Shown piece by piece: positions 1-64,000 of a DNA stretch of 64,000 nucleotides (its first letter is position 1; every line of letters begins with the position of its first letter). A program made the position numbers and the translations under genes. The notes under the pieces were generated by a model that was given only the letters and a program-made list of their open reading frames with translations, had not been told where the DNA came from and did no database searches. This DNA is from Aestuariispira insulae. Lineage in GTDB: Bacteria; Pseudomonadota; Alphaproteobacteria; UBA8366; Aestuariispiraceae. The stretch spans positions 124,001 through 188,000 of the forward strand of contig NZ_QRDW01000005.1 in assembly GCF_003385955.1 (NCBI RefSeq), read 5' to 3'.

Positions 1-1
1 G

Positions 2-997
2 GGGGCGCATATTGTGGCGTCCAAGGCGCTTTATGGTGGGTCGATCAATCTTTTCACCCACACATTGCCGCGCTTTGGCATTACCACCACCTTTGTCGAT
101 CCGCGGGACCCGGAAGCCTTCCGGGCTGCAATCCGGCCTGAAACCCGTCTGGTGTTTTCTGAAATCCTGGGTAACCCGGGCCTGGATGTTCTGGATATCG
201 AAAAGGTCGCGGCGGTCGCCCATGAGGCGGGATTGCCACTGATGATTGATGCGACCTTCAATACGCCCTACCTTTGCCGTCCGTTCGAGCATGGCGCGGA
301 TATCATCATGCACAGCGCCACCAAATGGCTTGGTGGACACGGTGTTGCCATGGGCGGGGCGCTGATTGATGGCGGCACGTTCGACTGGACTGCGTCCGAC
401 AAATTTCCGACCCTGACCGAACCTTATGCGGGCTATCACGGTATTGTCTTTGCCGAGGAATATGGTCCGGCCGGCTTTATCATGCGTGCGCGTGCCGAAG
501 GGTTGCGCGATTTTGGTCCGGCTATGAGCCCGGCCAATGCCTTCTATATTCTGCAAGGAGTGGAGACCCTGCCCATGCGCATGGACCGCCATGTGGCCAA
601 TGCGCGCAAGATCGCGGCCTTCCTGGAAGGTCATGACGCGGTGGAATGGGTTAATTATCCGGGGCTTGAAAGCCACCCTGACCATGCACTGGCCCAGAAA
701 TATATGCCAAAAGGTCCGGGTTCGATCCTTTCTTTTGGCGTGAAGGGCGGGCGGGCCGCCGGGGCGGCCTTTATCGAGAGCGTGGAATTGTTCAGCCATC
801 TGGCCAATGTGGGCGACGCCAAGAGCCTGGTTCTGCACCCGGCCAGCACCACCCACCAACAGCTGAGCCTGGAACAGCTTGCTTCCGCCGGGATCGGCGA
901 GGACCTGATTCGCATGTCGGTTGGATTGGAGGATGTGGATGATCTGATCAATGATCTGGGCAAGGCATTGTATAAAGCATCGAAGAGGGCCGGCTGA
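2..997 (+). CDS. metY: O-acetylhomoserine (thiol)-lyase, C-terminal part (cut by window edge)
   Basis: This is a PLP enzyme of the Cys/Met metabolism family that joins O-acetylhomoserine with sulfide or methanethiol to give homocysteine or methionine in the cytoplasm. The reading frame is open from base 2, so the first 100 or so residues lie outside the window (full-length members are about 430 residues). The stretch HSATKWLGGHG holds the Schiff-base lysine, and VASKALYGGS and the closing SVGLEDVDDLINDL block are typical of the family. The stop TGA overlaps the next ATG (TGATG), so the hydrolase downstream is probably translationally coupled. A MetZ-type O-succinylhomoserine enzyme is the main alternative. 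Confidence 0.88.
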   Translation, partial: GAHIVASKALYGGSINLFTHTLPRFGITTTFVDPRDPEAFRAAIRPETRLVFSEILGNPGLDVLDIEKVAAVAHEAGLPLMIDATFNTPYLCRPFEHGADIIMHSATKWLGGHGVAMGGALIDGGTFDWTASDKFPTLTEPYAGYHGIVFAEEYGPAGFIMRARAEGLRDFGPAMSPANAFYILQGVETLPMRMDRHVANARKIAAFLEGHDAVEWVNYPGLESHPDHALAQKYMPKGPGSILSFGVKGGRAAGAAFIESVELFSHLANVGDAKSLVLHPASTTHQQLSLEQLASAGIGEDLIRMSVGLEDVDDLINDLGKALYKASKRAG

Positions 998-1806
998 TGG
1001 AACTCACTATCCAGGGAACGAAGATTTTCGCCAATACCGGCGGTCAGGCATTTGATGCGGCCAAGCCGGTGATCATCCTGGTCCATGGCGCGGGCATGAG
1101 CCATGCAGTCTGGGGCCAGCAAACGAGATTCCTGGCCCATCACGGATTTTCCGTGCTGGCGATTGATCTGCCGGGCCATGGTCGCAGCGAAGGCGAGGCG
1201 ATTGCTTCCATCGAAGGTCTTGGGGATTTTATCGCTGAGCTCATCCAGGAGAGCGGTGCCGAGAAGGCTGTGATTTGTGGCCATTCCATGGGCGCTTTGG
1301 CCTGCCTACAGACGGCTTCAAGCCACGGTGACAAGGTGGCGGGGTTGATCCTGTGCGGGATGGCGGCAAGCATGCCGGTGCATCCGGACCTGCTGGCCGC
1401 GGCGGAAGCCAACGATATCCGGGCGGCGAAACTGGTTGCCAGCTGGGGCCATGGCGGTCCTGCGCATAAGGGCGGCAATATCGCCCATGGTGTCTGGATG
1501 ATCGGGGCGGCAATCCGTCTGATCGACCAGTCGAAGCCGGGTGTGCTTTTTGCGGACATGGCGGCCTGCAATGCCTATCAGGGCGCGATTGCCGCGGCTG
1601 GACAGGTCTCCTGTCCGGTGCTGATGATCCAGGGGACGTTGGACAAGATGGCCCCGCCGAAGGCGGCACAGCCGCTTTTGGAAGCCTTTGAGCATTGTGA
1701 TCGGGCGATCATTGAAGGATCCGGCCACATGATGATGGCCGAAGCCCCGGATGCGACGCGTGAGGCGATTTTTGATTTTGTCGGCGAAATGAGCCAGCAG
1801 GGTTAA
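997..1806 (+). CDS. alpha/beta hydrolase
   Basis: This is a 269-residue alpha/beta-hydrolase fold protein. The oxyanion-hole HGAG follows strand three near residue 30. The nucleophile elbow GHSMG places the catalytic Ser at residue 97. An acid is offered by the GTLDKM segment, and the catalytic His lies in GSGHMMMAEAP near the C-terminus. There is no signal peptide, so it should be cytoplasmic. It starts inside the metY stop codon, and coupling to a sulfur amino-acid enzyme hints at a thioester or homoserine-ester substrate. That is only inference from position, because this fold covers esterases, dehalogenases and acyltransferases alike. Confidence 0.85.
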   Translation: MELTIQGTKIFANTGGQAFDAAKPVIILVHGAGMSHAVWGQQTRFLAHHGFSVLAIDLPGHGRSEGEAIASIEGLGDFIAELIQESGAEKAVICGHSMGALACLQTASSHGDKVAGLILCGMAASMPVHPDLLAAAEANDIRAAKLVASWGHGGPAHKGGNIAHGVWMIGAAIRLIDQSKPGVLFADMAACNAYQGAIAAAGQVSCPVLMIQGTLDKMAPPKAAQPLLEAFEHCDRAIIEGSGHMMMAEAPDATREAIFDFVGEMSQQG

Positions 1807-1874
1807 GCCCCGATCGCTTCCCTGAACGAGGGGCGCAATTCCAACTGCACCTTATGCGCGAAATATAGTATCAT

Positions 1875-1911
1875 GCCCCTTTGATGGTTGTGTTTTTAAC
1901 ATCAAGGGGGC
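1875..1911 (+). promoter_or_regulatory. Hairpin that sequesters the ribosome binding site of the acidic-protein gene
   Basis: GCCCCTTTGATG (1875-1886) can pair with CATCAAGGGGGC (1900-1911) over 12 base pairs with one G-U wobble and a 13-base loop. The right arm contains the Shine-Dalgarno-like AAGGGGG (1904-1910), six bases before the ATG at 1917. Folding would therefore hide the ribosome binding site. The pairing is read directly. A role as thermosensor, protein-binding leader or attenuator is inference. Confidence 0.6.
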
Positions 1912-1916
1912 ATATC

Positions 1917-2822
1917 ATGACAGTCCGCGAAGACGATCCACATGATGTCGATGACGATGATCCATTGGAGATAGATGATTTCGATGCGGATGCCGGGTTT
2001 GGTGATGCGGGCCTGGATGATACAGACTTGGATGATGCCGGGCTGGAAGGCCCTGAATCGGAAGATGATTGGGGCCTTGAAGGAGCTGATGCTTCCGGTG
2101 CCGCCGATGCCGGTTTTGCCGATGCCGGAGAATTTGATCTTGGTGACGGGGAAACGGATTGGGGTGTCACGGATGGCTCCGCCGATTTTGGTGTCGATGC
2201 GGCAGACTGGGGCGAGGCGGATACTTCCGTGGATGCATCGGAGCCGGAACCGCAAGGACCCAATTGCGATCAGGCCCCGGCAGAGAGCCGAACGGTGTCT
2301 GTCGACGGGGGCGATGCCCGGTTTGATGTGACCAATGACGGATATCAGATGGTGCGTGGTCCGGGGCAGCTCGGTGGTGAGGAACATGCACGCTTTGAGG
2401 ATTCCCGCGACGAGCAGGGCAATGATCTGAACGATTGCCCCGGCAACCTATCCAGCGGCTGGCAAGACGCCGTAGAGAGCCACCAGTCTTCGGCGGACAA
2501 ATCCGGGATTGGCGCAACAGGTGATACGGGGGCGGAGAACCTCTGTGATGGCGAGATACCGGTCTCCGGGGAAAAAGGATACGGTTCCGCCGAAGGCATG
2601 AGCCATGATCATGAGCAGGAGCAAGGTTTGTCCGATCCCTGTGGGGGCGAGGCCTATTATGATGTACCGGACCAGGCAGAGGCCGATTTCAGTGAAGAAG
2701 TCATGTCTCAGGACCTGCCGGAGACCGGTGGCGGGCTGGATGGCGGCCTGTGTGATGGCGGTGATGATGATTTTTCCGGCACGGATGATATCTGCCTAGA
2801 TGATGAACCAATGAGCTATTGA
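1917..2822 (+). CDS. Unrecognised, extremely acidic low-complexity protein
   Basis: This 301-residue protein is dominated by Asp, Gly, Glu and Ala. The first 120 residues carry degenerate repeats such as DAGFGDAGLDD and FADAGEFDLGD. The second half is less repetitive and holds six well-separated cysteines (for example NCDQ, NDCPG, NLCDG, DPCGG, GLCDGG, DICLDD), most next to Asp or Gly. There is no signal peptide or membrane segment. The ATG at 1917 is chosen because AAGGGGG stands six bases upstream. The composition suggests a disordered, possibly cation-binding polypeptide, but I recognise no family. A small membrane-protein gene follows 16 bases later and is probably co-transcribed. Confidence 0.75.
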   Translation: MTVREDDPHDVDDDDPLEIDDFDADAGFGDAGLDDTDLDDAGLEGPESEDDWGLEGADASGAADAGFADAGEFDLGDGETDWGVTDGSADFGVDAADWGEADTSVDASEPEPQGPNCDQAPAESRTVSVDGGDARFDVTNDGYQMVRGPGQLGGEEHARFEDSRDEQGNDLNDCPGNLSSGWQDAVESHQSSADKSGIGATGDTGAENLCDGEIPVSGEKGYGSAEGMSHDHEQEQGLSDPCGGEAYYDVPDQAEADFSEEVMSQDLPETGGGLDGGLCDGGDDDFSGTDDICLDDEPMSY

Positions 2823-2838
2823 GCGGGAGAAGTGGGCT

Positions 2839-3276
2839 ATGGCTGATGTCTCGGAAAGCCAGACGATGGCGACGGTAGATACCTTAACCGGTTTCAAAGG
2901 TGTTGTGGATGGTATGAAGGATCGCTTCTATCTTGGTAAAGGCGGTCATCGCAGGATTGAATTTTTGTTGGAACAGCAAAACCGCAAAACCGGGGAACGC
3001 CGGAAAATTCCTGTACAGATGGGAGGTTTGTTGGAATTCAGCGGTCAGGTGGGCAATGGGCATATTGTCGAGGTTTTTGGCGAAATGCGCGAAGGGGTCC
3101 TGCATGCTGATCACCTGGTGAATGTCTCCCTGAACAACAGTGTCCTGCGCCCGGAAAAACAATCCTCTCTGGTGCCGCGGCTGTTTGGTGGCATCGCGAT
3201 ATTCGGCATCAGCGCGTTCGTCGTAATTTTGCTCACGGTCATCGCAGGTTTTGTCTATCTGGCATCCATGATCTGA
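2839..3276 (+). CDS. Small predicted membrane protein, C-terminal anchor
   Basis: This 145-residue protein has a soluble, beta-rich N-terminal domain (about residues 15-110, with a GLLEFSGQVGNGHIVEVFGE block that looks OB- or SH3-like). A single hydrophobic helix follows at about 118-142 (GGIAIFGISAFVVILLTVIAG). There is no signal peptide, so the soluble domain probably faces the cytoplasm with a tail anchor. AGTGGGCT-type spacing precedes the ATG. It lies 16 bases after the acidic protein gene, which suggests the two are co-expressed and may interact. I do not recognise the family. Confidence 0.7.
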   Translation: MADVSESQTMATVDTLTGFKGVVDGMKDRFYLGKGGHRRIEFLLEQQNRKTGERRKIPVQMGGLLEFSGQVGNGHIVEVFGEMREGVLHADHLVNVSLNNSVLRPEKQSSLVPRLFGGIAIFGISAFVVILLTVIAGFVYLASMI

Positions 3277-3287
3277 TAGCAGGCTGA

Positions 3288-3896
3288 TTACACCAGCCCG
3301 TGGATTTCGGCAAAGGGATCCCAGTCTGGATTATTGTGCCAGTCATATTCGGCATAAATAGCGGCCTTCTTGGCGCAATCCCTGCCGAATTTGCGTTCTA
3401 TTACCGCAAGTGCCATATCCATCCCGGCAGAGACCCCGGATGAGGTCCAGTATTTTCCGTCCTCGACCCATCTTGTCTGCTTGATCCATTGGGTGTTTTT
3501 TCCCGTGCGGGCCACCCGGGAGAAAGAAAGCTTGTTGGTGGTGGCGCGTCTGCCATCCAACAGCCCGGCAGCGGCCAGCAGGGCGGAACCGGTACAGACA
3601 CTCATCATCATGTCAGCGGTTTTTGCGCTTTCGTTTAACCAACCTAGCAGATCTTCATTCCGGATCTGATTGCGGATACCGGGACCGCCTGGGATCAAAA
3701 ACAATTCTGCATCAAGGGCTTCTTTCAACAAACAATCGGTCATCACACGGGGGCCCTGGGTGCTGCCGACTGGACCTTGCTGTCCGCTTGTGATCGCAAT
3801 GTTGATATCGGCATCCACTGAACCGAACAGCTCTAAGGGACCAAAGAGATCAAGCAGTTCAAATCCCGGAAAAACCAGCGCGGCCAGTTTGGTCAT
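3288..3896 (-). CDS. DJ-1/PfpI family protein (isonitrile-hydratase-like)
   Basis: This is a 202-residue single-domain protein of the class I glutamine-amidotransferase-like fold. The nucleophile elbow SVCTGSALLAAAG puts the catalytic Cys at residue 101, and the early acidic residues in FPGFELLDLFGP match the partner acid of the family. The block TSSGVSAGMDMALAVIE is shared with isonitrile hydratases and with the N-terminal domain of GlxA regulators. It is divergent from a GlxA regulator starting at about 3979-3994, so that regulator probably controls it. The true substrate is not evident: it could be an isonitrile hydratase, a glyoxalase or a deglycase. Confidence 0.82.
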   Translation of the reverse strand: MTKLAALVFPGFELLDLFGPLELFGSVDADINIAITSGQQGPVGSTQGPRVMTDCLLKEALDAELFLIPGGPGIRNQIRNEDLLGWLNESAKTADMMMSVCTGSALLAAAGLLDGRRATTNKLSFSRVARTGKNTQWIKQTRWVEDGKYWTSSGVSAGMDMALAVIERKFGRDCAKKAAIYAEYDWHNNPDWDPFAEIHGLV

Positions 3897-3993
3897 CTGT
3901 CATCTCCTCATTTGCATGAGTTTCTAGACTATCTCTGAGAGAGTTGGCATAAATGACAATAAAGACGCATATCATGCCATGAGGAGACGTTAC

Positions 3994-4965
3994 TTGAAGC
4001 GAAGTGTGGTCTTTGTGATTTTCCCGGAGGTTAAACTGCTCGATGTGACGGGGGCCTTGCAGGTGTTTGCCGATGCCGGAAACCAGGAGGAGGGGGAGGA
4101 TGTCTATGATATTTCGATCCTTTCACAGGCGGGTGGGATGGTCGCAACCGACAGCGTTATTCGGCTGGAAAGCGAACCGTTTGAAACTTGGCAGGGGCGT
4201 GAGATTGATACGTTGTTGGTCGCGGGGGGGATCGGCACGACCGTTGCCATGCAAGATAGTGCGCTGATTGGGGCGATTACATCCCTTGGGGCCCGAAGCC
4301 GCCGCGTGGGGTCCATCTGTTCCGGCAGTTTTCTCCTGGCGGAAGCCGGTTTCCTGGCGGGATGCCGTGCTACTACTCATTGGGATAGCTGCCGCTGGTT
4401 AGAGAGACGGTATCCGGATGTCACGGTGGAGGCGGATGCGATTTATGTGCGCGACGGGCGGGTCTGGACGTCGGCCGGTGTCACTTCGGGCATTGATATG
4501 GCCTTGGCCATGGTGGCGGAGGATCTGGGACGGTCGGAAGCCGTGCGATTGGCGCGGCAGTTGGTCACCTTCATGTGGCGACCGGGCGGACAATCGCAAT
4601 TCAGCATCCCCCTGCAACAGCAGGTGAAAGATGCGACGGGGCGTTTTGATGCGCTGCATGACTGGATCCTTGAAAATCTGACGGCGGATCTACGGGTGGA
4701 GTCTCTGGCGGATCGGATGAATATGTCTTTGCGCACCTTCAACCGGCTTTATGTTGAAGATACCGGCCAAACCCCGGCCAAGGCAGTGGAAAACTATCGT
4801 CTGGAAGCGGCGCGCCAGCTATTGTCCGAAAGTCGTTTAAGCGTGGCGCGTGTGGCGGAAACGTGCGGCTTCGGGGATGATGAACGCTTGCGGCGCGCCT
4901 TTGTCCGGGTTTTTGGCGTGGCGCCCCGAGAATACCGGCAGCGCTTCCAGGCCAGTGTGGCCTAA
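3994..4965 (+). CDS. GlxA family transcriptional regulator (DJ-1 domain plus AraC HTH)
   Basis: This cytoplasmic transcription factor has a DJ-1/PfpI-like N-terminal domain (about 1-195, with SICSGSFLLAEAG and TSAGVTSGIDMALA) and an AraC-type double helix-turn-helix at about 220-320 (ESLADRMNMSLRTFNRLY and VARVAETCGFGDDERLRRAF). The TTG at 3994 is preferred because AGGAGA sits six bases upstream, giving 323 residues. An ATG at 3979 would add five residues. The neighbouring divergent gene encodes a stand-alone DJ-1 protein with the same TSxGVSxGxDMALA signature, so the regulator domain and its likely target enzyme are related. The effector is unknown. Confidence 0.85.
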   Translation: MKRSVVFVIFPEVKLLDVTGALQVFADAGNQEEGEDVYDISILSQAGGMVATDSVIRLESEPFETWQGREIDTLLVAGGIGTTVAMQDSALIGAITSLGARSRRVGSICSGSFLLAEAGFLAGCRATTHWDSCRWLERRYPDVTVEADAIYVRDGRVWTSAGVTSGIDMALAMVAEDLGRSEAVRLARQLVTFMWRPGGQSQFSIPLQQQVKDATGRFDALHDWILENLTADLRVESLADRMNMSLRTFNRLYVEDTGQTPAKAVENYRLEAARQLLSESRLSVARVAETCGFGDDERLRRAFVRVFGVAPREYRQRFQASVA

Positions 4966-5066
4966 CGTTGAAAAGCGGTAAAAAAAACGAAAAACGGGCG
5001 GAAAAAAGATAGACGGATTGCGGTATTATAGCGCCTAATGATAAGGGCTGGTTTAATGAGATTCAT

Positions 5067-5879
5067 GTGAAATATTTTTCTTATCAAAGACTTAAACTCA
5101 AAACTTGCTTGTTGCTGTTCTTGCCGTTTTATCTCTTGGCTTATCAATTGGCCTGGGCGGATGACGCGAGCTTAGGGAAGAGATATCTCTTTGTCGGGAC
5201 GCATTTTGCCGAAATTCTGGAGGCCAACCCCGGTGGTCAGCCACAGGGACTGGCTGTTGAAGTGCTGGATTTGATTGAGCAGCGCACCGGTGATCGTTTC
5301 TTGGTTAGCATTCTGCCTTGGAAACGGGCGCTAACCCTGGTCCAGAAGGGCAATGCCCATGCCTTGATCGGTCCCTATAAAACTCCCGAACGCGAAGCGT
5401 TCCTCAATTATACACAGAACCATTTTTATGAAGACCGGATGGTCTTCATCGCCCGTGCCAGAGAGGCATTCGACTGGCGTGGTGATTTCCAGGCTGTTCA
5501 GGGAAAAAAGATTATCACCATCCGCGGCTGGGCTTATGGTCAGCGGTTTGAAGATAACCTCGATCTGATGAAGCCGCATGTGACTAACGATATTTTCCTC
5601 GCCATGCAGATGCTGTTGAACCGGCGCGGGGACTTGATCGCCGGCAACGAGCGCAACGCCATGGAAGCGATTCAGCAAAGTTTCGCAGATGAGAAAGTTA
5701 TTTTCCTGGATCCGCCTTTCTGCTTGATGCAGGGCTATTTTGCATTTTCCAAAGCCAATGCCGAGCCGGAAATGCAAGATCGGTTCAATCGGGCGTTGGC
5801 AGATATCGTTACCACCGGCCAGCTTTTCCGATTGTGGCAGAAGCATGGACTCACCCATGCGGTTCTGCAGACGGATTGA
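5067..5879 (+). CDS. Periplasmic solute-binding protein, family 3 type (orphan)
   Basis: This 270-residue protein has an N-terminal export signal (about residues 10-32, hydrophobic CLLLFLPFYLLAYQLAWA then an AxA-like cut). A bilobed amino-acid-binding fold follows, with VEVLDLIEQRTGDRF, LPWKRALTLVQKGNAHALIG and a C-terminal DRFNRALADIVTTGQLFRLW helix. The start is a GTG at 5067. No permease or ATPase gene accompanies it, so it may serve a distant transporter or act as a sensor partner. A second such gene follows 78 bases later. The ligand cannot be told from sequence. Confidence 0.78.
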   Translation: MKYFSYQRLKLKTCLLLFLPFYLLAYQLAWADDASLGKRYLFVGTHFAEILEANPGGQPQGLAVEVLDLIEQRTGDRFLVSILPWKRALTLVQKGNAHALIGPYKTPEREAFLNYTQNHFYEDRMVFIARAREAFDWRGDFQAVQGKKIITIRGWAYGQRFEDNLDLMKPHVTNDIFLAMQMLLNRRGDLIAGNERNAMEAIQQSFADEKVIFLDPPFCLMQGYFAFSKANAEPEMQDRFNRALADIVTTGQLFRLWQKHGLTHAVLQTD

Positions 5880-5957
5880 TCAATGTAAAATTAATAGTTG
5901 GCAAACTTTTTCTCGGTAGACTGGCCTTCGTACTGAATTTCCATCCGAGAGAAGCCA

Positions 5958-6689
5958 GTGAAGATTTTAACCGCGATTCTGTTTTTAAGTCTCTGTTTGA
6001 ACTTCCTGCCGGCCAAGGCACAGGAGGTTCATTTTGCATTGAATCACTGGCCGCCTTTTGGCTTGACCGAGGGGGATCAGGAGGCGGGCATTGATATCGA
6101 CATCGGTCGTGAAATCGCCAAAAGAATGCAATTCACGCTGAATGTACGCAAATGTCCGTTCAAACGCTGTCTGACGGAGATGGAAGTTGGGCTTTTGGAC
6201 CTTCAGGCAGGAATCGCCCGGAACGAAGAGCGGGCAAAATACATGCATTATGCGGAAACGCCCTATCACCATGTGTCAGTGGTGTTCCATGTGCGCAAAG
6301 GCGAGGGCGAGCGCCTCACCCGGTATGAGGATTTGCGCGGTTTGCGCATCGGTGCCGTGGCGAAATCCCACTATTTCGATCCGTTTAACCATGATGAAAA
6401 TCTGATTAAGATTGAAGTGCCCGAGGAAAAACAGCTTCCGGCCATGTTGGCGGCTGGACGGATCGATACCTATGTGGGCACCAATCCGAACGCTTCTTAC
6501 GATGTGCTGACCAGAGGTTTCAAAGACAGGTTGGAACTGGCACCCTACCAGCCGGAAGCGGATGTTCCGGTCTATTTTGCCATTTCCAGGAAATCGCCCC
6601 TGATTTCACGAATTGATGAGTTGAATCAAGTGATTATCTCTTTGCATGAAGAGGGCGTGATAGAGGAAATCGTCGCAAAATACCGGTGA
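5958..6689 (+). CDS. Periplasmic solute-binding protein, family 3 type (orphan)
   Basis: This 243-residue secreted protein has the signal peptide ILTAILFLSLCLNFLPAKA, with cleavage probably before QEVHFALN. The mature part shows the family-3 pattern: LNHWPPFGLTEGDQEAGIDIDI, a central YEDLRGLRIGAVAKSHYF hinge segment and a final LNQVIISLHEEGVIEEIVAKY. The GTG at 5958 has GAGAGAAG just upstream. It is a distant relative of the preceding protein rather than a recent duplicate, since identity by eye is low. As with its neighbour, no ABC membrane component is nearby. Confidence 0.8.
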   Translation: MKILTAILFLSLCLNFLPAKAQEVHFALNHWPPFGLTEGDQEAGIDIDIGREIAKRMQFTLNVRKCPFKRCLTEMEVGLLDLQAGIARNEERAKYMHYAETPYHHVSVVFHVRKGEGERLTRYEDLRGLRIGAVAKSHYFDPFNHDENLIKIEVPEEKQLPAMLAAGRIDTYVGTNPNASYDVLTRGFKDRLELAPYQPEADVPVYFAISRKSPLISRIDELNQVIISLHEEGVIEEIVAKYR

Positions 6690-6704
6690 ATTCCGACCGA
6701 GATA

Positions 6705-7079
6705 TTAATCGATTATCTGGGGAAAAGGCGGTTGGCACTCAAAGGCGAGATTGACCGATGTCAGTGTTTTGATTGTTTCACCGATATCCTTGGCTTTTCC
6801 TGATAGCGTTAGCGGTTTTTGCTGATCGATTGCGCGCCGGATTTCAAGGTAGTTCAAATTCAGCATTGCGCTCAGGGCTTTTAGTTGTTCCGGTTTAAGC
6901 CTGTGCTCTACCATGATTTTGAGACGATAGAGTGTTTGGTCAAGCTCCAGAGCTGAAAAATACGTGGTGACAACCTGCCAAGCTGAACAGATTTCACAAT
7001 ACTGACCCTGGATCCTGCCTTCTATCCGATATTGGGTTATTGTCCCGCACGTGGAGCACAGATTGTTAGAGGCCGTCAT
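6705..7079 (-). CDS. Unrecognised small protein with zinc-ribbon-like cysteines
   Basis: This 124-residue protein carries CSTC near residue 8 and CEIC near residue 28, a spacing that fits a four-cysteine zinc ribbon. The rest is predominantly helical (LDQTLYRLKIMVEHRLKPEQLKAL and similar). It has no signal peptide or membrane segment. It is the last gene of a three-gene minus-strand islet (8202 to 6705) and begins 52 bases after the previous one. Codon use and base composition look more AT-rich than the flanking core genes. The function is unknown. Confidence 0.6.
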   Translation of the reverse strand: MTASNNLCSTCGTITQYRIEGRIQGQYCEICSAWQVVTTYFSALELDQTLYRLKIMVEHRLKPEQLKALSAMLNLNYLEIRRAIDQQKPLTLSGKAKDIGETIKTLTSVNLAFECQPPFPQIID

Positions 7080-7131
7080 TCATTCAGTCCCGATCATTCG
7101 CAATTATACAGCAGGTCGCAGGATGGGCATC

Positions 7132-7587
7132 TCAGGGCTTTATCATAATCGCGTTTTTCTGATTGGCCTCATAACAGCGGGGACAATAGAAATAATCATC
7201 CTCATGATCGGCCGCATCGGGAAAGCGTTTTGACTTATGCAACTTATCCAGAGGTGGAGAGCCCGGAAAACGTTCATTTTTCCGATAATTTATCTTAAGC
7301 CTCCGGCCGAGTTCAAACACTGCACCAGGCTCGTGATTCAACAGATCATCGTGCAGGTTACCATGCATAATGATCCAATGAATGAGAGCCTCAGTGCCAT
7401 CGTCATATCGATGCAGGATAAATTGATCCTTGATTGAGGGATCGACAATTTCACATTCATCCTCGCACAAGTCGCTGAGACCGGGATAACCGGGATAAAA
7501 TATAACAGAGTAATAGCGCTTACCATTTCTCCAGAGGATTCTGTAAACTTCAGTATCCTCTTCCCGTCCATGTTCAAGGACTCTCAT
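7132..7587 (-). CDS. Unrecognised protein of the AT-rich islet, DGTEA motif
   Basis: This 151-residue, charged cytoplasmic protein includes FILHRYDDGTEALIHWIIMHG in its middle (near residues 56-76). It ends with a Cys pair (YCPRCYEANQ) that may bind metal together with the nearby His/Asp cluster DAADHEDD. The ATG at 7587 has GGAAAG upstream, and the gene begins 27 bases after the preceding one, so they share an operon. The motif FxxxYxDGTEA recurs in that upstream protein, which suggests a shared fold or duplication. I recognise no family. Confidence 0.6.
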   Translation of the reverse strand: MRVLEHGREEDTEVYRILWRNGKRYYSVIFYPGYPGLSDLCEDECEIVDPSIKDQFILHRYDDGTEALIHWIIMHGNLHDDLLNHEPGAVFELGRRLKINYRKNERFPGSPPLDKLHKSKRFPDAADHEDDYFYCPRCYEANQKNAIMIKP

Positions 7588-7614
7588 TGCATCTTTCCAT
7601 CTCTCCAGAATTCA

Positions 7615-8202
7615 CTAATCCGACAGGTATTTTCCGGGAAAATGGCTTTGAAACAATGTGAAAGCCTCTGTGCCATCGGAAATATATTCAAACAAGAATG
7701 GAGAGGCGTTCTTGATTCCCATGGTAAGGCAACGGTCATATTCCCGCAAAACCCTGATCAAATCCCCCCGGGAGATGGCGACAATCTGAGAAGGAAACTT
7801 ATTAAAATCATCCAACAGGATGAAGATGATTTCCCCAGCAATTTCCAGGACGCAGGAAAGGTTTGTTACTTGTGGATACAGTTCGGAAATCTTTTGCCAC
7901 TCTCCTTCTGTTCTGGAGAGAAGATGGATAATGAATTCTGTGTGTTCTTTTCTAGGTGCGTAAACGTTCAACCAATAGGATATGACAGTTTCACCTTCTT
8001 TACTGCCGGATATACAGGGTTCCTGGGGGCTTATTCGAACTGGTGTTAACAGGCCTATCTCAGTCATGGAGTTCTGGGGCGGTTGCGGGACGAGAGGTGA
8101 GGTTGTAATGAGATTTTTGGCATCGCATGTTCTTGCTTCATCAAAAATATTCATTTCCAGGTCGACAACTGTGCGAGTTGGAGAGTAAATGCCCTCCTTC
8201 AC
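7615..8202 (-). CDS. Unrecognised protein of the AT-rich islet, C-terminal DGTEA motif
   Basis: This is a 195-residue protein if read from the GTG at 8202. An ATG at 8154 (MNIFDEART) would give 179 residues, and the GTG has no clear ribosome site. Near the C-terminus FLFEYISDGTEAFTLFQSHF matches the middle of the next gene's product (FILHRYDDGTEALIHWIIMH). The preceding part has alternating hydrophobic strands (LSCVLEIAGEIIFILLDDF). There is no export signal. It leads the three-gene islet. Size and grouping resemble SMI1-like or immunity-type proteins, but that is only an impression. Confidence 0.55.
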   Translation of the reverse strand: MKEGIYSPTRTVVDLEMNIFDEARTCDAKNLITTSPLVPQPPQNSMTEIGLLTPVRISPQEPCISGSKEGETVISYWLNVYAPRKEHTEFIIHLLSRTEGEWQKISELYPQVTNLSCVLEIAGEIIFILLDDFNKFPSQIVAISRGDLIRVLREYDRCLTMGIKNASPFLFEYISDGTEAFTLFQSHFPGKYLSD

Positions 8203-8237
8203 ATATGTATATGCGTTGTGAACCGATCATATACAAC

Positions 8238-8261
8238 AAAGGCCGGGATATCCCGGCCTTT
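8238..8261. terminator. Bidirectional hairpin terminator
   Basis: AAAGGCCGGGA (8238-8248) and TCCCGGCCTTT (8251-8261) form a perfect stem. It lies after ahpD (minus strand, ends at 8305) and ahead of the AT-rich islet, so it should end the ahpD message and insulate the islet from it. Confidence 0.75.
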
Positions 8262-8304
8262 GTCTTGTCTGAATGCCCCTGCCGCATCAAAGGGGAAGTG
8301 CGGG

Positions 8305-8841
8305 TCAGGCGGCGTTCAGGGCATCCTCGCCGTCCAGGATGGCGGCGACCGCATGGATGATGGCAGCAATGCGGGCAGCCGCCTGGACCGCGTCGGCGCC
8401 CAGGCCGGCCTTGCGCAGGACCTGTTCATGGGAATCGATGCACAGGCCGCAGCCATTGACCGCGGAAACCGCCAGGGACCACAACTCGAAATCGACCTTG
8501 TCGACGCCGGGATTGGCGATGACATTCATACGCAGCTTCGCCGGCAGGGTCTGGTAAGTCTTGTCGGAAACTAGATGAATGAAGCGGTAATAGATATTAT
8601 TCATGCCCATGACGGCGGCGGCGGCTTTGGCAGCGGCTTTGGCCTCATCGGAGAGATGCGGATCGGCCTCTGCAGCGGCGGCCTTGATCACAGCCGCATT
8701 GCGGCTGGCAAGTGCTGAGGCGAGCAGGGTGCCGTAAAGCTGTTGTTCGGAGAGTGCGGTCTCGCGGGAGATGGCGCCCAGGTTCAGTTTGATATCCTTG
8801 GCATAATCGGGAAGCAGGGCTTTGAGTGAGTCGAGGCTCAT
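8305..8841 (-). CDS. ahpD: Alkyl hydroperoxidase AhpD-type carboxymuconolactone-decarboxylase-fold protein
   Basis: This 178-residue all-helical protein reduces peroxides through a redox-active cysteine pair, or serves as the disulfide reductant of AhpC-type peroxiredoxins. Glu119, Cys131, Cys134 and His138 (within [20 protein letters not shown]) match the catalytic Glu/Cys/Cys/His relay described for the Mycobacterium enzyme. AGGAG stands seven bases before the ATG. It lies 180 bases downstream of the peroxiredoxin gene in the same direction, a common partnership. No oxyR gene is visible beside it. Confidence 0.9.
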
Positions 8842-9020
8842 GGTTTTGCTCCTAAAAAACGGATGATGTAGGGCGCAATTTCCCTGTGGCGCGGAAAAAT
8901 TGGCGCGCAGGATTCTGCGGATAAACTAAAAGGGGTAAAGGTCTGGCTGCTTTTTGTCCGGGCGGCCAGCGACCCGGTCAGGGCCACCGCCGAAACGGTG
9001 GCCCCTTGTCCGGATACCGA

Positions 9021-9572
9021 TTAGGCAGCCAGGGTGTCACCGCCAACAGCGCGGTTGCACGGGCACAGCTCGTCGGTCTGCAGCGCGTCCAGAACACGCA
9101 GGGTGTCCTGCGGGTTACGGCCAACATTGAGGTTGGTGACGTAAACATGCTGGATCACATTGTGCGGATCGACAACGAAAGTTGCACGCAGGGCAACACC
9201 TTCCGGTGCGCGAACGCCCAGGCCGTCAACCAGGGAGCCATTGGTGTCGGCAAAAGACCACTGGTTCAGTTTGTCCAGGTCTTTATGGTCGCGACGCCAG
9301 GCCAGTTTGCAGAATTCGTTGTCGGTGGAACCACCGAGAACAACGGCGTCACGCTCTTCGAAATCTTCCGCCAGTTTGGCAAATTCAGCGATTTCGGTCG
9401 GGCAGACGAAAGTGAAGTCTTTCGGATAGAAATAGATGACTTTCCATTTACCTTCGAAAGACTGTTCGGTGATGGTTTCAAACGCGCTCTCGCCGTTTTC
9501 TTCGTGGCTGTTGAAGCCCGGCTTTACGCCCGTTACTTCGAATTCCGGCAGTACGTCACCAATACCCAACAT
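9021..9572 (-). CDS. ahpC: Typical 2-Cys peroxiredoxin (AhpC-type)
   Basis: This 183-residue thioredoxin-fold peroxidase removes hydrogen peroxide and alkyl hydroperoxides. The peroxidatic Cys57 sits in DFTFVCPTE and the resolving cysteine near the C-terminus in DELCPCNR, where the extra Cys of the CPC pair is noteworthy. GGDT close to the end fits the GG-containing C-terminal region. AAGGAGA precedes the ATG by six bases. With ahpD downstream and a glutaredoxin upstream (9645-9896) it makes a compact peroxide-defence group. A stem-loop at 8983-9006 lies between it and ahpD without a clear T run. Confidence 0.92.
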   Translation of the reverse strand: MLGIGDVLPEFEVTGVKPGFNSHEENGESAFETITEQSFEGKWKVIYFYPKDFTFVCPTEIAEFAKLAEDFEERDAVVLGGSTDNEFCKLAWRRDHKDLDKLNQWSFADTNGSLVDGLGVRAPEGVALRATFVVDPHNVIQHVYVTNLNVGRNPQDTLRVLDALQTDELCPCNRAVGGDTLAA

Positions 9573-9644
9573 GTGATATCTCCTTAAACTTGGGTTGAAA
9601 GGGAAAAACTAAAACTCGGGAAACCCCGGTTACGGGATCCTGAT

Positions 9645-9896
9645 CTATTGCCCCAGCAGTTGCATAAATTCGGCGCGGGGCATCATTGAGAAATCGTCAC
9701 AACCACCAATATGGGTGTCACCGACAAAAATCTGCGGTACGGTGGTGCGGCCGCCGGATCGCTGCTTCATCACATCGAACTTGTCCGGCTCGCCTTCCAC
9801 ATCGATCTTGCAATAGCTGACATTGCGCTTGCTCAGCAGCTTTTCCGCCCGCTGGCAAAAGGGGCAGTCCTGTTTGACATAAATATCAACCTGCAT
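9645..9896 (-). CDS. grxC: Glutaredoxin (GrxC-like)
   Basis: This 83-residue dithiol glutaredoxin has the active site CPFC at residues 11-14, the cis-proline region TTVPQIF and the glutathione-binding GGCDD near residue 65. It reduces protein or glutathione mixed disulfides in the cytosol. It lies upstream of the peroxiredoxin gene on the same strand (73 bases between the genes) and may supply reducing power to it. One substitution is worth noting: the usual CPYC tyrosine is Phe here. Confidence 0.88.
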   Translation of the reverse strand: MQVDIYVKQDCPFCQRAEKLLSKRNVSYCKIDVEGEPDKFDVMKQRSGGRTTVPQIFVGDTHIGGCDDFSMMPRAEFMQLLGQ

Positions 9897-10195
9897 GATC
9901 TGATACCCAACCTGATGTCTGGTGTTTCGTTGTCTGAAAGGAATATAGGGAGGGATCTGGAATAAATCTAATTCTTAATTCTGGATATTGTAATCGATTT
10001 TACCGATTTATATTTCTGAAACATAGTGAGGTAATAGATTAAATAGATTTCCAGGGAAATCAATTGCCGATGGTCAGAATTCACTCTTTAACGGTGATTC
10101 CAAAAGGTGTCCAGATGTCGCGACAGCGGGTGTCATCCCGGCTGTGCAGCCGGGATGACGAAGAGGTACATTGGATATATTGCCGCCAAGGGCAC
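9897..10195. other. Intergenic region between grxC and kynA
   Basis: These 299 bases separate two minus-strand genes. The half near grxC is AT-rich and must hold its promoter. The half near the kynA stop carries the strong palindrome at 10132-10159. I saw no open frame with a ribosome site and no RNA gene. Confidence 0.6.
10132..10159. repeat. REP-like perfect palindrome or kynA terminator stem
   Basis: GTCATCCCGGCTG (10132-10144) and CAGCCGGGATGAC (10147-10159) are perfect reverse complements separated by two bases. The TCATCCCGG...CCGGGATGA type of element is dispersed in many alphaproteobacterial genomes, so this may be one copy of such a family. It lies just beyond the kynA stop and could also stabilise or end that message, but no T run follows on the minus strand. 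Confidence 0.6.
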
Positions 10196-11044
10196 TTACA
10201 GATCCGTGCGTAATTCCCACAATTCAGGGAAGAAGCAATAGCTGAGCGCTTTTTCCAGATAGTTGACCCCGCTGGTGCCGCCGGTGCCCCGGCGCATGCC
10301 GATGATGCGGCTGACCGTTTTCAGATGGCGAAAGCGCCATTGCTGGAAGGAATCTTCCAGATCCACCAGTTTCTCGGCCAACTCATAAAGCTCCCAATGC
10401 TCAGTTGTGTTGCGGTAGATGGTGGCCCAGGCATCATGGACCGAGCGGTTGGATTGATGGCGTTCGGAAAAATCCCGGTTCAGGATGGCATCATCAATGG
10501 CAAAGCCGCGCCGGGCGAGCAGGGCGATGGCCTCGTCATAAATGCTGCGGTCGCTCAGCGCCTGCTTGAGCCTGGCATGGATGTCCTCGCGATGTGCGTG
10601 GGGCTTCAGCAAGGCAGGGTTCTTGTTGCCCAGGCGATATTCGATCTCCCGATACTGATAGGATTGAAAGCCTGAAGAATGGCCCAGCTTGTCCCGGAAG
10701 CTCAAATAATCCGCCGGTGTCATGGTGGCCAGGACTGTCCAGGACTGGATCATCTGATTCTGGATGGTCGATACCCGCGAGAGCATTTTGAAGGCCGGTT
10801 GCAGATTGTCTTCCCGGATCAGCCGGATCGCTGCACCCATTTCATGCAGGATCAGCTTCATCCATAATTCGGTTGCCTGGTGAATGATGATGAAAAGCGG
10901 CTCATCATGCTCTGAAGACTGCGGATGCTGGGATGACAAAAGACTGTCCAGGCCCAGATAGTCGCCATAGGACATATCGCCGGAGAAATCACCATGGGCT
11001 CCTTCGGGGAAGACGCCTGGGCGGCTTGATTTGGTCTCAGTCAT
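10196..11044 (-). CDS. kynA: Tryptophan 2,3-dioxygenase
   Basis: This 282-residue heme enzyme opens the indole ring of L-tryptophan to N-formylkynurenine. Family blocks include [13 protein letters not shown] near the N-terminus, [14 protein letters not shown] (the distal His and substrate-contacting residues), [15 protein letters not shown] and the heme-ligand region [24 protein letters not shown] closes the active-site loop. The gene overlaps the end of kynB by eight bases, so the two are translated together and carry out steps one and two of tryptophan catabolism. kynU is not in this window. Confidence 0.96.
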
Positions 11045-11681
11045 TTATTGTCTCCAAGTCACGCAGGATTGCCCGGACCGGGGCGGCATCCATATTGGCC
11101 AATTTCAAGGGAAGCGCGATCAACTCGTACACACCCTCCGCCACATTATCGAGAACGACCCCTTCCAGGATCATCATGCCGGCATCGCGCACTGCATGGT
11201 GGGCATCCATGGTTTTGGATGTCTGGGGATCCAGTGAGGGCGTGTCCAGCCCCACCAAAATAACGCCAGCCTCTGCAAGTAAGCGAATACTTGTGGCATC
11301 CACGGCGGTGAAACCATCATCCCATTGATCCTGCGGGGCTTGATCATAGGTGCGGAAGAGAACGCGGCGGATACCGGGCTGCAGGCGGTCGGCAAAGTCA
11401 CTGGGCCGGACTGCCGGGCCACAGCCCCTGACATCCATCACCTGGCAGGGGCCCAGATAATGAGACAGCGGCACATCGGCGATCGGAACGCCAGCGGCAT
11501 CATAATGCAAGGGCGCGTCCGTATGAGCCCCCGTATGGGTCGACATGGCAAAGCGCGAGACATTGACCGGGCAGCTCTCATCCAAGGCCCAAGTGCGTTC
11601 TTCGCTATAGTGCGTGTCGCCGGGCCAGACCGGTATGCCGGGTCTGATCATGGGGGAGATATCCCAAACTTTCCGAGGCAT
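11037..11681 (-). CDS. kynB: Kynurenine formamidase (arylformamidase)
   Basis: This 214-residue bacterial-type cyclase-fold formamidase hydrolyses N-formylkynurenine to kynurenine plus formate. The metal site motif [11 protein letters not shown] near residue 50 is the HxGTHxDxPxH signature of the family with Ala in place of Thr. The N-terminal [17 protein letters not shown] is characteristic. It leads the kynB-kynA pair. Its upstream region (11682-11740) is AT-rich and contains the palindrome TTTAAGCTTAAA at 11712-11723, a plausible operator, though the regulator is not present nearby. Confidence 0.95.
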
Positions 11682-11815
11682 GTGCTTTTTTACTTCCCTG
11701 ACCGAATTTATTTTAAGCTTAAATTATTTAATCGATTTTGGAAAATCCCTTTAAATCGGGCAAGCAAGAAATTATGGCCACAAGGGTAAGAAAATCTAAT
11801 TCAGATAGGCGAAAA

Positions 11816-11841
11816 CCGGCGCGTCACCAGGGACGCGCCGG
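11816..11841 (-). terminator. Terminator after the hsp20 gene
   Basis: The stem CCGGCGCGTC (11816-11825) with GACGCGCCGG (11832-11841) has ten GC-rich pairs. Read on the minus strand it is followed by TTTTCG. It lies 28 bases past the hsp20 stop and so fits a rho-independent terminator of that gene. Confidence 0.75.
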
Positions 11842-11869
11842 CCATCAAGGGAGATCGGGAAAGGGTGTA

Positions 11870-12328
11870 TTAGGATTTACCGGCCAGTTTCTTCTGGGAC
11901 GAAGAGGCCTGGATCGGGATGGACTTCGGCTTCATGGCTTCCGGGACTTCCCGTTCCAGCTTCACATGCAACAGGCCGTTTTCCAGCTTGGCACCGGTTA
12001 CCTTGATATGTTCCGCCAGGCTGAAGCGACGCTCAAAAGCGCGCTGGGCAATGCCGCGATGCAGGAAAGAACGATTGGCATCGGATTCTTCATCAACATC
12101 CCGGCGACCGGTAATTTTCAACTGGTTGTCCTGAATCTCGACATCAAGCTCGCTTTCGGCAAAGCCGGCAACGGCCATGGAGATCTGATAGGAGTCTTCA
12201 TCCAGTTTTTCGATATTATAGGGCGGATAGCTTGAGGTGTTCTCGGTTTGGATATTGTCCAGCAGGCGGGCCATGCGGTCGAAACCGACTGAGGTCCGGA
12301 ACAGGGGGGTGAAATCAAAATCACGCAT
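11870..12328 (-). CDS. ibpA: Small heat-shock protein, Hsp20/IbpA type
   Basis: This 152-residue ATP-independent holdase binds unfolding proteins. The alpha-crystallin domain spans about 38-130, with YPPYNIEKLDEDSYQISMAVAGF at its start and LENGLLHVKLEREVPE at its end. A short IPI-like motif (KSIPIQ) near residue 138 fits the C-terminal I-x-I oligomerisation anchor. The ATG at 12328 is chosen because GGAGGA lies seven bases upstream. Longer in-frame starts would translate through the leader. The leader folds like a ROSE thermometer (see 12332-12350), so translation should rise on heat shock. Confidence 0.92.
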   Translation of the reverse strand: MRDFDFTPLFRTSVGFDRMARLLDNIQTENTSSYPPYNIEKLDEDSYQISMAVAGFAESELDVEIQDNQLKITGRRDVDEESDANRSFLHRGIAQRAFERRFSLAEHIKVTGAKLENGLLHVKLEREVPEAMKPKSIPIQASSSQKKLAGKS

Positions 12329-12430
12329 AATTATCCTCCATTGAGCGATAGGTGCTTGGATCTTCCAATTGGCAAGATCCTGGATTTCAAATTCCGGAAC
12401 CCGAAAGTGGCATTCCGGAAGCAGCAATAT
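12329..12430 (-). promoter_or_regulatory. ROSE-like RNA thermometer in the hsp20 leader
   Basis: On the minus strand the segment just before the ATG reads TATCGCTCAATGGAGGATA (12350 down to 12332). UCGCU can pair with the AGGA of the ribosome site, leaving one bulged G. This is the U(U/C)GCU feature that defines ROSE elements of alphaproteobacterial and other small heat-shock genes. Further upstream lies a second hairpin, GGATCTT...AAGATCC, around CCAATTGG, and two TTCCGGAA copies. The motif is seen. Thermosensing is inferred from the known class. Confidence 0.75.
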
Positions 12431-12452
12431 GTGGCTGCTCCCTAGATGTAGG

Positions 12453-12482
12453 AAGCGGGCCTTGAGGCTTCAAGACCCGCTT
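12453..12482 (+). terminator. Strong hairpin between mcp and hsp20, T run on the plus strand
   Basis: AAGCGGG (12453-12459) and CCCGCTT (12476-12482) with an inner CTTGA...TCAAG stem form a long hairpin, followed on the plus strand by TTTTTCATATTTTTC. Both neighbours run on the minus strand, where no T run follows. It may still slow or protect the end of the mcp message. Within it, minus-strand CTTGAA and CCTACAT 18 bases on loosely resemble an RpoH promoter for hsp20. Confidence 0.45.
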
Positions 12483-12514
12483 TTTCATATTTTTCTTTGT
12501 GTAAGGTATTGAGT

Positions 12515-14659
12515 TTAAATAGATCTGATTTTGCCGACAAAATTTTCCAGCTCGCGGCGCATCAACTCAGCCTGGTCGCTCAAATCCTTGGAGGCCGTCA
12601 TCACACTGTTGGCAGCCGTGCTGGTCTGGCTGGCGGCATCGGACACGGCAGTGACATTTTCAAACACCGCACTGGTGCTGCCTGAAGCATGTTGGGCATT
12701 GCGGGCAATTTCCAATGTGGCAGCGCCTTGTTGCTCGACCGCCGCGGCGATGGAGGCCGCGATCGCGTCCAATTCGCCAATAGTATCGGAAATGCCCCGG
12801 ATGGCTTTGGCGGATGTGGATGTGGCCGATTGGATACTGCTGACCTGGACCGAGATTTCCTCTGTCGCTTTGGCGGTCTGGGTGGCAAGGCTTTTCACCT
12901 CGTTGGCGACAACGGCAAAGCCCTTGCCTGCATCGCCCGCACGGGCCGCTTCAATGGTGGCATTGAGCGCCAGCAAGTTGGTCTGTTCCGCAATGTCGGA
13001 GATCAGGTTCACCACCTCGCCGATCCGTTCCGCGGTCGCCACCAGACCGTTAACCTGCTCATTGGTTGATTTAGCTTCGCCTGCCGCCTGGGAGGATATG
13101 TTGGTGGAACTGGAAACCCGCTGGTTGATCTCCTGGATCGAAGCGGACAGCTCTTCTGCCGCCGCAGCGGCAGTCTGCACATTGCTGGAGGCGCTGTTGG
13201 AGGCATTTGCGGCTTCTTTTGCCTGGCGTTCCGCATCCTCGGCATTGCGGGCCATGTCAGTCGCCGTATCGCTCATGGTGCCTGCGGATGCGGCCACCGT
13301 CTCGACCGATTGCTGCATGGTGACACTGAATTGGTTGACCAAATCATTGAGGGCCTTGGCCTGCTCAACGCGTTTTTTGGTTTCCTCTTCCTGTTCATCA
13401 CGCAAACGCCGACGTTCTTCAGCATTTTCTTTGAAGATTAGCAGCGCCCGTGCCATTGCCCCAATCTCATCCTGGCGGTTCTGATCGGGGATCTCTACGT
13501 CAAGACTGCCTTCGGCCAGCGCACCCATGGAAGTGGTCATGGCTGTCAGGGGGCGGGTAATGCCGCGTGATACCAGGAAGGCGATGGCGATCACGATCAG
13601 CAGTAGAACCAGCGTGATGATCACCATCAAATTCCGCATGTGGTCAATTGGGGCCTCGACCTCTTCCGAGGCTTGTTCGGCGACCAATGCCCATTTGGCA
13701 CCTAGGAAATCAATCGGTGCAAAGGCAGCTTCGACCGGATTCCCGCGCCAATTGGTGAAAGTTCCGAAGCCGCCTTCATTCGCCCGGACCGCTTCGACGA
13801 TGGCGGGCGCCGCCTGGAAAGACATGAAGGCCGGTTCGGAGGATAAGCGGGAATTACTGCGCCACAGGCCGTCGGCACCGGCAAGATAGGTTTCGCCAGT
13901 TTGCCCCAGGCCGACCACATTGGTCATGATCTTGTCCAGATTGATCACGTTCAAACGGATCGCGATCACGCCGATAACGTCATCCGCCCGGTAAATCGGT
14001 TGGGACATAAAGGCGGCCATTTGGCCGCCGCTGCCGTCATAAGGGGCAAAATCAAAAAAGAATTGTGTGCCGTCTGCTGCGGAAAAGGCATTGCGGTAAG
14101 CCTCGCCAAGTTTGGTATCCTTGAAGGGGCCATTGACGAAGTTATGCCCGAAATCCGGCTCCTTGATAACGCTGTAGACCATATTGCCATCATCATCGAA
14201 CAGATACAGATCTTCATAACTGTTCGCGGTGATATGGTTTAGGAACCATTCATGATTGGACCGGTGGGTCTTGGAATAGCTGGATCCGTCTTCGGCAAAT
14301 TCAACTTTCTTGCGTTCCTCGACCGGTGCCGAGGTCGCATAAGCCTGCCGAAGGGCATCAATCTTGTTGGCTTTCAGCTCTTTCTTCAAATGTCGTGTCA
14401 GCTTAGCGAGCGCCAGGCTGACTGTCTTATTTGTGGCAAGCGAGTTTAGATCGGCGGTAACCCCGCCGAGATAGTCTGAAACCGCCTGCTCCTTGGCAGC
14501 CAAGACACCTGAAAGTTTCTGTCGGTTCGATTCATGGGCCAGTTCCTGTGCCTGAAAATAGGTGGTCAGGCCGATGGCCAGTGCCAACAGAAGTGAAGAT
14601 ATGATAACGAGCAGCGGAATCTTATGTGAGATCCGCAGACTGCCGAACACACCCAGCAT
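12515..14659 (-). CDS. Methyl-accepting chemotaxis protein
   Basis: This 714-residue inner-membrane chemoreceptor has a first membrane helix at about 13-32 and a large periplasmic sensor, probably double-Cache (it contains [15 protein letters not shown] and [19 protein letters not shown]). A second helix lies near 345-365 ([20 protein letters not shown]), followed by a HAMP domain ([14 protein letters not shown]). The cytoplasmic coiled coil has its hairpin tip in [19 protein letters not shown], around residues 557-575. It signals to CheA/CheW encoded elsewhere. No C-terminal CheR-docking pentapeptide is seen, as the protein ends VGKIRSI. The ligand is unknown; dCache receptors often bind amino acids. 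Confidence 0.94.
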
Positions 14660-14842
14660 GTTTTTCTCCCAAGCTATCGAAGGCAGGTTTGATGCCTTCC
14701 GAAATGTCCGTTTTGCCGGACTTATATCCCCTGATTATCCATCCATTCGCACAGTATCGTTTATGATACAGCGACAGTGTGCCTCAGGATAACGTCATGG
14801 TCTTAAGAGAAAGTTTATCAGCTAACAGTTGGAGACAAACAA

Positions 14843-14870
14843 AAAAAGAGACCCGATTGGGTCTCTTTTT
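14843..14870. terminator. Bidirectional terminator beyond rpmE
   Basis: AAAAAGAGACCC (14843-14854) and GGGTCTCTTTTT (14859-14870) make a perfect 12-pair stem with a GATT loop and T runs on both strands. It ends rpmE (minus strand). Confidence 0.85.
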
Positions 14871-14900
14871 CGTGCAGATTCGCGAAAAATCTTCGGAAAA

Positions 14901-15119
14901 TTAGATGCCGAAGTTTTTGAAGCGGCTGTTGAAGCGTGCCAGCTGGCCGCCTTCCATCAGTTTCTGCTGACCACCGGTCCATGCCGGATGCACCTTCGGG
15001 TCGATGTCCAATTTCAGGGTATCGCCCTCTTTGCCCCAGGTGGAGCGGGTCTGATAGGTGGTACCGTCGGTCATCTCAACGGTGATCATGTGGTATTCCG
15101 GATGGATATCGGTTTTCAT
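14901..15119 (-). CDS. rpmE: Ribosomal protein L31 (type without zinc cysteines)
   Basis: This 72-residue protein of the large ribosomal subunit starts [19 protein letters not shown] and ends FNSRFKNFG, the ordinary L31 pattern. It lacks the four zinc-binding cysteines, so it belongs to the C-minus form often kept in alphaproteobacteria. The ATG at 15119 has GGAG eight bases upstream. A longer in-frame start at 15176 lacks support. It is a single-gene unit, with a strong terminator after it and an envelope cluster beyond its upstream side. Confidence 0.95.
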
Positions 15120-15248
15120 GTCTTTTCTCCAGCAAACCGTCGCGCCACCGGGCTGCGACGTGTTCGAAATAATCATAAAGCTTGCGGGCTTATATGGGAT
15201 GCAGCGGCGAGATGCAACCTCTTTCTAAGTATGCCGGGAAGGGCCGCA

Positions 15249-16502
15249 TTAGCGCTGAGTCAGCTTCAATTCGATCCGGCGGTTCCGTCGATGGGCAATT
15301 TCGTCATTGCGTGGATCCAGCGGCTGGAATTCACCATAGCCGGCGGCCGACAGATTTTCCGCCGGAATACCCTGGCTGATCAGAAATTTCACCACTGAAA
15401 TCGCACGTGCGGCTGACAATTCCCAGTTGGAAGGGAATCTGGCCGATGCGATCGGCACATTGTCAGTATGACCTTCGACCTGAAGGATCCATTCAATCTC
15501 CGGCGGGATATCGGCGGCAATCTCTTTCAAGGTCGCGGCCAGCTGGCCCAACTGTTCCTGGCCGGAAAGGCCAAGATCCGCGGAGCCGGACGAAAAGAGG
15601 ACTTCCGACTGGAAAACGAATCGATCATTGACGATCTGGATGCCCTGTCGATTACCCAGCAACTGGCGCAAGCGTCCAAAAAACTCGCTGCGGTAGCGTG
15701 ATAATTCCTGGACCTTGCTGGCCAGTGCCGCATTCAGCCGTTGCCCAAGCGCTTTGATGGTGGCCTGGGATTCTTCATCTTTGGCTTCCGATGCATCAAG
15801 AAGGGCATTCAGTTCGGCGAGCTGGGACCCCAGTTCTTTTAACTGCTTGTTCAGCAGGGCGGCCTCCGCTTGGGCGGCCAAAAGCTCGTCATTCGCTTCA
15901 ACCAGTTTCTTTTCCTGGTTGGCATTGGCTGACTGGGTTTCGATCAGTTCCGCCTGCATCTGTTCCTTGAGTGCCTGGAGCGCTTCGAGCTGGTGATTGA
16001 GATCAGCCAATTGCCCAAGTTGCAGCTCGATTTTTTCCTTGCTGGCCTCAACCACCTTATAGGCATCTTCAAGCTCCGCGCGGACCTTGTTCAGCTCATC
16101 CGTGCGGGTGGCATAGTCAGCGCGCAGCTTTTCAAGCTCGCTTTCCTCTTCATCCAGATTGGCGGCCAGGGATGCTTTTTCACCGCGCAGGCTGGCCAGC
16201 TGGTTTTCCAGGCTATCCTGTTTGGCAAGAGAGGCCCGCAGATCCGTTGACAGCCGTTCCACATTGGATCGCAAATCCGCATTGGAGGAGCGCTCCAGTT
16301 GCAACATTTCCGCCAGCTCGCTGACCTGGAGGTTGAGTTTGTCCAGCGCCTTGTCCCGCCCGACGAGGGCTTCGTTCAGATAAAGTTGTGAGATCACAAA
16401 GATCATCAGCAGGAAAATGACCACCATCAGCAATGTGGCCAGGGCATCCACGAAGCCCGGCCATATATCCTGATTGTTCCGGTTGCGCCTGGCCAGTGCC
16501 AT
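15249..16502 (-). CDS. MotB/OmpA-like peptidoglycan-binding coiled-coil protein
   Basis: This 417-residue protein has one N-terminal membrane helix (about 18-42, FVDALATLLMVVIFLLMIFVI) containing an Asp, as in MotB and TolR stators. A long coiled coil follows (about 50-280, Leu/Glu/Gln heptads). The C-terminal OmpA-like peptidoglycan-binding domain includes LQVEGHTDNVPIA and NWELSAARAISVVKFL. It begins three bases after the MotA/TolQ-like gene, so the two subunits surely form one channel complex. The long coiled coil would span much of the periplasm. No flagellar genes are nearby, so flagellar rotation is unlikely. Confidence 0.88.
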   Translation of the reverse strand: MALARRNRNNQDIWPGFVDALATLLMVVIFLLMIFVISQLYLNEALVGRDKALDKLNLQVSELAEMLQLERSSNADLRSNVERLSTDLRASLAKQDSLENQLASLRGEKASLAANLDEEESELEKLRADYATRTDELNKVRAELEDAYKVVEASKEKIELQLGQLADLNHQLEALQALKEQMQAELIETQSANANQEKKLVEANDELLAAQAEAALLNKQLKELGSQLAELNALLDASEAKDEESQATIKALGQRLNAALASKVQELSRYRSEFFGRLRQLLGNRQGIQIVNDRFVFQSEVLFSSGSADLGLSGQEQLGQLAATLKEIAADIPPEIEWILQVEGHTDNVPIASARFPSNWELSAARAISVVKFLISQGIPAENLSAAGYGEFQPLDPRNDEIAHRRNRRIELKLTQR

Positions 16503-16505
16503 GGG

Positions 16506-17651
16506 TTAGGCCTCGCCACCTTCCGCCAGCGCCGCAATGGTGCGGGCCAGCAACCTAATCTCGTTCCGAATATCCTGGACCGTTTCGGCCCGGGCTCTGG
16601 GCATGTCGCTGACCAACCGGCTGAGATGGCTCTCCATGCTGCGCAGATGATTGCGGCTGGCCTCATCCATGCCGCCGCCCTGGCCGCCTTTGCCAAGGAC
16701 AGTTTTCAATTCCTGCTGGCTTTGGGCCAGTTTGAGCAGCAGGTCCTGCTCCACTTTCATCGTATCGGCAAGGCCTGCCAGCTTATCGGTGAGCATGGCC
16801 AGGTTCTGCTGTTCCGCTTGGCGACCTTCTTCAGAACGCATCAAAGTGCGCTGTAACGCTTCCAAGCTATCGGCGGTTTGCTCCAGAAGGGCTTGGACAT
16901 AGGCCGGTACCGCATGATCGCCCTCAGCCATGACACCGCCGCCGCCAAGCCGTGTGATCCCGGAGAGCCAGTCTTCAAGATCGCGATAGAAAAGATTTTG
17001 CGCCTGGCCGGACTGTAGCGCTGCGAAACCCAGGATCAGAGACCCGGACAGACCGAACAGGGAGGAACTGAAAGCGGTGCCCATGCCCTCCAACGGTTGG
17101 CGCAGCCCGGATTTCAACGCGCCAAATGCGCCGGCTATGTCGGAATCACTGCCAATCTGAAGGTTGCTGATCACATCGCCGACGCTGTTGATGGTTTCCA
17201 TCAATCCCCAGAATGTACCAAGCAGGCCGAGGAAAACCAGAAGGGCAACCATATAGCGGGAGGTTTCACGGGTTTCATCAAGCCTGGTTGCCACCCCGTC
17301 CAGAAGGGTTTGCATGGCAGTGGGCGAGAGATTGAGATGACCGGTGCGTCCGGACCGTTCGCCCAGCATGGTGGCGGCCGGGGCCATCAGGCGCGGCGGC
17401 GTGCCGGTCAGGGTCAGGCCACCTTCGGCGCTGCGTTTGAAATCCTCAATCCAGGTGATTTCCTTGTTCAACGCCAATATGGTCCGGAATGCGTGTGCCA
17501 ACCCGATGATCAGGGTCCCCAGAATGCCGCCATTCAAAACAGGATTGGCCAGGAAAGCCCGCGATAGGGACGGAAACACAATTGCCACGCCTGCCCCAAT
17601 GATAACCAGAAAGAGCACCATGGTAAGAAGGTAGCGATTGGGCCGGGTCAA
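16506..17651 (-). CDS. MotA/TolQ/ExbB-family proton channel protein
   Basis: This 381-residue inner-membrane protein has an N-terminal helix near 8-28, a second near 38-60, and the conserved MotA/TolQ/ExbB block with two helices around 130-230 (LVFLGLLGTFWGLMETINSV and GMGTAFSSSLFGLSGSLILGF). The C-terminal third (about 245-375) is cytoplasmic and coiled-coil forming. Length exceeds TolQ/ExbB (about 240) because of that tail. Its partner is the MotB-like protein encoded immediately downstream. The tail may contact a cytoplasmic target; this is inference. Confidence 0.88.
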   Translation of the reverse strand: MTRPNRYLLTMVLFLVIIGAGVAIVFPSLSRAFLANPVLNGGILGTLIIGLAHAFRTILALNKEITWIEDFKRSAEGGLTLTGTPPRLMAPAATMLGERSGRTGHLNLSPTAMQTLLDGVATRLDETRETSRYMVALLVFLGLLGTFWGLMETINSVGDVISNLQIGSDSDIAGAFGALKSGLRQPLEGMGTAFSSSLFGLSGSLILGFAALQSGQAQNLFYRDLEDWLSGITRLGGGGVMAEGDHAVPAYVQALLEQTADSLEALQRTLMRSEEGRQAEQQNLAMLTDKLAGLADTMKVEQDLLLKLAQSQQELKTVLGKGGQGGGMDEASRNHLRSMESHLSRLVSDMPRARAETVQDIRNEIRLLARTIAALAEGGEA

Positions 17652-17713
17652 CGTGACCTCCTGTAAAGTCTAAGACTGCCTGTTCATGAAGATTTGGTTT
17701 TATTGGGGGACGG

Positions 17714-18952
17714 TTACTCGGGAATGACGATATCAACCCGGTCGGGATTGCCGGATTCAACTTTGCTGCCCAGTGCGCGTACATCCATTCGGGTGCTTCT
17801 GACACCTTTTTTCATCAGATAGGTACGGACCGAGAGCGCACGGAACAAAGACATTCTCCGGGCCTGGCTGGGGGACTCGCCTTTTGCTGCGGCATATCCC
17901 AGCAACTGGACCCGAAGATCCTCATCGCTTTCCATTCGAAGGGCCAGTTTATCCAGCGCAGGTTTCACCCCGGCCGGCAGATCGGAGATCCCATCGGGAA
18001 ATTTAATCGACAGGCTGTTTTCTGTCTCGGAAACGAGATTGGGGTCGATCATGGCGACCTGGGTTTCTTCTTCGACAACATTCGCCTTTGCCGGCTCGGT
18101 TTTCGCCTCAGCAGCCTCGGGCTGTGATTCTTCAGCAGGCTTTTCGGGCGCATTTTCAGCAACTGTAGGCTCTTCCGCGGCAGGCTCTGCCTTGGCCGGG
18201 GTCGGAGAAGTCTCTGCAGGCTTGGGGGCAGCCGATTCGGTTTTTTGTTCCGGTTCAGGTGCAGGTTCTGCCTTCGGCGGTTCTACCTTTGCCGGCTTGG
18301 GCATTGGTTTTGCGGCGGTCTTGGTTTCCCCGGTGGTTGTCTCCGCCGGTTGTGAAACTTCTTTCTCAGGAGCCTCTTCCACTTTCATCGGCTGTGGTGC
18401 CGGTGGGGCCGCTTTTTCCACTACGGGCGCGTCGGGCAATTCCGGTTTCGGCGGTGCCTTGGCGGGTTTTGCCATGACTTTTGTTTTGGGCTGTTCCCCG
18501 ACAAGAGTGGATTTGGGCGGCTGTGCGGGGTTCGGCGAGACCTTCACCATCTCGCTGGATGGTTCAACCAGTGTGGATTGCGGCTTGGCTGCGACCGATG
18601 GGCGGGCCGGGGTCGGTTGGCTGGCGCGCGGAGCGGAAGGCGCGATCAACGACGATTTTGGCTGGCCGCTGGGGGCCGCAGGTAAAACGCGGCGCGGTTC
18701 CGGGGCGCTGGTCTTGCTGCCGGGCTGGGCAGGTAAAGGCTGCGTCGGATGCAAAAGCTGAGGCAGATTCGGTGCCGGTCCCAGCGTTTCAAGCGCCTGC
18801 AGGTCCACTTCGACAGGCTCGCCAAAAGAGGCGGTACCCCAATAATAGTTGGTTTGAGCCTGCGCGTTTCCGGACAGGGACAGGCTTGCCCCCGTGCTGA
18901 TCAGAAGAGCCAAGGCAGTGCCGGATAGTAGTGTTTTTGCAACGGACATCAT
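17714..18952 (-). CDS. Periplasmic OmpA-domain protein with long Pro/Ala/Glu linker
   Basis: This 412-residue exported protein has a signal peptide (about 1-33, TALALLISTGASLSLSGNAQA), then a low-complexity stretch rich in Pro, Ala, Lys and Glu (about 60-300). A C-terminal OmpA-like domain follows (about 310-410, LRVQLLGYAAAKGESPSQAR and LFRALSVRTYLMKKG). The linker could stretch across the periplasm. It lies 62 bases ahead of the MotA/TolQ-like gene on the same strand, completing a three-gene envelope cluster that mirrors TolA-TolQ-TolR in parts but not in order. Confidence 0.82.
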   Translation of the reverse strand: MMSVAKTLLSGTALALLISTGASLSLSGNAQAQTNYYWGTASFGEPVEVDLQALETLGPAPNLPQLLHPTQPLPAQPGSKTSAPEPRRVLPAAPSGQPKSSLIAPSAPRASQPTPARPSVAAKPQSTLVEPSSEMVKVSPNPAQPPKSTLVGEQPKTKVMAKPAKAPPKPELPDAPVVEKAAPPAPQPMKVEEAPEKEVSQPAETTTGETKTAAKPMPKPAKVEPPKAEPAPEPEQKTESAAPKPAETSPTPAKAEPAAEEPTVAENAPEKPAEESQPEAAEAKTEPAKANVVEEETQVAMIDPNLVSETENSLSIKFPDGISDLPAGVKPALDKLALRMESDEDLRVQLLGYAAAKGESPSQARRMSLFRALSVRTYLMKKGVRSTRMDVRALGSKVESGNPDRVDIVIPE

Positions 18953-19135
18953 GCTTACCGCTTGTTCTTATTACTTGATCCGGCAGCTATTTCCCCAGTG
19001 ATGATTCGTGTTTGGGTTTTATTCCTGTTCCCGAATCACTTTTTGCTCCCAGACCGGGCGAAGCATACCCCAGCCCCGAACAGCGGACAACCATTCAGCG
19101 TCGTATTTATGAGATTAAGGTTTTGTGACGCAGGC

Positions 19136-19156
19136 AAAAACGCCGGTTAACCGGCG
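19136..19156 (-). terminator. suhB terminator with the stop codon in its loop
   Basis: On the minus strand CGCCGG-TTAA-CCGGCG is followed by TTTTTGCC. The TTAA loop at 19147-19150 contains the suhB stop codon TAA, so the stem overlaps the coding end. Confidence 0.75.
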
Positions 19157-19950
19157 CTGCGCAACAGATCCAGCAGGCTTTTATGAATCTTCTCATTGCC
19201 TGCAACAATGTCTTGGGAAGTGAATTTATATTTGCGCGCCTGGGCATCAGAGACCATGCCGCCGGCTTCTTTGACCATCAACAGTCCGGCGGCCACATCC
19301 CATGGCTTCAGGCCGCGTTCCCAAAAGCCATCGAAACGGCCGGCCGCCACATAGGCGAGATCCAGGCTGGCGGTGCCCCAGCGGCGAACACCGGCGGTTT
19401 TTGCCATGACCTTTTCCAGGCGGCGCAGGAATTGCTGATGGCCTTCGCCCTCTTGAACGCCCAGGAAGGGGATACCGGTTGCAAAGACGCTGTCTGACAG
19501 GCGTGCGCGTGCCGAGACGCGCAAACGCCGGTCATTCTGGTAGGCACCTTTGCCTTTTTCAGCCCAGTACATCTCGTCCTTGATCGGATCATAGATCACA
19601 CCGGCGACCACTTCGCCGCGCTGTTCCATAGCGACGGAAATGGCAAAATGCGGCAGACCATGCAGGAAGTTGGTGGTGCCATCAAGGGGATCGATGATAA
19701 AGCGATGCTCATCATCATTGCCTTTGATCTCGCCGCTTTCTTCCATCAGGAAACCAAAATCCGGGCGTGCTTTTTCAAGTTCGCGCAGCAATGTCTGCTC
19801 CGCCCGCTGATCCGCTGCCGATACAAAATCAGCCGGGCCCTTGCGGGAAACCTGCAGCTGTTCAATTTCCCCAAAATCGCGAACCAGGCCACGGCCGGCT
19901 TTTTCGACGGCCTTGGTCATAACGTTGAGGATGGCAGAGCGGACAATCAT
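19147..19950 (-). CDS. suhB: Inositol-1-monophosphatase family protein
   Basis: This 267-residue magnesium-dependent phosphatase removes phosphate from inositol monophosphate; in E. coli SuhB also binds the transcription antitermination complex. The metal motifs are seen: MEESGEIKG (Glu of the first site), IDPLDGTTNFLHG (residues near 86-98) and WDVAAGLLMVKEAGG near residue 213. The start ATG at 19950 has AAGAAAG upstream. The gene stands alone between the envelope cluster and efp. Confidence 0.92.
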   Translation of the reverse strand: MIVRSAILNVMTKAVEKAGRGLVRDFGEIEQLQVSRKGPADFVSAADQRAEQTLLRELEKARPDFGFLMEESGEIKGNDDEHRFIIDPLDGTTNFLHGLPHFAISVAMEQRGEVVAGVIYDPIKDEMYWAEKGKGAYQNDRRLRVSARARLSDSVFATGIPFLGVQEGEGHQQFLRRLEKVMAKTAGVRRWGTASLDLAYVAAGRFDGFWERGLKPWDVAAGLLMVKEAGGMVSDAQARKYKFTSQDIVAGNEKIHKSLLDLLRSAG

Positions 19951-20021
19951 GGTTTTTCTTTCTTAAGTATTCAAATGGATCGGCGGTGGCGGTTTTCCGC
20001 CACCGGTCAATCTCAGTCTAA

Positions 20022-20591
20022 TCAGTCTTTGGCGCGTTCCACAAATGTGGAATCTGCTGTATTCACCACGATGCGGGTGCCGGATTCAATATAGGGCGGA
20101 ACCATCACGCGCGCACCATTTTCCAAAATCGCGGGTTTGTAGGACGATGATGCGGTCTGTCCTTTGACAACAGCGTCGGCTTCGGTGATTTCCATGGTGA
20201 CAGTATCGGGCAGCATGACGCTGATCGGGCTGTCTTCGAAGGATTCGATGGTAACAACCATACCGTCCTGGAGGAAAATCGCCTGGTCTTCACCGATCAG
20301 ATCGATATTCACAGCAATCTGCTCATAGGATTCCTGGTCCATGAAGGTGTATTCGTCGCCTTCGTTGAACAGGAACTGGAACTCCTTCTGGTCGAGGCGC
20401 ACACGCTCGACAGTTTCGGAGGAGCGGAAGCGTTCGTTCAGCTTTGTGCCGGAGCGGATATCTTTTAGTTCCACCTGCAGGAATGCGCCGCCCTTGCCGG
20501 GTTTTACATGCTGGGTTTTCACTGCGCGCCACAGACGACCTTCATGTTCAATCACGTTGCCCGGGCGAATAGCGTTACCGTCAATCTTCAT
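20022..20591 (-). CDS. efp: Translation elongation factor P
   Basis: This 189-residue, three-domain ribosome-binding factor rescues stalling at polyproline. The start [18 protein letters not shown] is the normal N-terminus; in-frame codons upstream to 20702 are leader. The exposed loop [12 protein letters not shown] holds the lysine (about 34) that EpmA would beta-lysylate. epmA and epmB are not in this window. The window contains strongly proline-rich clients, TolA and the OmpA-domain protein at 17714-18952, which fits its role. A GGTGGCGG/CCGCCACC stem at 19985-20004 follows the gene. Confidence 0.97.
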
Positions 20592-20713
20592 AGAGACCAC
20601 CGTTAGCTTACAATTATAAAGTATGAAATCTGGCGTCTCTATACTCGCATAAGCCGGTAAGAACAAGCGGGCCAATGAATGCAGGGCCGGAAAACCGGCC
20701 AAAGACGCGGAAT

Positions 20714-21370
20714 TTAACGTGAATTTGCCTCAGATAAGGCCTTTGCAAACTGCTTCATCGCCGCCTCTGGTCCTTCCGCCGCGGACCAAATGGAAGAAAT
20801 GCCGGCAATAAAGTCGGCACCCGCAGCCACGGCCATATCGCAATTTTCCGGGCTGACCCCGCCGATGGCGACCTGAGGCAATTCCATCATCCTACCCCAC
20901 CAGCGGATCGCTTCCATGGCATCTTCCATTGGGGGCAGATCCTTGGTCGGGGACATGAAGACCGGGCCGAAGCTGACATAGTCCGCGCCGGCTTCCCCCA
21001 GTTCCATAGCCAGATGGCGGGAGTTACGGCAGGAGACTCCGATGGATTTATCATTGCCGAGCAACTTGCGGGCGGCCTTGACCATCTTTGCGCTCAAATC
21101 ATTTTCAAGATGTACGCCGTCCAGGTCCAACTCTTTGGTCAATTGCACATGATCACAAAGAAGGAACGGGATATCATATTTCCAGACAAGGGGGGCGAGA
21201 GTTTTGGCTGCAACACGAATCTCGTCTTCATCGGCGTCCGGCAACCGGAGCTGAAAACAGGATACCGACCCGGCGGCTAGAGTTTTTTCCAGGAGGGCGG
21301 CAAAAGATTCCGGATCCAGCTTTTCAGGACTGATCAGATAAAATTCGCAAGGGGGCAGGTCGTCGGACAC
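20714..21370 (-). CDS. thiE: Thiamine-phosphate synthase (ThiE-like)
   Basis: This 218-residue TIM-barrel enzyme joins the thiazole and pyrimidine moieties to thiamine phosphate. Recognisable parts are [20 protein letters not shown] (pyrophosphate-binding region), [18 protein letters not shown] and [16 protein letters not shown], then [10 protein letters not shown] near residue 172. A GTG at 21370 is the start. The gene stands apart from other thi genes and no TPP riboswitch is visible in its short upstream region. A TenI-type aminase is possible, but the preserved FGPVF and IGG motifs favour synthase. Confidence 0.85.
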
Positions 21371-21469
21371 AGAGTGTTAGCCTCAAAAAGATGCAATGAA
21401 AGCCTTTGTCTACTCAATCAGGGGCAACAAGGCAATGAGAGGCTGTTTCCTCAAGGGGCGGCCAAACGG

Positions 21470-22543
21470 TCAGGCAAGAAGGTTCAATTGCGCCTGGAGG
21501 ATCAAATCGCTGCGATCAATGGGCTTATGCAGCCCCATGACGGAGTTGAAGTCGATCGACCGGGTAACCAACTGGCCTGTGTAATCGAAATCGAACATGA
21601 AGGGCCGGTTGTCCTGATACAGGCTGATGGCGTCATCCTGCCATTGTGCCGTGGTCTTGATTTCGGCGTCATTGCTGACTTTGAGGAAATCCGGAATCAA
21701 ATGGTCCGCAGTATATTGCGATGTATCGGGGTCGATCCGGACATTGGAAAAGACCGCCACGTCGCCATTATCGTCCAGGCCTAAGAAATAATTGTCGCGG
21801 TCGCTGTGATAACCAAGGGCTGTGAATTCCCACAACTGGGATGCGGTGGCTGTGCCATCGATAATTCGCTCAAGCCGATCCCGGGCCGCCAGCAGCTTTA
21901 GCTGGTCTTCCTCATTTTCATATTCGGAAAAATCGTGATCCAACTGGTTGAGCGCGATCAGTTCGCCATCGGCGTTCAACGCAACCTTGACCGGAACACC
22001 GATATCTTCATAGAGCTGAAAATCCTTTTCCCATTGTTCGATTGCCGGGAAATGCTGTTCCAGTTGCACCAGTTTGATTACGGCACCGACCAGTTTGCTC
22101 CGGAAACCTTCGCGGGTATTTTGCAGATCGACGGCCTCGCCCATGGATTTGAAGTCTTCAGCGGCCTGACGAATGGCCGCTTTCTGTACATCGTTGTAGC
22201 CGTCGAGGTCGCCTTCAATCTGTGCTTCGGTGGTGATGTTTCCGACCTCATCCACCAGCAGGCGGAAAGGCTGGCCGGTCAGCATCAGATAGCCCGCAGT
22301 AGTCTCCCAATCCTCCGACGGATCAATGAGGCCCTGCCGGATGCCCTCGAGACGGTTAAGGGCCCCGCGGATGATCAACTGCTTGGTCGCATCCTGCTTG
22401 GCATTGTCCAAGGTGGTCTGAATATTGATGACCCCGGTCGCTTTCGGGGTGAATTCGCCGGGTTTTTTGGGATTGGTAATATTGTCCAGCAGCGTGCTAA
22501 CACTGTGCTGTATGCCGACAAATCCGCTGATTGAATTAACCAC
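21470..22543 (-). CDS. Unrecognised 357-residue soluble protein
   Basis: The frame starts with a GTG at 22543, seven bases after GGTGGAG, and has normal codon texture, so it is a real gene. The product is acidic and has no signal peptide or membrane segment. The N-terminal ISGFVGIQHSVSTLLDNI followed by a Lys/Pro/Thr stretch looks like the start of a structural or exported protein. The middle is helical (AAIRQAAEDFKSMGEAVDL), and the C-terminal half has Asp-rich strands (YFLGLDDNGDVAVFSNVR). It stands alone in its transcription unit. I recognise no domain. Confidence 0.65.
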   Translation of the reverse strand: MVNSISGFVGIQHSVSTLLDNITNPKKPGEFTPKATGVINIQTTLDNAKQDATKQLIIRGALNRLEGIRQGLIDPSEDWETTAGYLMLTGQPFRLLVDEVGNITTEAQIEGDLDGYNDVQKAAIRQAAEDFKSMGEAVDLQNTREGFRSKLVGAVIKLVQLEQHFPAIEQWEKDFQLYEDIGVPVKVALNADGELIALNQLDHDFSEYENEEDQLKLLAARDRLERIIDGTATASQLWEFTALGYHSDRDNYFLGLDDNGDVAVFSNVRIDPDTSQYTADHLIPDFLKVSNDAEIKTTAQWQDDAISLYQDNRPFMFDFDYTGQLVTRSIDFNSVMGLHKPIDRSDLILQAQLNLLA

Positions 22544-22835
22544 CTGAATTCTCCACCTTTCTGGCTCAACTATCGGTGATTCTACAAAGCAAAAAGCTTG
22601 CCAGATTCTTCTGGCACTATGGGACTATAGCACAGGACCGCTGGAATTGGGAGTGATTCCTGTCACAGCGCCCTATCTTCAGAAGCTGGCTAAGGATTTT
22701 GGTTAATTTTTACATGTTTTTAAGAGCATAAGGCTATGATAACGGAATGCTGACGGGTTTGGCCTGAATAAAAGAGCAGCAAATTATTGATCTGGCCGGG
22801 CAATGTGCAGGGCTTGGTGTATGGGGGCCGTTGGA

Positions 22836-23612
22836 ATGTTTGGACGTCGAAAAGAGGAAAATGCGGGTCGCGGGTGTCGCCTTGGGGTGTTGGCGGGGAT
22901 TGGTTTGGCCGTCATTGCAACCACGTTACCGGCAAATGCTGATGAAGGCTGCAAATACACGGTTGGATGGGCGGAGTTTCCGCCTTATGCCATCCCCAGT
23001 GACAATGGCGTGCCGCGCGGTGTGGATATCGAATATCTTCAGACGGTTTTGAATCGCCGGGGGTGTCAGGTTGTTTTCCGGAACATGCCCTGGATCCGTG
23101 CGCAAATTGCCCTGGAGCATGGGGTCGTTGATATCCTGCCGTATATTGCCTTCAACCAGAAAAGGGAAAGTTACGGTCATTTTTCTATTCCCTATCGGGA
23201 TGCAGTGACGGGTGTTTTGATGCGTCGTGATGATAAACGCTTGAAATTCGTTCATACCCTGCAGGACTTGGGGCAGCGCGCCATGAGGATAGGGGTTGTT
23301 CGTGGAGTCTGGAACGGCCCCAGGCTGAATGAGTTGAAACAGGGACATCCAGATCTGTTCGAAGAATATGCCGAGACGTCTCTTCGGGTTCCTATGCTGC
23401 TCAGTGGTCGGGCAGATGCCATCATCGACGACAGGGACAGTCTGGTATTCGATATCAACCAGCGCGGGCTTTCGCAGCGCTTGGTGGTACTGGATATTGA
23501 AGTCGACCGCAGGCCTTTCCACTTGTTGTTCAGCCGGAAAACGGTGACCTTGGATGAGGTTCAAGAAATCAACCGGTTGATTGAGTTGGTGACCTATCGG
23601 CGTTTGGAATAA
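22836..23612 (+). CDS. Periplasmic solute-binding protein, family 3 type (orphan)
   Basis: This secreted bilobed binding protein is about 258 residues from the ATG at 22836 (GGGGG lies upstream); the frame is open to an ATG at 22803. A signal peptide (LGVLAGIGLAVIATTLPANA) precedes CKYTVGWAEFPPYAIPSD and RGVDIEYLQTVLNRRG, the usual ligand-pocket region, and the protein ends LIELVTYRRLE. It resembles the orphan binding proteins at 5067 and 5958 in size and lack of a partner permease. The ligand is unknown. Confidence 0.78.
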   Translation: MFGRRKEENAGRGCRLGVLAGIGLAVIATTLPANADEGCKYTVGWAEFPPYAIPSDNGVPRGVDIEYLQTVLNRRGCQVVFRNMPWIRAQIALEHGVVDILPYIAFNQKRESYGHFSIPYRDAVTGVLMRRDDKRLKFVHTLQDLGQRAMRIGVVRGVWNGPRLNELKQGHPDLFEEYAETSLRVPMLLSGRADAIIDDRDSLVFDINQRGLSQRLVVLDIEVDRRPFHLLFSRKTVTLDEVQEINRLIELVTYRRLE

Positions 23613-23624
23613 GTGGCCAAAGAA

Positions 23625-23652
23625 AAAACCCCGCCGGAAAGCGGGGTTTTCT
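23625..23652. terminator. Bidirectional terminator between the binding-protein gene and gap
   Basis: AACCCCGC and GCGGGGTT form a stem with a CGGAAA loop and T/A runs on the flanks. TTTTCTG follows in three tandem copies (about 23647-23667). It separates convergent transcription of the binding-protein gene and gap. Confidence 0.8.
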
Positions 23653-23684
23653 GTTTTCTGTTTTCTGTTTGGCCTTGGAGCTGA

Positions 23685-24692
23685 TCAGGCCAATTCGCCC
23701 ATGACCTTGGCGGTGTCCAGCATGCGGCAGGAGAAGCCCCATTCATTGTCATACCAAGCCATGACCTGAACCAGGGTGCCTTCGGACACCTGGGTCTGCG
23801 TGGCGTCAAAAATGGAGCTTGCCGGGTGGTGATTGAAATCACAGGAAACCAATGGCAGTTCGTTGATTGCGAGCACGCCTTTCAGTTCGTTATTGGCGGC
23901 TTCCTGCATGGCGGCGTTGATTTCTTCCGCCGAGGTGTCACGCGCGGCATCAAATTTCAGATCCACCAGGGAGACATTGGAGGTCGGCACCCGTACAGCG
24001 GAGCCATCCAGCTTGCCTTTCAGTTCCGGCAGCACCTTACCCACGGCACGGGCAGCGCCCGTTGAGGTCGGGATCATGGAAACGCCGGCCGCGCGGGCGC
24101 GGCGCAGGTCTTTGTGGGAATTGTCCAAAATCCGCTGGTCGGTGGTGTAGGCATGGATGGTCGTCATGAAGCCGCGGTCGATTCCGATTTTGTCCTGCAG
24201 GACTTTGGCGACCGGTGCCAGACAGTTGGTTGTACAGGATGCGTTGGAAACCACATCATGCTCAGCGGTGATCTGGTCATGGTTCACACCGTAAACAACG
24301 GTCAGAGAATCATCCTTTGCCGGGGCGGAAAGCAGCACTTTCCTGGCACCGGCTTTCAAATGTGCGCGGGATTTTTCGCGCGTGTTGAAAATGCCGGTGC
24401 ATTCCAGGACCACATCAATGCCCAGTTCCTTCCAGGAACAGTTATGGGGATCACGGTGGGCGGAAACGGCAATTTTGCCTTTACCTAAATCCATCCAGTC
24501 GCTGCCATGGGTCACTTCGCCCTGGAAGCGGCCATGCACACTGTCATACTGCAGCAAGTGGCTGGCGCATTCCACGGAACCAGGGGTGTTGATGGCTACG
24601 AATTCGAGGTCGTTCCGGCCCATTTCATGCGCGGCGCGCAGGACCAGGCGACCGATCCGACCGAAACCGTTGATTGCTACCCGAATCGTCAT
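23685..24692 (-). CDS. gap: Glyceraldehyde-3-phosphate dehydrogenase, type I
   Basis: This 335-residue glycolytic/Calvin-type enzyme oxidises glyceraldehyde 3-phosphate with NAD(P). The N-terminal Rossmann motif INGFGRIGR, the catalytic [12 protein letters not shown] (Cys near 155), the phosphate-site STGAAR and the closing [14 protein letters not shown] are all present. The ATG at 24692 is the family start; the frame upstream is leader. It follows tkt on the same strand with a terminator-like stem between them. The sequence places it with transketolase in central sugar metabolism. Confidence 0.96.
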
Positions 24693-24743
24693 TTTCTTCT
24701 CCGTAAAAAAAACCGTCTTCAAATTTTCGAAAGTGAAAAAGAA

Positions 24744-24764
24744 AGGGGCGCCAATGGCGCCCCT
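24744..24764 (-). terminator. Terminator between tkt and gap
   Basis: AGGGGCGCC (24744-24752) pairs with GGCGCCCCT (24756-24764). Read on the minus strand it is followed by TTCTTTTTC. It lies 14 bases after tkt and could partly separate it from gap. Confidence 0.75.
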
Positions 24765-24777
24765 GTTATCTCCGGTA

Positions 24778-26754
24778 TCAGAGCCTTTCCTTGGCCGCCG
24801 CAACAACGGCCTCGGCTGTGATTCCGAAATGTTTGTAAAGATCATCGATCGGCGCGGACTCGCCAAAGCCGGTCATGCCGACAAAGCCGCCGTCAAAACC
24901 GAGATATTTATCCCAGCTCTGCTTGAGTGCCGCTTCAACGGCTACCCGGACGCCTTTGCCCAGGACCGATTTTTTATAATCCGCGTCCTGCTCGTCGAAC
25001 AGTTCCATACAAGGCATGGAAACAACTGCGGCACCAATGCCTTCGGCCTGCAAGCTTTCGCGGGCGGCCAAGGCAATCTCAACCTCGGAACCGGTGGCCA
25101 TCAGGGTGACCTTGCGATCGCCTTCCGCTTCACGCAGCACATAGCCGCCTTTGGAAACCAGGTTTTCTTCCGTATGTGCGGTGCGGACTGTCGGCAGGCC
25201 CTGGCGGGTCAGCGCAAGAATGGAGGGCGCTTTGTCATTTTCCAGCGATGCCGCCCAGGCCTCTGCGGTTTCAACCGTGTCGCAGGGGCGGAAAACATAG
25301 GTGTTCGGCATCACGCGAAGCGCGGAGAGATGCTCGACCGGCTGATGGGTCGGGCCATCTTCGCCAAGGCCGATGGAATCATGGGTCATCACATAAACCA
25401 CCCGCTGGCCCATCAGGGCGGACAGGCGGATTGACGGGCGGCAATAATCGGTGAAGACTAGGAAGGTCGCGCCATAAGGGATCAAACCGCCATGCAGAGC
25501 GATCCCGTTCATGGCGGCGGCCATGCCATGCTCACGCACACCGTAATAGATATAAGAGCCGGAGAAATCTTCCGCCGATACCGGGGCCATGCCGCCGGCT
25601 TTGGTGTTGTTGGAGCCGGTCAGATCGGCGGATCCGCCCGCCATTTCCGGAATGGCCGCGGTCAGCACATCCAGCGTCTTCTGGGAGGAAACACGGGTCG
25701 CCAGTTTCGGCTGATCTTCGGAAATCTGCTTTTTGAAGGCATTGAGTGCTTCCTGCCAACCTTCGGCCAGTTCACCGCTCTGTCCACGCCAGAAGGCTTC
25801 CTGCAGATCCTTATTTTTGCCATCCAGTCGATCGGCCCAGGCCGCTGCTTCGGACTGGGAGCGCAGGCCCGCTTCGCGCCATGCGCCAAGAACCTCTTCG
25901 GGGATGACAAAAGGCTCATGAGACCAGCCCAAGGCTTCACGGGTGCCCTTGATCTCGTCTTCACCCAGCGGCGCGCCATGGGAGCCGGAGGTGCCGGCCT
26001 TGGTCGGGGCGCCGTAACCGATGGTGGTCTTGCAGGCGATCAGGGACGGGGTGTTGGTGGTTTTTGCCTTGGCGATTGCGGCTTCAATGGCGTCCGGGTC
26101 ATGGCCGTCAATGGCCTGGACGTCCCAACCGCTGGCTTTGAAACGCGCCAGTTGATCATCGGAAACGGCGATATCGGTCTTGCCGTCGATGGTGATGCCA
26201 TTGTCATCAAACAGAACGATCAGCTTGCCGAGCTTCCAGTGGCCAGCCATGGAGATCGCTTCATGGCTGATGCCTTCCATCAGGCAGCCATCGCCGGCAA
26301 TAGCATAGGTATAATGGTCGACCACATCATCGCCGAAACGGGCGGCGAGCATGCGCTCAGCCAGCGCCATGCCAACAGCATTGCCGATCCCCTGACCAAG
26401 CGGGCCGGTGGTCGTCTCGATGCCGCCCGCATAGCCATATTCCGGATGACCGGCGGTTTTCGCGCCCATCTGACGGAAGTTTTTCAGCTCTTCCAGCGTC
26501 ATGTCTTCATAGCCGGTCAAATGCAGCAACGAATAAAGCAGCATGGAACCGTGGCCTGCGGACAGGACAAAACGGTCCCGGTCTGGCCAATGCGGCTGTT
26601 TCGGATCAAATTTCAGGAATTTCGAGAAAAGCACGGTGGCAACATCGGCCATGCCCATCGGCATGCCCGGATGGCCGGATTTGGCTTGTTGCACGGCATC
26701 CATAGCCAGCGCGCGAATTGCGTTGGCCATGTCCTTATGAGCGGAAGAAGGCAT
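24778..26754 (-). CDS. tkt: Transketolase
   Basis: This 658-residue thiamine-diphosphate enzyme moves two-carbon units between sugar phosphates in the pentose phosphate pathway. Features are [18 protein letters not shown] near residue 26, the ThDP motif [13 protein letters not shown] with its LIVLFDDN end (about 154-185), the pyrimidine-domain [17 protein letters not shown] and the [17 protein letters not shown] segment near 460. Full family length. The start at 26754 is followed by a normal N-terminus ([20 protein letters not shown]). It lies just upstream of gap. Confidence 0.96.
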
Positions 26755-27105
26755 AGATTTGTCGGCTCTTGTCTGATCTGGGGATGGAATACGCTCATCC
26801 CGGCAGTTGTTTACAATGGCATTTTAGCGGCACGTTGCCTGTCTTGAAACGGGCGCAACATGCCGCCATAGGCCCGTTTGGTCAACGGATTCTTGTCCAA
26901 AGGCGTCAAAAAGATATGCATAGTGCCAATTCCGGGGAGCTGGGTTGATGGATTGGCTATGTGGGTGTCGAAATACAATTGCGGCAATCTTCGGGCAACG
27001 CGCGAGACTTGGTTGACCATGAAGGCCGATGGGCCTAGTTTTCCTGGGAACAGATGGGCCTCTTGAGAGAGTGTCTTAGAAAATATCGACGACTGATTGA
27101 TCTGA
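26755..27105. other. Intergenic region between tkt and zauP
   Basis: These 351 bases lie between divergent genes and must hold both promoters. I saw no RNA gene. A 69-codon open frame on the minus strand (27020 to 26811) has no ribosome site or family signature and was not called. Confidence 0.55.
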
Positions 27106-27357
27106 ATGACAAGTTTGGAAGAAGCGAAACACCGGCTGGAGACGGCGTTGGCCCGATTGGACCAGGCGGTATCGGCACGGCTTGATGATCTGAGCGGGCT
27201 GCGTGAAGGCGAGGCCGGGCATCAGGAATTGCGACAGGATTGCCAGACATTGCGGGCTGAAAACGGCGAGCTGCGCCAGCTGACGGAACAGACTGCAAGC
27301 CGCCTTGAGGTGGCGTTAACGCGTTTGGGCAACGTTCTTGAAAGTACGGCATCATGA
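27106..27357 (+). CDS. zauP: Small coiled-coil division protein, ZauP-like
   Basis: This 83-residue, almost wholly helical protein has heptad patterns in two halves (LEEAKHRLETALARLDQAV and LRQLTEQTASRLEVALTRL) joined by a Gly-containing break. Its stop overlaps the zapA start by four bases (ATGA), so the two are translationally coupled. In Caulobacter a coiled-coil protein encoded directly upstream of zapA, ZauP, partners ZapA at the FtsZ ring. Size, composition and position match, though sequence identity was not tested. Confidence 0.72.
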   Translation: MTSLEEAKHRLETALARLDQAVSARLDDLSGLREGEAGHQELRQDCQTLRAENGELRQLTEQTASRLEVALTRLGNVLESTAS

Positions 27358-27695
27358 GTCAGGTGGAGCTTGTCATCAACGGCCGCACTTACGCGGTGAC
27401 CTGTGACGATGGCCAGGAAGAGCATCTTCGTAAATTGGGCGGATTTCTGTCCTCACGTGTGGAGGAACTGGTTGGTTCGATCGGCCAGGTTGGCGAAGCG
27501 CGGTTGATGCTGATGGCGGGCCTGATGGTCGCGGATGAATTGTCCGACGCCTATGGTGAGCTGGAAGAGATGCGGCAGAATGGGGGCGGATCAACGTCTC
27601 AATCAGGGGCGGAAGATGAAAATCAGGCCCTGGAAATGCTGGATTCGGTCGCGGAACGCATCGAAGCTATTGCAGCGAGGCTCGAAGAAGCCTAA
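27354..27695 (+). CDS. zapA: Cell division protein ZapA
   Basis: This 113-residue FtsZ-associated protein bundles FtsZ filaments at mid-cell. The N-terminal globular part VELVINGRTYAVTCDDGQEEHLRKL is the ZapA signature. The C-terminal half is helical for dimer and tetramer formation (ALEMLDSVAERIEAIAARLEE). It overlaps zauP and lies directly before the 6S RNA and 5-formyltetrahydrofolate cyclo-ligase genes, the arrangement known from many proteobacteria. Confidence 0.92.
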   Translation: MSQVELVINGRTYAVTCDDGQEEHLRKLGGFLSSRVEELVGSIGQVGEARLMLMAGLMVADELSDAYGELEEMRQNGGGSTSQSGAEDENQALEMLDSVAERIEAIAARLEEA

Positions 27696-27705
27696 TTAAA
27701 GGTCA

Positions 27706-27877
27706 GGGCGTGCGCTGCCCTGTGCGTGAACCAAACTAATATCCCGGGGGCTATAATTTTCTCTAGGGAGCTGTCCCTGGCAGGATCGTGGTCTTGTTAT
27801 ACGGCGCCCACCTGGTTTACCAGGCTCCAGAGGATATCCATTGGTCACGGCAGTGGCGGCCACGCCCCGTCTTTTTT
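27706..27877 (+). ncRNA. ssrS: 6S RNA
   Basis: Between zapA and the cyclo-ligase gene is a stretch without coding potential whose ends pair: GGGCGTG (27706-27712) with CACGCCC (27861-27867), continued inward by CTGCC/GGCAG-type and TGA/TCA pairs. A T run at 27872-27877 follows. The zapA-ssrS-fau order is the classic 6S context. 6S RNA folds as a long rod with a central open bubble that mimics a promoter and traps sigma-70 RNA polymerase in stationary phase. The ends are estimates from the closing stem. Confidence 0.85.
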
Positions 27878-27935
27878 GTTGGGCGCTTTCTTTGAACTCT
27901 TTCCTTGAAGTGCCGGTAGTGATTTAGGGCTGATC

Positions 27936-28508
27936 ATGGATTTGGTGGAGATCAAGAAGCAAGCGCGCAAAGACGCTTCTGCAAAGCGCAAACAGGCATT
28001 TAATGCGGATGACGGGTCGGCCATGCCGTTGCTGGAAACGCTGTTTTTTGATGCCGTGCAGCCTGCCCCCCAATCAGTGATTTCCGGTTTCCTTCCCATC
28101 GGGTCTGAAGTTGATTTGCGCGCCTTGCTCGGCCATTGGACCGCAAATGGCGGCATTTCCGCGCTGCCCTGTGTTGTGGGCAATGACCAGCCGCTGTTGT
28201 TCCGTGAATGGCGGGAGGGAGATGTCTTGATTAAGGAAAGTTTTGGTACGGTCGCGCCCGGTGAGGATGCGCCGGAACATGATCCCGATATCCTTTTGGT
28301 GCCGATGCTGGCTTTTGACCGGGCGGGATACCGTCTTGGATATGGCGGTGGTTTCTATGATCGCACCCTGGAAAAGCTGCGCAGCAAAAAACAAGTTCTG
28401 GCGGTAGGGGTCGCCTATGCCGCCCAGGAGGTGGATGCAGTGCCGCGTGATCATCATGATCAGCCGCTGGATCTGATCGTCACCGAACGGGAAGTGATCC
28501 GGTCATGA
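27936..28508 (+). CDS. 5-formyltetrahydrofolate cyclo-ligase
   Basis: This 190-residue enzyme converts 5-formyl-THF to 5,10-methenyl-THF using ATP. The N-terminal VEIKKQARKDASAKRKQAF and the nucleotide/folate site LAFDRAGYRLGYGGGFYDRTL (about 125-145) are characteristic. It is the E. coli YgfA/Fau homologue and lies after 6S RNA as it does there. The stop overlaps the next gene's ATG (ATGA), so translation of the phosphoesterase is coupled. Confidence 0.93.
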   Translation: MDLVEIKKQARKDASAKRKQAFNADDGSAMPLLETLFFDAVQPAPQSVISGFLPIGSEVDLRALLGHWTANGGISALPCVVGNDQPLLFREWREGDVLIKESFGTVAPGEDAPEHDPDILLVPMLAFDRAGYRLGYGGGFYDRTLEKLRSKKQVLAVGVAYAAQEVDAVPRDHHDQPLDLIVTEREVIRS

Positions 28509-29326
28509 AATTATTGTTTCTGGGCGATATAGTCGCAAAGCCGGGCCGCACCGTTGTGCTGGAAAACCTGCCGCGTCTGCGGGATCAGCTGAAGCTGGAT
28601 ATGGTGGTGGCCAATACGGAAAACGCGGCCCATGGCTTTGGTCTTACCGGCAAGATCTGTGACGAATTGTTCGACGCCGGGATTGATGTCATGACCACGG
28701 GCAATCATGTTTATGACAAGGCCGAGATCATTCCCTATATGGAACAGGATGGTCGCGTGATCCGGCCGGATAATTATCCCGCCGGCGCGCCGGGCAAGGG
28801 CAGTGTCTTGTATGATTCCCCGTCCGGGCACCGGGTGCTGGTGGTGAATGTCATGGGCCGTGTCTTTATGGAACCGCTGGATAATCCCTTTGCGTCCCTG
28901 GATCGGCTGGTGCCGCCGGGCACGCCGGGTGACAACGGGTTGGATGCGGTTCTGGTGGATGTGCATGCGGAAGCCACATCTGAGAAATATGTTGTGGGTC
29001 ACTATTGTGATGGTCGTGCCAGTCTGGTGGTAGGTACCCACACCCATGTGCCGACCGCCGATTATCAGATCCTGCCGGGCGGCACCGGTTATCAGACCGA
29101 TGCCGGCATGTGCGGGACTTATGATTCCGTCATTGGCATGAATAAGGAAGATACCGTTGAGCGGTCATCCGGGCGCATTCCTAAGCCGCGCCTGACACCG
29201 GCGGAAGGTGAGGCCACTCTTTGCGGTGTGTTGGTGGAAACCGATCCCAAAACCGGGCTGGCCCTCTCTATTTCCCCCTTAAGGGTGGGGGGGCGTCTGA
29301 GGGCGGCCTGGCCTGAGGGTGTTTAA
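28505..29326 (+). CDS. YmdB-family metallophosphoesterase
   Basis: This 273-residue cytoplasmic phosphodiesterase has metal-binding blocks FLGDIVAKPGRTV (Asp near 8), NTENAAHGFG, TGNHVYDK (Asn/His near 67) and the late DVHAEATSEK and GTHTHVPTAD histidines. The YmdB family of Bacillus hydrolyses cyclic AMP in vitro and affects biofilm genes. The role in alphaproteobacteria is not settled. It is coupled to the folate gene upstream and followed by a strong terminator. Confidence 0.88.
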   Translation: MKLLFLGDIVAKPGRTVVLENLPRLRDQLKLDMVVANTENAAHGFGLTGKICDELFDAGIDVMTTGNHVYDKAEIIPYMEQDGRVIRPDNYPAGAPGKGSVLYDSPSGHRVLVVNVMGRVFMEPLDNPFASLDRLVPPGTPGDNGLDAVLVDVHAEATSEKYVVGHYCDGRASLVVGTHTHVPTADYQILPGGTGYQTDAGMCGTYDSVIGMNKEDTVERSSGRIPKPRLTPAEGEATLCGVLVETDPKTGLALSISPLRVGGRLRAAWPEGV

Positions 29327-29344
29327 CGCCTGAGACGAAGAAAG

Positions 29345-29370
29345 AGACCCGCCAAAATGGCGGGTCTTTT
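29345..29370. terminator. Bidirectional terminator between the YmdB-type gene and the TRAP operon
   Basis: AGACCCGCCA pairs with TGGCGGGTCT around an AAA loop, with TTTT on the plus side and A/T-rich flanks. It serves both convergent units. Confidence 0.85.
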
Positions 29371-29428
29371 AGTTTAGAGGTGTATTTTGAGGGAAAGTAC
29401 CTCTTTAGGGGGCAGCCTGTTGGCGATC

Positions 29429-30712
29429 TTAATAGAATTGCTGAGGCAGCCATGTGGCCATGCCGGGCCAGGCCAGCAGCAGGGCAATCATCACAAACAT
29501 GGTGGCGATGAAGGGCAGGGTGCCGATAATCACATCCGTGATTGCGCCTCGTCCGCGTACGCCTTGAACCACGTATAGATTGACCCCGATTGGTGGCGTG
29601 ATCAGCGCTGTTTCCAGCAACAGCATCAACAAAACCCCGAACCAGACCGGGTCATAGCCCAGCGAGATGATGATCGGGGCGATGATCGGCACGGTGGCAA
29701 TCATCATGGAAAGGGTCTCCATGAAACAACCGATGATGAGATAGAAAGCCACGATGACCAGTAAAGTGGTGAAGGGGGTGAGACCCATGGAGGCAATGAA
29801 GTCGGTCAGCTGTTGGGTCAGGCCAATGGCGCTGAGGATGAAATTCAGGAAATAGGCCATGAGGATGATTAGCATGACCATAGCGGTGGTGCGCATGGTG
29901 CCCAACAGTGTTTCGCGCAGGATCTGCCAATTGAGGCGACGGTGATAGGCGGCCAGGCCCAAGGCAGCCATCACGCCAAGGGCCGCTGCCTCAGTGGGGG
30001 TTGCAAACCCTGCATAGATCGAGCCTACAACAATCAGGAAAATTCCAAGGGGCGGCACCAGATGTTTCAGGGCCCTCAGTCTATCCATGAAACCGGATTG
30101 ACCTGTACGTCCACCCCATTTGGGGAATAGGAAACAACTGATAGCGACGGTGGCCATGAACAGGCCAGCCAATGCCAGCCCGGGAAAAATCCCGGCAAGA
30201 TAGAGCTGGGGTACTGAAGTTTCTGTCAGGACGCCATAGATGATCAGATTGATTGAGGGGGGGATCAGGATGCCCAAAGTACCTCCGGCAGCCAGGGTGC
30301 CCAGAAATAACCGCTCATTATAGCCATTGCGCTGGCCTTCCGGGATCGCAACTGTGCCGACCGTGGCAGCGGTGGCCACGCTGGAACCGGAAGTAGCGGC
30401 GAAAAGGGCTGAGGCTGCAATATTGGAATGCATCAGCCCGCCCGGCATGCGGCCCAACCATAGTTCAATGGAGGAATACATGCGGGTGGAGATGCCACTG
30501 CGCAACAGCAGCTCACCCAGCAGGATGAACATGGGAATGGCGGCCAGGATAAAATCTGTGCCAACCGACCAGAAGATTTCCCCCGCGGCCCGATAAAGAG
30601 GGAATGGGGCATAGACCTGATCCAGGGTGAGGCCCAGAATTCCAAGCGCGGCAGCGACAGGAATGCTCAGCGCGACCAGGGATAAAAGGATGATGAGGGT
30701 TACGAATAACAT
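29429..30712 (-). CDS. TRAP transporter large permease (DctM type)
   Basis: This 427-residue integral membrane protein has about twelve hydrophobic segments and couples sodium or proton movement to uptake of an organic acid delivered by the binding protein. GTLAAGGTLGILIPPSINLIIYG is the DctM hallmark. The ATG at 30712 has GGGGAG upstream and starts LFVTLIILLSLVALSIPVAAA. It is the last gene of the LysR / DUF1445 / dctP / dctQ / dctM run, with 13 bases between it and dctQ. Confidence 0.93.
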   Translation of the reverse strand: MLFVTLIILLSLVALSIPVAAALGILGLTLDQVYAPFPLYRAAGEIFWSVGTDFILAAIPMFILLGELLLRSGISTRMYSSIELWLGRMPGGLMHSNIAASALFAATSGSSVATAATVGTVAIPEGQRNGYNERLFLGTLAAGGTLGILIPPSINLIIYGVLTETSVPQLYLAGIFPGLALAGLFMATVAISCFLFPKWGGRTGQSGFMDRLRALKHLVPPLGIFLIVVGSIYAGFATPTEAAALGVMAALGLAAYHRRLNWQILRETLLGTMRTTAMVMLIILMAYFLNFILSAIGLTQQLTDFIASMGLTPFTTLLVIVAFYLIIGCFMETLSMMIATVPIIAPIIISLGYDPVWFGVLLMLLLETALITPPIGVNLYVVQGVRGRGAITDVIIGTLPFIATMFVMIALLLAWPGMATWLPQQFY

Positions 30713-30725
30713 CTGTGCTCCCCCC

Positions 30726-31322
30726 TCACTGTCCGGCTGCGGGGCGGCCCGCCGTTTCGTCACGGATTTCATCCTCGACGGTCCGGGCGGCCAGTAGGCT
30801 ATGCAGCTGTGTTGTTTGACCGGTAATCAGCAAGGTCGCGGCGCGGCCTATCCGGCTCAGCAGCAACAGACAGGACAGGACATAACCGACCACCCAGAGG
30901 GCCTGGGGAATGATCAGCGGTGTCTGCAAAGGCGTGTTGGCGCGGGAACCGAAGCTGGCGGTGGTATTCATCACTTTGATGGCAAAGATTGTGGCAAAGA
31001 CCAGCACGGCCCCCATTGCCAACAGGGCCAACAGATCCACCATGCCTCGAAATCGTAAGGGCAGCATCATATAGAGACTGTCGATCCGGATATTGGCCCG
31101 GCAGGCGAGGGCATAGGCGAAAGACCAACTGGTCGCGATGCCCAAGGCATAGCCGGTCAGCTCATCCGCACCGCCGATGGAATGATTGAACAGTTTGCGC
31201 AGCAGGATTTCCGCGGAAACCATGAAACAGCAGACCAGCATTAACAGGCCACCGGCCAGCGCCGCATGTTCAGCCAACCGCTCGGTCCATTTTTCGAATG
31301 TCAGGAAAATATTTTTCATCAT
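30726..31322 (-). CDS. TRAP transporter small permease (DctQ type)
   Basis: This 198-residue membrane protein has four predicted helices (near 20-40, 55-75, 92-115, 135-160). The charged pattern LRKLFNHSIGGADELTGYALGIAT is typical of DctQ, which scaffolds the binding protein against the large permease. GGAG lies five bases before the ATG at 31322. An unusually long polar C-terminal tail (about 165-198, EDEIRDETAGRPAAG) extends into the cytoplasm. Confidence 0.88.
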   Translation of the reverse strand: MMKNIFLTFEKWTERLAEHAALAGGLLMLVCCFMVSAEILLRKLFNHSIGGADELTGYALGIATSWSFAYALACRANIRIDSLYMMLPLRFRGMVDLLALLAMGAVLVFATIFAIKVMNTTASFGSRANTPLQTPLIIPQALWVVGYVLSCLLLLSRIGRAATLLITGQTTQLHSLLAARTVEDEIRDETAGRPAAGQ

Positions 31323-31374
31323 ACAAGCTCCGCAGCCGGCCCGGGGGAGAAGGCCGGGCCGGCCGCCACCGGGC

Positions 31375-32451
31375 TTATCCGGCATTAATGTCCAAGACCT
31401 TGCCCACGGTGTTGTTCCACTGACCGGTGCAATCGGCACCACAGCGCTCCGCCCAGACCGGCAGGACCGTTTCCTTGAGGATAGTGCTGAGCAGCTTCCG
31501 GTCCGCATCGGAAATGGGGACGAATGTCATGCCTGCCGCATCGCCATATTGGCATTCGCCTGCACCGGTATTGCAGTTGATACCTTGGATGGTTTCTTCC
31601 GCTGCCGACGTCCAGATCCGGTTTTCCAGATCTTCAATCCGGGTTTGCAGGAAGGACTGCACCTTGGCATCCAGACTGTTCCAGACATCAATATTGACCG
31701 CATGGATCACCTGGGACCAGCCCACCGGCAATTCATAGAGATGGGTGGAAACCTCATGCCATTTGGCGGAATAGCCGGACAAAGTACCGGTAATGGCGCA
31801 ATCCAACAGGTTATTCTGCAGGCCGATTACCACCTCGCTGAAGGCCATGGTGACACCGGTGCCCCCCAGGGCCTCAACAAACTCGGCCAGGGTCCGGTTG
31901 GCGGTGCGCACCTTCTTGCCCTTAAGGTCTGCGAGGCTGTTGACCGGGCTGTTACAGAACAGGACCTGGGCGGAATAGGGCCAAATTCCCAAAAGCTTAA
32001 TGCCGTAACGTTCTTCGTAGCGTTTCGCCAGAACGGGACGGAAAGCGTCTGTGACGGAGCGCGCGGTTTCAATGGTCGGGCTGAGGCCTGCCAGATCGAT
32101 GGCCTCATTGATCGGGTCGTCTGCCGCCAGATAGCCTAATACGGTTGAGCCGAAATGCAGGGCACCACTATTGATCAGGCGTACTACTTCTGCGCCTTTG
32201 AGACCCATATCGTTGAAGCCCTTGACGTTGGCGGTGATTGCGCCGCCTGATTGCGCCGGAATTTCTTCTGCCCAGAAGGGTTGTTCAAAATTCTTGAATT
32301 GGCTGAGATGGCTCCAGGTGCCCACCACCTGCAATTTGGTTTCGGGATATTCTTCGGCTTGTGCTTTCTGGGTCAGTATGGCCCCGGCTGAGGCGCTTAA
32401 TGTGACGGCAAGCGTTACTGTCCAAAGCCTGATTCGATTTCCCAGTTTCAT
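31375..32451 (-). CDS. TRAP transporter substrate-binding protein (DctP family)
   Basis: This 358-residue periplasmic receptor has a signal peptide (about 1-32, LAVTLSASAGAILTQKAQA) and the DctP fold: LKGKKVRTANRTLAEFVEALGG holds the conserved Arg that salt-bridges a substrate carboxylate. VIGLQNNLLDCAITGTLSGYSAKW and HAVNIDVWNSLDAKVQ follow. It is the first transporter gene and lies 33 bases after the hydro-lyase gene. The carboxylate substrate is probably the one the neighbouring DUF1445 enzyme uses. Confidence 0.92.
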   Translation of the reverse strand: MKLGNRIRLWTVTLAVTLSASAGAILTQKAQAEEYPETKLQVVGTWSHLSQFKNFEQPFWAEEIPAQSGGAITANVKGFNDMGLKGAEVVRLINSGALHFGSTVLGYLAADDPINEAIDLAGLSPTIETARSVTDAFRPVLAKRYEERYGIKLLGIWPYSAQVLFCNSPVNSLADLKGKKVRTANRTLAEFVEALGGTGVTMAFSEVVIGLQNNLLDCAITGTLSGYSAKWHEVSTHLYELPVGWSQVIHAVNIDVWNSLDAKVQSFLQTRIEDLENRIWTSAAEETIQGINCNTGAGECQYGDAAGMTFVPISDADRKLLSTILKETVLPVWAERCGADCTGQWNNTVGKVLDINAG

Positions 32452-32484
32452 AATAGCCTCCTGTATGAGCTTATCTTTATGTCG

Positions 32485-33318
32485 TTAAGAAAGTGACAAA
32501 GTCTGATTGGTGATCTCAGTAACAAGCATGCATCCCGGTTTATGGGTGATGCAGATGGGCGGCTTTGCCGCCAACATGGCCATCTGAGGCGTGACTCCGC
32601 AGGCCCAGAAAACCGGAATTTCACTGTCATTGATATTCACAGCATCGCCGAAATCCGGTTTTTGTAGGTCTTTGATGCCGATATGTTTCGGGTCGCCAAT
32701 ATGGATGGGAGCGCCATGTACTTTGGGATAGCGGCTGGAAATCTCGATGGCATGAATGGCATTGCGTGGTGAAAATGGCCGCATGGTCACCACATGGGGG
32801 CCACCAAAGGGACCGGCCTCACGGGTCGGGATATTGCTGATGAACATAGGCACATTGCAGCCTTGGTTCAGATGTCGCACCGGCAGGCCTGCCATGACCA
32901 ATGCTTCTTCAAAGGAGAAAGAGCAGCCAATGGCAAAAGCCACAAAATCATCCTGCCACAGATCCCGGATATCCAGCTGTTCCCGCGCCAACTGGCCATC
33001 CCGATAAATATAATAGGCGGGGGCATCGGTCCGGACATCAACGGCGGTCTCAACACCCAGATCGGACAGCAATGGCTGACCGGGTTCACTAACCGCCAGC
33101 AAAGGACAGGGTTTCGGATTAATTTGGCAAAAACGCAGGAAATCATGAGCCCAGTCAGCGGGCAGAATAACCAGGTTTGCCTGTACATAGCCTGGGGCCT
33201 GTCCTGCGGTGGGGATCACATAGTCATTTGCCCGGATCTGTTCCTGCAACTGAGGGAAATCCATCCCTGCAATCGGATCTGAAATTGATGGCTGTGTTGG
33301 GTGATATAGGCCGGTCAC
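32485..33318 (-). CDS. Putative hydro-lyase, DUF1445/UPF0317 (D-glutamate-cyclase-related)
   Basis: This protein is 277 residues from a GTG at 33318, chosen for AAGGAAG seven bases upstream. The frame is open to 33384. Family blocks are PTAGQAPGYVQANLVILP, FVAFAIGCSFSFEEAL, RHLNQGCNVPMFISNIP and PVFWACGVTPQMA. Mammalian relatives dehydrate D-glutamate to 5-oxo-D-proline; bacterial members are largely uncharacterised. Position before a TRAP transporter and after a LysR regulator suggests a catabolic role on an imported carboxylate. Confidence 0.85.
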   Translation of the reverse strand: MTGLYHPTQPSISDPIAGMDFPQLQEQIRANDYVIPTAGQAPGYVQANLVILPADWAHDFLRFCQINPKPCPLLAVSEPGQPLLSDLGVETAVDVRTDAPAYYIYRDGQLAREQLDIRDLWQDDFVAFAIGCSFSFEEALVMAGLPVRHLNQGCNVPMFISNIPTREAGPFGGPHVVTMRPFSPRNAIHAIEISSRYPKVHGAPIHIGDPKHIGIKDLQKPDFGDAVNINDSEIPVFWACGVTPQMAMLAAKPPICITHKPGCMLVTEITNQTLSLS

Positions 33319-33420
33319 AATGGCTTCCTTCGAACTGAAATCTGATGAATTCAAAGGATTGCATTGCTGAATAATTAAATCCAATTGTATGTTTTTATCA
33401 AAAAAGATAAAAAATATTTA

Positions 33421-34299
33421 TCAATTATTGGCGATCTCTACCGCCATGTCCGCCAGCAAATCCAGGATTGGCACCATGCCGGATGACGGATAGGTCACTG
33501 TGAATTCCAAAGCGGGGAAGTCATAATCCACCTCAATGATTCTAAGCTCTCCACTGGAAATCGGTTTCTCTATAACCTCACGCGGTAAAACAGAAATGCC
33601 GGCACCATGGGTGGCCAGATGGATGATCGTGGCCAGGGAGCTGGAGCAATCAATCCGGACCGAAGGCAGGCTCGCTTCCCGGAAGGCATCACGCAGCGCG
33701 ATATAGGGCATGGTTTTGCGCGGATAGGACAACATGGGGTAGCCGGCCAATTCGGAAAGCGAAAGTGGCTTGTCCGGAAGATTCATCTCAGGGCTGGCGA
33801 CCCAGACAAGCGGATAGCTGCACAGATCGCGGTTGCGCATAGAGGGTTCAGAGACCGGCCCCATTAGGAAGGCGATATCAATCTCCTGATTGGCTAGGCT
33901 GTTGCGCAGGCCAAGGGTGGTATCTACCTCCAGTTCAATGGTGATTTTTGGATAGGTCTGTCGAACCTTGTCCAGGAAGGTCGGCCCCCAGGTATGGATC
34001 AGGGTTTCCGAACTGCCCAACCGGATCAGGCCGCTGTAACTGCTGCGGTCGGCGATCGCCAGTTCCATTTCCGCATTCATCTTCAGGATACATTCCGCAT
34101 AGGAAAGTAACTCCAGCCCCTTAGGTTTCAAGGAAACCTGCCTTTTCGATCGGTCAAATAGCTCCACACCCAGATTCTCCTCCAATGCCGCGATCCGTGC
34201 GGAGATGGCTGGCTGTGTGGTGTAGAGGCGCTCGGCAGCAGCGCGGAAGCTACCGGCCTTAACCACGGTGACAAAGGTTTCCAGATTTTTCAGTCGCAT
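33421..34299 (-). CDS. LysR-family transcriptional regulator
   Basis: This 292-residue regulator has an N-terminal winged helix-turn-helix (about 1-60: LETFVTVVKAGSFRAAAERL then TTQPAISARIAALEENLGV) and a periplasmic-binding-protein-like effector domain (about 90-290). It lies 102 bases upstream of the DUF1445 gene on the same strand, so it likely controls the hydro-lyase and TRAP genes in response to their substrate. The intergenic stretch 33319-33420 is AT-rich and is a probable operator and promoter. Confidence 0.92.
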   Translation of the reverse strand: MRLKNLETFVTVVKAGSFRAAAERLYTTQPAISARIAALEENLGVELFDRSKRQVSLKPKGLELLSYAECILKMNAEMELAIADRSSYSGLIRLGSSETLIHTWGPTFLDKVRQTYPKITIELEVDTTLGLRNSLANQEIDIAFLMGPVSEPSMRNRDLCSYPLVWVASPEMNLPDKPLSLSELAGYPMLSYPRKTMPYIALRDAFREASLPSVRIDCSSSLATIIHLATHGAGISVLPREVIEKPISSGELRIIEVDYDFPALEFTVTYPSSGMVPILDLLADMAVEIANN

Positions 34300-34605
34300 G
34301 TGGTGATTGGCCCTTGAAGAGGTATGGGAAACTATTCAGACCATCAGCATATATTGGCCGGATCATGAAATCGACATGGTCAAATTCTTGCCATATTGCC
34401 GCGATAACAAATGTCTGAATTGAATGGCGTCAAATGGCAAATTCAGGCTGTATCACCAGGCGAATCAGATTAAAAGGATCGACATTCCGGTTTTGACGAG
34501 TAAAACGCTTTCAGAGCGCCCCGTCGCAACAAGGCCAGGGACAGGCCGGTTTCGGGGCTAAACTGAAATTATTGAGTTACGTGAATTTATAAGAAGGTCG
34601 ATCTC
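34300..34605. other. Divergent intergenic region between the lysR gene and yebC
   Basis: These 306 bases contain both promoters. CTGAATT (34415-34421) and AATTCAG (34440-34446) form a dyad that could be an operator of the LysR protein. No RNA gene or small frame with a ribosome site was seen. Confidence 0.5.
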
Positions 34606-35358
34606 ATGGCAGGCCATTCCAAGTTTAAGAACATCATGCACCGTAAGGGTGCGCAGGATAAAAAACGCGCGAGCCTCTTTGCTAAACTGGGCAAGGAAAT
34701 CATGGTTGCCGCCAAAATGGGCGGTCCGGATGTGGAATCCAACGCAAGGCTGCGTCTGGCGGTGAATACCGCACGATCCAACTCCATGCCCAAAGACAAT
34801 ATCGAACGCGCGATTAAAAAGGGTGCCGGCGGTGGCGAAGCCGACCTGCTGGAGGAAATCCGTTACGAGGGTTACGGTCCGGGCGGCATTGCGGTTATCG
34901 TTGATGTGCTGACCGACAACCGTAACCGGTCGGCGGCGGATATCCGTGCGATTTTCTCCAAGGCGGGCGGTTCCATGGGCGAGACCGGATCGGTTGCTTT
35001 CATGTTCGACCGTGTGGGCGAGATCGTCTACCCGGCCGAAGCGGGCGAAGCGGAAGCAATTTTTGAAGCGGCTCTGGAAGCGGGCGCTGAGGATGTGGCC
35101 AGTTCTGATGAGGGGCATGAAATTATCTGTTCTGCGGATGACCTGCATGCGGTTGCAGCCGTTCTGGAAGGGGCTCTGGGTGAGGCGAAATCCTGCAAAC
35201 TGGCCTGGAAGCCGCAGAATACGGTGCCGGTGGAAGATGAAGGCAAGGCTGAAGGCCTGCTGAAATTCCTTGATGCGCTGGATGACAATGATGACGTCCA
35301 GAATGTCACCGCTAACTTTGACATCGCCGATGAGGTGATGGAGAAACTCGCCGGTTGA
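34606..35358 (+). CDS. yebC: YebC/PmpR-family DNA-binding/translation factor
   Basis: This 250-residue cytoplasmic protein has the start [21 protein letters not shown], the middle [22 protein letters not shown] and an acidic last third ([17 protein letters not shown]), all standard. Members bind DNA as regulators, and recent work connects the family to resolution of ribosome stalling. AAGAAGG precedes the ATG. It lies 18 bases ahead of ruvC, the common position for this gene. Confidence 0.95.
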
Positions 35359-35376
35359 TCCGGCGGGGATTTGCCT

Positions 35377-35898
35377 ATGAGGTTGATTGGCTTTGATCCA
35401 GGTTTGCGCCACACAGGTTGGGGGGTTGTCGATACCGACGGAAACCGCCTTTCATTCGTGGCCTGCGGGACGGTGAGCCCGCCCACAAATCTGGATCTGG
35501 CCGATCGGCTGAAATGCCTGCATGACGGGTTGATGCAGGTCTTGGAAGCACACCGCCCTGATGAAGCGGCGGTGGAGGAAACCTTCCTGAACAAGAATCC
35601 GGGCACCACGTTGAAGCTGGGCCATGCCCGCGGTGTAGTTCTGGTCTCACCCGCCATTTACGGTATTCCGGTGGCTGAATATTCGGCCAAATCGGTCAAA
35701 CAAGCGGTGGTGGGAACCGGCTCTGCCACCAAAGATCAGATCGGCATGATGGTGCGCACGCTTTTGCCCGGTTGCAACCCGCCGTCAGAAGACGCGGCGG
35801 ATGCACTGGCGGTGGCGATTTGTCACGGCCATCAGGCGGCGGTTAATCGCCGTTGGAACCCGGCCAGCACGGCCGCTATCAATGCAAAAGGGGTGTAA
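35377..35898 (+). CDS. ruvC: Holliday junction endonuclease RuvC
   Basis: This 173-residue RNase H-fold nuclease cuts Holliday junctions after branch migration. The four acidic catalytic residues are visible: Asp in GFDPGLRHTGWG, Glu in VEETFLNKNPGTT, and two Asps in PSEDAADALAVAICH. The ATG at 35377 has GGGG seven bases upstream. It is followed by ruvA after three bases. Confidence 0.96.
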   Translation: MRLIGFDPGLRHTGWGVVDTDGNRLSFVACGTVSPPTNLDLADRLKCLHDGLMQVLEAHRPDEAAVEETFLNKNPGTTLKLGHARGVVLVSPAIYGIPVAEYSAKSVKQAVVGTGSATKDQIGMMVRTLLPGCNPPSEDAADALAVAICHGHQAAVNRRWNPASTAAINAKGV

Positions 35899-35901
35899 CG
35901 C

Positions 35902-36525
35902 GTGATCGCCAGACTCAAAGGATTGGTGGACGGTATCGGCGACGATTGGGCCATCATTGACGTGAACGGGGTTGGCTATCTGGTATTTTGTTCCAGGCGG
36001 TCGCTTGGTCGCCTGCCGGGGCAGGGCGAGGCCGTGCGCCTTGAGATCGAGACCCATGTTCGCGAAGATCATATTCATCTTTTTGGCTTTGCCGATATTG
36101 CGGAGCGTGACTGGTTCCGGCTGTTGACCACGGTGCAGGGCGTTGGCGCGAAGGTCTGTCTGGCGATCCTCTCGGTGCTGGAACCGGATCAATTGATCCA
36201 GGCGATTGCATCCGGAGACAAAACGCCGATCACCAGGGCCAACGGGGTCGGGCCGAAGCTGGCGCAGCGCATTGTGACGGAATTGAAGGATAAGGTTGGC
36301 GGTTTCTCGCTTGGCGGTGCTGCGATCGCTTCCGAAACCCAGAATGCGGGCAAGGCGGCCCCGCGTGCTGACAGTGCGACCGATGACGCGGTGTCCGCCC
36401 TGGTCAATCTCGGTTATGGCCGGTCCGATGCTTTTTCTGCAGTGGCCCGTGTCGCGGGTCGCGAGGATGCACCTTCTGACGTGGCGGGGCTGATCCGCGC
36501 TGGCTTGCAGGAGCTGAGCCAGTGA
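35902..36525 (+). CDS. ruvA: Holliday junction branch-migration protein RuvA
   Basis: This 207-residue junction-binding protein has an OB-fold N-terminus ([29 protein letters not shown] region), two helix-hairpin-helix motifs ([17 protein letters not shown] and [19 protein letters not shown]) and a C-terminal RuvB-contact domain ([16 protein letters not shown]). Domain III is joined by a flexible Ala-rich linker near 140-155. The GTG start lies in the ruvC-ruvA gap and the gene end overlaps ruvB by four bases. Confidence 0.96.
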
Positions 36526-37589
36526 CCGATTTTCCAGACACCGCCCCAGACCGCATTGTCGATACCATCGGCCGTCCCGAGGATAATGCCGATAGCGGCA
36601 TCCGTCCGGTGTCGCTGGACGATTTCACCGGTCAGAAGGATGTCCGGGAAAACCTGTCGATTTTTATCCAGGCTGCCCGCAAGCGCGGCGATGCGATGGA
36701 TCATACCCTGTTTTACGGTCCGCCGGGCCTGGGCAAGACAACCTTGGCCCAGATTGTCGCGCGTGAGCTGGGTGTCAGTTTTCGTGCGACCTCCGGCCCG
36801 GTGATTGCCAAAGCGGGGGACCTGGCAGCATTGCTGACGAATTTGCAGCCGCGCGATGTTCTCTTCATTGATGAGATCCACCGGCTTAATCCGGCTGTGG
36901 AGGAAATTCTCTATCCCGCTATGGAAGATTTTCAGTTGGACCTGATCATTGGCGAAGGGCCGGCCGCGCGCTCGGTGCGGATCGATCTGCCGCCCTTTAC
37001 CCTGGTGGGCGCAACCACCAGGGCGGGCCTGATCACCACCCCGCTGCGGGAACGGTTCGGCATTCCGCTCCATATGAATTTCTATACTGAAGATGAGCTG
37101 ACTTTCATCGTCAGCCGCGGTGCCGGCATTCTGGGTCTTGAGATGTCCGAGGATGGCGCGCGCGAAGTGGCCAGGCGATCCCGCGGCACGCCGCGTGTTG
37201 CCAACCGCCTGCTGCGCCGGGTCCGGGATTTCGCCATTGTGGGTGATGCGGAAATGGTTGATGCCAAACTGGCCGATGCTGCCTTGTTGCGCCTGGATGT
37301 GGATGCCAGGGGCCTGGATAAGATGGACCGCAAATATCTGAACTGTATGGCGGAACATTATGGTGGCGGGCCGGTTGGGGTTGAAACCCTGGCGGCGGCG
37401 CTGGCCAATGAGCGCGACGTGCTGGAAGAAGTGGTCGAACCCTTCCTGATTCAGCAGGGCATGGTGCACCGGACGCCCAGGGGCCGCATGCTGACCCCGC
37501 AGGGCTGGAATTATATCGGCCTGCAGCCGCCGGCGGAAATCGCCGCCCAGATGGATCTCTTGAGCAAGGCGGAGAAGCTGGATGACTGA
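36522..37589 (+). CDS. ruvB: Holliday junction branch-migration helicase RuvB
   Basis: This 355-residue AAA+ motor has Walker [12 protein letters not shown] near residue 68, Walker [11 protein letters not shown], sensor [11 protein letters not shown] and arginine-finger region [11 protein letters not shown]-terminal winged helix ([16 protein letters not shown]) follows. It starts with GTG inside the last codons of ruvA and overlaps the next gene by eight bases, so ruvA-ruvB-ybgC is tightly coupled. Confidence 0.97.
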
Positions 37590-38013
37590 TCACCGCCCGC
37601 CGCATGTGCTGCCCGTCCGGGTCTATTTCGAAGATACCGATGCCGGTGGCGTGGTTTATCACGCCAACTACCTGAATTATGCGGAGCGTGCGCGGACCGA
37701 AATGATGCGTCTGGGCTCTTACGATCATGCCCGCATGGTGCGCGAGCTTAATCATGTTTTTGTGGTGCGGCGCTGTGACATGGATTTCCGGGCCCCCGCA
37801 GTGCTGGATGATCTGATCCAGGTGGAAACGATGATGACCGGACTCAAAGGGGCCAGTATGGCATTGCGCCAGGATATTACCCGGGACGGCCAGTTGCTGG
37901 TAGGCATCAATATTACACTGGCCTGTGTGAATATGGAAACCATGCGGCCCGCCAGATTTCCGGCGGAGGTCATGGCGGCATTGAAGGAATTCGAGGGCGC
38001 TGAGGCGGCCTGA
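37582..38013 (+). CDS. ybgC: Acyl-CoA thioesterase YbgC (Tol-Pal-associated)
   Basis: This 143-residue hotdog-fold thioesterase has the catalytic motif [25 protein letters not shown] at about 15-40, with the Asp that activates water. Members act on short-chain or lipid acyl-CoA and are nearly always found before tolQ. The ATG overlaps the end of ruvB. tolQ follows 27 bases later. Confidence 0.94.
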
Positions 38014-38040
38014 ACATTGGACGAGGGTTAGAAAAAGACC

Positions 38041-38766
38041 ATGGAATCAACTGTTGTGGATTTGGACGCGGCCCAGGGCATGATGGATGCGGCAGAATTG
38101 TCGATCTGGCATCTCTTTGTTCAGGCAGACTGGGTGGTCAAGACGGTGATGTTCATCCTGATCGGCGCGTCGATCTGGTGCTGGGCGATCATTTTTGAAA
38201 AAGTCACCCGTGTCCGGAAGATGCAGCGGATGGCGGCCAAGTTTGAAGATGCTTTTTGGTCCGGGGGCGCACTGGACGATCTTTATGACCGGGTCGGGCA
38301 ATATCCAGCCGATCCCATGTCATCGGTTTTTGCCGCTGCCATGCGTGAATGGCGTCGTGCCGCCTCGCGCGGGCTTGGCAATAAGCATGGTGCCAACCTA
38401 CAAGAACGGATCGAGCGGGTGATGCATGTGACGGTCAGCCGCGAGATGGAAAAGATGGAGAAATATCTCTCTTTCCTGGCGTCCGTTGGCTCTTCCGCGC
38501 CTTTCATCGGATTGCTTGGCACGGTGTGGGGGATCATGAATTCCTTCACCAGCATCGCGGCCAGTAAACAGACCAGCCTGGCCGTTGTGGCGCCCGGCAT
38601 TGCCGAAGCATTGTTTGCGACCGCGCTGGGCCTGCTGGCGGCGATCCCGGCGACCATCGCCTATAACAAAATCTCCACCGATCTTGGGCGTTATGCCGGC
38701 CGATTGGAAGCCTTTGCCAACGAATTCAGTGCCATTATCTCCCGTCAGCTCGACGAGGAGGATTGA
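38041..38766 (+). CDS. tolQ: Tol-Pal system inner-membrane channel TolQ
   Basis: This 241-residue protein has three membrane helices (about 28-48, 146-166, 180-200). It forms the proton channel with TolR that drives outer-membrane constriction at division. The conserved block KYLSFLASVGSSAPFIGLLGT and VAPGIAEALFATALGLLAAIPA is unmistakable. GGAGG at its end serves tolR. Confidence 0.95.
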   Translation: MESTVVDLDAAQGMMDAAELSIWHLFVQADWVVKTVMFILIGASIWCWAIIFEKVTRVRKMQRMAAKFEDAFWSGGALDDLYDRVGQYPADPMSSVFAAAMREWRRAASRGLGNKHGANLQERIERVMHVTVSREMEKMEKYLSFLASVGSSAPFIGLLGTVWGIMNSFTSIAASKQTSLAVVAPGIAEALFATALGLLAAIPATIAYNKISTDLGRYAGRLEAFANEFSAIISRQLDEED

Positions 38767-38769
38767 TCC

Positions 38770-39213
38770 ATGGCCGGGCAATTGATGGGACGAAACGGCA
38801 ATGGCGGCAGCGGTTCGCGCCGCTATCGCGCCATGTCGGAAATCAACGTGACGCCGTTTGTTGATGTCATGCTGGTGCTGTTGATTGTCTTCATGGTGAC
38901 AGCACCTTTGATGACGGTCGGCGTGCCGCTGGACCTGCCCAAGACCAAGGCCGCACAGCTGACAGACACGGATGAGCCGCTGGTTCTGTCCATTGATAAG
39001 GACGGTCGGATCTATCTTCAGGAGACCGAAATCGGTCTGGAACAACTGGTGCCCCGTTTGCAAGCTATCACCGGCAATAATCCTGAAATCCGCATTTTTG
39101 TGCGCGGTGACAAAGAATTGCCATATGGAGAGATTATGCAGGTGATGGGGCTGATGACATCGGCAGGGTTCAAGAAGGTGGCCCTGCTGGCAAAACTGCC
39201 AGGCCAGAAGTAA
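38770..39213 (+). CDS. tolR: Tol-Pal system protein TolR
   Basis: This 147-residue protein has one N-terminal helix with the proton-carrying Asp in INVTPFVDVMLVLLIVFMV, then a periplasmic domain that binds peptidoglycan. The GGAGG ribosome site lies within the end of tolQ. It completes the TolQ-TolR channel. Confidence 0.95.
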   Translation: MAGQLMGRNGNGGSGSRRYRAMSEINVTPFVDVMLVLLIVFMVTAPLMTVGVPLDLPKTKAAQLTDTDEPLVLSIDKDGRIYLQETEIGLEQLVPRLQAITGNNPEIRIFVRGDKELPYGEIMQVMGLMTSAGFKKVALLAKLPGQK

Positions 39214-39234
39214 CCGGACGGTCAGGGACCAGCT

Positions 39235-40173
39235 ATGCGTATCACGCTTGTCATATCCGCGCTTTTGCATATTGCGCTGCTGTTGGTGGCCTATTTTGGC
39301 CTGCCGCAGTTTTTTGAGCCGCTGGATGTGGAGCCGCCCGCCTATGAGATGCAGTTGGTGGCGGAAATAGATGAAGATCCCGAAACGGCGGTTAAAGATG
39401 AGCCGGACCCGGAGCCGCCCAAGGTGGAAACGCCGCCGCCGCCAAAACCGAAGCCGACCCCGCCGGCACCAAAACCGGAACCGCAGCCCGAGCCTAAGCC
39501 GGAGCCAAAGGTAGAGCGCACGCCCGAGCCGGAGGCGGAGGTGATCCCGGAAAAAACGAAGCCAAAACCGGAAAAGAAAGAGGTGGAAAAGCCCAAGCCG
39601 GAACCGAAAACGGTCACGAAACCGACGCCTGTGGTTAAGGCGCCGCGCCCGAAGAAAAAACCAAAGGAACCGCCGCGCAAGGATGAGGCCGAAAGCCTGC
39701 TGAAGGATTATGCGAAAAAGCGTGATGAAATCACACCGCAGGTCAAGCAGCCGGAAAAGAAACCGGAAAAGGAAGTCGACGCCTTTGCCGAGATGACGAA
39801 AAAGCTTGATTTGAAGAAACCGACCGCGACTGAACAGAAGAAATCCGCCTTCTTGTCGCCGGGTGCGAAGCTGTCCAATAACGAGATGGATGCGGTCAAG
39901 CGGCAGATTGCCGGCTGCTGGAGCATGCCGGCCGGGGCCGTCAATGCGGAGGATCTCCTGGTTCGGTTGCGGGTCTTGATGAACCCGGACATGACGGTGC
40001 GTTCGGTTGAGATCGATAATAGTTCTAATAACGGCAGCCCGTTTTGGCGCACCGCGGCCGAAAGTGCGCGCCGGGCCGTCTTTAAATGCAGTCCGCTGAA
40101 ACTGCCACAGGGCAAATATGATGTCTGGCAGATCATCAATTTCACGTTCGATCCAAAAGAGATGCTTGGGTGA
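39235..40173 (+). CDS. tolA: TolA-like energy-transducing protein
   Basis: This 312-residue protein has an N-terminal membrane helix (about 5-25, LVISALLHIALLLVAYFGL). A long Pro/Lys/Glu-rich rod (about 55-200, many KPKPEP-type units) follows, and then a C-terminal globular domain (about 220-312, AVKRQIAGCWSMPAGA) that contacts TolB and Pal. Alphaproteobacterial TolA proteins typically have this Pro-rich rather than Ala-helical rod. Its polyproline tracts probably need EF-P (20022-20591) for translation. Confidence 0.92.
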   Translation: MRITLVISALLHIALLLVAYFGLPQFFEPLDVEPPAYEMQLVAEIDEDPETAVKDEPDPEPPKVETPPPPKPKPTPPAPKPEPQPEPKPEPKVERTPEPEAEVIPEKTKPKPEKKEVEKPKPEPKTVTKPTPVVKAPRPKKKPKEPPRKDEAESLLKDYAKKRDEITPQVKQPEKKPEKEVDAFAEMTKKLDLKKPTATEQKKSAFLSPGAKLSNNEMDAVKRQIAGCWSMPAGAVNAEDLLVRLRVLMNPDMTVRSVEIDNSSNNGSPFWRTAAESARRAVFKCSPLKLPQGKYDVWQIINFTFDPKEMLG

Positions 40174-40365
40174 TGCCGCGAGACAGCTCAAGCGTGCGAC
40201 GACAAATTTGACATTTTCATGGCACGATTGCGTGTTGTCGCGAAGCCCGCTATGAAATTGAGAGACGTCTCTTTGTCCGGGGTAGACCTTGTCCCGGCAG
40301 GAACAAGAAATTTACAGGCTGCCTCTCCAGGGTGGGGCGGTGAAAACAGGAATGTGGTTTAGCTG

Positions 40366-41700
40366 ATGATGACTGTAGTTGGAACGTTTCGTGGCATGCT
40401 TCGCCTGGCGATCTTTGCTCTTACCGCCCTGTCTCTGGCAGGGGCGGCACGGGCCGAGGTGAATATTGATATCACCAGGGGCAATGCCGAACCGCTGCCA
40501 ATTGCGATCACGGATTTCTTTTCCGCCGATGTGGTGGCCGCCGATTATGGTGAAAAACTGGCGGCGGTGATTTCCAGTGATCTGGAAAGATCCGGCCTGT
40601 TCCGGCCGATCGACAAGTCGGCCTTCATCCAGACCATCGCTTCCTTGAAGGTAAAGCCGCGTTTTTCCGAATGGCGGGTGCTCAATGCCCAGGTCTTGGT
40701 AGCCGGGTCGACCACCATTCGGGATGATGGCCAGCTTCGCGTGGAGTTTTTTGTCTGGGATGTGTTTTCGGAAAAAAGCCTGATTCGTCAGGCCTTCACC
40801 ACCCAGCCGCAAAATTGGCGTCGGGTTTCCCATATGATTGCCGATCTGATCTATCAGCGGCTGACCGGGGAAACTGGCTATTTCGATTCGCGCATTGTTT
40901 ATGTTGCTGAAAGCGGCCCGAAGAAAAAGCGGGTCAAGCGTCTGGCCATCATGGATCAGGATGGTGCCAATCATGAATTCCTGACCGATGGCCGCACCCT
41001 GGTGCTGACCCCGCGTTTCTCGCCGAAACGTCATGAAATCACCTATATGAGCTATTTCAATGACAAGCCGCGGGTCTATATCTTCAATATCCAGACCGGC
41101 CGCCAGCAACTGCTGGGCACTTTCCCGGGCATGACCCTGGCGCCGCGTTTTTCACCGGACGGTGATTCGGTGATCATGAGCCACTCTGAAAAGGGCAATA
41201 CCGATATCTATATCATGGATCTGCGGACCAAGACCCCGCGTCAGTTGACCAAGGGGCCGGATATCGAAATTTCCCCGTCCTTCGCTCCTGATGGCAAGCG
41301 GGTGGTCTACAGTTCCGACCGTGGCCGCCAGAATCAGCTTTACGTGATCAATGCCGATGGTACGGATGACCACCGGATCAGCCAGCGTGAGGGCAGCTAT
41401 AATACACCTGTCTGGTCACCGCGCGGCGACTTGATCGCCTTTACCAAACAATTGGGCGGGCGCTTCTTTATCGGGGTGATGCGGCCGGATGGCTCCGGTG
41501 AGCGTATCTTGAGCGACAGCTTCCTGGATGAGGGTCCCACATGGTCCCCCAACGGGCGCGTTTTGATGTTCTTCCGCCAGGAACCGGGCGAAAAAGGCCG
41601 CACACGTCTATATTCAGTGGACCTGACCGGACACAACCTGCGTGAGATGGTGACGCCGGGTGATGCTTCGGACCCGGCATGGTCGCCGCTGAATCCCTGA
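40366..41700 (+). CDS. tolB: Tol-Pal system periplasmic protein TolB
   Basis: This 444-residue secreted protein has a signal peptide (about 1-27, [16 protein letters not shown]), a small alpha/beta domain and a six-bladed beta propeller from about 190 (repeats such as [33 protein letters not shown] and [14 protein letters not shown]). It passes signals between TolA and Pal. A 192-base gap separates it from tolA, so it may have its own promoter. Confidence 0.96.
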
Positions 41701-41793
41701 TCCAGGGTTCAGTTGTCCAGTATTCGAGTAAAAAAGTGTGAAAAATGAATGAAATAAAGGTTGAATAACTGTCATAACAGCTTGAATATTGAC

Positions 41794-41856
41794 TCTGCAC
41801 GTGTTTATTATTGTGCAGATGCACATTCGATAGGGGGCTTACCACCAAGAATGTGC
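41794..41856 (+). promoter_or_regulatory. Two consecutive hairpins in the tolB-pal interval
   Basis: TCTGCAC (41794-41800) pairs with GTGCAGA (41813-41819), and immediately after it GCACATTC (41821-41828) pairs with GAATGTGC (41849-41856). They lie 65-130 bases before the pal ATG. They could be a leader structure, a processing site or a weak terminator. No T run follows. Confidence 0.45.
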
Positions 41857-41920
41857 GGAAGGGGTTTAACTAGTGCCGTCGTAAGCGGCGGCTTTTCGCT
41901 TAAGAATCAGGGGAAGCTCA

Positions 41921-42451
41921 ATGCGCTTTAAGATTCTCAGTTTGCTTGCAGCGTTGGTTCTCGTCGCCGCTTGCTCTACCGATCCCGATAACACCAGCGG
42001 TGCTTCCGGCACTGGCGGCGGTGACACCACCAACGCAGGTGCGGAAAACAACAATGTTTCCGGCGGCGTTGCTGGTCCGGTTATGGGATCCGAGGAAGAT
42101 TTCATTACTGTCGGCGACCGTGTGTTCTTCGGTTTCGACAAATCCAACCTGAACAGTGACGCTCAGAGCACGCTTGCCAAACAGGCTGCCTGGCTGATCA
42201 AATATCCGCAGGTTACGATCCAGGTCGAAGGTCACTGCGATGAACGCGGTACCCGTGAATACAACCTGGCTTTGGGTGAGCGTCGTGCGAATTCCGTACG
42301 CGAATACCTGATCAGCCTGGGTGTTTCCGAAAACCGGATCACCACCATTTCCTACGGTAAAGAGCGTCCGGCCGTTGAAGGTTCCAACGACGAAGCCTGG
42401 GCTCAGAACCGTCGCGGTGTGACCCGCATTGTCAGCGGTGCCGCCAGCTAA
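41921..42451 (+). CDS. pal: Peptidoglycan-associated lipoprotein Pal
   Basis: This 176-residue outer-membrane lipoprotein has a lipobox LVAAC placing the acylated Cys at residue 18, a Gly/Asn/Thr-rich linker to about 60, and an OmpA domain (VEGHCDERGTREYNLALGERR region) that binds peptidoglycan. GGGGAAG stands before the ATG. Pal links outer membrane and wall and receives TolA/TolB. Confidence 0.97.
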   Translation: MRFKILSLLAALVLVAACSTDPDNTSGASGTGGGDTTNAGAENNNVSGGVAGPVMGSEEDFITVGDRVFFGFDKSNLNSDAQSTLAKQAAWLIKYPQVTIQVEGHCDERGTREYNLALGERRANSVREYLISLGVSENRITTISYGKERPAVEGSNDEAWAQNRRGVTRIVSGAAS

Positions 42452-42481
42452 GGCGACCTGCGACAGGTGACGAAAGATGTG

Positions 42482-42508
42482 AGGCAGGTTGCGAAAGCAA
42501 CCTGCCTT
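42482..42508 (+). terminator. Terminator after pal
   Basis: GGCAGGTTGC and GCAACCTGCC form a ten-pair stem closed by a GAAA tetraloop, followed by TTATTCTTG. It ends the tolB-pal message before cpoB. Confidence 0.85.
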
Positions 42509-42585
42509 ATTCTTGTCGTAAAGGCGGACTAGGATGAAAATGGCGATTCCAGCGTCCGAAATCGATTTTTTCAGGTAAAGCGGTA

Positions 42586-43752
42586 GTGAATATGATCATG
42601 CGGTTTTCTTTTCCTTTCAGTTCCGGCAATCACAGATCCCTGGTGGCGGTTCCTGCGGCATTGATACTGGCGGGACTGCTGGTTATTGGTTTGGAGCAAC
42701 CGGCACAGGCGCAAAGCTCTGTCAATCAGCTGCAGCAGCAGGTGAATTCTTTGCGCCAGGAAATCGCGGATCTTCAAAAAGTTGTCTATAAAGGCGCGCC
42801 TCCGCCGGCCAATGCGGCTGAAGGATTGGTGGATGACCGCCAGGTCACCGCTCAGTTGCAGGCGCAGATCCAATTGCTGGAAGAACAGCGCCGGGATCTC
42901 AATGGCAAGATTGAGGATCTTGATATCAAGATGCGCCGGATCGAAACCCGCCTTGATAAGCTGGTATCCGATGTGGATTTCCGTCTGCGTGCGCTGGAGC
43001 AAGGTGGCACCGGACAAATGTCGAGTTCCATGGGCCAGGGTAGCAGCTTTCAGTCCTCCCAACAGTCAGCCTCTGCACAAGCCACGGACAGTGGCACAAC
43101 GATCATCACTTCCCGGGGGGCTCAGGGGCCGGGCGGCACGACCGGCAACTTGGCCGCAGGCCAGCAGGGCTTTGGCCAGATTACTTCCGAGGATCTTGCG
43201 GCATTGGAACGTGGCGATTTGAAGCCGTCTGGCGAGCAGCCGGTGGTCCGGCAGCCGCAACAACCGCAAGTACCGGCTCCGGCACCTTCTGCTGCATCCA
43301 CACCGGGGGCGGTTGCTTCTCTCGCGCCTCCGGCCCAGCAGTCTGGCGGAGCGGTGTTGCAGGGGGGCACACCCAAAGAACAATATGACTATGCCTATTC
43401 CTTCCTGCCGAAACATGATTTTGCTTCCGCAGAGATAGCCTTCCGCGCATTTTTGGATCAAAACGGCGAGCACGAGCTTGCCAGTAATGCCATGTACTGG
43501 CTGGGCGAAACCTATTACGCCCGCCAGCAGTTTGAAGATGCGGCTGCGGTTTTCAGCGATGCCTATCTCAGGGACCGGAAAGCCAGCAAGGCGACCCACA
43601 GTTTGTTGAAATTTGCCATGTCCCTGGAGCAGGTTGGCCAGAAAGATTCGTCCTGCGTGGCCTATCAGGAGCTGCTGCTTAAGCATGAGGATGCGGAGCC
43701 CCGGATTTTGGAACGTGCCCGTGCGGCGCGCAAAAACCTTGGCTGCCAATAA
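42586..43752 (+). CDS. cpoB: Cell division coordinator CpoB (YbgF) with TPR repeats
   Basis: This 388-residue periplasmic protein is read from the GTG at 42586 (ATGs at 42592 and 42598 also fit). It has a signal peptide (ALILAGLLVIGLEQPAQA), an N-terminal coiled-coil trimerisation region (VNQLQQQVNSLRQEIADLQ and later helices), a Gln/Ser/Pro-rich linker (about 150-260) and C-terminal TPRs (about 265-385, EQYDYAYSFLPKHDFASAEI onward). CpoB binds TolA and coordinates wall synthesis with outer-membrane constriction. Confidence 0.9.
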   Translation: MNMIMRFSFPFSSGNHRSLVAVPAALILAGLLVIGLEQPAQAQSSVNQLQQQVNSLRQEIADLQKVVYKGAPPPANAAEGLVDDRQVTAQLQAQIQLLEEQRRDLNGKIEDLDIKMRRIETRLDKLVSDVDFRLRALEQGGTGQMSSSMGQGSSFQSSQQSASAQATDSGTTIITSRGAQGPGGTTGNLAAGQQGFGQITSEDLAALERGDLKPSGEQPVVRQPQQPQVPAPAPSAASTPGAVASLAPPAQQSGGAVLQGGTPKEQYDYAYSFLPKHDFASAEIAFRAFLDQNGEHELASNAMYWLGETYYARQQFEDAAAVFSDAYLRDRKASKATHSLLKFAMSLEQVGQKDSSCVAYQELLLKHEDAEPRILERARAARKNLGCQ

Positions 43753-43780
43753 TCTGCCGCTTTGAGGCAGGGGGTGTTAA

Positions 43781-45130
43781 GTGACGGATAGCTCTCCCCT
43801 GGATGACAACGCTTTTTCGCACATCATGGCGGATCCGGCTCTGGCCGGGTCCGCCTGTTCTTTGGCGGTTGCCTGTTCCGGTGGTCCGGACAGTATGGCG
43901 CTGGCATTTCTCTTGTCCCGCTGGTGCCGGGATAACGGACGGCGGCTGACTGCACTGGTGGTGGATCATCGGTTGCGGCAGGAATCGGCACGAGAGGCGG
44001 AAACGGTTGGCGCGAGATTGGCGGCACTAGGGGTCAGGGTGGCAATACTGGTACGAGAGGGGCCCAAACTCACGCGGGACCTGCAGAATCAGGCACGATT
44101 GGCCCGCTATGGACTGATGCTGTCCTGGTGCCGGGAACAGGGTGCGGGGGATTTGTTTCTGGGGCACCATCTGGATGACCAGGCAGAGACTTTCCTGCTC
44201 AGACTGGCGCGGGGCAGCGGGGTGGACGGTCTCTCCGCCATGTCACCGATTGAAATGCGCGGGGGCATCCGGCTGGTGCGGCCATTGCTGGATATTCCGA
44301 AAACGCGCCTAGTCGCCACCCTGGAACAGGCCGGTCAGGCTTTTGTGCAGGATCCGAGCAATCTGAGCGATCATTTCACGCGGAACCGGCTGCGCCGCCT
44401 GATGCCGACCCTGGCGGAAGAGGGAATGGATGCAAGGCGGCTTGCCGACACGGCGAAGCATCTTTCCCGGGCCAGGCAATCCCTTGAATTCTATACAAGC
44501 CAGCATCTGAACCGGTCCGGCAGGCTGTATCCCCACGGGTTTGTTCGGTTGGAGCGGGCAACCTTCCTGGAGGCGCCGGAGGAAATCCGTCTGCGATCCT
44601 TGTCGAAACTGGTATCCGCGCTGGGCGGTGCGGACTATCCGCCGCGTTTCGACCGGCTGCAACGGTTGATGAAACGATTGGAAGCCGATGCTGACGGAGC
44701 CGGCACTTTGTCCGGATGCCAACTGCTGGTACGCGGCGGGCGTATCTGGTTGGCCCGTGAACCCTCGGCCGTCTCGGGGCCTGTTCCATTGGAGGGGGTG
44801 GGTTCTTTTATCTGGGACCGTCGTTTCCGCATTATGCTCTCAGCCACAAAGAAATGGCCAAAAGAAACAGATTTTTTCATCGGTGCCCTGGGGATTGATG
44901 GGTGGCGGCAATGGCAAAATTCGGGCAGGGAGATCTCAGGATTTTCAATCCTGCCAGCATTTGTCCGCCGCGGAATTCCTGCCCTTTGGCGCGGTGATAA
45001 GCTGGTTTGTCCGCTCTCAACGCAAAAAAGTGATCACTGGCAAGACCATGGAATCGAAGAGATTCACTTAATCGCGGGAGAATTGTTTGGCAAAACAGCC
45101 TTTTCAAGCTTGAATATGCGCACTATGTAA
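43781..45130 (+). CDS. tilS: tRNA(Ile)-lysidine synthase
   Basis: This 449-residue enzyme modifies C34 of the CAU-anticodon isoleucine tRNA. The PP-loop SGGPDS at about 33-38 binds ATP, and HHLDDQAETFLLRLARGSGVDGL is the second family signature. The C-terminal part is longer and less conserved. A GTG at 43781 is preceded by GGGGG. It lies between cpoB and ftsH, as in many alphaproteobacteria. Confidence 0.94.
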   Translation: MTDSSPLDDNAFSHIMADPALAGSACSLAVACSGGPDSMALAFLLSRWCRDNGRRLTALVVDHRLRQESAREAETVGARLAALGVRVAILVREGPKLTRDLQNQARLARYGLMLSWCREQGAGDLFLGHHLDDQAETFLLRLARGSGVDGLSAMSPIEMRGGIRLVRPLLDIPKTRLVATLEQAGQAFVQDPSNLSDHFTRNRLRRLMPTLAEEGMDARRLADTAKHLSRARQSLEFYTSQHLNRSGRLYPHGFVRLERATFLEAPEEIRLRSLSKLVSALGGADYPPRFDRLQRLMKRLEADADGAGTLSGCQLLVRGGRIWLAREPSAVSGPVPLEGVGSFIWDRRFRIMLSATKKWPKETDFFIGALGIDGWRQWQNSGREISGFSILPAFVRRGIPALWRGDKLVCPLSTQKSDHWQDHGIEEIHLIAGELFGKTAFSSLNMRTM

Positions 45131-45208
45131 TGGTGGTTCAGGGATGTCTGCAAACCCTTCCCCGGTTTGCGGACAAGGATCTTGCGAAAACGGAAGGGTT
45201 GTAAGCAA

Positions 45209-47119
45209 GTGAATTTATTTAATCGGAATATTGCGCTGTGGGCTATCATTCTCCTGCTGATGGTCTTCCTCTATCAAGCGTTCCAGCAAAGCCCATCGCA
45301 GGGTTCCTCCCAAGCTGTTCCCTATTCAAGCTTCTTGGAAAGTGTTGAAAGCGGCCAGGTGAAAAATGTGACCATTCAGGGGCGCAGCATCACCGGTAAC
45401 TATAATGGCGGAAACGAGTTCAGCACCTATGCGCCGGATGATGCCGGGTTGATCGAGAAACTGACCTCCCGTGGTGTCACGGTTGAGGCGAAACCGATCG
45501 AAACGGACAATAATTTCCTGCAAATTCTGCTGGGTTGGTTCCCGATGCTGCTGTTGATCGGGGTTTGGATTTTCTTCATGCGCCAGATGCAAGGCGGTGG
45601 CGGCAAGGCCATGGGCTTTGGCAAGTCCAAGGCAAAGCTGCTGAGCGAAAAGCTGGGCCGTGTGACATTTGAAGATGTGGCCGGTATCGAGGAAGCCAAA
45701 CAGGAATTGCAGGAAGTTGTCGAGTTTTTGCGTGATCCGCAGAAATTCCAGCGCTTAGGTGGCAAGATCCCCAAAGGTGTTTTGCTGGTTGGCCCTCCGG
45801 GGACCGGTAAGACCCTCACCGCCCGTGCGGTGGCGGGGGAGGCCAATGTGCCTTTCTTCACCATTTCCGGTTCCGACTTTGTGGAGATGTTTGTGGGTGT
45901 CGGTGCTAGTCGTGTCCGCGATATGTTCGAACAGGGCAAGAAAAACGCACCCTGCATCATCTTCATCGATGAGATTGACGCGGTCGGCCGCCATCGTGGC
46001 GCAGGCCTAGGCGGCGGCAATGACGAGCGTGAGCAGACATTGAACCAGTTGCTGGTCGAAATGGATGGTTTCGAGGCCAATGAAGGTGTGATCCTGATTG
46101 CGGCCACAAACCGTCCGGACGTTCTGGACCCGGCATTGCTGCGTCCCGGCCGTTTTGACCGTCAGGTGACGGTACCGAACCCGGATATCCTGGGCCGGAC
46201 CAAGATCCTGCAGGTGCATATGCGTAAAGTGCCTCTGGCCCCGGATGTGGACGCTAAGGTCATTGCTCGCGGCACCCCCGGTTTCTCCGGTGCGGATCTG
46301 GCCAACCTGGTGAATGAGGCGGCCCTTATGGCGGCACGCCGCAACCGCCGCGTTGTCTCCATGCAGGAGTTTGAGGATGCCAAGGACAAAGTGATGATGG
46401 GGGCCGAGCGCCGTTCCATGGTCATGACCGAGGATGAGAAGAAGCTGACTGCCTATCATGAAGCCGGCCATGCTGTGGTTATGCTGCATGCCAAGGGCCA
46501 TGAGCCGTTGCATAAGGTAACAATCATTCCCCGCGGTCGTGCGTTGGGGGTCACTATGTGGCTGCCGGAGCGGGACAAGCTTTCCCAGTCAGAAACCGAA
46601 TTGAAGGCCCAGCTGGCCAGCATGTTCGGTGGCCGGGTTGCGGAAGAAATGATTTTCGGCAAGGAAAACGTCACTACCGGTGCCTCCAACGACATCATGC
46701 AGGCAACCCGTATTGCACGGGCCATGGTGACCGAATATGGCTTTTCCGATAAATTGGGGCCGCTGCGTTATTCCGATAACGAGGAAGAGGTATTCCTGGG
46801 CCATTCTGTGACCCAGAAGAAGAATATCTCGGATGCGACCGCCAAGATGATTGATGAGGAAATCCGTGAACTGGTGGAATATGGCGAGCGTGCCGCCCGT
46901 GACATTCTGACCGATCACAAGGATGAGTTGGAAGCGATCGCACAGGGTTTGTTGGAATATGAGACCCTGGACCGTGCGGAAGTGGACGCCTTGATCCGTG
47001 GCGAGAAAATTCGCGAAGGATCGGACGAAGGCGGTGAAAAACCGTCCGGCGGATCCAAAACATCTGTGCCGACCACGGAAGGGCCGGTCAAGATGGGGCC
47101 TGAGCCGGATCCGGCGTGA
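45209..47119 (+). CDS. ftsH: ATP-dependent zinc metalloprotease FtsH
   Basis: This 636-residue membrane-anchored AAA+ protease has two helices (about 5-24 and 103-122), Walker A GPPGTGKT, Walker [16 protein letters not shown], the SRH region and the zinc site HEAGH. The start is the GTG at 45209 ([12 protein letters not shown] follows). Upstream in-frame codons to 45167 lack support. It degrades misassembled membrane proteins and unstable regulators such as RpoH. It is closed by a strong terminator. Confidence 0.97.
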
Positions 47120-47138
47120 TAGCCAACCAATAGACAGT

Positions 47139-47171
47139 AAAAAGCCCGGCGGTTTATGCCGGGCTTTTTTT
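47139..47171. terminator. Bidirectional terminator between ftsH and a lysR gene
   Basis: AAAAAGCCCGGC pairs with GCCGGGCTTTTTT around GGTTTAT, with T/A runs on both sides. It serves convergent ftsH and the LysR gene. Confidence 0.88.
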
Positions 47172-47173
47172 AA

Positions 47174-48094
47174 CTATTTTGGAAGATCCGAGCGCGCTTC
47201 TTCCTGCATCCAATCTTTGAATTTGACCAGGCCCGGATGGGCATTGGCCCGGCGTTTCCGGATCATGAAATAACTGCCGATTTTTTGGGGCGGCGCATCC
47301 AGCGGGATGATCAATCGACCGGCTTCGATGTCATTTTGGACGAAGCGGATGTCACCAAGGGCAATTCCCTGCCCCGCCGCTGCGGCATTCAATGCGATAT
47401 CCAGGAAATCAAACTGCCGGATCTGTCGGGGATTGAAGGGCCTGACACCCAGTTTTTCGGCCCAGTCGGTCCAATCGTCAAAGCCGCGCTTGCCTTTGCA
47501 ATTCAATAAAATATGCCGGTTCAAATCGCCGGGCGATTGTAAGGGCGGCTTGCCTTCCAGATAGCCGGGCGCACAAACCGGTGTCATCCATTCCTCGCAA
47601 ATCAATTCTTTGATCAGGCTGGCGGCGAGATATTCCTCTGGCCCGGCTGCCCGTTCATAGCCGATCCCGGCATCGAAATATTCTTTGTCCGGATCATAGA
47701 AATGCCAGGCCGTCGTTAGATTGATCAGAACCTCTGGGTGGGTTTCCTCAAAGCGGTGCAGCCGCGGGATCAGCCAGCGTGCGGCAAGAGAGGGCGGTGA
47801 CTTGATATTCAATTCCGGCCTGTTATTGCCGAGGCTACGCACGGTTTCTTGGATTTGCTCAAAGGCTCCGGTTAAGCCCTGCAGCAGATAGCGTCCCTCT
47901 TCCGTCAGTTCCAATGTCTTGTGATGTCGGTGGAACAGCGGAAGCTGCAGATATTCCTCCAACCCTTTTACATGGCGGCTGATGGCGCCCTGGGTCACTG
48001 AAAGCTCTTCCGCTGCACGGGTGAAGCTTAGATGCTTGGCGGCAATCTCAAAGGCGCGGAGCGCATTCAGCGGCAGGGGTGTGTTGTTTTGCAT
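47174..48094 (-). CDS. LysR-family regulator, GcvA-like
   Basis: This 306-residue regulator starts at the ATG at 48094; the longer frame to 48319 is untranslated leader. The HTH is LNALRAFEIAAKHLSFTRAA with VTQGAISRHVKGLEEYL, the wording of the GcvA subgroup. The effector domain follows (for example FKDWMQEEARSDLPK near the end). It is convergent with ftsH and divergent from a DUF1127 gene. No enzyme gene is adjacent in its direction, so its target is not obvious. Confidence 0.88.
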   Translation of the reverse strand: MQNNTPLPLNALRAFEIAAKHLSFTRAAEELSVTQGAISRHVKGLEEYLQLPLFHRHHKTLELTEEGRYLLQGLTGAFEQIQETVRSLGNNRPELNIKSPPSLAARWLIPRLHRFEETHPEVLINLTTAWHFYDPDKEYFDAGIGYERAAGPEEYLAASLIKELICEEWMTPVCAPGYLEGKPPLQSPGDLNRHILLNCKGKRGFDDWTDWAEKLGVRPFNPRQIRQFDFLDIALNAAAAGQGIALGDIRFVQNDIEAGRLIIPLDAPPQKIGSYFMIRKRRANAHPGLVKFKDWMQEEARSDLPK

Positions 48095-48183
48095 GAGTTT
48101 ATTTCGGTTAAAATAAGAGAAATGCTCAGTTTGATCATTGGCTATAATGATTAAATATAGGGAAATACCGCTGGAGATGAAAT

Positions 48184-48420
48184 ATGGCTGTCTACAATCT
48201 TTCTGTGTTTTTCCCATTACCGAAGCAATATCGGCGTCCGGGATTGGTGCAATGTCTGAAAATATGGTGGGCCTATCGATGCCTGGACGCCCATTTGGAA
48301 TATCTGGCGCGATTGTCACCCCATCTTCTTCAGGATATGGGCCTGGAGGTGGAGGGCCAGGAAGCCGTCACGGAAATGGCAGAGGTTGAATGGGATCCCT
48401 GGTTGCCGATATCCCGGTGA
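48184..48420 (+). CDS. DUF1127-like small protein
   Basis: This 78-residue protein shows the Arg/Trp-containing amphipathic helix and the L(A)[13 protein letters not shown] ending of the DUF1127 (YjiS-like) family. GGAGATG precedes the ATG. Members are often RNA-binding or small regulators in alphaproteobacteria (Rhodobacter CcaF1 is one). It sits between a LysR gene and glmM; glmM may be co-transcribed. Confidence 0.78.
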
Positions 48421-48502
48421 TGTTCCGCAATCATACCTTGCCAGCCAAAGGCACTCGGAGTACCAAAGGAGTGCGGTAAAAATAACAATGGTGACGGTCA
48501 AG

Positions 48503-49846
48503 ATGACGCGCAAATACTTTGGTACTGATGGTGTGCGAGGCACTGCCAATATCTCTCCGATTACGCCGGATTTAATCTTGAGGCTGGCGCTCGCCGCGGG
48601 GCGTCATTTCCAGCGCGGCACCCATCGGCATAAAGTCGTGATCGGTAAGGATACACGCCTGTCAGGTTACATGCTGGAACCTGCCTTGACCGCGGGCTTC
48701 ACCTCTATGGGTATGGATGTCTTCCTTGTCAGCCCATTGCCGACACCGGCGGTCGCCATGCTGACCAAATCGCTGCGCTGTGATCTGGGGGTGATGATTT
48801 CCGCCTCCCATAATCCGTATCAGGATAACGGCATCAAGCTGTTTGGTCCGGACGGCTATAAACTGTCGGATGAAACCGAGAGTGAGATTGAGCGCATGAT
48901 GGATGAGCCGATTGCGGATCTTGCCCATCCGTCAAAGCTTGGCCGCGCGCAGCGTCTGGAAGATGCCCGTGGCCGCTATATCGAATTTGTCAAAAGAACC
49001 TTCCCGGCGGGCATTAGCCTGAGCGGTTTGAAGGTGGTGGTGGATTGCGCCCATGGGGCTGCCTACAAGGTGGCACCAGAAGTGCTCTATGAACTGGGGG
49101 CCGAGGTGATCTCCATCGCGGTTCATCCCAACGGCACCAATATCAATGATCAATGTGGGGCAACATCGCCCGCAGCCCTGTGCGAGCAGGTGGTGGCCCA
49201 TGGTGCGGATATCGGCATCGCCCTTGATGGCGATGCGGATCGGTTGATCATCTGTGACGAAACCGGCCATGTGTTGGACGGGGATCAACTGATGGCGCTG
49301 GTCGCCTGTTCTTACGCCAAGCGCGGCAATCTGAAAGGCCCGTTGGTAGCAACCGTGATGTCCAACCTGGGACTGGAACGCTATCTGGATAAAAAGGGCA
49401 TAGGGCTGTTGCGCACGGCGGTCGGGGACCGCTATGTGGTGGAAACCATGCGCGCCAAAAACTGCAATCTGGGCGGCGAACAGTCGGGTCATATCATCAT
49501 GGGTGATCATTCCACAACGGGCGACGGCATTGTCGCCGCGCTGCAGGTCCTATCGGTCCTGGTGGAAGACGGCCGCCCGATGAGCGAGGTCGGCCGTGTG
49601 TTCGAGCCGGTGCCGCAGTTGCTGCAGAATGTCCGTTTTGATGCGGGCAAAGGTTTGCCGCTGGATCATTCGGATGTGAAAACAGCGATCCGTGCTGGCG
49701 AAGAAACGTTGCAGGGCCAGGGCCGCGTGCTGATCCGGAAATCGGGTACGGAACCTTTGATCCGCGTGATGGCGGAAGGGGATGACCAGGCCATGGTCCA
49801 GCAGGTGGTGAGCGAGATTTGCGGGGCGATAGAAGCCGTCAGCTGA
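48503..49846 (+). CDS. glmM: Phosphoglucosamine mutase
   Basis: This 447-residue enzyme converts glucosamine-6-phosphate to the 1-phosphate for UDP-GlcNAc. The active-site phosphoserine lies in [13 protein letters not shown] near residue 100, the metal loop in DGDADR and the sugar loop in GEQSGH. The ATG at 48503 is the family start ([15 protein letters not shown]); 48488 is also possible. ftsH and glmM are near neighbours without the usual folP between them. Confidence 0.96.
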
Positions 49847-49863
49847 CGGCTGCTATCGTCCGA

Positions 49864-51321
49864 TCATACATAGCCGAAATCATTGATGGCCGGGCCTGAT
49901 TCGTAAATTCCCAAGAGAATATCCAGTGCCTTGGCCAGGGTCGCGCGTTGGCGTGGTGGTCCCAGTGATATCCTAACCGCATGGGGTGTTTCCGCACGCC
50001 CGACGGAAAAGGCGTCATGGGGGCAGAGCAAGACGCCCTGTTTTTCCGCCGCCCGGATGAATTCGGCCGCGCGCACCGACTCCGGCACCTCAAGCCAGGC
50101 ATGGATTGCGCCGGTCGGCAGGGCATATTCCGCACCGATCGGGCCAAACCTCTCATCGAACATGTCTTTTCGAACGGCTGCTTCCCGTTTGTGGGATTCC
50201 AGGATCATATCTGCATTGCCATCCAGGATCCAACGGCTGGCAATTTCTGACGTCAGGGGCGACGCCATCCAATTGGTCGCGCGAATCGCCGATGAAATCG
50301 CAGGTTTGTACCGGGTCGGTCCGGCCACATACCCGATCCGCAGGCCGGGTGAAACTGTCTTGGACAGGCTGGTGACAAAGATCGACTGATCCGGGATCAG
50401 GGTCGAGAGCGGCGGCGGCGCTTCCCCTTCCGGTAATAGGAGGGCGAAAATGTCATCCTCCACCACCGGCAGGCCGTGGCGCAGTACCACATCCGCGATC
50501 TCGTGGCGCCTTGGAACGGAGGTGATGATGTTGGTGGGGTTGCTCAAGGTTGGCACACAGACCAGGGCGGCCGGGCGTTTTTCCCGAATGACCTGTTCCA
50601 GGGATTGCGGGTCGATGCCGTCATGATCCATTTCAACCGTTTCCAGGCGCAGACCCAAGGTCCGGGCGATGGATTTCAAGCTGGCATAACTCAGCCGTTC
50701 GGTGATCACTAGATCCCCCGGATTGGTCAGCGAGGATAATGCGATCAGGACGCCGCAATGGGCGCCTGGCGCGATCATGATATCGTCCGGAGCGGCATTG
50801 ATACCTCGCTTGGCCAGCCATTTTGTCCCTGCCGCCCGGTGCCTCTCCATGCCGATATGAGGCTGATAGCCGATATAATCACCCATCAAAGGATCGTCCG
50901 CCAGCTCCACCAGAGTCTTCCGGATCACCTTTTTTGCGAGTCCCGGGGGCGGAAAGTTGAAGACGAGGTTGATCGGTTTGCTGGGATCGTCCGTGTCATG
51001 TTCCTCTTGGGGGAGGTGGGTATCCATGGACGGGATCTGCAGGCTGCGGCTATCCGAACTGCTGCGCGGGGTCTGGACATAGGTGCCACGTCCGACCTCG
51101 CCGGCAATCAGGCCGCGCCTTTCCGCCTCGCGATAGGCACGGCTGACAGTGCCAACCGTGACTTTAAGCTCCCAGGCCAGATCGCGATGGGTGGGCAGTC
51201 TTGTGCCCACGGCCAATCTGCCGCTGGCGATGTCATCCGCCAGACAGTCCGCGATCACTTGATATTTTGCGCCACTCCGGCCGGTGAGGTCGGGCAGCCA
51301 GGAAATTTGTCTAATTGTCAT
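49864..51321 (-). CDS. MocR-type regulator (GntR HTH plus aminotransferase-like domain)
   Basis: This 485-residue transcription factor has an N-terminal GntR winged helix (about 15-85, LPTHRDLAWELKVTVGTVSR) and a fold-type I PLP domain (about 115-480). The Schiff-base lysine sits in SLSKTVSPGLRIGYV. It is divergent from a DUF1127 gene and a run of amino-acid enzymes starting at 51813, its probable targets. ATTGT-type boxes crowd the 94-base gap. The pdxS/pdxT pair typical of PdxR targets is absent. Confidence 0.9.
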   Translation of the reverse strand: MTIRQISWLPDLTGRSGAKYQVIADCLADDIASGRLAVGTRLPTHRDLAWELKVTVGTVSRAYREAERRGLIAGEVGRGTYVQTPRSSSDSRSLQIPSMDTHLPQEEHDTDDPSKPINLVFNFPPPGLAKKVIRKTLVELADDPLMGDYIGYQPHIGMERHRAAGTKWLAKRGINAAPDDIMIAPGAHCGVLIALSSLTNPGDLVITERLSYASLKSIARTLGLRLETVEMDHDGIDPQSLEQVIREKRPAALVCVPTLSNPTNIITSVPRRHEIADVVLRHGLPVVEDDIFALLLPEGEAPPPLSTLIPDQSIFVTSLSKTVSPGLRIGYVAGPTRYKPAISSAIRATNWMASPLTSEIASRWILDGNADMILESHKREAAVRKDMFDERFGPIGAEYALPTGAIHAWLEVPESVRAAEFIRAAEKQGVLLCPHDAFSVGRAETPHAVRISLGPPRQRATLAKALDILLGIYESGPAINDFGYV

Positions 51322-51426
51322 GGTGACAATGTTTAAATTGACGCGGTCAGGGTGTCAATACAATATGATTGTCATCATTGTATCAACTCATTTCGGGTAA
51401 TTAAGGAGTAATTGTATGCGTACAAT
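51314..51426. promoter_or_regulatory. Operator region between the MocR gene and the DUF1127/amino-acid genes
   Basis: Repeated boxes appear: ATTGTCA-TGG-TGACAAT (51314-51330, over the MocR start), TACAAT (51359-51364), ATTGTA (51377-51382), ATTGTA (51411-51416) and TACAAT (51421-51426). MocR regulators bind such paired boxes. The assignment to this regulator is inference from position. Confidence 0.6.
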
Positions 51427-51670
51427 ATGGATGTTACCCGGCTGGTTTGGATTCATTTTTGGATCGTCGCCTTCCGGGTCGGAGAATTTGGGTTTTACCG
51501 GGCAAATCAAATGCCAGGCGGTAAAGGCCCTGATGACTGTCCGTGAATGGCATGCCCGCTGGAGACAGCGCCTGGATCTTGCTGGGATGCCGGAATACCG
51601 GCTCAAAGATCTGGGGCTTTCTGCAGCGGATGCAGAATTTGAAGCCTCCAAACCCTTCTGGCGGCAATAA
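51416..51670 (+). CDS. DUF1127 small protein
   Basis: This 84-residue protein ends with the family block WHARWRQRLDLAGMPEYRLKDLGLSAADAEFEASKPFW. AAGGAG stands seven bases before the ATG. The start codon falls inside a repeated ATTGTATG box, so its expression may be gated by the MocR protein. A threonine-dehydratase-like gene follows 142 bases later. This is the second DUF1127 gene in the window (see 48184). Confidence 0.8.
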   Translation: MRTIWMLPGWFGFIFGSSPSGSENLGFTGQIKCQAVKALMTVREWHARWRQRLDLAGMPEYRLKDLGLSAADAEFEASKPFWRQ

Positions 51671-51812
51671 GCCCTCTATTGCCTGCTATGGTGATGATGC
51701 AGGATAGCCCCGTTTCCTCGGTTGTCGGGCGTGATCCTGCATCATCCGGTTCCAACCAAACCGGTTCGCTTTAACCGGCCTGTTGTTTCTGTCATTGAAT
51801 GGATTGTACCCC

Positions 51813-52775
51813 ATGGAAACCATCACATTGTCCAACCTGGAACAGGCACAATCGCTTGTCCATTCCTTCTTCCCCGGTACGCCGCAATATCGGTGGCCGC
51901 TTCTTTGTGAGCGTCTGGGCTGCGAGGTCTGGGTCAAGCATGAGAATTACACCCCGGTGGGCGCTTTCAAAATCCGGGGTGGTCTGGTTTTTGTGAAAGA
52001 CCGTGCGGATAAAAGCGAAGTCGGTGGCATGATCACCGCCACGCGCGGCAATCATGGCCAGAGTATCGCGACCGCTGCATCCCGCTATTCCATTCCGGTC
52101 ACGATCGTGGTGCCGAAAGGTAACAGTGTGGAAAAAAACAACGCCATGCGTGCCCAGGGCGGGAAGCTGATCGAATTTGGCGATGATTTCCAGGCAGCAT
52201 CCGATCATGCGGCGGAACTGGCGGGGCGGGAAGATCTTTATCGCCTGCCCAGTTTTCATCCGCTGCTGGTACGCGGGGTCGGCACCTATGCGTTGGAATT
52301 GTTGCAGGCGCAGCCGGACCTAGACACGATTTATGTGCCGATCGGTATGGGCAGCGGCGCATGCGGTGTGATCGCGGCGCGGGATGCGTTGGGCCTGAAA
52401 ACCAAAGTCGTTGGCGTGGTTTGCGATAAGGCACCGGCCTATGCACTCAGTTTTGAGGCGGGTAGGCCAGTTGAGACCGAAACAGCGGATACCTGGGCGG
52501 ACGGTGTTGCATGCCGATCCCCCATGGCGGAAGCGGTGGAGATGATCCATCGTGGCGCGGACCGGGTGGTGACTGTATCTGAAGCCCTGATCGCAGAGGC
52601 AATGCGCGTCTATTTCACAGATACCCACAATCTGGCGGAGGGGGCTGGCGCGATCGCGCTGGCGGCCCTGATGCAGGAAAAAGAGAAAATGAAGAATAAA
52701 AAATCAGCTGTCATTCTGACCGGTGGAAACTTGGATCTGGAACTCTACAGCCGCGTCCTGAAAGGAGAGATTTAA
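51813..52775 (+). CDS. Threonine/serine dehydratase-like PLP enzyme
   Basis: This 320-residue fold-type II PLP enzyme has its lysine in VGAFKIRGG (about residue 54), an RGNHGQSIATAASRY loop, a glycine-rich phosphate cup GMGSGACGV and a terminal TGGNLDLELYSRVL. It should deaminate a hydroxy amino acid (threonine, serine or hydroxyaspartate). The ATG at 51813 is chosen. An in-frame codon at 51783 is less likely. It is coupled to a decarboxylase gene two bases after it. Confidence 0.88.
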   Translation: METITLSNLEQAQSLVHSFFPGTPQYRWPLLCERLGCEVWVKHENYTPVGAFKIRGGLVFVKDRADKSEVGGMITATRGNHGQSIATAASRYSIPVTIVVPKGNSVEKNNAMRAQGGKLIEFGDDFQAASDHAAELAGREDLYRLPSFHPLLVRGVGTYALELLQAQPDLDTIYVPIGMGSGACGVIAARDALGLKTKVVGVVCDKAPAYALSFEAGRPVETETADTWADGVACRSPMAEAVEMIHRGADRVVTVSEALIAEAMRVYFTDTHNLAEGAGAIALAALMQEKEKMKNKKSAVILTGGNLDLELYSRVLKGEI

Positions 52776-52777
52776 CC

Positions 52778-54190
52778 ATGGACCAGATGAAAGCAGACCT
52801 ATCCAGCCTTCCGGCTGTTTTGGATGTTGCCAGAAAAATCGCCTGTGATTTCTGGGATGAATCGGCCAAGCGTCCAGCGGCGGTGGTCGAGGTGCCATCG
52901 ATCGATCATTGGCAGTTGCCGGAAACCGGCCCGGGCGCAGCTGCAGCCCTGGGGATCTTTCAAAAAGAGATCTTACCCCATTTCTCCGCTAGCGTTGGCC
53001 CGCGTTATTTCGGCTTCGTAACCGGGGGAGCAACCCCGGCGGCTTTGGCCGGTGATTGGCTGGCCGGTGCAACAGATCAAAATCCGGCATCGCCCGGTGA
53101 TTCCATTGCGGCCGACCTGATTGATCAGACGGTGAAAATGCTGCTCGACCTGTTCCATCTGCCGCAGGGGGCCTTTGACGGCGCTCTGACCACCGGTGCG
53201 ACGGCGGCCAACCTTCTGGGCTTGACGACGGGCCGGGAATGGTGTGCGCGCAATGCCGGTATTGATGTCACCAATGACGGTATGACCGCCCTTGGGCCGG
53301 TTCAGGTTTTTTCTGCTTGCCCTCATGCCAGTCTGATCAAGGTGCTGGGGATCTCAGGCATCGGCCGCAAAGCCTGGGTGCCGGTGGGGCGGATCGGTGA
53401 GAGTGAGGCGATGGATCCGGAAGCGCTTGATGCAGCGCTTGCAGCCTCCGACAATCCGAACAAGATCGTGGTTGCGTCCACCGGTACGGTCACGGCGAAC
53501 GACTTTGACGATCTGGAGGCGATTGCCGATATATGCGAGCGCAATGGGGCCTGGCTACATGTGGATGCGGCATTCGGTATTTTTGCGCGCTGCCTGCCGG
53601 AAATGGCGCCGCTGGCCAAGGGGCTGGAACGGGCGGACTCGATCACCGCTGACGGTCATAAATGGCTGAATGTGCCTTATGATTGCGGCATCTTCTTCAC
53701 CCGCCATATAGATCTGTTGGAACGGGCGCATGGCGTTCATGCTGCTTACTTGAAAACCGAAGCGGAAGCGCCGACCTATGGCCATCGTGGGGTGGAAAAC
53801 TCCCAGCGCCTGCGGGCGCTGCCAGCCTGGATGACGCTGCAGGCCTATGGCCGCAAAGGGGTTGAGGATATTGTTCGTGTGAACTGTTCCTTTGCGGCTC
53901 AGCTGGGCGCCTGGATTGATGCGTCTGATGCGTATGAACTGCTCTGTCCGGTGAAGCTGAATGTGGTTACCTTCCGTGGGCGGTTCACTGACAGTGATCA
54001 AGACAGGATGAACGCGGATTTGCTGCGCGCGATCAATCGTGATGGCAGGATTTTTTGCACGCCAGGCGTGATGAATGGCCAGTCGGGAATCCGGGCTGCG
54101 ATCAGCAATTGGCGCACCGATGACGCAGATCTGGATATTGCCATTACCGCCCTGAGCGAGGTGCACGCCACTTTGACAGCGGCATATTAG
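52778..54190 (+). CDS. Group II pyridoxal-dependent decarboxylase
   Basis: This 470-residue fold-type I PLP enzyme is of the aromatic/glutamate/diaminobutyrate decarboxylase group. The Schiff-base region ADGHKWLNVPYDCGIFF near residue 290 and GAWLHVDAAFG are visible. It begins two bases after the dehydratase-like gene and is followed by a PhzF gene. The amino-acid substrate cannot be deduced; aromatic amino acids, glutamate and cysteine sulfinate are all possible. The three genes probably form one pathway. Confidence 0.87.
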   Translation: MDQMKADLSSLPAVLDVARKIACDFWDESAKRPAAVVEVPSIDHWQLPETGPGAAAALGIFQKEILPHFSASVGPRYFGFVTGGATPAALAGDWLAGATDQNPASPGDSIAADLIDQTVKMLLDLFHLPQGAFDGALTTGATAANLLGLTTGREWCARNAGIDVTNDGMTALGPVQVFSACPHASLIKVLGISGIGRKAWVPVGRIGESEAMDPEALDAALAASDNPNKIVVASTGTVTANDFDDLEAIADICERNGAWLHVDAAFGIFARCLPEMAPLAKGLERADSITADGHKWLNVPYDCGIFFTRHIDLLERAHGVHAAYLKTEAEAPTYGHRGVENSQRLRALPAWMTLQAYGRKGVEDIVRVNCSFAAQLGAWIDASDAYELLCPVKLNVVTFRGRFTDSDQDRMNADLLRAINRDGRIFCTPGVMNGQSGIRAAISNWRTDDADLDIAITALSEVHATLTAAY

Positions 54191-54201
54191 GGGGAGGGCG
54201 C

Positions 54202-54993
54202 ATGGAACTTGATCTCTATCAGATTGATGCCTTCACCGCAGAACGCTTTTCTGGCAATCCGGCGGCGGTGGTGCCGTTGCAGAGATGGCTAAGCGATGAG
54301 GTGATGCTGAATATCGCCCGCGAAAACAACCTGTCAGAAACGGCGTTTTTTGTACCGGTTCTGACGGAAGAGGCGGATTTTGAAATCCGCTGGTTCACAC
54401 CGGTTATGGAAGTAGACCTTTGTGGGCATGCGACTCTGGCCGCTTCTGCAGTGATTTTTCGGCATCTGCGCTGGGATCAACCGGTCATTCGATTTGTCAC
54501 TCGGTTTGCCGGCGCACTGACCGTCAGCCGTGAGGGAGAACGGTTCGTCCTGGATTTTCCCTCCAGGCCGGCAAAGCCGGTGGAGATGCCCGCGGGGCTG
54601 ACGGCTGCTCTTGGGCGCGAACCAAAGACCTTTTTGCGAGCCATGAAAAATCTGGCGGTTTTTGATGGCGAGGAGGATATCCTGGCAATCGATCCTGATC
54701 TTGATTTCATTGCCGGGATGGAAGGCGATGGATTGGTCGTGACCGCGCCCGGGCGCGAGGTGGATTGTGTTTCCCGCTATTTCGCGCCCCACGCGGGGAT
54801 CGCGGAAGATCCGGTCACGGGCTCGGCCCATTGCACGGTCGTACCCTATTGGGTGGAACGGTTGGGGAAGAGGGAGTTGCATGCCAGGCAGGTATCAAAG
54901 CGTGGCGGTGATCTCTACTGTCACCAGGAAGGTGATCGAGTCCTGATGGCGGGGGATGCTTGTCTTTACATGAAAGGCAAAATCCTGATCTGA
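54202..54993 (+). CDS. PhzF-family isomerase
   Basis: This 263-residue enzyme has two similar halves with a diaminopimelate-epimerase fold. The catalytic Glu lies in NNLSETAFF (about residue 47), and DPVTGSAHC marks the C-terminal half. QIDAFTAERFSGNPAAVVPL is the typical start. PhzF itself isomerises a phenazine precursor, but most relatives are of unknown substrate. No other phenazine genes are present, so it more likely acts on a product of the PLP enzymes upstream. Confidence 0.88.
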   Translation: MELDLYQIDAFTAERFSGNPAAVVPLQRWLSDEVMLNIARENNLSETAFFVPVLTEEADFEIRWFTPVMEVDLCGHATLAASAVIFRHLRWDQPVIRFVTRFAGALTVSREGERFVLDFPSRPAKPVEMPAGLTAALGREPKTFLRAMKNLAVFDGEEDILAIDPDLDFIAGMEGDGLVVTAPGREVDCVSRYFAPHAGIAEDPVTGSAHCTVVPYWVERLGKRELHARQVSKRGGDLYCHQEGDRVLMAGDACLYMKGKILI

Positions 54994-55060
54994 CGGCGCA
55001 ATTTGTTGCGGGCGCAATTATCGGGTGGGATGTTTTTGATATCTGGTTTATCCAGAATAT

Positions 55061-55897
55061 ATGACTGATACATACACACTCATCGAACGCGCCCTCAATT
55101 ATCTTTCCGATCATTGGGAAGATCAGCCGGAATTGTCGGATCTCGCCGATCATGTGGGCATGAGCGAATATCATCTGCAGCGGCTGTTCACGAAATGGGC
55201 CGGCATCAGCCCCAAGAAATTCCTGAGTCAGTTGACCCTGGATCAGGCCAGGCGGCGGCTGGAAGCCAATGAGAGTATCCTGGATGCTGCCTTGGGCAGC
55301 GGCCTGTCCGGCCCGGGGCGGCTTCATGATCTTTTCGTAACTTACGAGGCGATGACACCCGGTGAATACAAACGCCAGGGCGATGGGCTGGTCATTCGCT
55401 ATGGTTGGCACGAAGGCCCGTTCGGCGCGACGTTGCTGATGGTGACGGATCGTGGCCTTTGTGGCTTGGCCTTTGAGGATGAGCGGGGCCGGGACGGTTG
55501 TTTTGCGGAAATGGCGGAACGCTGGCCGGGGGCTTTTTTACGTGAAGATATGGTGGAGACCAAACGCTATATGAATCGTATCTTTCATCCCGAGACCTTG
55601 AAGGATGATCCGCAGGAAGGGGCCTTGCGCCTCGTGCTGAAAGGCACGGAATATCAGGTCAAGGTTTGGGAGGCATTGATGACACTGCCCCAGGGCAGCA
55701 TGACCACTTATGGCAATCTGGCGAAAATGGTGAGCGGGGGCACGGGCGGTGCACGGGCGATTGGCAGCGCGGTTGGGGCCAATCCGATTGCCTGGCTGAT
55801 CCCCTGTCATAGGGTGATCCGCAGCAGCGGTGCGCTGGGCGGTTATCGCTGGGGACTGCCCCGTAAACTAGCCATGCTGGGTATGGAGGCTTCGTGA
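55061..55897 (+). CDS. Ada-like methylated-DNA-cysteine S-methyltransferase with AraC domain
   Basis: This 278-residue protein has an N-terminal AraC helix-turn-helix (about 10-105) joined to an O6-alkylguanine transferase domain (about 110-275). The acceptor cysteine lies in the classical PCHRVI motif near residue 248, with the SMTTYGNLAKMV helix ahead. The methyl-phosphotriester domain with four zinc cysteines found in full Ada is missing. It can repair O6-methylguanine, but the usual activation route of Ada should be absent. Confidence 0.9.
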   Translation: MTDTYTLIERALNYLSDHWEDQPELSDLADHVGMSEYHLQRLFTKWAGISPKKFLSQLTLDQARRRLEANESILDAALGSGLSGPGRLHDLFVTYEAMTPGEYKRQGDGLVIRYGWHEGPFGATLLMVTDRGLCGLAFEDERGRDGCFAEMAERWPGAFLREDMVETKRYMNRIFHPETLKDDPQEGALRLVLKGTEYQVKVWEALMTLPQGSMTTYGNLAKMVSGGTGGARAIGSAVGANPIAWLIPCHRVIRSSGALGGYRWGLPRKLAMLGMEAS

Positions 55898-56408
55898 TCT
55901 AGTCTTTGAATAGACAATAGGCCCAGAAATGCGATGGTTTGTGCGACTTTGCGTCCAAACTGCCTTTATCAATGTCTGTTGCGTAAAGGCAACAGGCATC
56001 TTTTATAACTGATCTTTAAACTTGGAAATTGGCAGGGGCTGTCCTTTTGCAAGATTTGCGCTGCTGCCTTTCGCTCACGAATTCCTACTAGATTGTTTCA
56101 GATAAGCCTTTCTATTTTATGAGGTTAGTTGCCATCTTGCCTGGTGGTACGTTGATATGAGAGTTTTATGGATACCGGATAACTCCGATAAACGGGCGTG
56201 TATTTCAACCGGCCAACAACAGCTCCATAGAGAATCTGAAATTCCCTTATAGATAGTGAATATGTTAATATTTTCGCAGTTATTAACATATGTTAACTGT
56301 TTTGATTCTTTTCAATGCTCGTTTTTAGTGTATCATTCGGCGTCCGCACAGGTTGATCATTAATCCGTTGGCGGTTTTTGGACGTGTAAAAAAAATGGGG
56401 ACTCTCTC
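55898..56408. other. AT-rich 511-base gap before the outer-membrane gene
   Basis: I saw no open frame or RNA gene with support here. The perfect palindrome TTAACATATGTTAA lies at 56283-56296, with another TATGTTAA copy at 56261-56268. They may be regulator sites for the barrel gene. The region holds its promoter and a long leader. Confidence 0.5.
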
Positions 56409-57041
56409 ATGAGAATTGTTTCGAGCTTGGCAGCGATCGCGATTATGGGAATGCCGGCCATGGTGCTTGCAGATGGACATGGCGGGGGCGGCAATTTTTA
56501 CGCTGGCGGCTCCCTGGGATATGCCATTCTGGACGACGTTGATTTCAAAGAGAGCGGCAGCAATGCAACAACCAAGACGGCTGACTTTGATGGCAGTTTT
56601 GCGGCTGCGTTAAGGGGCGGCTACGATTATGGTGATATCCGGGCAGAACTGGAAATTGGCTATCGGAGTTTTGACGTGGACTCGGTCAGCACCGGCACGA
56701 ATCCATCGGGAGATGCAGATTTCTACTCCGTAATGGTGAACGGGGCCTATGATTTTGATACTGGCACGGCTTACACACCATACGTAATGCTTGGACTGGG
56801 GGTTGGCATTGTGGAAGGGAATATTTCCTATACCTCTTCCGATGGGTCGACCGTTGAGGATAAGAATTTTTACGGGGTGGCACCGGCGGGTCAAATCGGC
56901 CTGGGCGTTGCCTATGAAATGAATGAAGACGTCGATGTCGTTGGCGGCTACAGCCTGTTGATGGCGCCGCAGGACGAGACAGGCGAAGATGACACCATCA
57001 TGATGCACAGCCTTATGATCGGGCTGAATTACAACTTCTGA
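56409..57041 (+). CDS. Outer-membrane beta-barrel protein
   Basis: This 210-residue exported protein has a signal peptide (about 1-22, ending MPAMVLA). The rest alternates hydrophobic and polar residues in about eight strands and ends IGLNYNF, with the terminal Phe used for BAM recognition. Strand turns such as RGGYDYGDIRAELEIGY and TPYVMLGLGVG are typical of Omp25/OmpW-like small barrels. GGGGA precedes the ATG. No enzyme motif. Its closest family was not determined. Confidence 0.82.
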   Translation: MRIVSSLAAIAIMGMPAMVLADGHGGGGNFYAGGSLGYAILDDVDFKESGSNATTKTADFDGSFAAALRGGYDYGDIRAELEIGYRSFDVDSVSTGTNPSGDADFYSVMVNGAYDFDTGTAYTPYVMLGLGVGIVEGNISYTSSDGSTVEDKNFYGVAPAGQIGLGVAYEMNEDVDVVGGYSLLMAPQDETGEDDTIMMHSLMIGLNYNF

Positions 57042-57067
57042 TCCGATTGCTGCATCTCAAACAAAAG

Positions 57068-57093
57068 CCCCGCAATCTCCTGCGGGGTTTTTT
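57068..57093. terminator. Terminator between the barrel gene and cysQ
   Basis: CCCCGCA pairs with TGCGGGG around ATCTCC, followed by TTTTTT on the plus strand. It sits between convergent genes. Confidence 0.85.
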
Positions 57094-57094
57094 A

Positions 57095-57886
57095 TTACTT
57101 GATGCCGCCCCAGGCAATGAAATGCGGATTCAGGAAATCCTTACGCTTGGCGTAGGTGAAAGGCGTTTTCCCATCTTCCAAGGTAATGCGACCGCCCGCG
57201 GCTTGCAGTACGGCATGTCCTGCTGCAGTGTCCCATTCGCAGGTCGGGCCAAAGCGTGGGTAGAGATCCGCTTCACCACAGGCAACCAGGCAGAATTTGA
57301 GCGAACTTCCGGCGTTGCGAACCTCTTTGAGGGGGCGGCCGGCCAGGAATTTTTCCAGCAAGGCTGGGTCGCCGTGGCGCCGGCTGGCGGCCAGGGTAAT
57401 GCCTTCCGGCTGTTCGGATCGAACGGAAATCTCCTCGGGCGGATTCTGGCCGGTTCTCTTCCATGCCTTTTCGTCAACGATCCCCCAATAAAGTGTGTCG
57501 AGTGCGGGGGCGAGCACAGCCCCCAAGACCGGTTGGCGATTATGTAGCAGGGCGATATTCACCGTGAACTCGTCATTGCGGTTGAGAAACTCTTTGGTGC
57601 CGTCAACCGGGTCAACCAGCCAAAAGTATCCATCGGAGACTTCGGGAATTCTGCCTTCCGCGGCGGCTTCTTCTGCGACCACTGGAACATTGGGCAGCAA
57701 GGCTTCCAAAGCCGGTGTTATGATAGCCTCTGCGGCAAGGTCAGCTTCCGTGACAGGAGAAGAGTCACTTTTGGTCCGGGCTTCAAAATCCGTGCGATAG
57801 ATCTCCATGACTGTCTCGCCAGCCTCCTCGATGATCTCAAGGATGCGGTTCATGATCATATGGATGTTGGGCTGGCTGGCAGTCAT
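57095..57886 (-). CDS. cysQ: 3'(2'),5'-bisphosphate nucleotidase CysQ
   Basis: This 263-residue phosphatase of the inositol-phosphatase superfamily removes phosphate from PAP and related adenosine phosphates left over from sulfate assimilation. The metal motifs VAEEAAAEGRIPEV (Glu) and LVDPVDGTKEFLNRNDEFTV (about 93-112) are present; CEWDTAAGHAVLQAAGG ends the site. The start at 57886 is favoured. In-frame ATGs at 57859 and 57853 are alternatives. Confidence 0.92.
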   Translation of the reverse strand: MTASQPNIHMIMNRILEIIEEAGETVMEIYRTDFEARTKSDSSPVTEADLAAEAIITPALEALLPNVPVVAEEAAAEGRIPEVSDGYFWLVDPVDGTKEFLNRNDEFTVNIALLHNRQPVLGAVLAPALDTLYWGIVDEKAWKRTGQNPPEEISVRSEQPEGITLAASRRHGDPALLEKFLAGRPLKEVRNAGSSLKFCLVACGEADLYPRFGPTCEWDTAAGHAVLQAAGGRITLEDGKTPFTYAKRKDFLNPHFIAWGGIK

Positions 57887-57964
57887 GTTGGGTTCTTTCT
57901 CGTCGAATTCGGAACGGATGGATGTATAGGCTCCTGTTATTTGGCCTTCAAGCGTTGAATGCGG

Positions 57965-59401
57965 TCACTCATGCAGGTCTGTTTGCGCCGGGAACCTCTG
58001 AGGGGCGGTTTTTTCCACCCGATACTGCCAAGCCTGGAAACTGTCTGACCAATGGTCCTCGGCCAGGCCGGCCTTGATTTTAAGCCGCGTGAGAAATTCG
58101 GCAGGTTCAGGCAGGCTCTCCCAAACCTGGGGCAGAAAAACCGATCGCCGTCCGAAATCCTGTATCATCAGGCCGGTTTCCCCGGGAATAAGCTGCGAGA
58201 GCAGATCTTCTTCATTTTTGAATTTCATGGCTTTCATGGGGGATAGGACGGAAACCGCAAAGGAGAGCCTGGTCAGTTCCGGTGCTTCCAGTGGCGGAAA
58301 GCGATGGTCATTGAAGGCTGCGGCATAGGCATTTTCCACGATGTCGATGATCAGGGGGCGATGGGGTGTCACACTGCCAATGCAGCCGCGTAATCGACCG
58401 TCCGTTTCCAATGTCACAAAACTTGCAGCAGTCTGCTGCAGGTCAGCGTGAAAGCTAGATACATCCACCTTGGGAGGTTTGCCGTTTTTCAGGCCGGACA
58501 GGATCGACCGGATCACGCTTTTTGAAATTTCATGCGTATGAACGTCAACAAGGCTCGCAGGATTGTTTGTTATTTGTGGTTCAAACAGGGACCAACTGCC
58601 ATAGCCGACAACCCGGTCTTTTGTTCCGGCGGTATCCCCTGAATTGCAAAGTCCTGTCCGGGCAATGCTCATGCCGCGCCGTTTGGCACAACTCAGCATG
58701 CCGGAAACGGGGATCCTGCCACAGGCCTGATCGCGGCCTATAGACTGCCAGTTCAGCTTTTCGATGGCTTCGGCCGTCTGTCTGTCCAGGGCTTGGGCAT
58801 CCTCATAGCTCAGGAAATGGCTGAGATCGGTGCTGATCACGATCAGGGTTTCCGGCCCGCCCCATAATGTATCCAGCAGCTGGGCAACAGCCTCATTATC
58901 CGCAGCACCGACCGCCAGGGGAACCAGGCTGAAATTCGAAAGTGCCTTTTGCAGGAAGGGAAGGTGCACCTCCAGGCTATGCTCCTCTTCATGAGCCAGG
59001 TCATTCACACTGACTTGAGACAGCTCCAGAGCCTGGTTCCTGGCATCCTGGTCGATCGGCACTGGGCCAAGCGGGGTCTGCCAAACATCCGCCGAGGTTA
59101 TGGCAAGCCCTGTGATCGGCACCCGGTGGCAGGGTCCCAGAAGGACGACACGGCGGATCCGTTCTGATCCTTCCAGCAGGGCCTGATAGGCCCTGCCCGC
59201 ACAGGCACCCGAGTAGATATAACCGGCATGGGGCACGATCAGGGCCTTGGGTGGGCCGGGTGGGGGGGCTGGTTCCCGCATGGTCGGATCGGACGCAAGG
59301 AATTGATCCAGCTGTGCGCTCAATTTCTCCGGCGTTGCCGGATAAAAATGACCGGCAAGCGCGGCAGGTCTGATGGAAGACATGGTTTCAACGCTTTTCA
59401 T
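57965..59401 (-). CDS. AmmeMemoRadiSam system protein B/A fusion (MEMO plus AMMECR1)
   Basis: This protein is 478 residues from the ATG at 59401 (AGGGG eight bases upstream; the frame is open to 59431). The MEMO-like domain (about 10-275) keeps the metal-site residues His58, His92, His195 and Cys227 (VPHAG, GPCHRV, DLSHFLSY, ACGRI). An AMMECR1 domain (about 290-470) carries the signature LRGCIG. In most genomes these are separate proteins linked to one radical SAM enzyme; here they are fused. The reaction is not known. It is divergent from the radical SAM gene, with 67 bases between them. Confidence 0.93.
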   Translation of the reverse strand: MKSVETMSSIRPAALAGHFYPATPEKLSAQLDQFLASDPTMREPAPPPGPPKALIVPHAGYIYSGACAGRAYQALLEGSERIRRVVLLGPCHRVPITGLAITSADVWQTPLGPVPIDQDARNQALELSQVSVNDLAHEEEHSLEVHLPFLQKALSNFSLVPLAVGAADNEAVAQLLDTLWGGPETLIVISTDLSHFLSYEDAQALDRQTAEAIEKLNWQSIGRDQACGRIPVSGMLSCAKRRGMSIARTGLCNSGDTAGTKDRVVGYGSWSLFEPQITNNPASLVDVHTHEISKSVIRSILSGLKNGKPPKVDVSSFHADLQQTAASFVTLETDGRLRGCIGSVTPHRPLIIDIVENAYAAAFNDHRFPPLEAPELTRLSFAVSVLSPMKAMKFKNEEDLLSQLIPGETGLMIQDFGRRSVFLPQVWESLPEPAEFLTRLKIKAGLAEDHWSDSFQAWQYRVEKTAPQRFPAQTDLHE

Positions 59402-59468
59402 TGCTCTTACCCCTATCTTAGCGTGAAGCATGCTATATTAGTATCTCGAATTACAGCGGGCATGGCAG

Positions 59469-60599
59469 ATGGATGATGTGATTGAAGGCATACCCGGGCG
59501 CTATTGGCAGACATTGCCGGATGGGCGCATCCAGTGCGATCTTTGCCCGCGTGAATGCAAATTGCAGGAAGGCCAGCGCGGTCTTTGCTTTGTGCGCGCC
59601 AGGAAAGGGGAGGGGCTTGTCCTGACCACCTATGGCCGGTCCAGCGGTTTTTGCATCGATCCGATAGAGAAAAAACCGCTCAACCATTTCCTGCCGGGAA
59701 CATCGGTGCTCAGCTTTGGGACGGCAGGGTGCAATCTCACCTGCAAATTCTGCCAGAACCATGATATTTCAAAGGCGCGCCAGATGGATGCCTTGATGGA
59801 TCATGCGCCGCCGGATGTGATTGCGGAGGCCGCTGTGAAAGGCGGATGTCGGTCGGTCGCCTATACCTATAATGATCCTGTGATCTTTTTGGAATATGCG
59901 GTGGATGTTGCCCAGGCCTGTCACGAACGGGGGATCCGCAACGTTGCGGTCACGGCAGGTTACCTGAAACAGGCGGCGCGTGAAGAGTTTTTTACGCATA
60001 TGGATGCAGCCAATGTTGACCTCAAAGCCTTCACGGATTCCTTTTATCATTCGTTATGCTCGGCTCACCTGGAACCGGTTCTGGAAACCTGCCTCTATCT
60101 GAAATATGAGACAAATGTCTGGTTCGAACTGACCGTGCTGCTGATTCCAGGCGAGAATGATGGTGAGGCTGAGCTGGAGCGGCTGACCCAATGGGTGGTG
60201 GAGCATTTGGGCGGGGATGTTCCGGTTCATTTTACGGCCTTCCATCCGGATTTCCGGATGCTGGACAAGCCCCGCACGCCGCCGGAAACCTTGTTCCGGG
60301 CCTATCGGATCGCCCGGAAGAACGGGGTCCGTTTTCCCTATACCGGCAATATTCATCATCCGCAGACCGGATCCAGCTATTGCCCAGGATGCGGGACTTG
60401 CGTGATGGAACGTGATTGGCACGAACTTTCCCATTGGGGGCTGACCCAAGGTGGGTGCTGTTCGCAATGCGGTATGGATATACCGGGGGTGTTTGAAGAG
60501 AGGCCCGGGACCTGGGGGCGTCGGCGCCAGCCTCTGCGGTTAGGCCCCTTGGCTGACCGGATGCACCCGGATCCGGTCCAGGGGCCGGTTTCTTCATGA
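59469..60599 (+). CDS. amrS: AmmeMemoRadiSam system radical SAM enzyme
   Basis: This 376-residue enzyme binds a 4Fe-4S cluster through Cys88, Cys92 and Cys95 in CNLTCKFCQN. An N-terminal CDLCPRECKL-type cluster (Cys23, 26, 30, 40) and a Cys-rich tail (YCPGCGTC and CCSQCG) suggest further metal sites. It is related to pyruvate-formate-lyase activating enzymes, but no glycyl-radical enzyme is nearby. The divergent partner is the MEMO-AMMECR1 fusion. The substrate is unknown. Confidence 0.93.
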   Translation: MDDVIEGIPGRYWQTLPDGRIQCDLCPRECKLQEGQRGLCFVRARKGEGLVLTTYGRSSGFCIDPIEKKPLNHFLPGTSVLSFGTAGCNLTCKFCQNHDISKARQMDALMDHAPPDVIAEAAVKGGCRSVAYTYNDPVIFLEYAVDVAQACHERGIRNVAVTAGYLKQAAREEFFTHMDAANVDLKAFTDSFYHSLCSAHLEPVLETCLYLKYETNVWFELTVLLIPGENDGEAELERLTQWVVEHLGGDVPVHFTAFHPDFRMLDKPRTPPETLFRAYRIARKNGVRFPYTGNIHHPQTGSSYCPGCGTCVMERDWHELSHWGLTQGGCCSQCGMDIPGVFEERPGTWGRRRQPLRLGPLADRMHPDPVQGPVSS

Positions 60600-60773
60600 A
60601 AGATTCATGGGCTGCCATGATTCACGCGCTTGCCGCACCGGGCGAGCTGTGGCACAAAACCGTCGGGAAATTTCCAGAGTTCCGGGGTTTTGCAGGGGGC
60701 AGCAATCCGTTACAACCGGCCTGGCGGAAATAGCCTTGGCGGATTAGCAAGTCACTGTTCGGGTAGCGCACCA

Positions 60774-61649
60774 ATGCAAAAAAAAATCAGGAAAGCGGTC
60801 TTTCCGGTCGCGGGGTTCGGCACACGGTTTTTGCCGGCAACGAAATCTGTGCCCAAGGAAATGCTGTGTGTCGTTGATAAGCCATTGATTCAATACGGTG
60901 TTGAAGAAGCCATTGCAGCCGGTATTGAAGAAATCATCTTTGTCACCGGACGCAATAAACAAGCGATTGAAGATCATTTCGATATCTCCTTTGAGTTGAA
61001 GGCCAGCCTGGAAGCGCGCGGGAAAACAGCGGCGCTGGAGGCTGTTTCGGATTTCCTGCAGGAACCTGGTCGCATTAAATATGTACGCCAGATGGAGCCA
61101 CTCGGCCTCGGCCATGCGGTCTGGTGTGCCCGGGACATGATTGGGGATGAACCTTTTGCAATCATTTCACCCGACGATTTGGTACTGTCTGATCGTCCCT
61201 GTATCGGGCAATTGATTGACGCCTACGGTGAAACAGGTGGCAATGTGGTCGCTGTTGAAGACGTGCCGCGAGATCAGACGAATAAATACGGTATTCTGGA
61301 CACGCCGGACGGCGACAAAGATCTTGCGGAAGTCCGTGGTTTGGTGGAAAAACCGGCTCCGGAAGACGCGCCTTCCACCCTGTCGATCATCGGCCGCTAT
61401 GTGTTGTTGCCGGATGTGTTTGAAGCGCTGGGCCGGAAAGAGCGAGGGGCTGGCGGTGAGATTCAGTTGACCGATGCGATGGCCAAGATGATCGGGGACT
61501 ATCCGTTCCACGGACTGCGTTTTTCCGGTGAACGGTTTGACTGTGGTGACAAATTGGGGTGGCTGGCTGCGAATATCGCATACGGCCTGAAGCGCGAAGA
61601 TCTGGGCGAAGGTGTCCGCGGGATTGTTCGGCGCTTTAGTGAAAATTGA
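60774..61649 (+). CDS. galU: UTP-glucose-1-phosphate uridylyltransferase
   Basis: This 291-residue nucleotidyltransferase makes UDP-glucose. The start QKKIRKAVFPVAGFGTRFLP with ATKSVPKEML is diagnostic. VEKPAPEDAPS lies near residue 190, and the terminal KREDLGEGVRGIVRR is standard. The ATG at 60774 is the family start; the frame is open to 60630. It feeds the dehydrogenase encoded 71 bases downstream. Confidence 0.95.
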   Translation: MQKKIRKAVFPVAGFGTRFLPATKSVPKEMLCVVDKPLIQYGVEEAIAAGIEEIIFVTGRNKQAIEDHFDISFELKASLEARGKTAALEAVSDFLQEPGRIKYVRQMEPLGLGHAVWCARDMIGDEPFAIISPDDLVLSDRPCIGQLIDAYGETGGNVVAVEDVPRDQTNKYGILDTPDGDKDLAEVRGLVEKPAPEDAPSTLSIIGRYVLLPDVFEALGRKERGAGGEIQLTDAMAKMIGDYPFHGLRFSGERFDCGDKLGWLAANIAYGLKREDLGEGVRGIVRRFSEN

Positions 61650-61720
61650 CAGGATTGGAAGTGACTGCGGGTATCCCGTCCATGGGACCGTGATGGTCAT
61701 AGGTTTAAGGAGATAGGCGA

Positions 61721-63022
61721 ATGCGCATTGCCATGATTGGCACGGGGTATGTGGGGCTGGTTTCGGGCACCTGTTTCTCGCAATTTGGGATCGACGTCAC
61801 ATGTGTGGATCTTGATGAAAATAAGATCAGCCGCCTGAAAAACGGCGAGGTGCCAATTTATGAGCCGGGCCTCGAGCAGATGGTGCATGAGAATGCTGCG
61901 GCTGGCCGTTTGAAATTCACCACCTCGCTTGCCGAAGGGGTAAGTGATGTTGATGCGGTCTTCATTGCGGTCGGGACGCCGACGCGTCATGGTGATGGCC
62001 ATGCGGATCTTTCTTATGTTTATGCGGCTGCGGAAGAGATTGCGAAACATATCACCGGCTATACGGTGATCGTGGATAAATCCACTGTGCCGGTGGGAAC
62101 CGCGCGCCAAGTGGCGGACATCATCCGCAAGACCAATCCTGATGCCGATTTCGATGTTGTCTCCAATCCTGAGTTCCTGCGCGAAGGGGCGGCAATTTCC
62201 GATTTCACCAAACCGGATCGGGTGGTGATCGGCGCGGAAACCGAGCGTGCGAAACAATGTATGGAACGTCTCTATCAACCGATTGTGGCAAACCGTGTGC
62301 CTCTGATGATCACGGGTCTGGAAACGGCCGAGTTGATCAAATATGCCTCCAATGCCTTCCTGGCAGTTAAAATTGGTTTTGTGAACGAGTTGGCCGATTT
62401 GTGCGAAAAAGTGGGCGGTGACATTATGGATGTGGCCCAGGGGATGGGCCTGGACGCGCGCATCGGTAGCCGCTTCCTGCAGCCCGGCCCTGGCTACGGC
62501 GGATCCTGTTTCCCGAAAGATACGCTGGCTTTGATGCGCACTGGTCAGGAATGCGGCGCACCGGTCAGGATTGTCGAAGCGGTTGTGGATTCAAACGACC
62601 GCCGGAAGAAATCCATGGCGGACCGTGTCGTTGCGGCCTGCGATGGCAGCGTTGAGGGCAAAACCGTCGCCATCCTGGGTTTCACCTTCAAGGCGGAAAC
62701 CGATGATATGCGTGACAGCCCGGCGTTGGATATTGTGCCGGCCCTGCAGAAACAGGGAGCCCGCATCAAGGGTTTTGACCCGAAAGGCATGGAAGAGGCT
62801 GCCAAGCTGCTTGATGATGTGGAATGGCAGGATGATGCCTATGCGGCAATGGAAGATGCGGATGTTGCGGTGATCCTGACCGAGTGGAACATTTTCCGCC
62901 AGTTGGACCGCTCTCGGGTGCGGGACAGTATGGCACGTCCGGTTGTCGTTGATTTGCGGAATCTTTATGATCCTGAACAGATTAGCGCTGCGGGGATCAC
63001 CTATCACAGCGTTGGCCGCTAA
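61721..63022 (+). CDS. ugd: UDP-glucose 6-dehydrogenase
   Basis: This 433-residue enzyme oxidises UDP-glucose to UDP-glucuronate with NAD. The Rossmann motif GTGYVGLVSG opens it, STVPVGTARQV and NPEFLREGAAI follow, and the catalytic cysteine is Cys263 in GGSCFPKDT. AAGGAG stands eight bases before the ATG. Next to galU and a phosphohexomutase it supplies precursors for capsule or lipopolysaccharide. Confidence 0.96.
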   Translation: MRIAMIGTGYVGLVSGTCFSQFGIDVTCVDLDENKISRLKNGEVPIYEPGLEQMVHENAAAGRLKFTTSLAEGVSDVDAVFIAVGTPTRHGDGHADLSYVYAAAEEIAKHITGYTVIVDKSTVPVGTARQVADIIRKTNPDADFDVVSNPEFLREGAAISDFTKPDRVVIGAETERAKQCMERLYQPIVANRVPLMITGLETAELIKYASNAFLAVKIGFVNELADLCEKVGGDIMDVAQGMGLDARIGSRFLQPGPGYGGSCFPKDTLALMRTGQECGAPVRIVEAVVDSNDRRKKSMADRVVAACDGSVEGKTVAILGFTFKAETDDMRDSPALDIVPALQKQGARIKGFDPKGMEEAAKLLDDVEWQDDAYAAMEDADVAVILTEWNIFRQLDRSRVRDSMARPVVVDLRNLYDPEQISAAGITYHSVGR

Positions 63023-63087
63023 CAGACCTGGTTACAGAACTATCGAAAACAGCCTCCCGGTGGGGGGAGGGGGAAAGTGAGTATGAA

Positions 63088-64000
63088 ATGACAATCGGTC
63101 ATCGGTTTAACCCGACCATTCTGCGGGAATATGACATTCGCGGTGTTGTCGGTTCCACACTGACCCCGTCGGATGCGCTGGCGCTGGGGCGGACCCTTGG
63201 CACCATTGCGGCGGCCAAGAACGGACGTATTGCCGTGGTTGGCTATGATGGCCGGACCTCTTCACCGGTTCTGGAAGAAGAAATGTGTCGGGGGCTTGCG
63301 GCTTGCGGGCTGTATGTTATCCGGATCGGCCTGGTGCCGACCCCGGCGCTTTATTTTACCTCCAAGGTTCTGGATGCGGCTGTCGGGGTGATGATCACCG
63401 GCTCTCACAATCCGCCGGAATATAATGGTTTCAAGATTGTGATGAATAACCGGCCATTCTTTGGTCAGGAAATTCAGCAATTGCAGGATCTGGCCTATCG
63501 CGGTGTCTGGATCAATCGTCCGGGCGGTGTGATCCAGTCTGATTCCATGTCCGCTTATGTGGCGCGGCTTCTGAAAGATCATAAACGCGGCCGTCAGCTG
63601 AAAGTCGCCTGGGACCCGGGCAACGGTGCGGCCGGTGAGGCGACCTTGCGCTTGGCCCGAGGCCTGCCGGGTGATCATGTGGTCATTAACGAGAAAATTG
63701 ACGGCACCTTCCCGAATCACCATCCGGATCCGACGGTTGAGGAAAACCTGGAACAGTTGAAACAGACGGTTCTGGAAGAAAAATGCGATCTTGGTGTTGC
63801 TTTTGACGGTGACGGCGACCGCATTGGTGTGGTCGATAACGAAGGAACCGTGATCTGGGGCGATCAATTGCTGGCGATCTTGGCCAGGGATGTCCTGGCA
63901 AATATACCCGGCGCACCGGTCCTTGCCGATGTGAAGGCAAGCCAGGTTCTGTTTAACGAGATTGAGCGCCTGGGCGGCAAACCGGTCATGAGCCCGACCG
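63088..64000 (+). CDS. Phosphomannomutase/phosphoglucomutase, cut by the window edge
   Basis: At least 304 residues are seen from the ATG at 63088, and the frame runs off the right end, so about a third of the protein (normally 450-470 residues) is missing. The active-site serine is in TGSHNPPEYNG (near residue 108) and the magnesium loop in DGDGDR. The start HRFNPTILREYDIRG resembles AlgC/ManB. It would make mannose-1-P or glucose-1-P, the latter being GalU's substrate. It is distinct from glmM (48503). Confidence 0.92.
   Translation, partial: MTIGHRFNPTILREYDIRGVVGSTLTPSDALALGRTLGTIAAAKNGRIAVVGYDGRTSSPVLEEEMCRGLAACGLYVIRIGLVPTPALYFTSKVLDAAVGVMITGSHNPPEYNGFKIVMNNRPFFGQEIQQLQDLAYRGVWINRPGGVIQSDSMSAYVARLLKDHKRGRQLKVAWDPGNGAAGEATLRLARGLPGDHVVINEKIDGTFPNHHPDPTVEENLEQLKQTVLEEKCDLGVAFDGDGDRIGVVDNEGTVIWGDQLLAILARDVLANIPGAPVLADVKASQVLFNEIERLGGKPVMSPT

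Follow-up and report, generated by a model that had tools for sequence, protein, structure and literature searches.

A fused MEMO-AMMECR1 gene and a divergent radical SAM gene in Aestuariispira insulae as a probable AmmeMemoRadiSam locus

Here, we identify a locus in Aestuariispira insulae that, judged from its sequence, almost certainly encodes the AmmeMemoRadiSam system (amrA/amrB/amrS; probability about 0.97), with the A and B subunits joined in one two-domain protein. Within the window, i.e., the whole stretch of 64,000 nucleotides that was analysed, the A, B and R family models were all passed by genes lying in one locus. In NCBIfam, the fused protein scored 254 bits against TIGR04336 (B, MEMO; cut-off 26) and 184 bits against TIGR04335 (A, AMMECR1; cut-off 99), and the amrS product scored 617 bits against TIGR04337 (R; cut-off 220). 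Matches to PF01875 (175 bits), PF01871 (145 bits) and PF04055 (60 bits) were likewise above the Pfam cut-offs, and the family names given in an earlier, sequence-only reading of this DNA (MEMO, AMMECR1 and radical SAM) are borne out by these scores. We take amrA to be the gene name for the TIGR04335 protein, with amrB and amrS as the RefSeq names. There is no difference in kind between this locus and AmmeMemoRadiSam as defined by the three TIGR models; here, A and B form one chain and R is divergent. The Memo-Ammecr1-radical SAM systems of Burroughs et al. 2019, as cited in the accessible part of PMC7159879, comprise the same three families. The enzyme set is widespread and, though uncharacterised, has been named before; the copy here is an ordinary one. 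The fusion is not unusual, as RefSeq contains amrB proteins of fused length from Segatella hominis (491 aa) and Ideonella dechloratans (464 aa), which match 93% and 97% of the fused query, respectively. In the Segatella and Ideonella plasmid records, R is adjacent and codirectional, whereas here it is divergent.

MEMO1 is conserved from bacteria to humans and its primary molecular function was called unknown in 2024 (PMC11081632, available part), and AMMECR1 is among the top-priority uncharacterised archaeal proteins (PMC6393860, available part). The bacterial set ties proteins related to both to a radical SAM enzyme. The pairwise fusions and the triple fusion in relatives provide a handle for finding the function of the set, and the genomes with a single-chain R-MEMO-AMMECR1 protein, together with R-only and A/B-only genomes, are material for asking whether the three share a reaction and which step comes first.

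An uninterrupted open reading frame of 488 aa (57965-59431, minus strand) spans both the MEMO and the AMMECR1 domain. The likelier start of the fused gene is the internal ATG at 59401 (478 aa) rather than the ATG at 59431, because AGGGG precedes the former. This start leaves 67 bases to the radical SAM ATG at 59469, confirming the divergent pair as earlier described. The gene for a CysQ-type nucleotidase lies 78 bases downstream of amrBA, and galU lies downstream of amrS. It had also been stated that no methyltransferase is adjacent, and this is correct in that the nearest methyltransferase-domain gene, an AraC/methylguanine-methyltransferase fusion (55061-55897), is two genes beyond amrBA (Table 1).

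Table 1. Features of the locus, in positions of the window
Feature	Positions	Strand	Evidence
Fused amrBA (AmrB-AmrA, MEMO-AMMECR1)	57965..59401	-	single frame; TIGR04336, TIGR04335, PF01875 and PF01871 above cut-off
MEMO (AmrB) domain	58586..59383	-	domain bounds; human MEMO1 alignment; fold match
AMMECR1 (AmrA) domain with LRGCIG	58013..58552	-	domain bounds; fold match
Divergent intergenic region, 67 bases, amrBA / amrS	59402..59468	.	gene coordinates
amrS (R), radical SAM enzyme, 376 aa	59469..60599	+	TIGR04337; invariant cysteines
CysQ-type 3'(2'),5'-bisphosphate nucleotidase	57095..57886	-	TIGR01331, 272 bits against a cut-off of 228.8

The proposal that MEMO and AMMECR1 act as one functional unit is very probably right. 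First, A and B were above cut-off in the identical 33 of 190 class genomes, and in a phylum sample of 398 genomes, which was searched for A and B, both were present in 103, A in 104 and B in 105. Second, A and B share one frame in 26/34 class pairs and in 60 phylum pairs from 47 genomes, three of these pairs having A just under the cut-off; in 6 of the 103 phylum genomes with both, the two genes are neither fused nor adjacent. Third, at least 12 changes between the fused and the split state were counted on a quick tree of 76 MEMO domains, a parsimony minimum on an uncertain tree with 15/73 inner branches starred and several long branches; the starred branches force three changes. Because same-frame A-B genes recur in this way in the class and the phylum pairs, the fusion is real and not a frameshift, and an assembly artefact is also rejected, with a triple fusion present in two genomes.

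The two domains carry the residues that would form two sites. In the MEMO domain, His58, His92, His195 and Cys227 (478-aa numbering; codons 59228-59230, 59126-59128, 58817-58819 and 58721-58723) align with human MEMO1 His49, His81, His192 and Cys244. All four had been claimed as metal-site residues. All four are indeed present; however, because His192 does not bind metal in the MEMO1 crystal, in which His49, His81 and Cys244 do (PMC11081632, available part), His58, His92 and Cys227 are predicted ligands by homology, and His195 is not. Each of the four is kept in 92 of 93 aligned MEMO domains (domains above 150 bits), the exceptions being gaps at the three ligands and a Ser at His195 in locus L051. 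The domain matches human MEMO1 in fold (7kq8: Z 34.2, rmsd 1.9, 257 aligned, 32% identity), and the AlphaFold2 model of the fused protein has a mean pLDDT of 94.8 and a pTM of 0.81. Human MEMO1 (7kq8, 3bcz) thus has the same fold and the same three aligned ligands, whereas MEMO is here joined to AMMECR1 and lies beside a radical SAM gene. The LRGCIG motif reported for the AMMECR1 domain was found as described, with Cys340 encoded at 58382-58384. Among 77 aligned AMMECR1 domains above 150 bits, the LRGC Cys is kept in 76 and both motif glycines in all 77. The best fold match is PH0010 (1vaj: Z 22.0, rmsd 2.1, 189 aligned); MM0484 (1zq7) and ST0229 (1wsc) share this fold (Z 18.5-22.0 and 26-29% identity for the three), but the three chains, at 203-225 residues, are AMMECR1 alone, unlike the fused protein here. 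The single AMMECR1 domain without the LRGC Cys belongs to L051 in genome G086, which lacks R at E 1e-40. The MEMO domain there no longer has His195, Asp206 or His141 (478-aa numbering; 189, 200 and 135 in the numbering of the conservation count), while the three metal ligands are kept. This would be one case of a joint change in the LRGC Cys and MEMO residues where R is absent.

We suggest that A and B together are one enzyme with two sites acting on one substrate, and that AmrS is its coupled partner; to this proposal as a whole we give even odds. The first site would be the MEMO metal site, for which MEMO1-type His-His-Cys residues are present in the alignment and for which the metal may be iron by analogy with MEMO1; the second would be the LRGC cysteine of AMMECR1. 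AmrS would make a product via 5'-deoxyadenosyl-radical chemistry that A/B then processes, and we place the odds of R acting upstream of A/B slightly below even; alternatively, AmrS may modify the same substrate first. As to the class of substrate, our weakly held guess is a small conserved metabolite or a nucleobase-type compound, the latter being rather doubtful. Among the matches listed in a literature search mostly outside subscription journals, none dealt with the function of the system as a whole.

A different function, that of a base or RNA modification system, was reportedly proposed by Burroughs and others in 2019. Consistent with it, archease lies beside the locus in L090, L103 and L107, phosphoribosyltransferases flank the locus on both sides in L090 and L107, an RtcB-family gene lies near amrB-amrS in Segatella, and the MEMO fold weakly matches nucleoside phosphorylases (1vmk: Z 6.5, rmsd 3.9, 141 aligned). 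However, archease and phosphoribosyltransferase each occur in 3/121 loci and neither in the window, and the low Z against nucleoside phosphorylases is a sign of fold ancestry and not of substrate. We consider this function unlikely. The neighbours differ from locus to locus: in Alphaproteobacteria they include CysQ and a subunit of a molybdenum hydroxylase, and a few loci elsewhere have phosphoribosyltransferase and archease. The commonest of them is CysQ, with matches in 20 of 121 loci (the window counted, and one of the matches weak and 8 kb away). Of the CysQ-bearing loci with a known organism, almost all are alphaproteobacterial, and CysQ may therefore reflect inherited synteny; it is a recurrent neighbour and a candidate member only. 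Genes beside R-only loci had no common family or partner among the 10 proteins scanned. These comparisons drew on 80 named loci, which are the best 80 of at least 589 confirmed matches, found with a query headed by the triple fusion, and therefore favour close relatives, and on 41 class-level loci, i.e., the window and 40 chosen regions; alignment A2 holds 73/80 available rows and alignment A3 46/81.

Returning to the proposed partnership, coupling of R to A/B in the same pathway is likely. In the class sample, in which R was searched at E 1e-40, R is present in 28 of the 33 genomes with A and B (p about 4e-26, hypergeometric, relatedness ignored), and the co-occurrence earlier asserted is, with A and B in the same 33 genomes, far beyond chance. 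B and R are divergent in 80/88 linked pairs, and the divergent pair occurs both in Alphaproteobacteria and in Gammaproteobacteria, as well as in a Planctomycetaceae genome, where 1.5 kb separate the two genes. The link is further supported by a natural R-MEMO-AMMECR1 chain in one frame in G016 and G222, two species of one genus; the chains have about 875 residues and are 84% identical over 865 aa. No such chain appears in the available parts of PMC6393860, PMC7159879, PMC11081632, PMC7694686 and PMC12710340, a set that excludes Burroughs et al. 2019. These findings, together with the adjacent codirectional genes in Segatella and Ideonella, speak against the view that the neighbours merely share a bidirectional promoter, that R serves a separate pathway and that the triple fusion is accidental. 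That view, which draws on R and A/B each being found without the other and on the CysQ block beside A/B, which looks like inherited alphaproteobacterial synteny, is quite unlikely. Extending the coupling further, AmrS, MEMO and AMMECR1 may constitute one multi-site enzyme in which the MEMO metal site receives a reactive AmrS product directly and the AMMECR1 cysteine carries out the last step, split into two or three chains in most sampled bacteria and forming a single synthase of about 875 residues in the G016/G222 lineage; we offer this only tentatively.

The coupling is not obligatory, and the earlier suggestion that R is the generator or client of A/B does not hold as an obligatory role. 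At E 1e-40, 5 of the 33 class genomes with A and B lack R, and four genomes have R without a PF01871 or PF01875 match (G128, two Halomonas genomes and one Gemmatimonadales assembly). R and MEMO without AMMECR1 occur in six genomes including Microvirga, and several of the R-only and R+MEMO assemblies are of unknown completeness. In some cases, a missing A/B near R is explained by a contig end or an incomplete assembly, and A was found elsewhere above cut-off in 10 of 20 genomes with such an absence. Among domains above 150 bits, the LRGC Cys is intact in four of the five R-less A+B genomes, as are His195 and the three metal ligands, and A/B can therefore probably work without R; in three of these four, a single further conserved position of MEMO is altered.

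A further alternative is that the substrate is a peptide or protein encoded elsewhere and modified or processed by AmrS and A/B together. A related radical SAM domain occurs in peptide-processing systems (PMC7159879, available part) and Memo-like proteins are fused to RiPP recognition elements (PMC12710340, available part), both of which point to peptides and not to a small molecule, and because of these placements the nucleobase-type substrate is weighed down. The PFL-activating enzyme, the nearest fold kin of AmrS, was moreover solved with a peptide substrate. However, four small flanking ORFs beside the window genes had no match in 14 related loci at E 0.1 (tblastn, a weak test that is insensitive for short queries), and among the NCBIfam and Pfam matches of the window proteins none bears the name of a peptide system. 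We regard a peptide substrate as having a small chance.

AmrS itself carries a CX3CX2C motif (Cys88/92/95). The extra cysteine clusters noted at both its ends are real: Cys23, 26, 30 and 40 at the N-terminus and Cys305, 308, 331 and 334 at the C-terminus are each kept in 115/115 aligned R domains above 150 bits. In the predicted model (pLDDT 85.7, pTM 0.87), residues 55-292 best match the PFL-activating enzyme (3cb8: Z 22.2, rmsd 2.8, 224 aligned), and, its own family aside, its best-scoring HMMs are those of glycyl-radical activases (TIGR02493: E 4.8e-15, 55.6 bits against a cut-off of 231.75). AmrS therefore shares the CX3CX2C motif and nearest fold with the PFL-activating enzyme but adds the N- and C-terminal Cys clusters, and it is below the curated NCBIfam cut-off of every activase family matched. 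The previously stated lack of an adjacent glycyl-radical enzyme extends to the whole genome (99.4% complete), in which no PF01228 domain was found, and to 29 of 30 R genomes, one having such a domain; the search covered PF01228 and not NrdD-type enzymes. On this PF01228 count, we reject the conventional reading of AmrS as a glycyl-radical-enzyme activase, a role that it probably does not have here.

A less conventional variant is that AmrS is an activase for which the RGCIG segment of AMMECR1 serves as a minimal glycyl/thiyl radical protein, switched on by AmrS, while MEMO protects or processes AMMECR1. The HMM and fold kinship of AmrS, the conservation of the motif glycines and Cys, and the occurrence of the only Cys-less A domain in a genome without R all fit this variant; however, four other R-less genomes keep LRGC, R is also present in genomes in which AMMECR1 was not found, AmrS is under the activase cut-offs, and, to our knowledge, eukaryotes keep AMMECR1 without AmrS, making it improbable. 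Finally, MEMO could be an extradiol-type dioxygenase in the true sense, serving a catabolic pathway for which the neighbours supply the aromatic ring. Its fold does match those of aminophenol and gallate dioxygenases (Z 15.2-16.6). We nevertheless consider this reading highly improbable, given that the third ligand, a carboxylate in the two-His-one-carboxylate site of LigB/DesB/DODA, is Cys227 here (aligned with MEMO1 Cys244; mapping in the available part of PMC11081632), that no aromatic catabolic gene was among the neighbours scanned against family libraries, and that MEMO1 had no dioxygenase activity with standard substrates (same source).

In 71 of the 80 divergent stretches, i.e., those shorter than 600 bases, FNR-like and Fur-like patterns were not above shuffles, and the most frequent 8-mers correspond, by our reading, to the coding motif RYWH.

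On profile matches, with Memo, AMMECR1 and Radical_SAM of Pfam all above cut-off, the window's fused gene and its divergent neighbor are all three named components of AmmeMemoRadiSam: AmrB (MEMO), AmrA (AMMECR1) and the radical SAM enzyme AmrS. What the sequence-only reading had observed was true, and AmmeMemoRadiSam is already known and named, while still uncharacterised; Memo-Ammecr1 systems that include a radical SAM domain are credited in the literature to Burroughs and others 2019 (PMC7159879; review PMC7694686). With an AGGGG ahead of it, the start at 59401 makes the fused protein 478 residues long and reproduces the reported 67-base gap to the AmrS gene. This protein matches a Segatella hominis plasmid protein over 93% (RefSeq amrB, 491 aa) and an Ideonella dechloratans plasmid protein over 97% of its own length (RefSeq amrB, 464 aa), both being of the fused length; amrS adjoins amrB in both plasmids.

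Coordinates of features in the window and in compared loci (L-numbers)
Feature	Location	Strand	Remark
Fused amrBA open frame	57965-59431	minus	488 codons, uninterrupted
AmrB domain	residues 21-280 of 488-residue form	minus	TIGR04336 above curated cut-off
AmrA domain	residues 306-474 of 488-residue form	minus	TIGR04335 above curated cut-off
AmrS gene	59469-60599	plus	TIGR04337, 617 bits (cut-off 220)
Molybdopterin-binding large subunit, xanthine dehydrogenase/CoxL type	L063:6822-9212
Same type	L066:10713-13157
Same type	L081:7192-9615
Same type	L082:6542-8884
Same type	L096:4963-8355
MEMO Glu134 to Asp	L077		AmrA and AmrB without AmrS; alignment numbering
MEMO Asp250 to Thr or Asn	L049, L060		AmrA and AmrB without AmrS; alignment numbering
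~570-aa protein	L049:5622-7355; L060:6938-8656	minus
Lon-like AAA protease	L113:5911-8985; L118:5900-8980	minus	Thiocapsa
Four-gene run	51816-55894

We favor a model whereby AmrA and AmrB would be one two-site enzyme with AmrS as its coupled partner. That AmrA and AmrB form one functional unit is highly probable (roughly 0.85), and coupling of AmrS to them in one pathway is likely. In the reaction we infer for the set, AmrS might act upstream, an order that we propose tentatively at slightly less than even odds, and a nucleobase-type substrate is doubtful.

Several lines of evidence bear on the AmrA-AmrB unit. First, among the 190 genomes of the class sample, both families occur above cut-off in the same 33, and AmrS in 30 (E 1e-40), including 28 of those 33, bearing out the co-occurrence that the sequence-only reading had mentioned. 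Second, the fusion is genuine: 26 of 34 class pairs lie in one frame, the other eight including one (G169) with stop codons within AmrA, and the phylum sample holds 60 same-frame pairs from 47 genomes (three AmrA matches just below cut-off). In that sample of 398 genomes, AmrA occurs in 104, AmrB in 105 and both in 103; 53 genomes carry 53 separate but adjacent pairs, three have both arrangements and six have neither. More than one pair occurs in 16 genomes, the second scoring lower in several. Third, when 76 MEMO domains are placed on a quick tree, at least 12 changes between fused and split forms are required, three of them forced by starred branches, and the fused window falls next to a split relative from its own family. 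Therefore, the window's fusion is ordinary, and its repeated gain or loss supports a shared function of AmrA and AmrB.

Two genomes of one genus encode all three domains in a single chain. The G016 frame (875 residues) runs AmrS, MEMO, AMMECR1, and that of G222 (881 residues) is 84% identical to it across 865 aa; the third genome of their family gave no AmrS match at E 1e-40. The triple chain is absent from all 80 named loci, the best 80 of at least 589 matches, and no mention of it was found in the parts of the literature compared, with the closest study, Burroughs and others 2019, outside that comparison. This single chain, and the fact that the three proteins also occur apart in nature, are worth taking further.

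AmrA, AmrB and AmrS are not obligate partners: genomes that lack one or more parts speak most strongly against a strict three-protein machine. Five genomes with AmrA and AmrB (G060, G082, G086, G145, G184) gave no AmrS match at E 1e-40. All five keep the three predicted MEMO metal ligands. His195 and the LRGC cysteine are both retained in four, with another conserved MEMO position altered in three of these four. In G086 the LRGC cysteine is gone, and so are the residues at MEMO alignment positions 135, 189 and 200 (His141, His195 and Asp206). Conversely, four AmrS-bearing genomes had no match to PF01871 or PF01875: G128, one Gemmatimonadales assembly, Halomonas ramblicola and H. beimenensis (whose record bears the title complete genome). 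G100 has AmrS, no MEMO and a 55-bit AMMECR1 match, above the Pfam but below the TIGR04335 cut-off, in which no LRGC motif was seen, and six further genomes with AmrS and MEMO, including Microvirga vignae, had no AMMECR1 match. Four Nitrospirae and Chloroflexi genomes (G203, G209, G210, G221) have, in addition to the usual MEMO match, a second one whose frame is longer, at 411-471 aa.

In a profile alignment built from 73 rows, the PHAGY, GPxH, DxxH and CGR positions of the window's MEMO domain coincide with those of human MEMO1. In the MEMO1 crystal, iron sits on His49, His81 and Cys244 while His192 and Asp189 do not bind (PMC11081632). Three of the four metal-site residues named earlier match these ligands; the fourth, His195, corresponds to non-binding His192, and the site should therefore count three. 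Among aligned domains above 150 bits, 92 of 93 MEMO domains retain the three predicted ligands (each exception a gap), and 92 of 93 likewise retain His195 (Ser in L051, the G086 locus). The LRGC cysteine is conserved in 76 of 77 AMMECR1 domains, and all 115 AmrS domains have both the eight extra cysteines and the CX3CX2C set. AlphaFold2 modelled the fused protein at mean pLDDT 94.8 and pTM 0.81, and AmrS at 85.7 and 0.87. By fold, the predicted MEMO domain resembles MEMO1 (Z 34.2, rmsd 1.9, 257 aligned) and the AMMECR1 domain PH0010 (Z 22.0, rmsd 2.1, 189 aligned).

Burroughs and others reportedly proposed that Memo-Ammecr1 is linked to nucleobase and isoprenoid modification. A peptide or protein substrate is quite unlikely. 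In its favor, a related radical SAM domain is reported from peptide-processing systems (PMC7159879), as are fusions of Memo-like domains with RiPP recognition elements (PMC12710340); because both point towards peptides, they lower the odds of a nucleobase. Four small ORFs flanking the window genes had no matches in 14 related loci by tblastn, which is insensitive for such short queries. AmrS resembles glycyl-radical activases by fold (model residues 55-292 against PFL-activating enzyme: Z 22.2, rmsd 2.8, 224 aligned) and by best HMM neighbors; a conventional activase is nevertheless rejected, since AmrS scores below the cut-off of every activase family matched and the glycyl-radical domain PF01228 is missing from 29 of the 30 class genomes with AmrS, in line with the earlier observation that no glycyl-radical enzyme is adjacent, the sole exception being G128, where AmrS occurs without AmrA and AmrB.

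Among 121 chosen loci (41 class-level and the best 80 of at least 589 named matches), AmrB and AmrS are linked in 88: 80 divergent, 4 convergent, 3 codirectional and 1 fused. More than 1 kb separates the domains in six divergent pairs, and no regulatory motif stood out in the 71 of 80 divergent stretches shorter than 600 bases. The commonest neighbor is the 3'(2'),5'-bisphosphate nucleotidase CysQ, mostly downstream of AmrA in Alphaproteobacteria (20 of the 121 loci, counting the window; one of these matches is weak and lies 8 kb off). In the window CysQ directly follows AMMECR1, whereas in five loci a molybdenum-hydroxylase large subunit lies between (two identified by Pfam, three by BLAST similarity); flanked by AMMECR1 and CysQ, this subunit therefore lacks its usual partner subunits alongside. 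Archease adjoins the set in three loci, phosphoribosyltransferases flank both sides in two, and RtcB lies near it in Segatella. None of these neighbors recurs widely enough to identify the substrate.

In two genomes without an AmrS gene, the fused gene is followed by the gene of a ~570-aa protein that matched nothing in Pfam; its start may overlap the fused gene by 11 bases. A Lon-like protease gene lies close behind AMMECR1 in two Thiocapsa genomes. In L092, a lone AmrS gene has a large divergent neighbor that encodes a pyruvate:ferredoxin oxidoreductase, and L101 has a related frame in the equivalent position. Near the amrBA-amrS locus, the window itself carries in a row a PALP-family enzyme, a PLP decarboxylase, a PhzF-like protein and an AraC/methylguanine-methyltransferase fusion.
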